From the NCBI GenBank assembly GCA_031265685.1, contig JAISCI010000127.1, positions 1-33,058 of the forward strand: DNA of 33,058 nucleotides. The letters run 5' to 3'. The position numbers and the translations under genes are program-made. The stretch comes from Clostridiales bacterium. GTDB lineage: Bacteria; Bacillota; Clostridia; Lachnospirales; WRAX01. The notes below the pieces were generated by a model. The model did no database searches and was not told where the DNA came from. It was given only the letters and a program-made list of their open reading frames with translations. Shown one piece after another: positions 1-33,058 of the stretch; the first letter of the stretch is position 1; each line of letters starts with the position of its first letter.

Positions 1-1
1 C

Positions 2-100
2 CGGGAGGGCTGCGCCCCGCAGCTTGGCGAAATCACAGAAAGGCAGCGCGATATCTATACGGCTCTGGGCTTTGACCCTCCAAAACTCTCGTTATGTTAA
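2..100 (+). CDS. C-terminal end of a gene cut by the window edge, possibly a transposase
   Basis: An open frame enters from the left edge and stops at a TAA at 98-100, giving about 32 residues that include the stretch GEITERQRDIYTALGF. Short tails of this kind are seen at the end of IS4/IS1634-type transposases, but this is a weak resemblance and no catalytic motif lies inside the window. The position beside other mobile remnants fits. It could equally be the tail of an unrelated gene. Confidence 0.25.
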   Translation, partial: REGCAPQLGEITERQRDIYTALGFDPPKLSLC

Positions 101-370
101 CATGGAATTCAGGTTACAAGAAAAAAGTTTTCCGTGAGGGTTAGTGTAAAAGTGGCTTAATTAACCCACTTAGTCACTCGAACACCACCTGGCAGGACGT
201 CGCGTCCGCGCAAAATAACGCCGCCATAGCGCGCGCTGTGTGGACAATAGCCGAAAAAGTTGTAAGATTCAGGAAGTTTCATAATGTCACCGTCAAATAT
301 ACCGGAAATTCCGCTAAGGGGGATCCCATTGACGATACACCATAGAAAGGCGTTTGTCAACATGGAATTC
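95..370. repeat. 16-bp direct repeats bounding a 244-bp segment
   Basis: TGTTAACATGGAATTC (95-110) and TGTCAACATGGAATTC (355-370) differ at one base and lie in the same orientation. The segment between them holds nearly all of a small minus-strand ORF, whose likely start codon lies in the right-hand copy. They could be a target duplication or recombination scar left by a small insertion, or chance. Confidence 0.45.
157..363 (-). CDS. hypothetical protein, 68 aa
   Basis: I do not recognise this protein. The start chosen is an ATG at 363 preceded by GGGGGA at good spacing; the longer open frame to 408 begins without a clear ribosome site. The sequence has a hydrophobic N-terminal stretch (LTNAFLWCIVNGIPLSGISG) and then a Gly/Tyr-rich part. 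It lies between the two 16-bp direct repeats, so it could be cargo of a small insertion or a fragment of a larger gene. Neighbours on the same strand are small prophage-like genes. Confidence 0.35.
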   Translation of the reverse strand: MLTNAFLWCIVNGIPLSGISGIFDGDIMKLPESYNFFGYCPHSARYGGVILRGRDVLPGGVRVTKWVN

Positions 371-404
371 CCCCGGCGCGCGCATTCGTGATCGCGGTGA
401 GGGA

Positions 405-695
405 TCAACTGTTATCATCCGCTATATCGCTGTGGTACTTAAGTATGATTTCTTGCTTATCCTGCCTGCTCTTGATCGTGGCGACGTCGGAGCGGATCTC
501 TTGGTCAATGTCATACAGAGCGCTGTATCCGTCGAGCAACGCCCTGAGACGGCGGCCATGCTCGTGCTCTATGTTGATTGCGCGGGCTTTGACGTCGGAG
601 ACATCGGACTCCAGCCGGTCAAGGCGTTCGTTGGTTCTTTGCTGCTCTGAAACAAGGGTTTCGAGCAGGGACATGATTTTATCTTCGTTTGCCAT
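405..695 (-). CDS. small coiled-coil protein, 96 aa, paralogue of the 1329-1550 product
   Basis: The start is an ATG at 695 preceded by AAGGAG nine bases upstream; the open frame continues further upstream without a ribosome site. The protein begins MANEDKIMSLLETL, nearly the same as the start of the coiled-coil protein at 1329-1550 (MTNEDKILSLLETL). It continues with heptad-like spacing (RLDRLESDVSDVKARAINIE) that predicts a long coiled coil, and then a charged region. No enzymatic motif is visible. Two divergent copies in one cluster suggest an old duplication in a mobile element. The function is unknown; an oligomerising regulator partner of the XRE protein is one guess. Confidence 0.65.
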   Translation of the reverse strand: MANEDKIMSLLETLVSEQQRTNERLDRLESDVSDVKARAINIEHEHGRRLRALLDGYSALYDIDQEIRSDVATIKSRQDKQEIILKYHSDIADDNS

Positions 696-848
696 TGCAA
701 AACGCTCCTTTTCCTCACGCTTGTTTGCGTAGGCACGATAAACAACAATCCTAACGAATTCCGAGTGACGTAAAGACCGCTCTAACGTCATTGATAGTTG
801 TTTCGATTGTTTGCAAATCGCCGCCATCCTCAACGTCCTTTGTAGCGT

Positions 849-1031
849 CTATACAAAATACGCGACAGTTGACAACTCTTCGACGTGGCTATCGAAGCTA
901 GCCATATCACTGAAACGCAAACGCTGATAGTATTCAGCGTTCAACGATTCAACCATTTTCAACACGCACGAGAATCGCCGTTTAATTTCTGCAAGATAAA
1001 TCTCCAGCTGTTTTGCTGCGTCCTTATCCAT
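849..1031 (-). CDS. hypothetical protein, about 60 aa
   Basis: Starts at an ATG at 1031 (a GTG at 1037 is in frame) behind a purine-rich stretch GGGGAAG. The product is charged and likely helical (KDAAKQLEIYLAEIKRRFSC). No domain is recognised. It lies on the same strand as the neighbouring small coiled-coil and XRE genes and is probably part of the same island cluster. Confidence 0.4.
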   Translation of the reverse strand: MDKDAAKQLEIYLAEIKRRFSCVLKMVESLNAEYYQRLRFSDMASFDSHVEELSTVAYFV

Positions 1032-1099
1032 ACTCACTCTTCCCCCGCTAGCTTTCCTATCTCGGAAAGAGTATCACGTTTTCTATATTTGGAGTTTGA

Positions 1100-1285
1100 C
1101 TATAACATCTGAACGTAATCAAGCACAAGTTCCCACCCCTCTGCGTTTATCTCGCGCAAAAACACCAATAGCCGCCGTTCTTCCAATGTCGGACGGAGCA
1201 ATAGGTTATCGCTTGGTTCACGCGATAACCGCGCCGCCGCGCCGTCCGTGACAACCGATGCTGTACGAAAGCAACGAGAATCAGC
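1100..1285 (-). pseudogene. open frame without a start codon, gene remnant
   Basis: A coding-looking frame ends at a TAG (1100-1102) and gives ...RPTLEERRLLVFLREINAEG, continuing WELVLDYVQML. No ATG, GTG or TTG with a ribosome site is seen at its upstream end, where it runs into the tail of the upstream coiled-coil gene. The helical, charged tail resembles those of small regulators, but I cannot name a family. It is likely a decayed downstream gene of the XRE and coiled-coil operon. Confidence 0.3.
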
Positions 1286-1328
1286 AACTATTGCTGTTGA
1301 ACTTTATCCACACGGCGATCTAACCGCT

Positions 1329-1550
1329 CTATTCCTCGAACGACGCGCGACTATAAAGGTTTAGATCTTTAATGTCCTTGCGAATCTGCGCTTGGCCATG
1401 TTCAAGTTTAAGCTGCCCACGTTTTAAGGATGCAACGTCATCGCGAAGATCAACTAAGTCGGCACGAAATTCGGCTTGTCCGACTCGAAGTTCCGCTAAG
1501 TCTTTAGAAAGGGTTTCGAGCAATGACAAGATCTTATCTTCGTTAGTCAT
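1329..1550 (-). CDS. small coiled-coil protein, 73 aa, possibly shortened by a frameshift
   Basis: Begins MTNEDKILSLLETL, matching the 405-695 product, then a heptad-rich coil (LRVGQAEFRADLVDLRDDVA). Its ATG overlaps the TGA of the upstream XRE regulator (ATGA), indicating translational coupling. The frame ends SFEE-stop, but one extra A at the last GAA would let it continue as IERLDRRVDKVQQQ to a TAG at 1288-1290. The present stop may therefore come from loss of one base in a short A run. The function is unknown; being in an operon with a repressor suggests a regulatory or anti-repressor role, which is inference. Confidence 0.6.
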   Translation of the reverse strand: MTNEDKILSLLETLSKDLAELRVGQAEFRADLVDLRDDVASLKRGQLKLEHGQAQIRKDIKDLNLYSRASFEE

Positions 1551-1798
1551 AGATCATCGGCCTTCCTGTTAACCGCTGGATCGTCGGTTCGGCCTAGGAG
1601 ATAATCGGTGGAGACGTTGAAGTAATCGGCTAGTCTTGATAATTTATCAGCTGAAGGATAGCCGCCAGTACGCTCCATGTCAACAATAAGGCTTTTGCCT
1701 AACCCGCAAGCTAATAACGCCTTATTAACTGACACGCCATCTCGTGCAACGAGTGTGCGTATGATTTTAGCAAAGCCAAGCGCAGACTGCACAAACAC
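1547..1798 (-). CDS. XRE-family (Cro/C1-type) helix-turn-helix repressor, 83 aa
   Basis: A helix-turn-helix fold covers about residues 8-65, with the family-typical end ADKLSRLADYFNVSTDYLLG followed by RTDDP. Proteins of this size act as DNA-binding repressors of prophages and integrative elements. The GTG start at 1798 has GAGG six bases upstream. Its stop overlaps the start of the coiled-coil gene by four bases. A perfect palindrome (TTCCGA-ATTA-TCGGAA) lies just upstream at 1829-1844 and is the best candidate for its own operator, so autoregulation and control of the divergent plus-strand genes are likely. Confidence 0.8.
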   Translation of the reverse strand: MFVQSALGFAKIIRTLVARDGVSVNKALLACGLGKSLIVDMERTGGYPSADKLSRLADYFNVSTDYLLGRTDDPAVNRKADDL

Positions 1799-1828
1799 AC
1801 CGCCTCAATCCTGTGCAATTTGCTGAAC

Positions 1829-1844
1829 TTCCGAATTATCGGAA
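1829..1844. promoter_or_regulatory. palindromic operator candidate upstream of the XRE gene
   Basis: TTCCGA, four bases ATTA, then TCGGAA form a perfect inverted repeat 30 bases upstream of the XRE start. On the minus strand a TATAGT -10-like sequence lies next to it (1847-1852). Position and symmetry fit a dimeric repressor site. Confidence 0.45.
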
Positions 1845-1963
1845 ATATACTATAACCATGCCAAACAAAAACACGCTACCCCGTTCAGCTAAGCTATAAA
1901 CGGTTCCTCAATAAAACTATTATATAACCAAACCGAATAAAGCGCAAGCGTCATTTTAGGAGG

Positions 1964-2152
1964 TTGAGCGCGACGGAACAGCTTTATAACTGCAAACAGA
2001 TAGCGGAGCGGTACGGCGTAAAGCTGCTGACCGTCTGAGCTTGGGTCAGAGACAAAAAATTACCCGCTACTAGAATCGGCAAAGAGTATCGTTTCCGTGA
2101 GTCCGACTTGATCAAGTTCGCCGAACACGGCGTGCGATATAAAGCCCAATAA
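1964..2152 (+). pseudogene. excisionase/MerR-like DNA-binding protein with an in-frame TGA
   Basis: Reading from 1964 gives a typical excisionase-type winged helix: LYNCKQIAERYGVKLLTV, a TGA stop, then AWVRDKKLPATRIGKEYRFR. The part after the stop aligns with the family pattern of W, hydrophobic, R, then KLPA.RIG.EYR. An AGGAGG (1958-1963) would serve a start at 1973, where the codon is ACG rather than ATG. Two transitions (ATG to ACG, and CGA or TGG to TGA) would explain a dead gene. Such proteins direct excision of integrated elements and bind DNA near att sites; here it is divergent from the repressor, as in a lysogeny module. Confidence 0.6.
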
Positions 2153-2164
2153 GGAGTCTTCACC

Positions 2165-2472
2165 ATGCAACAACAATCCATACCGTTAGAGGTTATCCGC
2201 TGGCTCGATTCAATCGGATTCAGGGTCACGCATTCGGAACGCAACCCGATCCTGCTTACGGACGAAAACGCGCGGAGAAGGCAACAAAAAAACTGAGCGA
2301 CATTCCCTCCGCCGCGTGGGCGCTTCCCCTAAGCGTCGATTACCTGGTCAACACGCCGCTGGACGTTATACGCATGATTACGCGCGGCACGTCGAAAGCA
2401 CGGCGGAAATTCCGGTCGGGGTGGCGGCCTGTATTGGTTATCAGCCAACGAAACAAGACGCAGACAAAGTAG
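2165..2472 (+). CDS. hypothetical protein with a possible -1 frameshift site, about 103 aa if read through
   Basis: An ATG at 2165 follows AAGGAG. Frame 0 encodes 43 residues and ends at TGA (2294-2296) directly after A-AAA-AAC (2287-2293), which is the exact X-XXY-YYZ layout of a -1 slippery heptamer. The -1 frame then stays open for about 60 codons (KLSDIPSAAWALPLSVDYLV and on) to a TAG at 2470-2472. No domain is recognised. The alternatives are a simple indel in the A run of a decaying gene, or two unrelated short ORFs. The neighbouring genes are damaged, so decay is at least as likely as programmed frameshifting. Confidence 0.35.
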
Positions 2473-2483
2473 CACTTTAATTA

Positions 2484-2499
2484 TACCAACTAATTGGTA
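2484..2499. promoter_or_regulatory. palindrome upstream of the small HTH gene
   Basis: TACCAA-CTAA-TTGGTA is a perfect inverted repeat ending 25 bases upstream of the TTG start at 2525. Its place between the preceding stop and the ribosome site suggests an operator. No protein partner is shown. Confidence 0.35.
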
Positions 2500-2524
2500 C
2501 CGCGTCAAGAAGGGAGATGGTATT

Positions 2525-2734
2525 TTGGTCAAGGGTTTTTCCGAAGAAGAGATTCGCCTGCGGGCGCGCATGATGAAGATGGGCCTGACGCAGAAGGAAT
2601 TGGCGAAAACCCTGGGGCTTGACTTCGCGGACGTTTGCGACATTGTGTGCCAGCGCAGCCGAGCGCCGCGCTACAGGGCCACGGTGTATGAGTATCTGGG
2701 GCTTGAAATGCCCGAGGGAGGCGAACACGATTAA
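2525..2734 (+). CDS. small helix-turn-helix protein, 69 aa
   Basis: The TTG start at 2525 has AAGGGAG nine bases upstream. The product has a Cro-like helix-turn-helix, MGLTQKELAKTLGLDFADVC, followed by a basic stretch (QRSRAPRYRATVYEYLGL). It is about the size of phage Cro or antirepressor-type DNA-binding proteins. It lies downstream of a perfect palindrome and its stop overlaps the next open frame, so it was probably the first gene of a short operon. The target is unknown. Confidence 0.6.
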   Translation: MVKGFSEEEIRLRARMMKMGLTQKELAKTLGLDFADVCDIVCQRSRAPRYRATVYEYLGLEMPEGGEHD

Positions 2735-2879
2735 AGACCTGTTCAAAACGGCGTTAACCTGACTGGGGGCGATCGTCCGCGACGAGGAATATCTGGTGGC
2801 CGAGGATATCATCAACGACCTGTATGAAGGCGTTGCCGGGGAAATCGGAATAATTTTGCCTGATATGAGGGTGAGCTGA
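2730..2879 (+). pseudogene. small ORF with an in-frame TGA
   Basis: Overlapping the end of the HTH gene, this frame reads IKDLFKTALT, a TGA at 2760-2762, then LGAIVRDEEYLVAEDIINDL and ends at a TGA at 2877-2879. The acidic second half looks coding. No start codon of its own is visible after the stop. It is the second nearby ORF in this island with an internal TGA, in line with decay. Confidence 0.3.
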
Positions 2880-2924
2880 TCTCGGCGCTGCAAGCGAGCG
2901 AGACTATCAAAGGAGGCACGCACC

Positions 2925-3204
2925 ATGACAACCAAACGACGCCTTGCGGCCATCGAGCGCAAGCTGGAAAGAGCGGACGATAGTTACACGTTTTTTAACT
3001 ACGACTACGTATGACGACGAGATCCCGCTTTGGACGGAAGAAAAATTTGGGATGACTCACGGTGATTGGATCGAACTTACGAAGACGGAGGAATATCAGC
3101 GTCTGATCTGCATCCTGGCGAAATTGGACGAGCGAAGCAGCCTAACGGAAGAAGATACCGCAAAATTCAGAGGCGGCAGCGGAGGAGATCTTCTTCAATA
3201 CTGA
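2925..3204 (+). pseudogene. frameshifted small ORF of unknown function
   Basis: An ATG at 2925 follows a strong AAAGGAGG. Frame 0 reads MTTKRRLAAIERKLERADDS and stops after YTFFNYDYV. The +1 frame then supplies a coding-looking stretch with DDEIPLWTEEKFGMTHGDWI, followed by ELTKTEEYQRLICIL, to the stop at 3202-3204. A one-base insertion near the YDY codons (about 3008-3013) would explain the break. The family is unknown. Its 3' end overlaps the 3' end of the minus-strand sirtuin fragment. Confidence 0.45.
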
Positions 3205-3655
3205 CAGACTTGTCCGCTATTGCGTCCAAAACAAAGGCATTATCTCGGTTTATCCGAATAAAAGTTGAATTGGGATATTTCAAAGTGATTGCTTCAAAAG
3301 GGTAACGTATTATCCTCGGTGTGTTGAAACCCACACCCAACTCCAACAGAACGAGATTTTTATTATATGCGTCGGCCAGAAACTTCTTATAGCTTTGTAT
3401 GTTTTGAACATGCGGTGTTTCAACAAAACGATGGTCACACCGCAAGTTTGGCACCATAAATCCGCCGCAATGCGGACAGCGCGAAATGTCGGAAAAACGG
3501 ATTTTAGTCGATGATACCATATTGGCGAGCATGGCGACAATTTGTATTTTGTTGTCAATAACGTCTTGCGAGCAGGGGCCGGCGCATTGAAACAGCGCGT
3601 AATCACCCTGCGGCGCAAATATCTTCTGCTTGTCGAACCCCGCTTTTGTTAACGG
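3167..3655 (-). pseudogene. C-terminal fragment of a SIR2 (sirtuin)-family protein
   Basis: The open frame covers about 162 residues, but the N-terminal NAD-binding half of the domain is missing. Visible sirtuin features are TKAGFDKQKIFAPQGDYALF, a zinc ligand pair CAGPC, a second pair CPHCGG, and the C-terminal block LELGVGFNTPRIIRYPFEA followed by RINR and a K-S-V motif. This pattern matches the bacterial SirTM-like subgroup (macrodomain-linked sirtuins that act in protein ADP-ribosylation), which is family knowledge. The sequence breaks at about 3655, exactly where a truncated methylase begins on the other strand, so it is a rearrangement relic and cannot be active. Confidence 0.75.
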
Positions 3656-3813
3656 CTATTAAAGGCCAGTTCATACTGTCTTATAATGACTGTGAGTTTG
3701 TTCGGGAGCTGTACGGCGGATTTAATATTGAGCCTGTCTCGCGGCAAAATAATCTGGCGAACCGATATGACGGCACGGAAAATTATAAGGAGTTGATCGT
3801 TTGGAATTACTAA
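3655..3813 (+). pseudogene. dam: C-terminal fragment of a Dam-type (D12 class) adenine DNA methylase
   Basis: About 52 residues remain: AIKGQFILSYNDCEFVRELY, then the family-typical RQNNLANRY and YKELIVWNY before the TAA. This is the extreme C-terminus of D12-class N6-adenine methyltransferases, which are common in phages and integrative elements. The catalytic DPPY and FxGxG parts are absent. The left break coincides with the break in the sirtuin on the opposite strand. Confidence 0.7.
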
Positions 3814-3840
3814 TAGTCAATAATTTAATTTGACTATTAG
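3810..3840. repeat. perfect 11-bp inverted repeat at the end of the methylase fragment
   Basis: CTAATAGTCAA (3810-3820) and TTGACTATTAG (3830-3840) flank a 9-base AT-rich spacer, beginning inside the last codons of the dam fragment. No T run follows, so it is not a typical terminator. It may be a remnant recombination or regulatory site. Confidence 0.5.
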
Positions 3841-3879
3841 CGCTATTTTGATTCTGTTTATATTGTATAATTGGATTCT

Positions 3880-4010
3880 TTTTGTATATAAAAACGTTCT
3901 ATGCGTGCGGTGATTTACTGTACATATGGAACATTTTTCGTTTGTTTGACAGAGAAAAAAGTTGTCATTTTACATAGAGATGTTTGACATTCTTTCTGAA
4001 CGCTTACAGC
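3880..4010 (-). repeat. dispersed repeat B, copy 1
   Basis: The reverse complement of this segment matches 16534-16658 over its whole length with scattered differences; shared blocks include GTAAGCGTTCAGAAAGAATG and CGCATAGAACGTTTTT. It abuts the truncated 5' end of the transposase remnant. No ORF of note is inside it. Confidence 0.7.
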
Positions 4011-4126
4011 AAGATCAAACCGCGTGGTTTCGCACATTGTGCGAACTGACGACCCGGACGCGGTGGTCATCAAACGATGTTTGCGGTTAGGCATCGAAAA
4101 TAACCAAGCCATTCCCGGCATAAGGT

Positions 4127-4155
4127 GATTTTCGCGTGAAGCGTTGCGAAAATTC
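4127..4155. repeat. palindromic element in the transposase remnant, copy 1
   Basis: Arms GATTTTCGC and GCGAAAATTC flank GTGAAGCGTT. The sequence ATA occurs on both sides of the 33-base insertion (after GGC and before CTG), as a 3-base target duplication would. Confidence 0.65.
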
Positions 4156-4219
4156 ATACTGTACTTTGACAATGGGAAAGATTACCGCGAGAAAAGTTTC
4201 TCAAAAGACTTTCCTGCAT

Positions 4220-4277
4220 GAATTTTCGCGGGTATGAATTTCGCTTGAACCAAGCGAAATTCTGTCAGGCGAAAATT
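4220..4277. repeat. nested pair of palindromic elements
   Basis: The outer arms GAATTTTCGC (4220-4229) and GCGAAAATT (4269-4277) surround a complete inner element with 12-bp perfect arms GAATTTCGCTTG and CAAGCGAAATTC and loop AAC (4236-4262). The inner unit sits in the middle of the outer loop GGGT...TCAG, so one element inserted into another. Confidence 0.75.
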
Positions 4278-4471
4278 ACCTTTGTCACTGGTCAATCAGT
4301 TGGGTATAAATACTATTTACGCCACGCCATACCACGGCCAGACCAAGACGATCGAACGCTTCTTCGGAACGTTTGAAACGCGTTTCGGCAAATTTTGGGA
4401 GACTTATATAGGCCGTAACGCTCAAAACCGCCCGGAACACACGAAAAAGCCGGATTCCAAGCTTGTCAAAT

Positions 4472-4500
4472 GGAATTTTGCCTGGATCACGCAAAATTCC
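4472..4500. repeat. palindromic element in the transposase remnant, copy 3
   Basis: Perfect 10-bp arms GGAATTTTGC and GCAAAATTCC flank CTGGATCAC. Removing 29 bases rejoins VK with RIAQGIANFRQCL, so this copy shifted the reading frame. Confidence 0.7.
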
Positions 4501-4622
4501 GTATCGCGCAGGGCATAGCGAATTTCCGTCAATGTCTGGCAACGTACATCGACGAGCTTCACCTTAAAGCAGTCGGGAGTTTCCGGCTCCGTTTTCCCGG
4601 CGGATCTGACGACAGCATCTAA

Positions 4623-4994
4623 GCCGTTCGATAGTGGATGTGGGGCGTGAGGAGGCGGAGAGCTTTACTGCCAGATTGCAAATATATATCTACTGACAGT
4701 GTGGATTTTGTGTTACTAGTTTGTTACTAGCGCACGGGGTCTTGGCGGGTCTGACGGGGTCGCAAAGTTCAAAGGATGGCGCGCTTTGGCGTGTTTAGCG
4801 GGCTTCAGAAATGCGAAAGGTCATGGTATAATAGCGCCAAACCCGCAACCCCTTGATATTACCGGGTTCTTCGGGTTTGGCGCTATTATGTAATAAGGGC
4901 AATATAGTCTCCGATAATTTTGAGACTGGTCTGGGCGGCTTAAATCGGCGAACTCGCGCAGACTTTGCTGATCGGGCGTTTGGCGGGCGCTTTT
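4623..4994. other. gene-free boundary between the island and the chromosome core
   Basis: No convincing gene is seen here. It holds a short direct repeat GTTACTAG twice (about 4714-4733) and a perfect 18-bp inverted repeat, ATAATAGCGCCAAACCCG at 4828-4845 with its complement at 4872-4889. No T run follows the hairpin on either strand. The small open frame across it is best explained by the hairpin itself. Confidence 0.5.
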
Positions 4995-6176
4995 TCATTG
5001 GCTTGGGCTGATTGGCGTCAGATACCGGCGTTCGTCGGGAGGCAGGTTTGACTCCGCCAAAGCGATTGTTTCGCGGACCAAGGCGCGGGCGGTTGTATTG
5101 TAGACTCGCGCGGACAGGCCGCGGTTGGCTATCGCGTCCTGAGCGGCGGCGACGGACCGCTCCGTTACGCCTTCCGCGAAAGTCGCGCGCTCGCTGCCGA
5201 TGAATACGCCCTTTACGAGCGCCGCCATCGCCAAAAAACGCTCCGGAGGAACGCTGTCCATCGGGCGCAGCTCAATGTACCCGCGCAGGCGGATATCTGG
5301 GAATACCAGCGACGTATACAGCTCGGCGGCTTCGGGAAGATATTCGTCGGGCGTCCCGTTCATTATGTCACGGGCGGAGCGGCCCTCGGCGCTTATGTAC
5401 GCGCCGCCGGATCTACGGAAGATCGCTGGCGCCTCGAGGACGAACCGCGCGTAACTCTCGAAGCCGAAGCCCTCGTCGAACACTCCGGGGACGATGCCCG
5501 CTCGCGCTGGATCCACGCCGCGCCAAATCATGGTCCGGCGCAGCGGCAACCTGTTCGGCTTGCCCTCGTAGGTCGGCGCGTTGTCCGACAGCAGCGCCAG
5601 AATCGGCGAGAGCGCGTAGGCCAAGCGGAACTTGCGTACAAAGTCATCCTCCGACGTGTAGTCCACAGAATACTGGCACGACGCCGTGCAGCGCATCATC
5701 CGCCGCCCCATCGGGCCTATCCGCGCGAAGTGTTCATCCATAAAACGGTAGCGGACTTTTGGTATCATGTCCGTTTCGGCGGCGGTATTCTTCGGCGAGT
5801 ATCCGGCGCAGACCAGTTCGGCGTCGTGATCGCCCAAAAGCGGCGCGGTGTCGCGCAGGAAACCTATGTAAGTATCTTCGATCTCACGGATCGCCGCCTT
5901 CGGCTCGACGCTTAACTCGAGCTGGGCGCCCGGCTCCAGCGAGAGCGCGGCGTCCTTCCGGGCGCATCCGATAATTTTGCCGCCCTCCGACACCTCCCGC
6001 GGATACTTCGGGACAAGCGAACGCAGTATATCCGCGACGTCCGAGTACGGCAAGGTTCTCCGCGTGTCCGTGTACGCCACGAAGTGCTCTATTTCCGTCC
6101 CTATCCGAAACGGCTGCAGCGGGGACTTTATCCCCGCGCGGAAGTAATCCAGAAGAGCGTTTTCCGCCCTGTCCAT
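4995..6176 (-). CDS. gshA: glutamate-cysteine ligase (GCS2 family), 393 aa
   Basis: Catalyses ATP-dependent joining of glutamate and cysteine to gamma-glutamylcysteine, the first step of low-molecular-weight thiol synthesis, in the cytoplasm. GCS2-family features visible are RIGTEIEHF (about residues 24-32), LEPGAQLELSVEP (80-92), MRCTASCQYSVDY (161-173), a RR.MIWRGVDPAR block and GYIELRPMDSVP near the C-terminus. The ATG at 6176 overlaps the TGA of the upstream SLOG gene by one base, so the two are translationally coupled; the longer upstream open frame overlaps that gene and is not used. No glutathione synthetase is in the window, so the end product may be gamma-glutamylcysteine or another thiol. 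The family assignment is confident. Confidence 0.85.
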   Translation of the reverse strand: MDRAENALLDYFRAGIKSPLQPFRIGTEIEHFVAYTDTRRTLPYSDVADILRSLVPKYPREVSEGGKIIGCARKDAALSLEPGAQLELSVEPKAAIREIEDTYIGFLRDTAPLLGDHDAELVCAGYSPKNTAAETDMIPKVRYRFMDEHFARIGPMGRRMMRCTASCQYSVDYTSEDDFVRKFRLAYALSPILALLSDNAPTYEGKPNRLPLRRTMIWRGVDPARAGIVPGVFDEGFGFESYARFVLEAPAIFRRSGGAYISAEGRSARDIMNGTPDEYLPEAAELYTSLVFPDIRLRGYIELRPMDSVPPERFLAMAALVKGVFIGSERATFAEGVTERSVAAAQDAIANRGLSARVYNTTARALVRETIALAESNLPPDERRYLTPISPSQ

Positions 6177-6745
6177 CACGCAACCCCCCAAGGCCCGTCC
6201 AATATTACCGCGGGATCCAGCAGCGATACCACGCGCAGCTGACATTTTTTCGCGTATCCGAGCGTATGTCTCGTCCCGCCCGGCGCGCGGCCATACGCGC
6301 AGATCAGCATGCTGGCGTGGTCGATAAGGTATTCGTTGCGGCGCAGCATACAGCCGTCGCGGTACGGCGCGTCCGAAACGTAGACAACCTCGCTGGCCGA
6401 ACCCGCTATCCGCGCCAGCCGCTCGACGTCCCCGGCCAGCCACTTTGCCGAATGTCCGCGGCACGGCAGCGCCAGTATCAGCTTGATGAAAGGAAACTCC
6501 GTCCGCGCGGAAAGGACGGAATCCGCCGCCTCGAGGTCGAAACCCAGTCCCCCTCCGGACATAAAAAACTTGTAGCCGTCGATCACCGCCGCGCGGACGG
6601 CGCCGTCGAGCCGTCCGCGGACAGTCTCGATAAGGCGCCCGTCGCGCCGGAACATGCCGGGCGCTTTATGCGGCCTGTGTCCGGAGAACGCGCAAGTTAT
6701 CGGCCTGTTCATATTTATCCGGAATTCCCGTTCCATTGAGTCCAA
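6176..6745 (-). CDS. SLOG-family (DUF1273/YpsA-like) protein, about 189 aa
   Basis: SLOG proteins have a Rossmann-like fold related to DprA and cytokinin-activating LOG proteins and are thought to bind nucleotides or their derivatives. The diagnostic N-terminus is CAFSGHRP (residues 18-25), followed by FFMSGGGLGFDLEAAD (60-75) and later RNEYLIDHASMLICAY with a GGTRHT-type loop. The TTG start at 6745 is favoured by AGGCGGG seven bases upstream; ATG codons at 6736 and 6712 are alternatives, the latter giving a start right before RPITCAFSGHRP. It is coupled to the downstream ligase gene; a link with thiol metabolism is only suggested by that context. Confidence 0.75.
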   Translation of the reverse strand: MDSMEREFRINMNRPITCAFSGHRPHKAPGMFRRDGRLIETVRGRLDGAVRAAVIDGYKFFMSGGGLGFDLEAADSVLSARTEFPFIKLILALPCRGHSAKWLAGDVERLARIAGSASEVVYVSDAPYRDGCMLRRNEYLIDHASMLICAYGRAPGGTRHTLGYAKKCQLRVVSLLDPAVILDGPWGVA

Positions 6746-6910
6746 ATCGGATCCCGCCTTTGTTCTTCAAAAAATATCGTCTATAATTTCGTCAGTGTAA
6801 GACGGCGGGGACGCCGCGCCCGCTCCCCCGCTCAGGGATTCGCCCTAAGAACCCATGTAATACGCGTTTCGCGCGGCGGCGAAACAGGGTCTGGGGATGG
6901 AATCACCTGT

Positions 6911-7825
6911 CTACAGGATATTCTCGTCGATCACGCGCACAAGCTCGGCGGCGTCGGGCTTGGCTATTTGAGCCGTGGCGCCGACGCTTACGCCCTTCGC
7001 CTTCATCTCGTCGTTTATCAGCGACGAGAATATCACAACCGGCAGACATTTAAGCGCCGGGTCGTCGCGGATCAGCTTTGTCAGGCGGTGACCGTCCATC
7101 TTCGGCATTTCTATATCCGTTATAACTATACGCGCCATGTCGGTGACAGGTTTGCCGCTGTCCTTAAATTTTTGCAGCGCGTCCCACGCGGCCTGTCCGT
7201 CCGAGTACGTGATTACGCTGGTATACCCCGCCTTCGTCAGCGACTCGCGGATCAGCTTCAGCAGCATCATAGAATCCTCGACGACCATGACAGGCTTTTC
7301 GCTGGGAGTACGCGCGCCCAGCCGCTCCACATCCGATATCTGTATGCTGGTCGACGGGCTTATGTCGGCGATTATCTTCTCGAAGTCGATAATCGTTATC
7401 AGCTTGTCGTCCACGCGGGCTATCCCGGTCGCCAAGCCGTCTCCGCCGCCGTATATAGCGGGATCGGGCTTCTCGATCTGGTTCCACGATATGGGGTGGA
7501 TCACCTCCACCGAATGCACGTGGAACGCGAAGCTGGCGCTGTTGAAACTGGTTATGATATAGATGTCGCGTTCCGGGTTTTCCGACTCGGGCAGGTTGAG
7601 ATACCTCGGCAGGTCGATCAGCGTCATCAGCATGTCCCTCGGCTTGAACACGCCGCGCACGTACTCGTTTGAGTTCGGCATTGGTGTGATCGGGACAGCC
7701 ATAAGTATCTCCACGACCTTCGACACGTTAATTCCGAAGCGCCGGCCGGCGATTATGAACTCCAGCACGCCCAGCGTGTTGGTGCCCGTTTCCAGCAATA
7801 TGTCGTTCTTTCTCACGATTGCCAT
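6911..7825 (-). CDS. cheV: CheV chemotaxis coupling protein (CheW domain plus receiver), 304 aa
   Basis: CheV couples chemoreceptors to CheA and adapts signalling through phosphorylation of its receiver. Residues about 15-150 form a CheW-like domain (LEFIIAGRRFGINVSKVVEI, and ATGIARVDDKLITIIDFEKI near its end). Residues about 177-304 form a receiver with the acidic pair E183/D184, phosphoacceptor D237 (ITDIEMPKMDG) and the conserved K289 (AKPD). The ATG at 7825 has AGGGAGG six bases upstream; the longer open frame has no ribosome site. A hairpin with arms GGCGGTAT and ATACCGCC lies 7847-7868 in the leader, including a TATAAT on the coding strand. No other chemotaxis genes are nearby. Confidence 0.92.
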   Translation of the reverse strand: MAIVRKNDILLETGTNTLGVLEFIIAGRRFGINVSKVVEILMAVPITPMPNSNEYVRGVFKPRDMLMTLIDLPRYLNLPESENPERDIYIITSFNSASFAFHVHSVEVIHPISWNQIEKPDPAIYGGGDGLATGIARVDDKLITIIDFEKIIADISPSTSIQISDVERLGARTPSEKPVMVVEDSMMLLKLIRESLTKAGYTSVITYSDGQAAWDALQKFKDSGKPVTDMARIVITDIEMPKMDGHRLTKLIRDDPALKCLPVVIFSSLINDEMKAKGVSVGATAQIAKPDAAELVRVIDENIL

Positions 7826-8083
7826 CCAAAAGCCTCCCTTTGGCCCGGCGGTATTATTATATACCGCCGCAATAAAAAAATAAACAGACAATCAGAATGA
7901 ACCTTAGTTTCTATTGTAATTCTTTATCGGCAGACGGGCGGCGGCGGGTTAATGTGAGATTTACGGCGTCCGTTCCGGTCATCCGCCCGTGATCGCGGCT
8001 AAGGGCTGGGGGCGATAGAAAAACGGACGCGCTTTCATGGGTGCGGCGGCATATGCGCAAGAAAGATAATATTATAACACACT

Positions 8084-8150
8084 TTATCCGCTAAAACCAT
8101 GTATATTTCAATGATTTCATGTACTGAAGGGGCGAAATGATGTAATTTAC
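8084..8150 (+). repeat. dispersed repeat A, copy 1 (67 bp)
   Basis: Identical at 64 of 67 positions to 16670-16736 in the same orientation, starting TTATCCG and ending TGTAATTTAC. It has no coding signal of its own. The flanks of the two copies do not match clearly, so it behaves as a discrete unit. Confidence 0.85.
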
Positions 8151-8354
8151 GGCACGCCGCTCCGCCATCATCCATCCGCCCCGGCGCGCGGCCAAGGGCT
8201 ATGAGCGGAAAACAAACGCGTTTGCGCGGGCACAGAGACATCTCTTCACAGGGAAAGACGGAATAGCGGTATATTATCGGCTCTTGCGCGCCGTATCACG
8301 CTTGGCGGGCTTCGGCGCGTCTGCGAAACGCGCGCCGCGTCTCGAAAAAAAGCC

Positions 8355-8383
8355 TTGACATCCGCCGCCCAGTATGCTATCAT
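8355..8383 (+). promoter_or_regulatory. sigma-A-type promoter of the rpmG-secE-nusG-rplK-rplA cluster
   Basis: TTGACA (8355-8360), a 17-base spacer and TATCAT (8378-8383). The start of transcription would be near 8390, giving a leader of about 100 bases to rpmG. Confidence 0.75.
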
Positions 8384-8444
8384 TTATATCAACGACGGAA
8401 GCGTCATTTTTTTGTGTGAAATATAAGGTTATTTTCGTTTGGAC

Positions 8445-8472
8445 GAATTTTGCTTGAATCACGCGAAAACTC
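8445..8472. repeat. degenerate palindromic element in the rpmG leader
   Basis: GAATTTTGC, then TTGAATCAC, then GCGAAAACTC; the arms pair imperfectly, but the loop keeps the TTGAA.CA pattern seen in better copies. Confidence 0.45.
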
Positions 8473-8490
8473 ATTGGGGAGGCGAAAGTC

Positions 8491-8640
8491 GTGAGGGTTC
8501 AGATAACGCTCGCTTGCCAGGACTGCAAGCAGAGGAACTACCAGATCACCAAAGACAAGAAAGCCCATCCGGACAGGATGGAAACGAAGAAGTTCTGTAA
8601 GTTCTGCAACAAGCATACATCGCACCGCGAGACGAAATAG
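8491..8640 (+). CDS. rpmG: 50S ribosomal protein L33, 49 aa
   Basis: A small basic protein of the large ribosomal subunit. The GTG start at 8491 follows GGGGAGG. Four cysteines in two CxxC pairs (CQDC and CKFC) form the zinc-binding version of L33, and the C-terminus HTSHRETK is typical. Length is normal. It opens the rpmG-secE-nusG-rplK-rplA run, the common order in Bacillota. Confidence 0.93.
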
Positions 8641-8657
8641 CGGAAGGAGTGACTGAA

Positions 8658-8978
8658 ATGGCGGACGATAACGAGTTCGCGGGCAAGGAGCCTGAGAATG
8701 GCGCGGCCGCGGAAAACGGCGCGAAATCCGAGCGGCCCGCCCGGAAGGACGTCAGGGACAAGGGCGAGCGGCGCGGATCCATCGCATGGGTCCGGAATAC
8801 GTTCGGGATCTACCGCGGCGAGTTCAAAAAGATCACGTGGCCTACGTGGGAAGACCTCGCCAAGGAAACTTTTACCGTTATAGTTACATCGCTGATGATC
8901 GGAGCCATAATAGCGGGAATGGACTACATCTTTGAGTTCGGCTACCGGGCGATGGTCGGATTCTTTCTCGGCGCGTAA
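8658..8978 (+). CDS. secE: preprotein translocase subunit SecE, 106 aa
   Basis: SecE stabilises SecY in the membrane protein channel. The first 40 residues are a charged, low-complexity extension; the conserved core follows, with EFKKITWPTWEDLAKE (about 55-70) and one membrane helix (about 72-92, FTVIVTSLMIGAIIAGMDYI). The ATG at 8658 is chosen because AAGGAG lies eight bases upstream; the GTG nine bases earlier is not needed. The N-terminal extension makes it longer than the usual single-span Bacillota SecE of about 60-75 residues. Confidence 0.92.
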   Translation: MADDNEFAGKEPENGAAAENGAKSERPARKDVRDKGERRGSIAWVRNTFGIYRGEFKKITWPTWEDLAKETFTVIVTSLMIGAIIAGMDYIFEFGYRAMVGFFLGA

Positions 8979-8990
8979 AGGGTGAGCGCG

Positions 8991-9515
8991 ATGGATGAAG
9001 AACCCAAATGGTACGTTGTGCATACCTATTCGGGGTATGAGAACAAGGTTAAGGCCAACATCGAAAAGATCGTCGAGAACCGGGGTATGAGCGAGTTCAT
9101 CCGGGAAGTTACCGTGCCGACGCAGGAAGTGGTCGAGCTAAAGAACGGCCAGAGAAAGACCGTTATGCGCAAGATATACCCTGGGTACGTCCTCGTCAAG
9201 ATGATTATGGACGACGACACGTGGTATGTCGTCCGGAACACGCGGGGAGTGACCAGCTTTGTCGGCCCCGGGTCGAAACCCGTCCCGCTGTCCGAGGACG
9301 AGGTGCTGACGATGGGCATAGAGCAGCGCAAGAAGGAAGTTATCGATCTGGCCGAGGGCGATTCGGTCATGATCGGCTTCGGGCCGTTCGAGGGTTCGGT
9401 CGGTCTTGTCAAGGAAGTCAACAACGGGAAGCGCACGGTGGTTGTCCGCATCTCGATGTTCGGCCGGGAAACGCCGGTCGAGCTTGACTTCAAACAGGTG
9501 CACAAAATGGATTAA
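8991..9515 (+). CDS. nusG: transcription termination/antitermination factor NusG, 174 aa
   Basis: NusG binds RNA polymerase and modulates pausing and termination. The N-terminal NGN domain shows WYVVHTYSGYENKVKANIEK and RKIYPGYVLVKMIMDDDTWY followed by VVRNTRGVTSFVG; the C-terminal KOW motif is at about EGDSVMIGFGPFEGSVGLVK. Start is ATG 8991 with AAGGG eight bases upstream. It lies 12 bases after secE and 18 before rplK, as expected for one operon. Confidence 0.95.
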   Translation: MDEEPKWYVVHTYSGYENKVKANIEKIVENRGMSEFIREVTVPTQEVVELKNGQRKTVMRKIYPGYVLVKMIMDDDTWYVVRNTRGVTSFVGPGSKPVPLSEDEVLTMGIEQRKKEVIDLAEGDSVMIGFGPFEGSVGLVKEVNNGKRTVVVRISMFGRETPVELDFKQVHKMD

Positions 9516-9533
9516 TCCGATTGGAGACTGGTT

Positions 9534-9959
9534 ATGGCTAAGAAGGTTACGGCGGTCGTCAAGTTTCAGCTTTCCGCGGGCAAGGCTACGCCCGCGCCGC
9601 CTGTCGGCCCGGCCCTGGGTCAGCACGGCGTCAATCTGATGGGCTTCTGCAAGGAGTTTAACGAGCGCACGCGCGAGCAGGCGGGGCTTGTCATTCCCGT
9701 CGTCGTGACGGTGTATCAGGACAAGAGCTATACGTTCATAACGAAGACGCCGCCGGCGGCGGTGCTGCTGCTTAAGGCGGCGGGGATCGAGTCCGGGTCG
9801 GGCACGCCGAACAAGACGAAGGTTGCCGCCGTGTCCGTGGACGAAGTCCGCAAGATAGCGGAGCTGAAGGCGGCCGATCTGAACGCCGGATCGGTCGAGG
9901 CCGCGATAAGCATGGTATCGGGTACGGCGCGGTCGATGGGGATTGAAGTCAGAGACTAG
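9534..9959 (+). CDS. rplK: 50S ribosomal protein L11, 141 aa
   Basis: Part of the GTPase-associated centre of the large subunit; binds 23S rRNA and thiostrepton-type antibiotics. Features are the N-terminal proline-rich [15 protein letters not shown] (about 20-34) and the C-terminal RNA-binding half ending [10 protein letters not shown]. Length is normal. ATG start with GGAGA upstream. Confidence 0.96.
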
Positions 9960-10053
9960 AAACCAGAAACCAGAAGCTAGAAAGAGCGAGATCAAAATCG
10001 GGAGATTGTGGGAGGGCCTTTGCGTCCGATATTACCACATGGAGGGATTATTT

Positions 10054-10749
10054 GTGAAACGCGGGAAGAGTTACCGCGAGAAGGCCAAGCTTATTGACCG
10101 CGCGGTTCTGTATGACACGGGGGACGCGGTCGATCTGGTTCAGAAGACGGCGCGCGCTAAGTTTGACGAAACGGTCGAGGCGCATCTGCGCTTGGGCGTG
10201 GACAGCCGCCACGCCGACCAGCAGGTGCGCGGCGCGGTCGTTCTGCCGCACGGCACGGGAAAGACCGTGCGCGTGCTCGTATTCGCCAAGGGCGACAAGG
10301 CCGCCGAGGCTCAGAACGCCGGAGCGGATTATGTCGGCGAGCAGGATATGATCCAGAAGATACAGACGGAGAACTGGTTCGATTTCGACGTGGTAGTCGC
10401 CACGCCGGACATGATGGGCGTCGTGGGCCGCTTGGGGCGCGTGCTCGGCCCGAAGGGGCTTATGCCGAATCCGAAGGCCGGAACCGTCACGATGGACGTA
10501 GCCAAAGCCATTAAGGATATAAAAGCCGGTAAAATAGAGTATCGTCTCGACAAGACCAATATTATCCACGTGCCGATCGGCAAGGTGTCCTTCGGGAGCC
10601 AGAAGCTGAGCGACAACTTCCAGACGCTGATGTCGGCGGTGATCAAGGCCAAGCCCGCCGCCGCCAAAGGGCAGTATCTCAAGAGCGTGGTGCTGTCCGC
10701 CACGCAGGGTCCGGGGGTCAAGGTCAACTCCGCGAAATTGACGGAATAA
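10054..10749 (+). CDS. rplA: 50S ribosomal protein L1, 231 aa
   Basis: Forms the L1 stalk near the E site and is often an autogenous repressor of the L11-L1 operon. Family features are [14 protein letters not shown] at the start, [17 protein letters not shown] in the middle and the closing [15 protein letters not shown]. The GTG at 10054 is chosen because GGAGGG lies seven bases upstream and the length then fits the family; the in-frame extension to 9943 overlaps rplK and consists of a short repetitive stretch of the AAACCAGA type (9959-9982). rplJ and rplL, usual next genes, are absent. Confidence 0.95.
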
Positions 10750-10773
10750 AAGAACGTCCGGAGCGCATAAACC

Positions 10774-10880
10774 CGCCGGAGGCAGTTCCCTGATTCCGAA
10801 ACCGCCTCGGCAGTTCCCTGATTCCGGAACTGCCGAGGCGGTTTCGGAACCAAGGAACCGTCTCCGGCGTTTATTTTTTT
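10774..10880 (+). terminator. long-stem intrinsic terminator after rplA
   Basis: A 24-bp perfect stem (10794-10817 with 10826-10849) carries an 8-base loop; outer pairs GTTCC/GGAAC and CGCCGGAG (10774-10781)/CTCCGGCG (10862-10869) extend it, and a T-rich tract (10869-10880) follows. The stem includes an 18-base direct duplication GGCAGTTCCCTGATTCCG (10781 and 10809), so it seems to have grown by duplication. Confidence 0.8.
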
Positions 10881-10937
10881 GTTCGCGCGAGTAATATTTT
10901 TTTGTCTAGCGCCGGATACTATAGTTGGATTCGCGTT

Positions 10938-11025
10938 GATTCGCGGACGAACCAGCGCGAATTCGCAAGGAATTTTGCGGGTCCAGGCAAAATTCACCGG
11001 AATTTTGCGGGTTCAGGCAAAATTC
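10938..11025. repeat. three palindromic elements in tandem
   Basis: Copy 1 at 10938-10964 (arms GATTCGCG and CGCGAATTC around GACGAACCAG). Copies 2 and 3 at 10970-10995 and 11000-11025 share arms GAATTTTGC and GCAAAATTC, with loops GGGTCCAG and GGGTTCAG, at a 30-base period. They lie between the rplA terminator and the surface-protein promoter. Confidence 0.8.
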
Positions 11026-11082
11026 ACTTGATAGTTAACCGCCCTATTTTATTACGCCTTGGTTACAAAAATCGCGCCGCGC

Positions 11083-11111
11083 TTTACATCCCGGAGGTTG
11101 GGTGATAATAT
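11083..11111 (+). promoter_or_regulatory. promoter candidate for the surface-protein gene
   Basis: TTTACA (11083-11088), 17 bases, then TAATAT (11106-11111) preceded by TGA, an extended -10. Transcription from here would leave a leader of about 420 bases before the start codon at 11537. Confidence 0.55.
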
Positions 11112-11117
11112 GCTATC

Positions 11118-11536
11118 AAAGGAGCTGTGGCGCGTTTCGTCCGAGATTTGCGGAGTTTCCTTAATACTGGAATCTCCGGCGCCGCGCCGGAACCGGACGC
11201 CTTCTGCCCAAGGCGCGTGAGCGTTTTAGCGTATCATCGGTTCTGCCGCCTGCGGCGCGGCGAATCACTCCACGGCCCTTGCAAAGTCAAAAAGCGTTTG
11301 GGTTTCCTGGTTTCCGGGGAAATTCGAGCGCCGGTCAACCCGCCCCAAGGATTTTCGCGGGTTCAGGCGAAAATCACTTCAAAGGATTTTCGCCGGACGA
11401 ATTTCGCGTGGTGGAAGTTTGCGGTACCAGGCAAACTTCATGGAAGTTTGCGGCATCAAGCAAACTTCGTCCAAGCGGAATTCCATCAAGCGAGATGCCA
11501 AGGGGCAAACCAATCCTGATAAGGAGGAAACATAGC
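11118..11536 (+). other. long hairpin-rich 5' leader of the surface-protein mRNA
   Basis: No gene is supported in this stretch. Its second half holds palindromic elements at 11350-11375 (arms GATTTTCGC and GCGAAAATC), 11414-11439 and 11443-11468 (both GAAGTTTGC and GCAAACTTC, loops GGTACCAG and GGCATCAA), plus degenerate copies at about 11385-11410 and 11470-11500. The reading frame of the downstream gene is open through this region, but an AAGGAGG at 11521 fixes the true start at 11537. Confidence 0.6.
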
Positions 11537-14500
11537 ATGAAGAAGAAAATCGCTTTTCTTCTGGCCGCGCTGATGCTGTTCAGCGTCGTGCCGTTCGTCG
11601 GATTGTCGGCGGCGGTCACGACCGCGAAGATCACTCTGAACGGCGCGGTGCTGGACGGCTCTTGGGCCGATAAGACCGTCGTCAATAACGGCGATCTTTC
11701 AGACAGCACTGGTCTGTTGGTCAGTTCGATTGTCAAAGATTTCAAAGTCGGCGATAAAGACGTAGAATATGTAGCCAACGGTCTGACACTTAGAATCGGC
11801 GGCGCAAATGGTAGTAATGATGCTCTCAAAAACGTTAACTCGTTTACCATAGAGCTTACCAACGCCGTTTTCCTTTATGATGATGCTGTTGGGACTGGCA
11901 ACAGTGGTTCCTCATATGATAAATGGGTTAGGACTACAAACGAAACAGGTATCCAACAGTCCGGAAAGATCCTGTTGCCCGGCACCGCTAGTACTGGCAA
12001 TAGCCTTGAGGGCATCACTCGGCTCGTGGTAGACGGCTCCCGCATGGACGTCTATATAGACACCGACGCATCTCCAGATGAGATTGAGATCCCGATAAGC
12101 CTCTATCTCGAGAGCAACGCGGACGTAACCCTCCGCATCGGTAACGCGAACATAGACGCGGCTAATAACACTGAGTATTCTCAAGTCTCGGGCACCATAA
12201 CCGCTTACAGAAGCGGAACGAGCGGCCAGACAAAGCTCACGGCCGCCGTTCAGAGCGGCACCGACCGTATCAAGCTTAAGGACGTAACCGTAAGCGAGCT
12301 TACGAAGGGCGTTCTTAAGGGCGTTTGGACTCCCGCGAATTTCGAGTACGGCTTTACTAATGGAGGTTCAGGCGTCGCTCCTGGCAACAAGGCGATCGCC
12401 GGCATCTACCACTTCACTCTGGACGACGGCTATCAGTTTGTCGGCGTCAATCAGAGGAATTTGAGTAATAGCCCCGACGCGGTTAAGAGTTTTCTTGTCA
12501 CGGCGTTAAACGAGAGCCTCAAGAATTCCGGTCATACCGGCTCATGGACTCGGTATGAGACGTTACCTACTGCGCCTACTCCGTATACACCGGTGCAAGG
12601 GGATCTCAGGGCTTCGTTCGGTGATATATACGGCGATCTGGGATTCAGCGGCTATGCGGGCAAGACCATCTTCTGGCTTCCGAGCGTGACCGTCACCCAG
12701 AAGCGCAGTATCGGTTATGATTGGGGCGGTGCGAACATTTGGGGTCTCAATGATGCCCTTGGCGCATTTACCAAATTTGCGCAGCCTTTCGCCATAGGCT
12801 TTACGAATGAGGATTATAACGAGCTGTACGTGCTGGTGGCTGGCGCGCTTGACCTTGCCTCCGTTACGGAGCTTGTGTTCGACGGGCTGTATATCGAGCC
12901 GGAGAACGACGACGCGGTCACGGGCGAAGAGGTAAACCTGACCGTCGAGAGCGCGGACGTCCTTCCCGCCTATGAGAATTATGGCGACAACGACCAGGAG
13001 TTCCTTGACAGCGCGGACGATTTCGCCGGCATTACCAAACTTCCGTCCAACGTAAAGGACAGCAACAATAAAGCTCTCGTAGCCCGGTATACCGACTTCG
13101 GTTACGAGCTTAAGTACACGAAGACGGCCGACACCTTCACGAAGAGCTACAGCGGCCGCAAAGAAGTCGAGATCAAGAACGTAACCTTCACCGAGACCGC
13201 CCCGCGCAGCTGGGCTTCCGAGCGTATCATTGATTTCACGCTTGTGGACGCCGAAGGCGTTCAGCTTGAGGGCGCGAAGTTCCAGAAGTTCAAGATCAAC
13301 GACAAGAAGCTTGAAGGCGGCGGCTCTGTTGTATTAAACGGAGATGAGGGCGCCGAGTACGAGAAAGACACGGACAACGCCTACAAAGTGCAAATCACCA
13401 CCGATTATACTAACGTAAACAACAATCTGTACAACGAGATCCTTGAGTGGTTCTCGGCCGACATCAAGCTGAACATCGCCGCCGGCTTCGTTGGCGACGT
13501 GTATCTGCAGGCCTCCGGCCGCGCTATCCAGAACGATACGCTCAGCCTCAAGATCGCCGAGATCACCGCTCCGATCACCATTGACTTCAAGATCACGGCT
13601 GTTCCGATCGGCGTGCAGACTTATCCGATCAGCGACCTGACGATCACCGAGACTGTCGCCGGCGCTCTCAAGGCTGGCAAGACGCTCGTCTTGGGTATCG
13701 ACGAGTTCGCCGGCCGCGGCAACAGGGCCGACGTCACGTTCAACCCGGTCGATCCCAGCCAGATCAGCGTAACCGAGACCGGCAGCGCTTATCTGAAGAT
13801 CAACCCGAAGAAATCGAACAGTTCCGAGGTTATCTCGATCCCGATCAGAACCGCCTCCAAGACGGCCTCCACAATCGTGATCGAAGACGTAGCCGTCAAG
13901 ATATACGGCGACGCCCCGCAGGGCTACTATGATCTGTATGTCAACGGCGAGAGCTGGGTCGAAACCAGCTACAATCTCCAGACTGGCAACAACTGGGATG
14001 CGCTCTCGACGAGACAGCAGGATAACAGCCAGTGGTTCGGCGACGACGGCCTGACCTATCCGGACTTCATCCAGATCACGAACACCACTCCGAACGCGGT
14101 TCTGGCGAAGAACGTCCTCGTTGAGATCGGCGGAGGCGCGGCTTGGGTTGACGGCAGAGCCACCACCCTCAGCGCGACGACCTTCCTTGACACGACGACC
14201 AACCGGACTATGCTCCCGGTCTACGCTATCTCGCAGGTCTTCGGGATCAGCCCGGAGAACGTTATCTGGAGCCAGGTCTACCGCACGGTAACCTTGCTCG
14301 CCACGAACAACCGCACGATTAAGTTTACTATCGACAGCGATATACTTGAGATTAACAATGTACAGATCCCGATGGCCGATGCCAACGGCGTAAGCGTGAA
14401 AGCTATCATCAGCAACGGCGCTGACGGCGGCGTAAAAGACCGCACCTACGTGCCGTTCAGCCAGCTGGCGCTTGCCTTTGGCGTACCGGTACTCTGGATC

Positions 14501-14665
14501 CCGGGTGTCGGAGGAGACGCTTCGCTGGTCGCCCTTAACCCGACCGCCGAGCAGTACGCTCTGGCCGAGAAGAACCTTGAGCTTATCAACACCACCCCGG
14601 TGGAACCCGCTCCCGAAGAGCCGGCTCCTGAGGAGCCTGCCGCGGAGGAACCGGCGGCCGAATAG
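11537..14665 (+). CDS. large secreted surface protein with C-terminal copper-amine-oxidase-N-like domain, 1042 aa
   Basis: Probably a major cell-surface or S-layer-like protein. The ATG at 11537 has AAGGAGG nine bases upstream. Residues 1-26 are a signal peptide (KKKIAFLLAALMLFSVVPFV). The long middle is Thr/Asn/Asp-rich, beta-type sequence with no named domain. At about 860-990 lies a copper-amine-oxidase N-terminal-like domain (IGGGAAWVDGRATTLSATTF; MLPVYAISQVFGISPENVIW; RTYVPFSQLALAFGV), a non-enzymatic module common on clostridial surface proteins. The last 20 residues are Pro/Glu/Ala repeats (PAPEEPAPEEPAAEEPAAE), which may contact the wall. No LPXTG or SLH motif is seen. A long leader and a strong terminator fit a highly expressed single gene. 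Confidence 0.75.
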   Translation: MKKKIAFLLAALMLFSVVPFVGLSAAVTTAKITLNGAVLDGSWADKTVVNNGDLSDSTGLLVSSIVKDFKVGDKDVEYVANGLTLRIGGANGSNDALKNVNSFTIELTNAVFLYDDAVGTGNSGSSYDKWVRTTNETGIQQSGKILLPGTASTGNSLEGITRLVVDGSRMDVYIDTDASPDEIEIPISLYLESNADVTLRIGNANIDAANNTEYSQVSGTITAYRSGTSGQTKLTAAVQSGTDRIKLKDVTVSELTKGVLKGVWTPANFEYGFTNGGSGVAPGNKAIAGIYHFTLDDGYQFVGVNQRNLSNSPDAVKSFLVTALNESLKNSGHTGSWTRYETLPTAPTPYTPVQGDLRASFGDIYGDLGFSGYAGKTIFWLPSVTVTQKRSIGYDWGGANIWGLNDALGAFTKFAQPFAIGFTNEDYNELYVLVAGALDLASVTELVFDGLYIEPENDDAVTGEEVNLTVESADVLPAYENYGDNDQEFLDSADDFAGITKLPSNVKDSNNKALVARYTDFGYELKYTKTADTFTKSYSGRKEVEIKNVTFTETAPRSWASERIIDFTLVDAEGVQLEGAKFQKFKINDKKLEGGGSVVLNGDEGAEYEKDTDNAYKVQITTDYTNVNNNLYNEILEWFSADIKLNIAAGFVGDVYLQASGRAIQNDTLSLKIAEITAPITIDFKITAVPIGVQTYPISDLTITETVAGALKAGKTLVLGIDEFAGRGNRADVTFNPVDPSQISVTETGSAYLKINPKKSNSSEVISIPIRTASKTASTIVIEDVAVKIYGDAPQGYYDLYVNGESWVETSYNLQTGNNWDALSTRQQDNSQWFGDDGLTYPDFIQITNTTPNAVLAKNVLVEIGGGAAWVDGRATTLSATTFLDTTTNRTMLPVYAISQVFGISPENVIWSQVYRTVTLLATNNRTIKFTIDSDILEINNVQIPMADANGVSVKAIISNGADGGVKDRTYVPFSQLALAFGVPVLWIPGVGGDASLVALNPTAEQYALAEKNLELINTTPVEPAPEEPAPEEPAAEEPAAE

Positions 14666-14704
14666 GCAAAAGGAACTTTGCGGCATCATGCGGAATTCAC
14701 TAAC

Positions 14705-14740
14705 GATAACAAAAACCCCCTTCGGGGGGTTTTTGTTATC
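14705..14740. terminator. strong intrinsic terminator after the surface-protein gene
   Basis: GATAACAAAAACCCCC and its perfect complement (16-bp arms) flank a TTCG tetraloop, with T and A runs inside the arms. It could work on both strands. Confidence 0.9.
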
Positions 14741-14788
14741 GGAAAACTTTTCGGGTCGGATCACGTATATATGCGGGGAGTGATTTTT

Positions 14789-16402
14789 ATGAAGAAAATT
14801 TGCGGTACCAGGCAAAATTTAGTTAAAAAGGAATTTTGCGTCGTCAAACAAAATTCAGTGAGGGCAAAAATTTTTCTGACACTGCTGGTCATAGCGTTGG
14901 CTATTCCGACGACAATACGCGCCGACGCCGCGCCCGCAAGCGTCATCGTGGACGGGCTTCTACAGCGGCTCGAGCCGTCCGCCGTCAACATCGACGGCAA
15001 CGTGCTGATCGAAGCCGAGCAAATGTTCAAATTAGTCGGGATAACGCGCTACGACGTATCGAAGCCCGAGGTGGCGGTGACGTTCCGGCGTGGGTTGCAG
15101 AATTTCGCGTTCTTCCCGGACGACAGTAACGCGCGCGTGGACGGCGTGGTCGTTCCGATGCGCGCGGCGGCGCAGCTGATTGATGGCAAGCTCTACCTGC
15201 CGCTGCGGTTTGTCGCCGTAAACGCCGGCGTCCCGCCGTCTTGGTCCGAAGGTCTGGGGACTGTGTCGCTGGATACGCGCGCGGCGGATTATTCGGTTCT
15301 GGCGGCGTCGGAGAAAAATACAGACTATTCCGACTACAAGATATACACGCTCGCGGAGGCCGTTTCAAAGGTATACGGCGAATCCAACGATGTGAAGAAA
15401 CTGGACGAATCTATTGAGACCACCGAGGACGCTTTAGATGATATCGAATTGGACTACGGCAACCTGGACGACTTGCTTCTGCGTCATTCCAAGGACTGGC
15501 AGCGCGTGGATCTCCAGCGGCAGGTTCAGCGGTTGCGCGACGCTATCGAGAAGGCTGAGATCGGCAAGGATATGCTCCGGCTGTCCGCTGAGACGCAACT
15601 TGCGTCGCTGGCGAGAGCGATAGAATCAGCGGAATACGATATCCTGCTTTTGGAAAATAAAATCGCCTTGGACGAGTTGAATCTCCGCAACTTGGAGCTG
15701 AAACTGTCTCTGGGATATGAGACTGAAAGCAACGTGAAATTGGCGAAGGATACGCTCGCGCAGTCACGGTTGCAGCTCGGCCAGCTCAAAATATCCTTGG
15801 CGAACTCCAAGCTGGACCTCAACAAATCGCTGAAGGTTGACCCGAAGGCGTTGACGCGAATTGTCCTGCCCGACAACAAGCCATTCATGGCGCCAGACGT
15901 TGATAAATACGCCGAGGACAAGGCTCGCGGCGACCTCAACATCCGTCAGCTCCGAATAGCGCTCGGATATGCGGAACTCGTGTCTGATACGCATTATTTC
16001 ATCGACAAGAGCGAGCGCGAACGCGTGGACGCGCTCGGTGTCAAAGAGAAAGACACGGTTGTGGACGCGGATCTACGCAACGCGGCTTCCGCGTACCATA
16101 CAGCCGTCAGCGACTTGGTTTTCGCCGCGCGAAAAGCGTCTAACCAACTGAAACTGTTGGACGAACAGTACAAGGCGAAAGAGCTTGACCGGCAAAAAGC
16201 TGTCGAACAGTATAAATCGACGCTCGTGCTCTACCAGACCGGAGGAGCGACGATGTATGCGGTGTTGCAGACGCAGGCGGCGATACTTTCCGCTGAAGCC
16301 GCACTCAAGCAGAACCGGATTACGTACTCATCGGCGCTGTATACACTGGAACACACGGAATTATTAGGAAGCGCTTCCGTAACGTCGGATGAAAAGAAAT
16401 AG
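14789..16402 (+). CDS. TolC-like coiled-coil protein with N-terminal copper-amine-oxidase-N-like domain, 537 aa
   Basis: The ATG at 14789 has GGGGAG upstream. The signal peptide is unusual: two palindromic elements encode residues about 3-22 (CGTRQNLVKKEFCVVKQNSV), before the hydrophobic core AKIFLTLLVIALAIP. After cleavage near ADA-AP, residues about 50-155 form a copper-amine-oxidase N-type domain (NIDGNVLIEAEQMFKLVGIT and LIDGKLYLPLRFVAVNAGVP). Residues about 195-530 are long heptad helices with TolC/outer-membrane-efflux character (LARAIESAEYDILLLENKIA; QYKSTLVLYQTGGATMYAVL). In an apparently monoderm lineage it cannot be a classical outer-membrane duct and may instead be a surface or export-associated protein. 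Confidence 0.75.
   Translation: MKKICGTRQNLVKKEFCVVKQNSVRAKIFLTLLVIALAIPTTIRADAAPASVIVDGLLQRLEPSAVNIDGNVLIEAEQMFKLVGITRYDVSKPEVAVTFRRGLQNFAFFPDDSNARVDGVVVPMRAAAQLIDGKLYLPLRFVAVNAGVPPSWSEGLGTVSLDTRAADYSVLAASEKNTDYSDYKIYTLAEAVSKVYGESNDVKKLDESIETTEDALDDIELDYGNLDDLLLRHSKDWQRVDLQRQVQRLRDAIEKAEIGKDMLRLSAETQLASLARAIESAEYDILLLENKIALDELNLRNLELKLSLGYETESNVKLAKDTLAQSRLQLGQLKISLANSKLDLNKSLKVDPKALTRIVLPDNKPFMAPDVDKYAEDKARGDLNIRQLRIALGYAELVSDTHYFIDKSERERVDALGVKEKDTVVDADLRNAASAYHTAVSDLVFAARKASNQLKLLDEQYKAKELDRQKAVEQYKSTLVLYQTGGATMYAVLQTQAAILSAEAALKQNRITYSSALYTLEHTELLGSASVTSDEKK
14795..14856. repeat. two palindromic elements inside the signal-peptide coding region
   Basis: First copy about 14797-14820 (AAATTTGC, GGTACCAG, GCAAAATTT). 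Second 14831-14856 (GAATTTTG and CAAAATTC around CGTCGTCAAA). Both are translated as part of the N-region of the TolC-like protein. Confidence 0.7.
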
Positions 16403-16417
16403 ACAATATTTATTGAC

Positions 16418-16449
16418 GGGATACTGTTATGAGAACAGTATCCCTTTTT
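16418..16449 (+). terminator. intrinsic terminator after the TolC-like gene
   Basis: GGGATACTGTT and AACAGTATCCC (perfect 11-bp arms) around ATGAG, followed by TTTTT. Confidence 0.9.
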
Positions 16450-16533
16450 GATGTTGCGGGCGTATGCGCGGTACATACTCAACCGCTTTATTTCACGTCT
16501 GTTGTATACTCACCTCACTTGTTGCGGGGATGC

Positions 16534-16658
16534 GTTTGTAAGCGTTCAGAAAGAATGTCAAAAATCTATATGCATAATGATAACTTTTTTACTCTCACAC
16601 AAACGAAAAAACGTTCTATATATACGATAAATCATCGTACGCATAGAACGTTTTTGTA
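16534..16658 (+). repeat. dispersed repeat B, copy 2
   Basis: Matches the reverse complement of 3880-4010. It begins GTTTGTAAGCG and ends with a hairpin whose arms AACGTTCTAT (16610-16619) and ATAGAACGTT (16643-16652) pair perfectly, with a further ACGAT/ATCGT inside. A truncated relative of its left end is at 21190-21230. It abuts repeat A. Confidence 0.7.
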
Positions 16659-16669
16659 TACAACATGCA

Positions 16670-16736
16670 TTATCCGATAAAGCCATGTATATTTCAATGA
16701 TTTCATGTACTGAAGGGGCGAAAAGATGTAATTTAC
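16670..16736 (+). repeat. dispersed repeat A, copy 2 (67 bp)
   Basis: 64 of 67 positions match 8084-8150. At its right end GATGTAA-T-TTACATC (16725-16739) is a perfect palindrome in this copy. The surrounding interval 16450-16837 has no supported gene. Confidence 0.85.
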
Positions 16737-16837
16737 ATCACCCCACCGACCCTGTCACCCCATCCTCCAGGGGCGGCAGGGAGACGACGCGCGTAAATAC
16801 ATTTGACGGGCGGCGGCGCGTTTATGAAACAAACAAG

Positions 16838-16864
16838 GAATTTTGAGTGGTTCAAGCAAAATTC
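16838..16864. repeat. palindromic element upstream of the lipoprotein promoter
   Basis: GAATTTTG and CAAAATTC flank AGTGGTTCAAG; the GGTTCAAG loop is the best match to the family loop. Confidence 0.7.
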
Positions 16865-16889
16865 ACTATGGAGTTTTATTCGGAAACGC

Positions 16890-16918
16890 TTGCTTTTTTG
16901 CCGCGAACCGTTTATAAT
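16890..16918 (+). promoter_or_regulatory. sigma-A-type promoter of the lipoprotein-ksgA pair
   Basis: TTGCTT (16890-16895), 17 bases, TATAAT (16913-16918). The leader to the GTG at 16973 would be about 48 bases. Confidence 0.7.
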
Positions 16919-16972
16919 CATATCGGCTTCGCTTACCCGCAAGGCATTATTTCCATAAGGGGAAATGACCGC

Positions 16973-18085
16973 GTGAAGAACCGCCCCAAACTGTCGGTAC
17001 TTATCGCCGCCGTCATAGCGGCTAATCTCGTTTCCTGCGGGAAACAATATACCGTTCTCGACTATTTCCCGTTTCAGGCGGATACCGCCTATCGTTACAC
17101 AACCGAGGGTATGAGCGGCGCCGCGCAGACCGTATACATCGACTACGCTCACCCCGACGCCAATCGCTGGCAAAGGCGCATAATCGCCCCAAGCCAGATC
17201 GTGGGGGAGTGTCTCTCGTATGAGGACGGTCAGCTCAGCATGTATTACGCCGAGAACTACATGACGTATGTTTACGACATGACGTATGTCAGCCCCAATA
17301 TGTCCAGCGTCGTGCTCAAGGAGCCGCTCACGCGGGGCGCGGTCTGGAAGCGCGGCACCTCAAGCGCGTATACGTCCGCCGAGCCGGGTTCCGCGGCGGA
17401 GACCGTTGACATAATGGCCGAGATAACCGACGTCGGCAAAACCGTTACGACGCCTGCCGGGACGTATCAGAACGCGTTAGAGGTTACCGCGTCGTATGTC
17501 GGCACCGAGCAGCGTTCGGTGGAGTACTATGCACCGGGCGTAGGCCTTGTCCGCACCGAGACGCACACGCAGAGCGCGTCCTATTCCGGCGGGCAGCTGG
17601 TGGGGCTGGAATACGCGGACATAACGGTCGAACTTGCCGAAATAACTGAAAACACGCCGTACAGTTTCTCGAAGGAATTTTACTATCCCGCCGGGGCAGT
17701 CGGGGGAAGCCCGTCCGAAACGCGCGAAATCAGCCACGCGACGGGCGGCGATACGGAAGCCGCTTTTAACGCCGCGCTCGCGGATTATTCAGACGAAACG
17801 ATGAGACGGCTGATGGACGGCGTCGCGCTCAACAAAGCGTCGTTGTTCGTTTCCGCCGGGCGGCTCCGCGCCGACTTCAACAGCCGGCTGACGGCGAACA
17901 TGTCCGGCCTTAGCTACGCCGAGGAGCGCGCCGCGCTTGAGGCCCTGGCCAACACCGTCGCTGGGTTCTACGGGGCGCCGCTCGTATGCGTCACGGTGGA
18001 CGGCGCCCCATACTCGACGGCGAACATAACCCAGAAAACCGACGAATACATGGCGGCGCTCTCGTCCGCGGCGGCGGACGAATGA
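16973..18085 (+). CDS. lipoprotein with a GerMN-like C-terminal domain, 370 aa
   Basis: The GTG start at 16973 lies behind AAGGGG (spacing long). The signal ends in a lipobox LVSC with Cys22, so the protein should be anchored to the outer face of the membrane. The middle region is beta-rich (KTVTTPAGTYQNALEVTASY). The C-terminal part (about 265-365: ETREISHATGGDTEAAFNAA; SLFVSAGRLRADFNSRL; CVTVDGAP) resembles the GerMN domain of sporulation and germination proteins; this is a moderate, pattern-based call. Its stop overlaps the start of ksgA (ATGA), so the two are co-translated although functionally unrelated. Confidence 0.65.
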   Translation: MKNRPKLSVLIAAVIAANLVSCGKQYTVLDYFPFQADTAYRYTTEGMSGAAQTVYIDYAHPDANRWQRRIIAPSQIVGECLSYEDGQLSMYYAENYMTYVYDMTYVSPNMSSVVLKEPLTRGAVWKRGTSSAYTSAEPGSAAETVDIMAEITDVGKTVTTPAGTYQNALEVTASYVGTEQRSVEYYAPGVGLVRTETHTQSASYSGGQLVGLEYADITVELAEITENTPYSFSKEFYYPAGAVGGSPSETREISHATGGDTEAAFNAALADYSDETMRRLMDGVALNKASLFVSAGRLRADFNSRLTANMSGLSYAEERAALEALANTVAGFYGAPLVCVTVDGAPYSTANITQKTDEYMAALSSAAADE

Positions 18086-19062
18086 ACAACAACGCCGCGC
18101 GCGGGATAATCGACAGATACGGCCTGCGGCTTAAACAGCGATATGGCCAGAATTTTCTGACGGATCCGTTCGTGCTGCGAAAAATTATCCGAGCAGCCGA
18201 CCCCGGACCGCGCGACGGCTTTATTGAGGTAGGACCGGGCGTCGGCGCTCTGACCGCGCCGCTCTGCGAGCTGGCGGGGCGCGTCGTCGCGGTCGAGATA
18301 GACGCAGATCTCATCCCGGCGCTGAAGGACACGCTGGACAGAGTTTCGCGCGACGAAATTTTTAATGACGGTATGTTGCGTGACAGGATTTTGCGTGAAG
18401 GAATTTTGCGCGAACCAAGCAAAATTTATTCAAGCAAAATCCATCAAAGCGAAATTCATCCACACAAAATTCATAATGCGGAGATCATAGCCGCCGATAT
18501 AATGCGCCTCGACGCATCCGAGCTTGCCGCGCGGGCTGGCGCGGGTCTGGACCGCGTGAAACTTTGCGCGAACCTTCCTTATAATATAGCGACGGCAGTG
18601 GTGACGCGTTTCCTCGCCGTCAGCCCGCCGCTGGCCTCGCTTGTCGTCATGTTGCAGAAGGAAGCCGCCGACCGGTTTCTGGCGGTTCCCGGCGGCAAAG
18701 ACTACGGCGCGCTGACCGTCGCCGCCGATTGGTACGCCGACTGCGAGATAATCGCCGCCGTGCCGCGCAACTGTTTCATCCCGAAGCCGGGAGTCGATTC
18801 CGCCGTCGTGCGGTTTACGCCCCGGCGAAACCCGTACGCGGCGGTGGACCGGGATTTCCTGTTTTCGGTGGTTCGCGCGGCGTTTGCCTCGCGCCGCAAG
18901 ACGCTGGTCAACAGCATGGCGCTGTCGGGATTCGATAAGGCCGCGACGGCGCGGGCGCTGGCCGAGATGGACCTGCCGCCGGACACGCGCGGCGAGACGC
19001 TTCCGCCGGGGCAATTCGCGCGGCTGGCGGCTATACTCGCCCGTAGCGCTTGCCGAGCCTGA
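18082..19062 (+). CDS. rsmA/ksgA: 16S rRNA (adenine1518/1519-N6) dimethyltransferase RsmA, 326 aa, with an internal repeat-derived insertion
   Basis: Dimethylates two adenines in the 3' hairpin of 16S rRNA late in 30S assembly. Family motifs are GQNFLTD (22-28), the SAM-binding EVGPGVGALT (49-58) and NLPYNIAT; the C-terminal RNA-binding part follows. Residues about 88-132 (RDEIFNDGMLRDRILREGIL and on to HPHKIHN) have no counterpart in the usual family layout. Their DNA (about 18343-18478) is made of nested palindromic elements, lying between the acidic strand VVAVEIDADL and the AEIIAADIM strand, in a surface loop. The frame is intact and the protein is about 45 residues longer than usual. The 3' end overlaps the convergent dnaC-like gene by 32 bases. 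Confidence 0.9.
   Translation: MNNNAARGIIDRYGLRLKQRYGQNFLTDPFVLRKIIRAADPGPRDGFIEVGPGVGALTAPLCELAGRVVAVEIDADLIPALKDTLDRVSRDEIFNDGMLRDRILREGILREPSKIYSSKIHQSEIHPHKIHNAEIIAADIMRLDASELAARAGAGLDRVKLCANLPYNIATAVVTRFLAVSPPLASLVVMLQKEAADRFLAVPGGKDYGALTVAADWYADCEIIAAVPRNCFIPKPGVDSAVVRFTPRRNPYAAVDRDFLFSVVRAAFASRRKTLVNSMALSGFDKAATARALAEMDLPPDTRGETLPPGQFARLAAILARSACRA
18386..18442. repeat. nested palindromic elements inside ksgA
   Basis: The outer arms GGATTTTGCGTGAA (18386-18399) and TTCAAGCAAAATCC (18429-18442) pair with one mismatch. Between them sits an inner element with arms GAATTTTGC (18401-18409) and GCAAAATTT (18419-18427) around GCGAACCAA. Related half-arms (GCGAAATTC, CAAAATTC) continue to about 18473. 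Confidence 0.8.
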
Positions 19063-20011
19063 TGTCCTCTCCAAAGAACGCCACTTTTACGTAGTCTCCG
19101 TGCAGCCGGGAGACGATACGCTCGGAATACTGCGCCTTCAGCTCGTCCGGCGTCAGGTTGGTCGAGATGCAGACCGGACGGCGCGAGAGCAGGCGCGTGT
19201 TGATGATGTTGAACAGCTCCGCGATAGTGACGCTGGTCGCGAACTCCGCGCCCAAATCGTCGATAATGAGCAGGTCGCACTCCATTACCAGTTCCATCAG
19301 CCGCGCCGCGCCGGCGTTCTCCCTCGCGCCGAAGCGCAGCTCCTCGACGCGCTTGAACAGCGCTCCCGCCGTCTGGTAGACGACGGATCGGCCTTTCCGG
19401 AGCAGTTCCCCCGCTACGCAGTTGAGCATGAACGTCTTGCCCAGACCCGCCGAGCCGTAGAACAGCAGATTTTTGTAAACCTCGCCGAAATCCGCGCAGA
19501 ATTTGACGCACAGCGCGTAGGCGGCTTTCACGCTCTGGCGCGGGGAGACGCCGAATTTCGGATCTTTCGACGCGCTGTAGAGCGTTATGTCGAATGTGTC
19601 GAAGTTCTCCCGCGCGAAGACGTCCGACATCAGGCCGGAATAGCCGCAGTAGGCGTCGATGACGCGCGCCTTTAGGCAGTCGCATTCCTCCGCGCCGGCG
19701 CGGCCCGTATCGTGGCATTTCGGGCATTTGTGAACGTTTGTCAGGTAATCGGCGGGGAATCGGCTTGCCGCCAGCAGCCCCTCGCGCTCGCGCGTCAGAT
19801 TGCCGATCCCTCCGTCCCCGCCGGATCCGCCGCCGCTGATAGCTCGTCTTGTCATCGCTATGCCGATCCGGGATATCTCCGCGTCAATCTCGGCCACGCG
19901 CGGTATCTCGGCGTATATCTCAGCTTGGCGCTCCCCGCGCCGGGACTCGGCCGCCGCGCGGTCGCGCTCGTATTCGCGGCGTATATCTTTCATTATATCC
20001 GCGCCGGTCAT
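19031..20011 (-). CDS. dnaC/dnaI-like: DnaC/DnaI-type replicative helicase loader, 326 aa
   Basis: An AAA+ ATPase that loads the replicative helicase. Residues 96-112 hold a zinc motif (CPKCHDTG...CDC) typical of Bacillota loaders. The ATPase part has Walker A GSAGLGKT (186-193), Walker B LLIIDDLG (247-254), sensor 1 ISTN (282-285) and an arginine block SERIVSRL (297-304). The N-terminal region (8-55) is charged and probably coiled. The ATG at 20011 overlaps the TGA of the upstream dnaD-like gene, so the pair is coupled. The 3' end runs 32 bases into the 3' end of ksgA on the other strand. Confidence 0.88.
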   Translation of the reverse strand: MTGADIMKDIRREYERDRAAAESRRGERQAEIYAEIPRVAEIDAEISRIGIAMTRRAISGGGSGGDGGIGNLTREREGLLAASRFPADYLTNVHKCPKCHDTGRAGAEECDCLKARVIDAYCGYSGLMSDVFARENFDTFDITLYSASKDPKFGVSPRQSVKAAYALCVKFCADFGEVYKNLLFYGSAGLGKTFMLNCVAGELLRKGRSVVYQTAGALFKRVEELRFGARENAGAARLMELVMECDLLIIDDLGAEFATSVTIAELFNIINTRLLSRRPVCISTNLTPDELKAQYSERIVSRLHGDYVKVAFFGEDIRLGKRYGRV

Positions 20012-20838
20012 CAGCAGCCACCCTCGATAAGGAGTTTCATATCCTCACGCTCGATCGCGTCGAAGTCATACGTCTGGCGTTGCTCGAAGTTGAACGCGCG
20101 TTTCTTTTTGCGCGGTTTCCCGGCTGTATGGGAGACGGGTTCCGGATCGCTCGCCGCTACGTGCTCGCGCGCGGCGGCGGCCGTCTTGATCTCGCTGTCC
20201 GACCAGTCCCTCGCCAGGCTCTCCAAATACGGCCTGCGGAGTTTGCTCGGGTTCCCCTCGGACTTCGCCCGCTCGGCGCAGTAACCGAGCAGCTCGGCGA
20301 TCACCTCCGTCGGCAGAGCGTACCACTCCATGAACGACATCAGCATACCCATCTCGGACGTAGTGAGCGGGCGTCCGAAGACGCGCTCGGCGTCCTTGAA
20401 CAGCGCGCGGGCTTCCTCGCTTCTGTCCATGCAGATGCTGATCTCCTCGGGAGTGTAGCTCGGCTGGGCGGCCGGGGCGACGTACAGTTTGCGCTTCGGC
20501 GCCGGCGCGGACGGTTCCTCGGGCCTGTCCGGCACGGGCAGCAGTTCCACCGAAAAAGCGCCCGTCTCGTCTTCGCCGATACGCGCCAGACCGACGCCCG
20601 CCCAGTACCGCCACGCGTCGCGAACCTCGGACTCGAGCAGACGGAGCCGCCCGGCGATAACGCCTGACGCGCCGGCTTCACCGGCTTGCCCCAGCGACAG
20701 CATCCGGTAGGCGGTTATGTATACGAGCGAGTAGGCCGCGAACGGCGCGGCCGGCATATAATAATCAATAAACGCGTTCGGGACCAGCGTAGCCCTGGTA
20801 TCGAACGCGGCGCTCATGCGCAGTGAAGCCACGGGCAT
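20011..20838 (-). CDS. dnaD-like: DnaD-domain replication protein, about 275 aa
   Basis: Bacillota DnaD/DnaB proteins remodel DNA at the origin and at stalled forks before helicase loading. The C-terminal DnaD domain is recognisable (FKDAERVFGRPLTTSEMGML; MEWYALPTEVIAELLGYCAE; YLESLARDWSDSEIKTA). The N-terminal region would be the winged-helix part and the linker is Pro-rich. The ATG at 20838 is only three bases from GGAGG; an in-frame GTG at 20832 has better spacing and may be the real start. Pairing with the loader gene supports the role. Confidence 0.82.
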   Translation of the reverse strand: MPVASLRMSAAFDTRATLVPNAFIDYYMPAAPFAAYSLVYITAYRMLSLGQAGEAGASGVIAGRLRLLESEVRDAWRYWAGVGLARIGEDETGAFSVELLPVPDRPEEPSAPAPKRKLYVAPAAQPSYTPEEISICMDRSEEARALFKDAERVFGRPLTTSEMGMLMSFMEWYALPTEVIAELLGYCAERAKSEGNPSKLRRPYLESLARDWSDSEIKTAAAAREHVAASDPEPVSHTAGKPRKKKRAFNFEQRQTYDFDAIEREDMKLLIEGGC

Positions 20839-20855
20839 CTACCTCCATCCCGGTG

Positions 20856-20861
20856 ATTATA
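20856..20861 (-). promoter_or_regulatory. extended -10 promoter of the dnaD-dnaC pair
   Basis: On the minus strand TGATATAAT lies just upstream of the GGAGG of the dnaD-like gene, which would make the leader very short. No good -35 was found. Confidence 0.5.
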
Positions 20862-20994
20862 TCATAAAACGGGGGCAAGGGAACAGAAACTTTTGAACAA
20901 ATATAGGGCGCGGATGTTGATAAACAGTGTTGATAAGGTGAATAACACTGACCGTACGTTCAGGGGATGGAAAAGATTTTTCAAGCCCGCGGCC

Positions 20995-21259
20995 AGGGCG
21001 TGTTTGCAAATCATCAACGCGCGGCGCGGCGGGGTCCGAAATGGCTTCGCGCCGCGGAGGCTATAAAGCGGTCATGCTTGGAATGGTCATTATGACTGAT
21101 AAAACTCCCGAACGTATGGGCCGTAAATTTGAGGACGATTATAAAAGCCCGATACTGCCGCCGTTTGACATCTATTGATGTGGTCACTCGTTTGTAAGCG
21201 GTCTATCAGCACTGAGAAAAATCTTTATCGTAATTAGGGCGTGTTTTCAAACACGCCCT
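20995..21259. mobile_element. 265-bp segment bounded by 16-bp inverted repeats, MITE-like
   Basis: AGGGCGTGTTTGCAAA (20995-21010) and the complement of 21244-21259 (AGGGCGTGTTTGAAAA) match at 15 of 16 positions. The right end is itself a perfect palindrome, TTAGGGCGTGTTT-TC-AAACACGCCCTAA (21234-21261). Inside is no intact gene, but a truncated relative of repeat B lies at 21190-21230. This may be a deleted insertion sequence; no target duplication is evident. The rest of 20862-21347 shows nothing else. Confidence 0.45.
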
Positions 21260-21347
21260 AAGAAGAAATTCCTTCTATAAAGTTTAGTTTTGGGCAAAAG
21301 TGTAAAAGTCAAGCGAAAAATACACCACTCAATATAAGTACAGCCGA

Positions 21348-22241
21348 TCACGCCCCGCTCCAGTACATCTCCCCGGGAACCGGTACGCCGTTCATCCGCA
21401 GCAGTTCCGACGCCGTTACGATCGTGAACCCGCCGTCTTTCAGGTTTTTTATCACGCGCTCCACGGCGTCGGCAGTCGTCCCGTGCGTGTCGTGCATGAT
21501 GACAATATCACGGTCCGCGACCTCCGCGGCGCACTTTTCCGCCACTTTGTCCGCGTCGCGCGATTCCCAGTCCCTTGTGTCCACGCTCCACATCACAAGC
21601 GCCATGCCCTGCTTCCCCGCCGCGCCCCGCAAACGGTCGTCGTACGCTCCGTAAGGCGGACGGAACAGCGTTGGCGTTTTGCCCGTAATCTCCTTGATCG
21701 CGGCGTTCGTGTCGCGGATCTGATCCGTCATTTCCTTCTCCGGATACTTTGTCAGCCAGGCGTGGTTCCACGAATGATTCGCGACTTCGTTACCCATGTC
21801 CGACATGCGCTTGATCGTCTCCGAGCAGCGTTTGGCGCTCTCCCCCAGCACAAAGAACGTGACGCGCGCGTTTTGCTCTTCGAGGATATCCAGCACACGC
21901 CCGGTAGTCTCAGGGTTCGGGCCGTCGTCGAACGTCAGCGCGATGTATTTTTTGCCGGGCGAACTCGAAGGCTCGGGCGAAGACGTCTGGACGGGCGCCG
22001 GGGTACGCGCCGGCGCGGTCGGTTTCGGCGAAGGCCGCGGCGATGGAAGATCGTTTTTATCCGGACCGGCGGCGAGCGCCGCAAGATTGCCGCCGGTCGG
22101 CGCGCTCAGCAAAGCCGTTTCACGATGATCGCCTTCGGAAATAGAAAACGACATCAGCGCCGCCGCGATGCCGATGGATACGAACAGAGATGACGCCCAA
22201 ATATAAAGCGGAGAAAACCGCCGACCCTTGTCAGAACGCAT
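21348..22241 (-). CDS. pdaA-like: membrane-anchored polysaccharide deacetylase (NodB domain), 297 aa
   Basis: Removes acetyl groups from N-acetylated sugars, likely in peptidoglycan, outside the membrane. Residues about 11-33 form one membrane anchor, 65-95 are a Pro/Ser/Ala-rich linker, and the NodB domain follows. Its motifs are TFDDGP with D105/D106, HSWNH (H156, H160 metal ligands), RPPYG (194-198), VDTRDW and IVIMHD with H250. All catalytic motifs are present. The ATG at 22241 has GGGGG nearby. It is divergent from the 3D-domain gene, another wall enzyme. A half palindromic element (TCAAGCGAAAA, 21309-21319) lies just beyond its stop. Confidence 0.88.
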   Translation of the reverse strand: MRSDKGRRFSPLYIWASSLFVSIGIAAALMSFSISEGDHRETALLSAPTGGNLAALAAGPDKNDLPSPRPSPKPTAPARTPAPVQTSSPEPSSSPGKKYIALTFDDGPNPETTGRVLDILEEQNARVTFFVLGESAKRCSETIKRMSDMGNEVANHSWNHAWLTKYPEKEMTDQIRDTNAAIKEITGKTPTLFRPPYGAYDDRLRGAAGKQGMALVMWSVDTRDWESRDADKVAEKCAAEVADRDIVIMHDTHGTTADAVERVIKNLKDGGFTIVTASELLRMNGVPVPGEMYWSGA

Positions 22242-22493
22242 ATATCAGCCCCCACGCGTGTTTTTGACGCTAGTATCCGCGAAAATCCGATCTTTATTCA
22301 CCCGCCGCTTGACCGACCTCGCGCGAAAAATTTACGTAATTTACCCGTTATCCGCCAAATTTGATGGGTATTATTAATAAACGCATCTTACTATTACGAA
22401 GCGTTTTTGGTCATACCGCATAAAAATCGCCTAAATATCGGCCTGATCAGCGCGTAATTTCGGATAAGCGCGAAACATGTCGTGAAAAATTTA

Positions 22494-22522
22494 TTGCTTA
22501 TTTATTACGGATGTGTTAACAT
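22494..22522 (+). promoter_or_regulatory. sigma-A-type promoter of the 3D-domain gene
   Basis: TTGCTT (22494-22499), 17 bases, TAACAT (22517-22522). Transcription would start near 22530, leaving a leader of about 165 bases. Confidence 0.6.
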
Positions 22523-22538
22523 ATCGGCGTTGATGATG

Positions 22539-22644
22539 AACAAACGGCGAAAGATCCGTCGTTTGTTTCAGTTTTTGGCAGGCTTTATTACAATATTGTG
22601 AATATTTTGTCTGCGCTTGCCGATAAATTAATATATTTATCGGC
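22539..22644 (+). promoter_or_regulatory. structured leader with attenuator-like hairpins
   Basis: An 11-bp stem with one G-U pair (AACAAACGGCG 22539-22549, CGTCGTTTGTT 22557-22567) is followed by CAGTTTTT, like a weak terminator. A second hairpin has perfect arms GCCGATAAAT (22619-22628) and ATTTATCGGC (22635-22644). No known riboswitch motif was recognised. Confidence 0.45.
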
Positions 22645-22696
22645 CAAGGGCGAAACCGTAGTCAGAATATTCGTAATAGTAGGGGGCAACAAGAAA

Positions 22697-23737
22697 ATGA
22701 GGCGGTATCTTCAGGTTCTGATGTTCCTGTTCTTCATCGTGGTATTGTTCACCGGTACGGCCAGCGCTTACGAAAAACCCGGCGTCATGGTGTCCCTGAC
22801 GCGGAACGGCAAGACGGTCAAAGCGGAGACATCCGCGCTGACCGTCGGAGATTTTCTGGCGGAGCGCGGGATCGAGCCTTCCGCTATTGATAAGGTCTAC
22901 CCCCCGGTCGTGACGAAGATAAAGGACGGCATGGGGATCGTCTATACGCGCTACTTTCCGATAACGATCGTCGCCGACGGCAAGCGTATGGCCGCCGCCG
23001 TGGACGGAGGCACCGTCGCCGATGTAATCGCGGATTATTCGGCCGCCACCGGCGTCGAGTACGTGTGCGTGTCCGAGGGCGTGGGCGGGTTGAACGTCAC
23101 GGAGAACAGCGTTATCGAGCTTGGTTCGGTGTTTGTCAAAAACTTCACGTCGCAATCGTCGGTGCCCTTTGTCAGCAGGACCGTCGAGAACGCGGATGTT
23201 CCCGAGGGCGGGCGGAAGGTGCTGACGGCGGGCGCCGACGGTGAGAAAGAAATCGTCACGTCGGCGACATATGTCGGCGGCAAGGAGACAAAGCGCGAGG
23301 TCGTTTCGGAGAAACTGCTGAAAGCGCCCGTGGACGAAATCGTCGAGATCGGGACGAAGAAGCCGGAACCGGCGGTGTCCGTGTTCGAGAATCAATCGCC
23401 GCTGAACTACGATCCGACCCCGCCGGCTGAATACGGCAGCAAGCTGACGATGAGCGCGACGGCCTACAGCTCGTGCTACGCGTGCACGGGGAAGAACCCG
23501 GGCGACTACTGGTACGGAATAACGCGCAGCGGGATGAAGGCGCGTTACGGCGTGGTGGCGGTCGATCCGAACGTCATCCCGCTCAACACTAAGCTGTATG
23601 TCGAGGGCTACGGTTATTGCGTAGCAGGGGACACCGGAGGGGCCATAAAGGGCAAGAAGATCGATTTGTACTTTGATTCGATGGACACGGTTAACGCCTT
23701 CGGGCGTCAGAGTCGGGTAGTATATGTATTAAACTGA
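22697..23737 (+). CDS. yabE-like: YabE/RpfB-like wall protein with DUF348, G5 and 3D domains, 346 aa
   Basis: Secreted proteins of this type act on peptidoglycan; the 3D domain is a double-psi barrel related to lytic transglycosylases. A signal or anchor segment covers residues 6-24 (QVLMFLFFIVVLFTGTASA). Then come DUF348 repeats (VMVSLTRNGKTVKAETSALT; YFPITIVADGKRMAAAVDGG), a G5 domain (about 165-245) and the 3D domain (MSATAYSSCYACTG; VVAVDPNVIPLNTKLYVEGY; AGDTGGAIKGKKIDLYFDSM). The Asp residues that name the 3D motif are present. The ATG at 22697 is behind AGGGGG; the upstream open frame to 22598 has no ribosome site. Terminator follows at 23759. Confidence 0.88.
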   Translation: MRRYLQVLMFLFFIVVLFTGTASAYEKPGVMVSLTRNGKTVKAETSALTVGDFLAERGIEPSAIDKVYPPVVTKIKDGMGIVYTRYFPITIVADGKRMAAAVDGGTVADVIADYSAATGVEYVCVSEGVGGLNVTENSVIELGSVFVKNFTSQSSVPFVSRTVENADVPEGGRKVLTAGADGEKEIVTSATYVGGKETKREVVSEKLLKAPVDEIVEIGTKKPEPAVSVFENQSPLNYDPTPPAEYGSKLTMSATAYSSCYACTGKNPGDYWYGITRSGMKARYGVVAVDPNVIPLNTKLYVEGYGYCVAGDTGGAIKGKKIDLYFDSMDTVNAFGRQSRVVYVLN

Positions 23738-23758
23738 AAGCCGCCCCGCGGGGCGGTC

Positions 23759-23795
23759 AGCCTGTCGGCGGCAACCTTCCGGCAGGCTGTTTTTG
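23759..23795 (+). terminator. intrinsic terminator after the 3D-domain gene
   Basis: AGCCTGTCGG and CCGGCAGGCT (one G-U pair) around CGGCAACCTT, then GTTTTT. A GC-rich hairpin CCGCCCC/GGGGCGG (23741-23756) precedes it. Confidence 0.85.
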
Positions 23796-23987
23796 CGGAT
23801 GGTTCCGGTTGTGTACGTCAAGCGAAAATCGGCCGCCCGCATAACAAAGCTCGAGTTAAGCGAATTTTGAATATGATAAACTTAATATGATGTTTTTAGC
23901 GCGCGTTTATTAGGGCTGGCTCCCAAAGCTACTTTGACCCGGCGCGTCGGTAACTGTATTCCATGAAAAAGTCCGGGGAACAGCGCG

Positions 23988-24884
23988 TCACGAACGCGGG
24001 CCGCAAACCGCGCGAAGATCGTCGCGCATATCCATCGCCGCTCTCCGCGCGGCGGCGGCGAAGTCGTCCCTTAGTTCTCGGTATTTGGGTGACAGCCAGG
24101 CGGCGGTTATCCCGCGGCTGCTGTTTACTATCGCGCCCATGCCGTCCGCGTTAAAGAAGCCGCGCAGGTCCGCCGCCGCCGCGCCTTGGGCGCCGTATCC
24201 GGGCACGAGGATGAACGCGCGCGGCATTATCCCGCGGAGCGCCTTCCCCTGCTCGGGGTACGTGGCGCCGACGACCGCGCCGACGGATGAATAGCCGAAC
24301 TCGCCCAAGCGGTCCGCTCCCCATTCCGACACCAACCGCCCGACGCGCTCGTACAGCGGTTCGCCGGTCGCGGTCGTTATGTCCTGAATGTCGCCGGAGC
24401 GCGGGTTGCTTGTCTTGACCAGCGCGAACACGCCACGCCCGTTACTCTCCGCCGCCGCCAGAAACGGCGACACCGCGTCGAACCCCATATATGGGTTGAC
24501 TGTCACAAAGTCCGCGGCGAATGGCGCGCCGTCCGCGATGTGGGCCGCGGCGTACGCGGCGGCGGTCGCGGCCACGTCTCCGCGCTTAATATCGCCGACG
24601 ACGATAAGTCCAGCCGCTCGCGCGTACTCTATCGTTCGGGCGTACGCCGCCAGCCCCGCCGCACCGAGCCTCTCATACATGGCGATCTGCGGCTTGACCG
24701 CCGGCGCTATGTCCGCCACGGCGTCAATTATCGCGCGGTTAAACTCAAGGATAGCCTCGGCCTCGCCCTGATATTTGAAGAGAGCGGGAGGGATATGCTC
24801 GGTCCGCGGATCCAGCCCGATCACGGACGGGTTGCCCGTCCCGCGTATTTTTTCGATGAGTCTGTCAATCGCGTATGACGCCAT
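23988..24884 (-). CDS. pyrF: orotidine 5'-phosphate decarboxylase, type 2, 298 aa
   Basis: Converts OMP to UMP, the last step of pyrimidine synthesis. The catalytic block VVGDIKRGDVAATAAAYA (about 95-112, with Asp98, Lys100 and Asp103) is the type-2 form, followed by TVNPYMGFDAV and a late VNSSRGI loop. The N-terminal SVIGLDPR is also typical. The ATG at 24884 is preferred; two TTG codons lie just upstream, nearer to GGAAAGG. The start lies within the end of pyrC, so the genes overlap by about 20 bases in the pyrB-pyrC-pyrF operon. Confidence 0.93.
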   Translation of the reverse strand: MASYAIDRLIEKIRGTGNPSVIGLDPRTEHIPPALFKYQGEAEAILEFNRAIIDAVADIAPAVKPQIAMYERLGAAGLAAYARTIEYARAAGLIVVGDIKRGDVAATAAAYAAAHIADGAPFAADFVTVNPYMGFDAVSPFLAAAESNGRGVFALVKTSNPRSGDIQDITTATGEPLYERVGRLVSEWGADRLGEFGYSSVGAVVGATYPEQGKALRGIMPRAFILVPGYGAQGAAAADLRGFFNADGMGAIVNSSRGITAAWLSPKYRELRDDFAAAARRAAMDMRDDLRAVCGPRS

Positions 24885-26163
24885 TGTCAACAACTACCTT
24901 TCCGCCAAGAATCGTGTATTTCAGCCTGCCGCGGACGCGCCTCCCCGCGAAGGGCGTATTCCGCGCCTTGGACGCGAAGAGCGCCGGATCGATCGCGTAC
25001 TCCTCGCGCGTGTCGAAGATCGATACGTCCGCCGGAAGGCCGCGTGAGAGCGCGCCTCTGTTGATACCGAGTATCCTCGCCGGGTTCAGCGACATCTTCT
25101 CAATCAGCGTCAGCGGCGACAGCGCGTTGGTCAGCGCCAGCCCGGTATAAGCCAGCGCGAAGGCCGTCTCCAATCCAACCACGCCGTTTGGGGCGTTCGC
25201 GAACTCAACGTTCTTCTCGTCGTAGTGATGCGGCGCGTGGTCGGTGGCAATACAATCGATGGTTCCGTCGGCCAGCCCGCGTATGACGGCGGCCCTGTCC
25301 GCCGCCGATCGGAGCGGCGGGTTCATCTTGAAATTAGCGTCGTAGTCGCCGGGGACGTCCTCGTCCGTCAGCGTGAAGTGATGAGGCGCCGCCTCGCCCG
25401 TTACGGCGTATTGACGGGACTTGGCGGATCTCAGCTGCCACACCGCCCCTTCGGTCGAGATATGGCAGACGTGCAGACGGCATCCGGTGGCGTTCGCCAG
25501 GATTATATCCCGCGCGACGATCACTTCCTCGGAATCGTTCGGGATACCATTAAGCCCCAGCAGCGCGGCCCGCGCCCCGGCGTTCATCTGACCGGAACCG
25601 GCAAGATCCGCGTCCTCGCAGTGCGAGAACATCGGCAGTCCGAATTGCGACGCGTACTTCATCGCCGTCTTAAGCAACGCCGACCCCGCCACGGACTTCC
25701 CGTCCTCGGAGACGGCGACTATACCCGCCCTCGCCATGCTGCCAATATCGGAGAGCCGCTCGCCCTTCTGCCCGGCGGTCGCCGCGCCGATCGGCAGCAC
25801 GTTGCACAGCCCCGCCCGCGCGGCCATCAGTTTTACGTATTCCACAACAACCTCGTTGTCCACGGCGGGGTTGGTGTTCGGCATCGCGCAGACCGTGGTG
25901 TACCCGCCCATAGCGGCGGCGCGGCTACCCGTCTCGATCGTCTCCTTGTGTTCGTGGCCCGGCTGGCGGAAATGGACGTGCAGGTCGATAAGCCCGGGTA
26001 CGACGATAAGCCCGGACGCGTCGACGACGCGATCGGCTCCGTCCTCGGACAGATTTTCGCCGACCTCGCCGACGATCCCGTCCCGGATCAGCAAGTCGCG
26101 CCCGCCGTCGATATAGTTCGCCGGGTCTATCACGCGGCCGCCTTTGATCAGGATTGACGCCAT
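24865..26163 (-). CDS. pyrC: dihydroorotase, 432 aa
   Basis: Cyclises carbamoyl-aspartate to dihydroorotate; zinc amidohydrolase of the long type I class. Metal-binding motifs are DLHVHFRQPGHEHKE (H62, H64), SHCED, HVCHIST and TDHAPHH; the EDGKSV segment sits where the class has its bridging ligand. Length fits type I. The ATG at 26163 overlaps the pyrB stop by one base (TAATG), indicating coupled translation. Confidence 0.95.
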   Translation of the reverse strand: MASILIKGGRVIDPANYIDGGRDLLIRDGIVGEVGENLSEDGADRVVDASGLIVVPGLIDLHVHFRQPGHEHKETIETGSRAAAMGGYTTVCAMPNTNPAVDNEVVVEYVKLMAARAGLCNVLPIGAATAGQKGERLSDIGSMARAGIVAVSEDGKSVAGSALLKTAMKYASQFGLPMFSHCEDADLAGSGQMNAGARAALLGLNGIPNDSEEVIVARDIILANATGCRLHVCHISTEGAVWQLRSAKSRQYAVTGEAAPHHFTLTDEDVPGDYDANFKMNPPLRSAADRAAVIRGLADGTIDCIATDHAPHHYDEKNVEFANAPNGVVGLETAFALAYTGLALTNALSPLTLIEKMSLNPARILGINRGALSRGLPADVSIFDTREEYAIDPALFASKARNTPFAGRRVRGRLKYTILGGKVVVDNGVIRD

Positions 26164-27101
26164 TAATCCCCCTCCTCGGAAAGCAACAGCTTTAGCAGAG
26201 CCATCCGCACGGCGACGCCGTTTTTCACTTGCTGGTATATGACGGACTGACTGCCGTCTATGACGTCCGCGCTCAGCTCCACGCCCCGGTTGACGGGGCC
26301 GGGATGCATGACGAGGGCGCCTTTCTTGGCGTGCTTGAGGATCCGGGCGTTCACCCCGAACAGCGACGAGTATTCGCGCAGGTTCGGAAAGTTAGGCGCC
26401 TTGTCGCGCTCGAGCTGGATTCGCAGCCCCATAACGACGTCGCTGCCTTCCACCGCCTCGAGTATGTTCGTCGTGACATCCGCGCCGAGCGCCCGGAAAG
26501 AGCCGGAGACGAGCGTGGCAGGACCCGCCAGCGTCACCTTCGCGCCCAGACGGATCAGGCCGAACGCGTTCGACCGCGCTACGCGGCTGTGGGATATGTC
26601 GCCGAGGATTGCGACTTTCAGCCCGTCGAACCCGCCGAGCCGCTCGTATATCGTCATCAGGTCCAGAAGCGCCTGCGTGGGGTGCTCGTTCGCGCCGTCG
26701 CCCGCGTTGACGACGGACGCGCGGACGTTCCGCGCCAGAAGGTGCGGCGCTCCGGTCGTCTGGTGCCGTATGATCATCATGTTTACGCCCATCTGGTCGA
26801 GGTTGATGCCCGTCTCGGCCAGACGCTCCCCTTTGTTGACGCTGGACGTCGCCACGCCCAAGTCGGTCGCGCTCGCGCCGAGGTACTTCCCCGCCATCAT
26901 GAAAGACATCTTCGTCCGCGTCGAATTTTCGTAGAACAGCGTGACGACGCTCTTGCCGGAAAGCTCCGGGGAGCGTTTGCCCGTGTCGTCGATACGCGCC
27001 TTCATCCGCGCCGCCGAGCGGAGGATCAGCATTATCTCGTCTTCCGTCAGATTCTTAAGCCCGAGCAGATCCTTGCCCGAAAGCCGCGTCGCGCCTGGCA
27101 T
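26163..27101 (-). CDS. pyrB: aspartate carbamoyltransferase catalytic subunit, 312 aa
   Basis: Joins carbamoyl phosphate and aspartate, the committed step of pyrimidine synthesis. The carbamoyl-phosphate site is STRTKMSF (60-67), with SSVNKGE (86-92) and HPTQALLDL (140-148). The usual STRTR is STRTK here. The ATG at 27101 has GGGGGT at good spacing. First gene of pyrB-pyrC-pyrF. No pyrI regulatory subunit and no recognisable PyrR attenuator are present between promoter and start. Confidence 0.95.
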   Translation of the reverse strand: MPGATRLSGKDLLGLKNLTEDEIMLILRSAARMKARIDDTGKRSPELSGKSVVTLFYENSTRTKMSFMMAGKYLGASATDLGVATSSVNKGERLAETGINLDQMGVNMMIIRHQTTGAPHLLARNVRASVVNAGDGANEHPTQALLDLMTIYERLGGFDGLKVAILGDISHSRVARSNAFGLIRLGAKVTLAGPATLVSGSFRALGADVTTNILEAVEGSDVVMGLRIQLERDKAPNFPNLREYSSLFGVNARILKHAKKGALVMHPGPVNRGVELSADVIDGSQSVIYQQVKNGVAVRMALLKLLLSEEGD

Positions 27102-27127
27102 CGCGTTACCCCCGATGTAGGATTTTT

Positions 27128-27155
27128 AGTATAATACAGGCGGAATGTTTGACAA
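27128..27155 (-). promoter_or_regulatory. promoter of pyrBCF
   Basis: On the minus strand TTGTCA (27150-27155), 16 bases, TATACT (27128-27133). The transcript would begin about 20 bases before the start codon. Confidence 0.65.
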
Positions 27156-27198
27156 TGGCGGGAGAGAAGCCCCGAAACCACCCTCAAACACGCGGGCG

Positions 27199-27241
27199 GC
27201 TATAGTGAACGCTCGCGGTTTTCCAGCGGTTTCACTATAGC
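27199..27241. repeat. hairpin between the pyr operon and the pilin operon
   Basis: GCTATAGTGAA (27199-27209) and TTCACTATAGC (27231-27241) are perfect 11-bp arms, with a smaller CGCT/AGCG pair inside. No T run follows; its role is unclear. Confidence 0.5.
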
Positions 27242-27295
27242 AGAGACGACGAAGGGTGTCAAGCGGAGCCTGTAAGAGGGGCGCGACGTCAAGCG

Positions 27296-27326
27296 AAAAA
27301 GCCGCCGGACCTTGCGGTCCGGCGGC
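27296..27326 (-). terminator. intrinsic terminator of the pilin operon
   Basis: Read on the minus strand, GCCGCCGGACC, loop GCAA, its perfect complement, then TTTTTCGC. It begins 13 bases after the stop of the last pilin gene. The T run is part of a half palindromic element (TCAAGCGAAAA, 27289-27299). Confidence 0.9.
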
Positions 27327-27338
27327 TGCTTCCGTTTG

Positions 27339-29957
27339 TCAATAGTAGATGACGTTGTAGACGTTCTGAGCGGGATCGTCGGTCAGCGGGGCCAAATTTT
27401 GGATCCAGTTCCATGGCCACTGCGACTTGCCGCTTTCCGTTAAGTATTTCGACATATCGATCTCTGGATAATAATCGTAGTAGCCTTGGTACACTTCCGT
27501 GCGGAACAGCTCCTTGTTTGTGCCGTAGAAGTCGTCGGCGCGGTAGTAATTCACCGTGTACTCCACAGGCTTGCCATAGTAGATCTGATAGCGTACGTAC
27601 TCGCTCGGCTGGGCGGACAGGTATTTGTAAGGGATTTGGACAAAACTCCAAACCACCTCGTAGCCATCCGGACGGTATTTGTTGTAATCCAGCGCCACCT
27701 CGGCGCCGGCAAACCCGTCGAGTACATCTACATGAGTCGGGTTGTTAAAGCTTTGTATATAGTCCACATAATACTCTACCGTGTACGTGGTCGGAATGTC
27801 GGTCGGGAACGGGGCGGGGCGCTCGTCGCGCGCTCCGGGCAGAACCTCTTCGTCCGGCATGTTCAGCAGATACTTCTCGTTGAAGTATTGCCGTATCGCC
27901 TTGCGGTCCGACGGGGAATCCAGCGGGCCGTTGAGAACCAGTATCTCGGCGAAATCAAGACCTGCGGTGTTGAATTTATCCCCCATGTCGCCAATTTTTT
28001 CCTCGATGAGGTTCGGGCTACCCCCGAAGTATACCGTCTTATCCTCCTTGCCGTCGCCGCGCTGGGTCAGGTCGGTGAAATAAGGCGAGCCGTCGCCCGT
28101 CCAGTCGCCGTATTCCTGGAAATGCCCCGCGTGGCGCGGAATGGCGTAGCCGTTCACGAACAGGGCGTTCTTCCCGGATTGGTTCAGCTTATCCAGGTGC
28201 AGCTCAATCAGCGTGACTTTTCCGGAATCCCCTTGAACCACGAGGCCCGGGTAGTCATAATCCACGCCGAGCGTCACCTCATCATATTCGCTGTCCCATG
28301 GCTCGGGTCCGCACACGCCGTAATAATGCGCGGTGACGTTGCCGGCGCGGTCGAAGAATTTTGCCTCGATATCCACGCCGCTGTACTGCCCTTCCCTGTA
28401 TGTGATATAGTACCCGCCGTCGTAGGTGTCCGTCTCCAAGAAGTATACCTGGTCGTCAAAACCAATGTCCGGGAAGAGGGCCTCATACCTTTCTCTCCAG
28501 TCGGCGTAATCGCTGTCGCTGTCGTCGGCCCTGTCGCTGTCGTCATATGGCGCCAAAAGGTTCTGGAGGTTCGAGACGATCAGCCTGGGGCCGCCCCTTT
28601 CTTCATATAACCTGGCGGCCATATAGATCACCCCGGAGTTGGCGTTATCCAAGCCGAATCCCTCGGGCAACACAATCCCGCGACTGCCCGTAAAGTGCGC
28701 CAATTTAATACTGCGGAAATATATAGGCGCGTCGTTGTCATCGTCTTTGTAAGTGGAGAGATCACCGCCGTGGGGATTATAGGTATTCAGGATAGATAGT
28801 TGTCCTTCAGGCGTTGGGCCATGCTCATCCTCATGCTCGCCGAAGAATGCCGGCACATTGCCGCGCGTCAGCTCGATAGCGCCGGGCAGATTTTCATTGA
28901 TGTACGGGTTCTGCTGTATCAGCGAAACGTCCATATGGAACGCGATTCTGTCGCCCGTCGCCTGCGGCAGAGCCAGCGCCTGCTGGAATATCATCTCGCT
29001 GTGGACCGCCGCGCCGGACTCTCCGTTCTTGCCCACGGGCGAGGCCTCGTACACCAAATGCCGCCCGTTGTTGACTTCGGTCGAGAGTATTTTCGTAGCC
29101 TGCTCTCCCGTTATAGGCGTAAAGTCATATGGGAACTCCGGCACATCCATCGGCCTGTAGCCGCTCGTCAGGAAGCCGTTGTAGGTGGGGTAAGTCGCGA
29201 TTACCTCATAGGTGTTGGGATCGGATACATCCGTGGTCTCGTCCCAGACGCCGCCCATCTGCTCGATGTCCGTATCTGTCGGCCAGTCGCCCGGATGGAC
29301 CGGGTTGGCTCCGAAGCCCTCCTCGGTGCGCGCCACATAGAAGCCGGGGCGGGATACATACCACTGCCCCTCGATATGATCGACATACTCGGGCTTATCG
29401 ACGATTACTTCTACCTCAATCTCTTTCGGCACGCCCGTTTCGGCGCCCTTCTCAATCGTTTCCTTGCCCGGGCCGCCGTCGTCTTTCGGCGTGATGACGG
29501 TTATCTCGGGCGTATAGGGGCTTTTGGCGGTTGTGTACCGCGCGACCACCGTGCCGATGTATTCGGGCAGATAATCACCCTTACCGAAAGTGTTGCCGCC
29601 GTTCGCGCCGCCGGTGTTCTCGTTGATGTCCGTCAGCACGGGCGTGAAGAATACTTTGGACTTCATGCGAGCGTCGGACGCGAACAGCTCCACCGAAAGC
29701 TCGCCGATGGGCGGAGCTGCCTCCGGCACGCCGGAGGCCAGTCCCTCGTAGTAATCCTCGTACTCCTTGTGCAGGGCGACGACGCGTTCCTCGGTGTCCG
29801 TCACCGTCTCGAACACCTTCGCCGTAACGACTTTGGTGTCGGCGAGCGCCTTGGTGTGGTTCGAGATGCCGACCACCAGCGACCCTGAAATGATACCCAG
29901 TATCAGCACGGACACGATGACCTCTACCAGTGAAAAGCCTTTTCTCAATTTTTTCAT
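27339..29957 (-). CDS. giant type IV prepilin-like adhesin, 872 aa
   Basis: The N-terminus MKKLRKG/FSLVEVIVSVLILGIISG is a class-IV prepilin signal: basic leader, cleavage after Gly7, Phe8 and Glu at mature position 5, then a hydrophobic helix. The body is far larger than a normal pilin. A segment ending EILVLNGPLDSPSDRKAIRQ followed by YFNEKYLL matches the end of LamG/concanavalin-like lectin domains. The last 150 residues contain two or more related beta units (YTVEYYVDYIQSF; YTVNYYRADDFYGTN) resembling MucBP-like repeats. It is thus likely an adhesive minor pilin at the pilus tip. Start ATG 29957 with GGGGG eight bases upstream. Last gene of the operon, followed by a terminator. Confidence 0.75.
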   Translation of the reverse strand: MKKLRKGFSLVEVIVSVLILGIISGSLVVGISNHTKALADTKVVTAKVFETVTDTEERVVALHKEYEDYYEGLASGVPEAAPPIGELSVELFASDARMKSKVFFTPVLTDINENTGGANGGNTFGKGDYLPEYIGTVVARYTTAKSPYTPEITVITPKDDGGPGKETIEKGAETGVPKEIEVEVIVDKPEYVDHIEGQWYVSRPGFYVARTEEGFGANPVHPGDWPTDTDIEQMGGVWDETTDVSDPNTYEVIATYPTYNGFLTSGYRPMDVPEFPYDFTPITGEQATKILSTEVNNGRHLVYEASPVGKNGESGAAVHSEMIFQQALALPQATGDRIAFHMDVSLIQQNPYINENLPGAIELTRGNVPAFFGEHEDEHGPTPEGQLSILNTYNPHGGDLSTYKDDDNDAPIYFRSIKLAHFTGSRGIVLPEGFGLDNANSGVIYMAARLYEERGGPRLIVSNLQNLLAPYDDSDRADDSDSDYADWRERYEALFPDIGFDDQVYFLETDTYDGGYYITYREGQYSGVDIEAKFFDRAGNVTAHYYGVCGPEPWDSEYDEVTLGVDYDYPGLVVQGDSGKVTLIELHLDKLNQSGKNALFVNGYAIPRHAGHFQEYGDWTGDGSPYFTDLTQRGDGKEDKTVYFGGSPNLIEEKIGDMGDKFNTAGLDFAEILVLNGPLDSPSDRKAIRQYFNEKYLLNMPDEEVLPGARDERPAPFPTDIPTTYTVEYYVDYIQSFNNPTHVDVLDGFAGAEVALDYNKYRPDGYEVVWSFVQIPYKYLSAQPSEYVRYQIYYGKPVEYTVNYYRADDFYGTNKELFRTEVYQGYYDYYPEIDMSKYLTESGKSQWPWNWIQNLAPLTDDPAQNVYNVIYY

Positions 29958-30022
29958 TCGAGGTTCCCCCTTCCTCTTTTATAGGAGTGTTTGCCCACGG
30001 TTGCTGCCCGAAGCCGTCAAAT

Positions 30023-30190
30023 GCATATTCGCTGAACGCATATTCGCTGAACCCCGAATATGCTAGTGCCCGAATATGCCGTGCGCATATTCGCTGAACC
30101 CCGAATATGCTAGTACCCGAATATGCTAGTACCCGAATATGCTAGTACCCGAATATGCTGGAACCCGAATATGCTGGAACCCGAATATGC
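30023..30190. repeat. tandem palindrome array between two pilin genes
   Basis: Contains three GCATATTCG (30023, 30038, 30085) and eight CGAATATGC (30055, 30071, 30102, 30118, 30134, 30150, 30166, 30182). The last six repeat at exactly 16 bases with spacers TAGTACC or TGGAACC. Two full hairpins pair GCATATTCG with CGAATATGC across CTGAACCC. On the mRNA strand the spacer reads GGGTTCCA or GGGTACTA, close to the loop of the palindromic elements elsewhere. The array fills the gap from the vWA pilin stop to the next gene's leader. Confidence 0.85.
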
Positions 30191-30192
30191 GT

Positions 30193-31896
30193 TTACCAAA
30201 CCGGCGGAAAATCGCGCCGATCCTCCTCCTTGATCAGCTCGCTCATCAAGTCGTCTATCATGGCTTGCTGCAGCGACAGTTCACCGGCGTCCAAGTGCGA
30301 ATCGGGCGTAACCGCACGCGCGTTCGGACCCAAGGCAATGGTCATGCGCGCGTTGTAATCGACCTCGCGCGTATCGTACCCGTTAAACAGGCGCACGTGG
30401 TATATCCGCGCGTCGAACTCGTCCGACAGTTTGCCCGCCCAGTACGCGGCGTATTCATACGCGGGCTTGTACACCCACGGCAGGCCCACGTCAAGAGGTC
30501 TCGAATAATCGCCGAACGTGTCCACGTCCGAATAACTTACGAAAGCCGCCTCATCGAAAGGGTTGGCGCTGTCGGTCAGATGATTCCAGAATGTGAAGGA
30601 ATCGCCCGCTCCCAAGTACCAGCTGCCCATGTCGATATAGAAGCCATTGGCTTTGCGCGTGGTGCCGAGCGTCACGTTATATTCCGCCGGCCGCCAGAGC
30701 ATTCCGCCGGCCGCCCCGAACGCCCTCGAGGGCGTGTCGTATTCCGAAGAGATTATATTGACTTGACGCGACTCGCCGGTGTAGACGTCCATCGGGTGCA
30801 GCCCCTGATCGTAACCCCATGCAATATTATCCTCGTCCCACCACGGGTTATCGTCCCCGAAATCTTCCGGCACGCAGGTCAGGTCGGCGGTGAGGCCCTT
30901 CGGCTCCCCGCACGTGACCAGGATAACCACGTTCCGCGCGCCGCGCTCCTGCGTCTCGGGATGATCGGCCTTAAGCTTCACGAACTCGTAGTACGCCCGG
31001 CGCAGACCGTCGCCAGGGTTCGCCATGCCGGCGGGGCTGGCCGTCGTGGCGTCGATATGCGCCTTAAGGTCCGTTATTCCCAGCGCGGCGTCGGCGAACG
31101 GGTAGACGCTGTTGGCCGCCTCGTTATACGGTATCAGCGAATACCACAGCGACGTGCTGGTCTCGAACCGCTCCATGAAATATTTCATATCCCGGTTGAG
31201 CACCTGGGCGCGCGGCGTGGATTCGCCGTCGTAGGGCACGCTCATGTCCTCGGATATATCGTAGACGAAAGATATATTCGCCGAACCCAGATCCGCGCGC
31301 TTTTCCTCCGACCAAGCGACGGCGACGCCCTCGCCCTCGCTCAGATCCTTCACCATAACGACGTTGGAAGCGTCGATAGTAGTCTCAATGTTCACCCAAT
31401 TCTCGCGGATCACATTGCCCGCGGCATTCAGCTTGTTGCCCGAGAGCAACAGCGTGACCATCTTGCTGTCCGGGTCCGGATTCTTCGAGAACGTAAGGCT
31501 GATATCCGTCCTCGTGTACGGCCCGGCCAGCACGCGCTCGTCGCGCGCGCCCGTTCCTTTATTCCAAGTGTACGACACCAGACTGACGGTCTCTCGCCCG
31601 TCGTCGTCCGCGTCTGTCCGCATACCGACGTAATTCCAGATCTTGTTCGCGTCAAGTCCGACCGCTTCCGGGTCAAACGCTTTGCCCGGCAGGATGTACA
31701 GGCTGTTAGAGGCGCGTATATGCGACACCACGTAGTCGGCGGCTTTCCGCGCCTTTGACTGCGCGTCGATCTCCTGCTTAGAATCGCCGGATGCGCGCAG
31801 CGCCTGCGCGAGTACTGTTCCGCATATGCCGAACACGGCTAATATAAGCGTGAGCGACAGTATCAGCTCTATCAGCGTGAAGCCTTTTTTTTTCAT
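30193..31896 (-). CDS. type IV prepilin fused to a von Willebrand A-like domain, 567 aa
   Basis: MKKKG/FTLIELILSLTLILAVFG is a class-IV prepilin signal (Gly5/Phe6, Glu10). From about residue 205 a vWA-type fold can be followed: ISFVYDISEDMS, a helix MKYFMERFETSTSLWYSLIP, TDLKAHIDATTAS, PGDGLRRAYYEF and NVVILVTCGEP. The metal site looks altered: DxSxS is D213-I-S215-E-D217 and the usual TDGEP is T328-CGEP, so Asp is replaced by Cys. It probably acts as a surface or tip pilin binding ligands, perhaps without a normal MIDAS metal. Start ATG 31896 with GGAGAG; only 38 bases after the previous gene. Confidence 0.75.
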   Translation of the reverse strand: MKKKGFTLIELILSLTLILAVFGICGTVLAQALRASGDSKQEIDAQSKARKAADYVVSHIRASNSLYILPGKAFDPEAVGLDANKIWNYVGMRTDADDDGRETVSLVSYTWNKGTGARDERVLAGPYTRTDISLTFSKNPDPDSKMVTLLLSGNKLNAAGNVIRENWVNIETTIDASNVVMVKDLSEGEGVAVAWSEEKRADLGSANISFVYDISEDMSVPYDGESTPRAQVLNRDMKYFMERFETSTSLWYSLIPYNEAANSVYPFADAALGITDLKAHIDATTASPAGMANPGDGLRRAYYEFVKLKADHPETQERGARNVVILVTCGEPKGLTADLTCVPEDFGDDNPWWDEDNIAWGYDQGLHPMDVYTGESRQVNIISSEYDTPSRAFGAAGGMLWRPAEYNVTLGTTRKANGFYIDMGSWYLGAGDSFTFWNHLTDSANPFDEAAFVSYSDVDTFGDYSRPLDVGLPWVYKPAYEYAAYWAGKLSDEFDARIYHVRLFNGYDTREVDYNARMTIALGPNARAVTPDSHLDAGELSLQQAMIDDLMSELIKEEDRRDFPPVW

Positions 31897-31934
31897 TGCG
31901 CTCTCCTCTCCTCTGTATGATACTCCACTCCGGG

Positions 31935-32486
31935 TCAGGGATTTGCGGGGTCGACGTCTCTGACATATTCAGCGGGATTGCGCGCGTTGAAAACGACGCT
32001 GCCCGAATGATTGTACACTTTCCCGGACTCTTCGTAATGGCCGTCGGAGTCCAGCCGAACCATCACCTGTCCGTCCGGGTCGTTGTACGCGCTCACTTTT
32101 ATATCCACATCTCCGTCCACGCCGAACTTATCCTTCGTCACGGTAAGCGTATCCGTGAACACCTCGTCGATCCCGAAGTAAGCGCTGGGAGGTACATAAG
32201 CCTCCTTGCCGTAACGGTCGAACGCGTTTACGCTCGTTTTGTATACGTTATACTGCGATACGTCCTGTTCTTCCTGCGTCATGGTTATAGTCTTATTCTG
32301 GCGGAGCGCCGCCGTACCAAGCTCAATGCCGGTCATGCACAGGTAGTAGGCCTTGATCTGGCTCTTCTGCAGCGACGTCTCGGCCATGTTGGACCGGAAG
32401 TACGCGGCCACGGCGCCGAAAATCAGCACCACGACAAAAACGATGACGACGACCAAACCTATGGCTATACCTTTTCGTTTTCCCAA
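31935..32486 (-). CDS. PilX/GspK-like minor pilin, 183 aa
   Basis: A short basic leader MGKRKG precedes a long hydrophobic helix (IAIGLVVVIVFVVVLIFGAV), then QKSQIKAYYLCMTGIELGTA, a pattern of PilX-type minor pilins. The residue at mature position 5 is Leu, not Glu, as in GspK-type tip pilins that lack Glu5. The start is a TTG at 32486 behind GGGGGCGG. It is the first of three pilin genes transcribed in order small, vWA, giant. No assembly ATPase, platform protein or prepilin peptidase is in the window. Confidence 0.65.
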   Translation of the reverse strand: MGKRKGIAIGLVVVIVFVVVLIFGAVAAYFRSNMAETSLQKSQIKAYYLCMTGIELGTAALRQNKTITMTQEEQDVSQYNVYKTSVNAFDRYGKEAYVPPSAYFGIDEVFTDTLTVTKDKFGVDGDVDIKVSAYNDPDGQVMVRLDSDGHYEESGKVYNHSGSVVFNARNPAEYVRDVDPANP

Positions 32487-32608
32487 TCAAACCGCCCCCG
32501 ATCCATTTTCGAATTGTTTCACCAATTCAATATCGGCATTCTCAAGCGAAAATAAAGAGACGGGGCAAGAGAGTGTAAGTAATCAATAGACTCAAAAATC
32601 ATTGCGAA

Positions 32609-32880
32609 CTACGGCGGCATGCCCGGTTCCATATCCCGCGCAACCATTGTCCCGCCGTGACTTGCCGTGGAAACGAGGAACACGCCGGGGCAGAGGGTGT
32701 CGCAAGTCTGTACCTCGCCCCACGGCGAGGCGGTCGGCTGTGCGAACAGTCCGGGCGGGTTAGCGCTGCGGTTTGTTTTGCCTGTATTGCCGCCGCTTTT
32801 TCTAAAATCCCCTTTAATTCGGGCGAAAAATAAGTGTATTCCCGCAACACACGCGCCGCGCCGTTGCCGCATTGTTCCAT
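32609..32880 (-). pseudogene. frameshifted remnant of a DUF7007-like protein
   Basis: One frame gives MEQCGNGAARVLREYTYFSP and then LKGILEKAAAIQAK. Another frame, starting near 32755, gives PTASPWGEVQTCDTLCPGVF and then STASHGGTMV, ending EPGMPP. The second part matches the DUF7007 pattern (SPWG..Q, PG, STASHGG) seen in large polyvalent proteins of plasmids, phages and conjugative elements. A frame change near 32760 and the short length show it is a relic of a mobile element at the right side of the pilin operon. Confidence 0.5.
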
Positions 32881-33025
32881 AACCCGGGCGCTCGGACAAG
32901 CCGGAGGCGCAGCGTTTCTGCAAATGGGTTATGAATTTTGTGTATATGTTACTCTAAAAACCAAACAAAAAAGCGCGGCAATATGAACGAAAAATCCACC
33001 ATTGACGCGCGATAAGGCCCCGGAT

Positions 33026-33035
33026 GTGATATAAT
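33026..33035 (+). promoter_or_regulatory. extended -10 promoter at the right edge
   Basis: TGATATAAT ends at 33035, reading towards a gene beyond the window. TTGACG at 33002-33007 is too far for a standard -35 (22-base spacer). Confidence 0.4.
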
Positions 33036-33058
33036 GACGCTTCGTAAAGAGAGCGGCA

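Follow-up and report, generated by a model that had tools for sequence, protein, structure and literature searches.

The locus raises the question of how short palindromes whose arms differ between copies, and nevertheless pair, came to be scattered over one stretch of bacterial DNA (33,058 nt in full, hereafter the window). A preliminary description, made from the letters alone, had reported separate units of about 27-30 bp with inverted arms and a recurrent loop, and every unit that it named was present where it had been placed. The basic unit is a hairpin of 26-27 nt with 9-bp arms and a conserved GGTTCA-type loop, the arms being variable yet complementary. Separate units do occur, but many copies are nested or in tandem, for example at 4221-4277, 11399-11483 and 30023-30190. 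The recurrent loop is also real; its two reported forms, GGGTTCAG and TTGAACCAA, represent one kind of loop seen from either strand, and the GGTTCA sense of the loop is found in both orientations. The units in the window are as follows.

1204-1230, plus strand: single hairpin GGTTATCGC-ttggttcac-GCGATAACC, rare arm word, canonical 9-nt loop
4127-4154, minus strand: hairpin whose loop has diverged (minus-strand reading aacgcttcac), arms ATTTTCGC/GCGAAAAT
4221-4277, unstranded: two-level nested hairpin, outer AATTTTCGC (4221-4229)/GCGAAAATT (4269-4277), inner GAATTTCGC (4236-4244)/GCGAAATTC (4254-4262)
4472-4500, plus strand: single hairpin GGAATTTTGC-ctggatcac-GCAAAATTCC
10928-10963, plus strand: degenerate hairpin, GATTCGCGC-type arms (GATTCGCGG/GCGCGAATT), left arm duplicated
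10970-10995, plus strand: 8-nt-loop hairpin GAATTTTGC-gggtccag-GCAAAATTC
11000-11025, plus strand: 8-nt-loop hairpin GAATTTTGC-gggttcag-GCAAAATTC, in tandem, 30 nt after the 10970 hairpin
11350-11375, plus strand: 8-nt-loop hairpin GATTTTCGC-gggttcag-GCGAAAATC
11399-11483, plus strand: composite, outer arms GAATTTCGC (11399-11407) and GCGGAATTC (11475-11483) around two adjacent GAAGTTTGC hairpins (11414-11439, 11443-11468)
14673-14698, plus strand: decayed 8-nt-loop copy GAACTTTGC-ggcatcat-GCGGAATTC
14794-14856, plus strand: two neighbouring copies, AAAATTTGC-ggtaccag-GCAAAATTT and GAATTTTGC-gtcgtcaa-ACAAAATTC
16838-16864, plus strand: hairpin GAATTTTGA-gtggttcaa-GCAAAATTC
18387-18472, minus strand: hairpin GAATTTTGC-gcgaaccaa-GCAAAATTT, flanked on one side by extra 15-nt-spaced right-arm units (each an arm plus a spacer of 6-7 nt) and on the opposite side by a single left-arm unit
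30023-30190, minus strand: local variant built on the arm word GCATATTCG/CGAATATGC; it has two hairpins and a 16-nt tandem array of arm and TAGTACC/TGGAACC spacers

The arms change together

Perfect inverted repeats (arms of at least 8 nt, loops of 8-14 nt) were about 4-15 times as frequent as in first-order shuffles of the 341 kb of sampled sequence. The unbiased test of arm pairing used loci selected by the loop alone (NTGRTTCAN), without regard to pairing. At least 8 of 9 arm positions were paired in 42 of these 99 loci, with a bimodal distribution, compared with 0 of 75 loci for two scrambled control loops, which bears out the reported family of palindromes with co-varying arms. In the arm alignment, whose rows were pre-selected at ≥8/9 paired, 98% of cells were paired and double-sided changes occurred at 9/9 pairs. 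The alignment held 79 double-sided cells (11 expected in shuffles) and 7 one-sided ones, counts that overstate independent events because the copies are related; many double-sided changes are common by descent, so that independent events are far fewer than cells. Perfect hairpins were most frequent for the arm word GAATTTTGC (85), followed by GAAGTTTGC (15), AATTTTCGC (11), GAATTTCGC (8), GATTCGCGC (6) and CATTATCGT (5), with twelve further, rarer arm words.

Arm mismatches comprised 43 G-T, 32 A-C and 56 others; G-U mismatches did not clearly outnumber A-C ones. Since mismatches are not dominated by G-U and one-sided changes are few, the pattern favours arms that change jointly, either because one arm is copied from the other or because well-folded variants are amplified, over slow compensation of the RNA type. 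The earlier view that the hairpin itself is maintained is supported by the complementary arms and few one-sided changes, and selection on RNA is not indicated.

Copy number and distribution

The draft genome to which the window belongs, as contig 109, measures 2.2 Mb in 130 contigs; it is 91% complete, breaks at repeats and has an estimated contamination of 0.03%. A covariance model derived from 68 distinct copies, with 150 candidates scored genome-wide, found at least 157 hairpins in this genome, confirming dispersal beyond the window, whereas they were almost absent from 40 relatives. The exact pattern GGAATTTTGC-N8-GCAAAATTC occurred 23 and 21 times on the two strands (44 genome-wide), and the reversed control pattern not at all. 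Among 295 genomes of the order, matches at E≤0.001 were found in one, the window's own.

In the GTDB contig collection, the exact 9-nt-loop pattern hit two records only, one from Oscillospiraceae and one Treponema MAG contig, and in these two MAGs every matched place except one lay on a single contig in each genome. The Treponema-binned contig (L022, JAISCC010000039.1) carries the hairpin family together with 118-146 bp repeats that are 97-100% identical to the window's genome; because these repeats are shared, it is probably misbinned, or else common to several bacteria. A search of IMG/VR matched one contig, L052, which has no similarity to our own sampled sequence. Record names suggest that the nearest public matches are MAGs of termite-gut origin. 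An assembly or binning artefact would fit a fragmented MAG and the concentration of matches on one contig in each of the other two MAGs; it is hardly credible given copies on dozens of contigs beside ordinary bacterial genes, a consistent grammar and the low contamination estimate.

Other repeats were noticed alongside the hairpins. A second family of ~140-146 bp elements (TGTCAA..GAAAAAT ... AATACA) lies at many contig ends, with copies at L022:951-1101, L011:8187-8326, L009:18563-18702 and L053:2100-2239; its stems vary between copies and are still largely complementary (e.g. CACCCACCCC versus CCGCCACTAGC), and in L053 hairpin-type sequence adjoins elements of this family. In the window, positions 3646-4012 hold a ~365-bp repeat that is also present in L012 and L083 at 82-85% identity and, in shorter form, in L055 at 94%. 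Inside it, AAAAACGTTCTAT...ACATTTTT (3890-3938) resembles inverted termini; this stretch recurs at 16607-16655. An 86-nt intergenic repeat occurs in two copies, 88% identical, at 8073-8158 and 16659-16744. The perfect 24-bp inverted repeat at 10794-10849, followed by a T-rich stretch, is probably the intrinsic terminator of the upstream gene set (NusG-family gene at 8982-9515).

Two arm classes nest within each other

Arm words were tokenised over 582 kb, comprising the window and 60 stretches chosen for containing matches. This revealed two arm classes, alpha 9-mers (like GAATTTTGC) and beta 10-mers (like GCATTATCGC), which enclose each other as brackets to a depth of up to six levels, usually in alternation and with fixed spacers. 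The nesting is the most unusual feature of the family and is absent from the preliminary description. The composite at L020:1715 illustrates it, reading GAAGTTTGC-atc-GCATTTTCGC-ttggat-GAATTTCGC-gtgattcgaa-GCATTATCGC-ttgatg-GAATTTTGC-gggtttag-GCAAAATTC and continuing with -gttcaa-ACGATAATGC-gat-GCGAAATTC-tgtcac-GCGAAAATGC-ttcgaaccgc-GCAAACTTC. Alpha-to-beta spacers are GTGATTCGAA|GAT or the inverse ATC|TTCGAATCAC, and beta-to-alpha spacers are 6|6 nt. Arm words matched in 60 of 88 cases at level 1 (shuffled mean 11, maximum 23), 28 of 50 at level 2 (mean 8, maximum 15), 13 of 25 at level 3 (mean 4, maximum 10) and 9 of 13 at level 4 (mean 3, maximum 7). The predicted fold of a four-level composite is a rod (z = -3.6).

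The 6|6 spacers beside a guest were under-paired: of 85 cases, 25, 11 and 4 were paired at positions 4-6, fewer than in all 2000 shuffles (means 43, 28 and 22.5). The idea that complementary spacers extend the arms was rejected on this ground. To judge from the compared copies, the under-pairing is best explained by a guest that carries fixed dinucleotides differing between its two sides, A[CT] against TG or CA, and that is inserted in either orientation. The flanks of isolated copies differ from those of nested ones. The bracket structure would record the order of insertion, giving a readable, recursive history of a very small dispersed bacterial element.

Empty and filled loops, and copies inside genes

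Some paralogous host hairpins have an empty 9-nt loop where others hold a guest, and their flanking blocks (28 nt plus arm per side) are 88-97% identical. Such pairs are L014:13388/L080:387, L020:1797/L057:3719, L001:14929/L090:3417 and L018:178/L057:3441. The clearest contrasts the empty loop at L080:387 (GTGAACCAA) with the filled one at L014:13388 (ATGGAT-guest-TGTCAC), the flanks of which extend partly beyond the repeat vocabulary. Filling a 9-nt loop with an alpha guest adds 30 nt net, filling an 8-nt loop with one adds 29 nt, and a beta guest adds 33 or 34 nt. Alpha guests usually have four outer host-loop bases on each side, and the host half-loops around them (TTGG|TCAC, GTGA|CCAA and TTGA|TCAA) correspond to both ends of empty loops. 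A simple rule for excising guests yielded a known empty loop just 28 times out of 61. MITEs, which depend on a DDE transposase, are marked by terminal inverted repeats together with a target-site duplication; the arms here resemble inverted repeats, but neither the gene insertions nor the empty/filled pairs compared showed a target duplication. Comparison of the paralogous copies points to insertion centred on the loop; recombination between repeats could shuffle such copies too, and in individual pairs a guest may have been lost rather than gained.

Copies were also found within genes. In the phage-like contig L021, two hairpins lie within a PAPS-reductase-like gene, between GCIGCP and FPAYRKMYLRAF, the counterparts of which are close together in the reference, phage phiRgPS_6 gp45. 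Relative to gp45, the first hairpin results in a stop codon and the second in a frameshift; the insertion lengths of ~33 and ~31 nt are a best fit and not certain. A D-Ala-D-Ala carboxypeptidase gene in L016 contains a two-level copy that preserves the reading frame and, by comparison with 4k91, lengthens the protein by 17 residues. The presence of copies inside the broken phage gene and in frame in the carboxypeptidase gene argues that they are insertions. L007:12844-14274 encodes an apparent hisA-hisIE fusion, with a linker, PEPAKFRPEPAKFWPESAKF, that is encoded by three repeated half-hairpin units, and hairpin elements may have fused the two genes. For the ORF at L009:18050-18364, which has two in-frame copies, no phage homologues were found. 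The suggestion of a mobile or self-copying family therefore gains support from genome-wide dispersal, in-gene insertions and paired empty and filled host loops; movement itself is deduced from the comparison of copies.

Genomic context and tests for RNA function

Genes called with a home-made program cover 71% of the sequence, and 102 of the 105 hairpins lie between them. One rival reading takes the hairpins for functional RNA structures under selection (3'-end stabilisers, regulators or ribonuclease substrates), amplified as useful. Consistent with this, composites are predicted to fold strongly, and the 8-nt-loop class showed a mild sense bias (22 vs 9, P = 0.03), some copies being located within ~60 nt downstream of stop codons. 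Against it, the nested 9-nt-loop class had no orientation bias (8 sense, 5 antisense), and hairpin clusters had densities per kb of similar magnitude whether gaps were tandem, convergent or divergent, these densities being those of stretches picked around hairpin matches and not genome averages. Divergent gaps were thus about as cluster-dense as the others. At scores above the gathering threshold, no Rfam 15 family matched the hairpins, and only a tRNA was found in 131 kb. Together with the absence of the hairpins from relatives and of a clear G-U excess, this leaves a role as functional RNA very improbable. Intrinsic terminators were rejected by location and orientation, and no T-run was seen after the arms of the hairpins listed. 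Inspection of relatives G001, G002 and G010 for an analogous family built on other words gave mostly terminator-like hairpins, none recurrent in the same manner. As far as the compared sequences indicate, the family in the window's genome has the character of mobile, intergenic and nesting elements.

How the hairpins may be copied

The preliminary description had suggested a RAYT/TnpA partner, which was looked for in the window's own genome and not found. PF01797, which matched 5 of 14 controls, had no match in this 91%-complete genome, and TnpB was not found there either; with neither TnpA (Y1) nor TnpB, an IS200/IS605-derived origin was rejected. No intact reverse transcriptase was found in the genome, which holds a single truncated one of the group II intron type (L119:481-1452, an ORF that ends early, with RVT_1 matched over 1-141 of 205). 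Tyrosine recombinases are present but ubiquitous, and the search for Y2 transposases had controls that gave no signal. Because Y1, TnpB and an intact reverse transcriptase were not found, either the gene for the copying enzyme lies in the 9% that the draft lacks, or the enzyme belongs to a different kind, or template switching takes its place.

The first of these options includes REP/REPIN-like elements moved by a Y1 tyrosine transposase (RAYT/TnpA-REP) whose gene is absent from the draft; a 130-contig MAG easily loses high-copy or repeat-flanked genes. The hairpins agree with REPs and REPINs in size, hairpin form and intergenic location. Both are tiny extragenic palindromes in high copy number, possibly moved as single strands, with hundreds of copies and compensatory hairpin changes described in the accessible parts of the REPIN sources (PMC3116915, PMC8266576). 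Unlike those elements, the hairpins insert into the loops of other copies, a nesting that the accessible part of PMC3116915 does not mention for REPINs. Their conserved part is the loop rather than the foot: they have no GTAG foot, and the GTAG/GGAG motif was present in just 3 hairpins out of 191, where chance would give 6.7%. Membership of the REP/REPIN group was rejected on the foot motif and the Y1 gene, the absence of which is not final at 91% completeness, and an origin of this kind appears improbable.

The main rival needs no dedicated enzyme. Microhomologies in the loop (TTGG, GTGA, TCAC) would let a replication fork or repair synthesis copy in another hairpin and then return, and the same process would correct the arms and produce tandem half-units. 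It is the main rival since the tandem arm-plus-spacer arrays at 30023-30190 and 18387-18472 look like products of slippage. The hisA-hisIE linker, the local homogeneity of the rare arm word GCATATTCG, the mixing of left and right spacers and the lack of a detected transposase fit as well. SbcD, a hairpin nuclease present in many others of the order, was not found in the 91% draft, which also suits template switching; G001, a complete relative that is free of this family, likewise lacks it, and its absence was therefore set aside as not specific. Fixed spacers, the alternation of two classes and near-constant insert lengths show more regularity than unguided switching would be expected to give, and we regard this explanation as rather unlikely.

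We think it probable, from the compared copies, that the hairpins are non-autonomous mobile DNA elements of ~30 nt that have multiplied within a single bacterial lineage and insert preferentially into the loops of copies already present. For their movement we infer a single-stranded route and an enzyme. A single strand, on the lagging strand or in a cruciform, would fold into the hairpin, and an ssDNA-handling activity acting in trans would move or copy it. The exposed loop of another hairpin would serve as the preferred single-stranded target, and each insertion would re-create a loop open to the next. Arm complementarity would persist if only well-folded copies were mobile, if the arms were corrected against each other during copying, or both. 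Whether this amounts to a new mode of transposition, in which a ~30-nt single-stranded hairpin enters the centre of another's loop, two classes are reciprocal targets and the target loop is regenerated, so that nesting is recursive, is a tentative proposal that we hold with less than even confidence. If true, selfish DNA of minimal size multiplies by a new route. The spread of gene-less palindromes, the upkeep of arm complementarity and the use of folded loops as insertion targets in vivo would then become testable.

Comparison with known nested palindromes

Palindromic elements of Rickettsia, which are much longer, can sit in frame within protein genes, as the hairpins do here; to our knowledge, no nesting grammar is known for them. 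No description of reciprocal loop nesting in bacteria was found in the open-access literature searched, a body that most subscription papers fall outside. Arm covariation alone is not new, having been described for REPINs (PMC3116915, in its accessible part) and for HyLIMPs (PMC4524435). The LIMP/HyLIMP elements of Lobosphaera incisa mtDNA have a fixed loop and stems of repeated arm units, with complementary changes in HyLIMP stems (PMC4524435). Unlike the hairpins described here, they are mitochondrial, their stems grow by repetition of pentanucleotides or decanucleotides, and they contain no nested hairpins of two classes (PMC4524435).

The closest known analogue in behaviour is the short palindromic repeats in the mitochondrial and plastid DNA of Volvox carteri, with no sequence relation shown or expected. 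These are often inserted within one another to form long composites and are considered selfish, according to the accessible part of the source (PMC2670323). Both families consist of short noncoding hairpins with a recurrent loop, and palindromes inside palindromes in both orientations were found here too. The Volvox repeats belong to organelle DNA, have loops of 3-5 nt (TAAA/TTTA) and average 50 nt in length, whereas the present hairpins lie in a bacterial chromosome and have 8-9 nt GGTTCA loops and arms of 9-10 bp. Alternation of two classes and fixed spacers, both present here, go unmentioned in that part of the Volvox account (PMC2670323). The family connects bacterial repeats with the unexplained nested palindromes of algal organelles.
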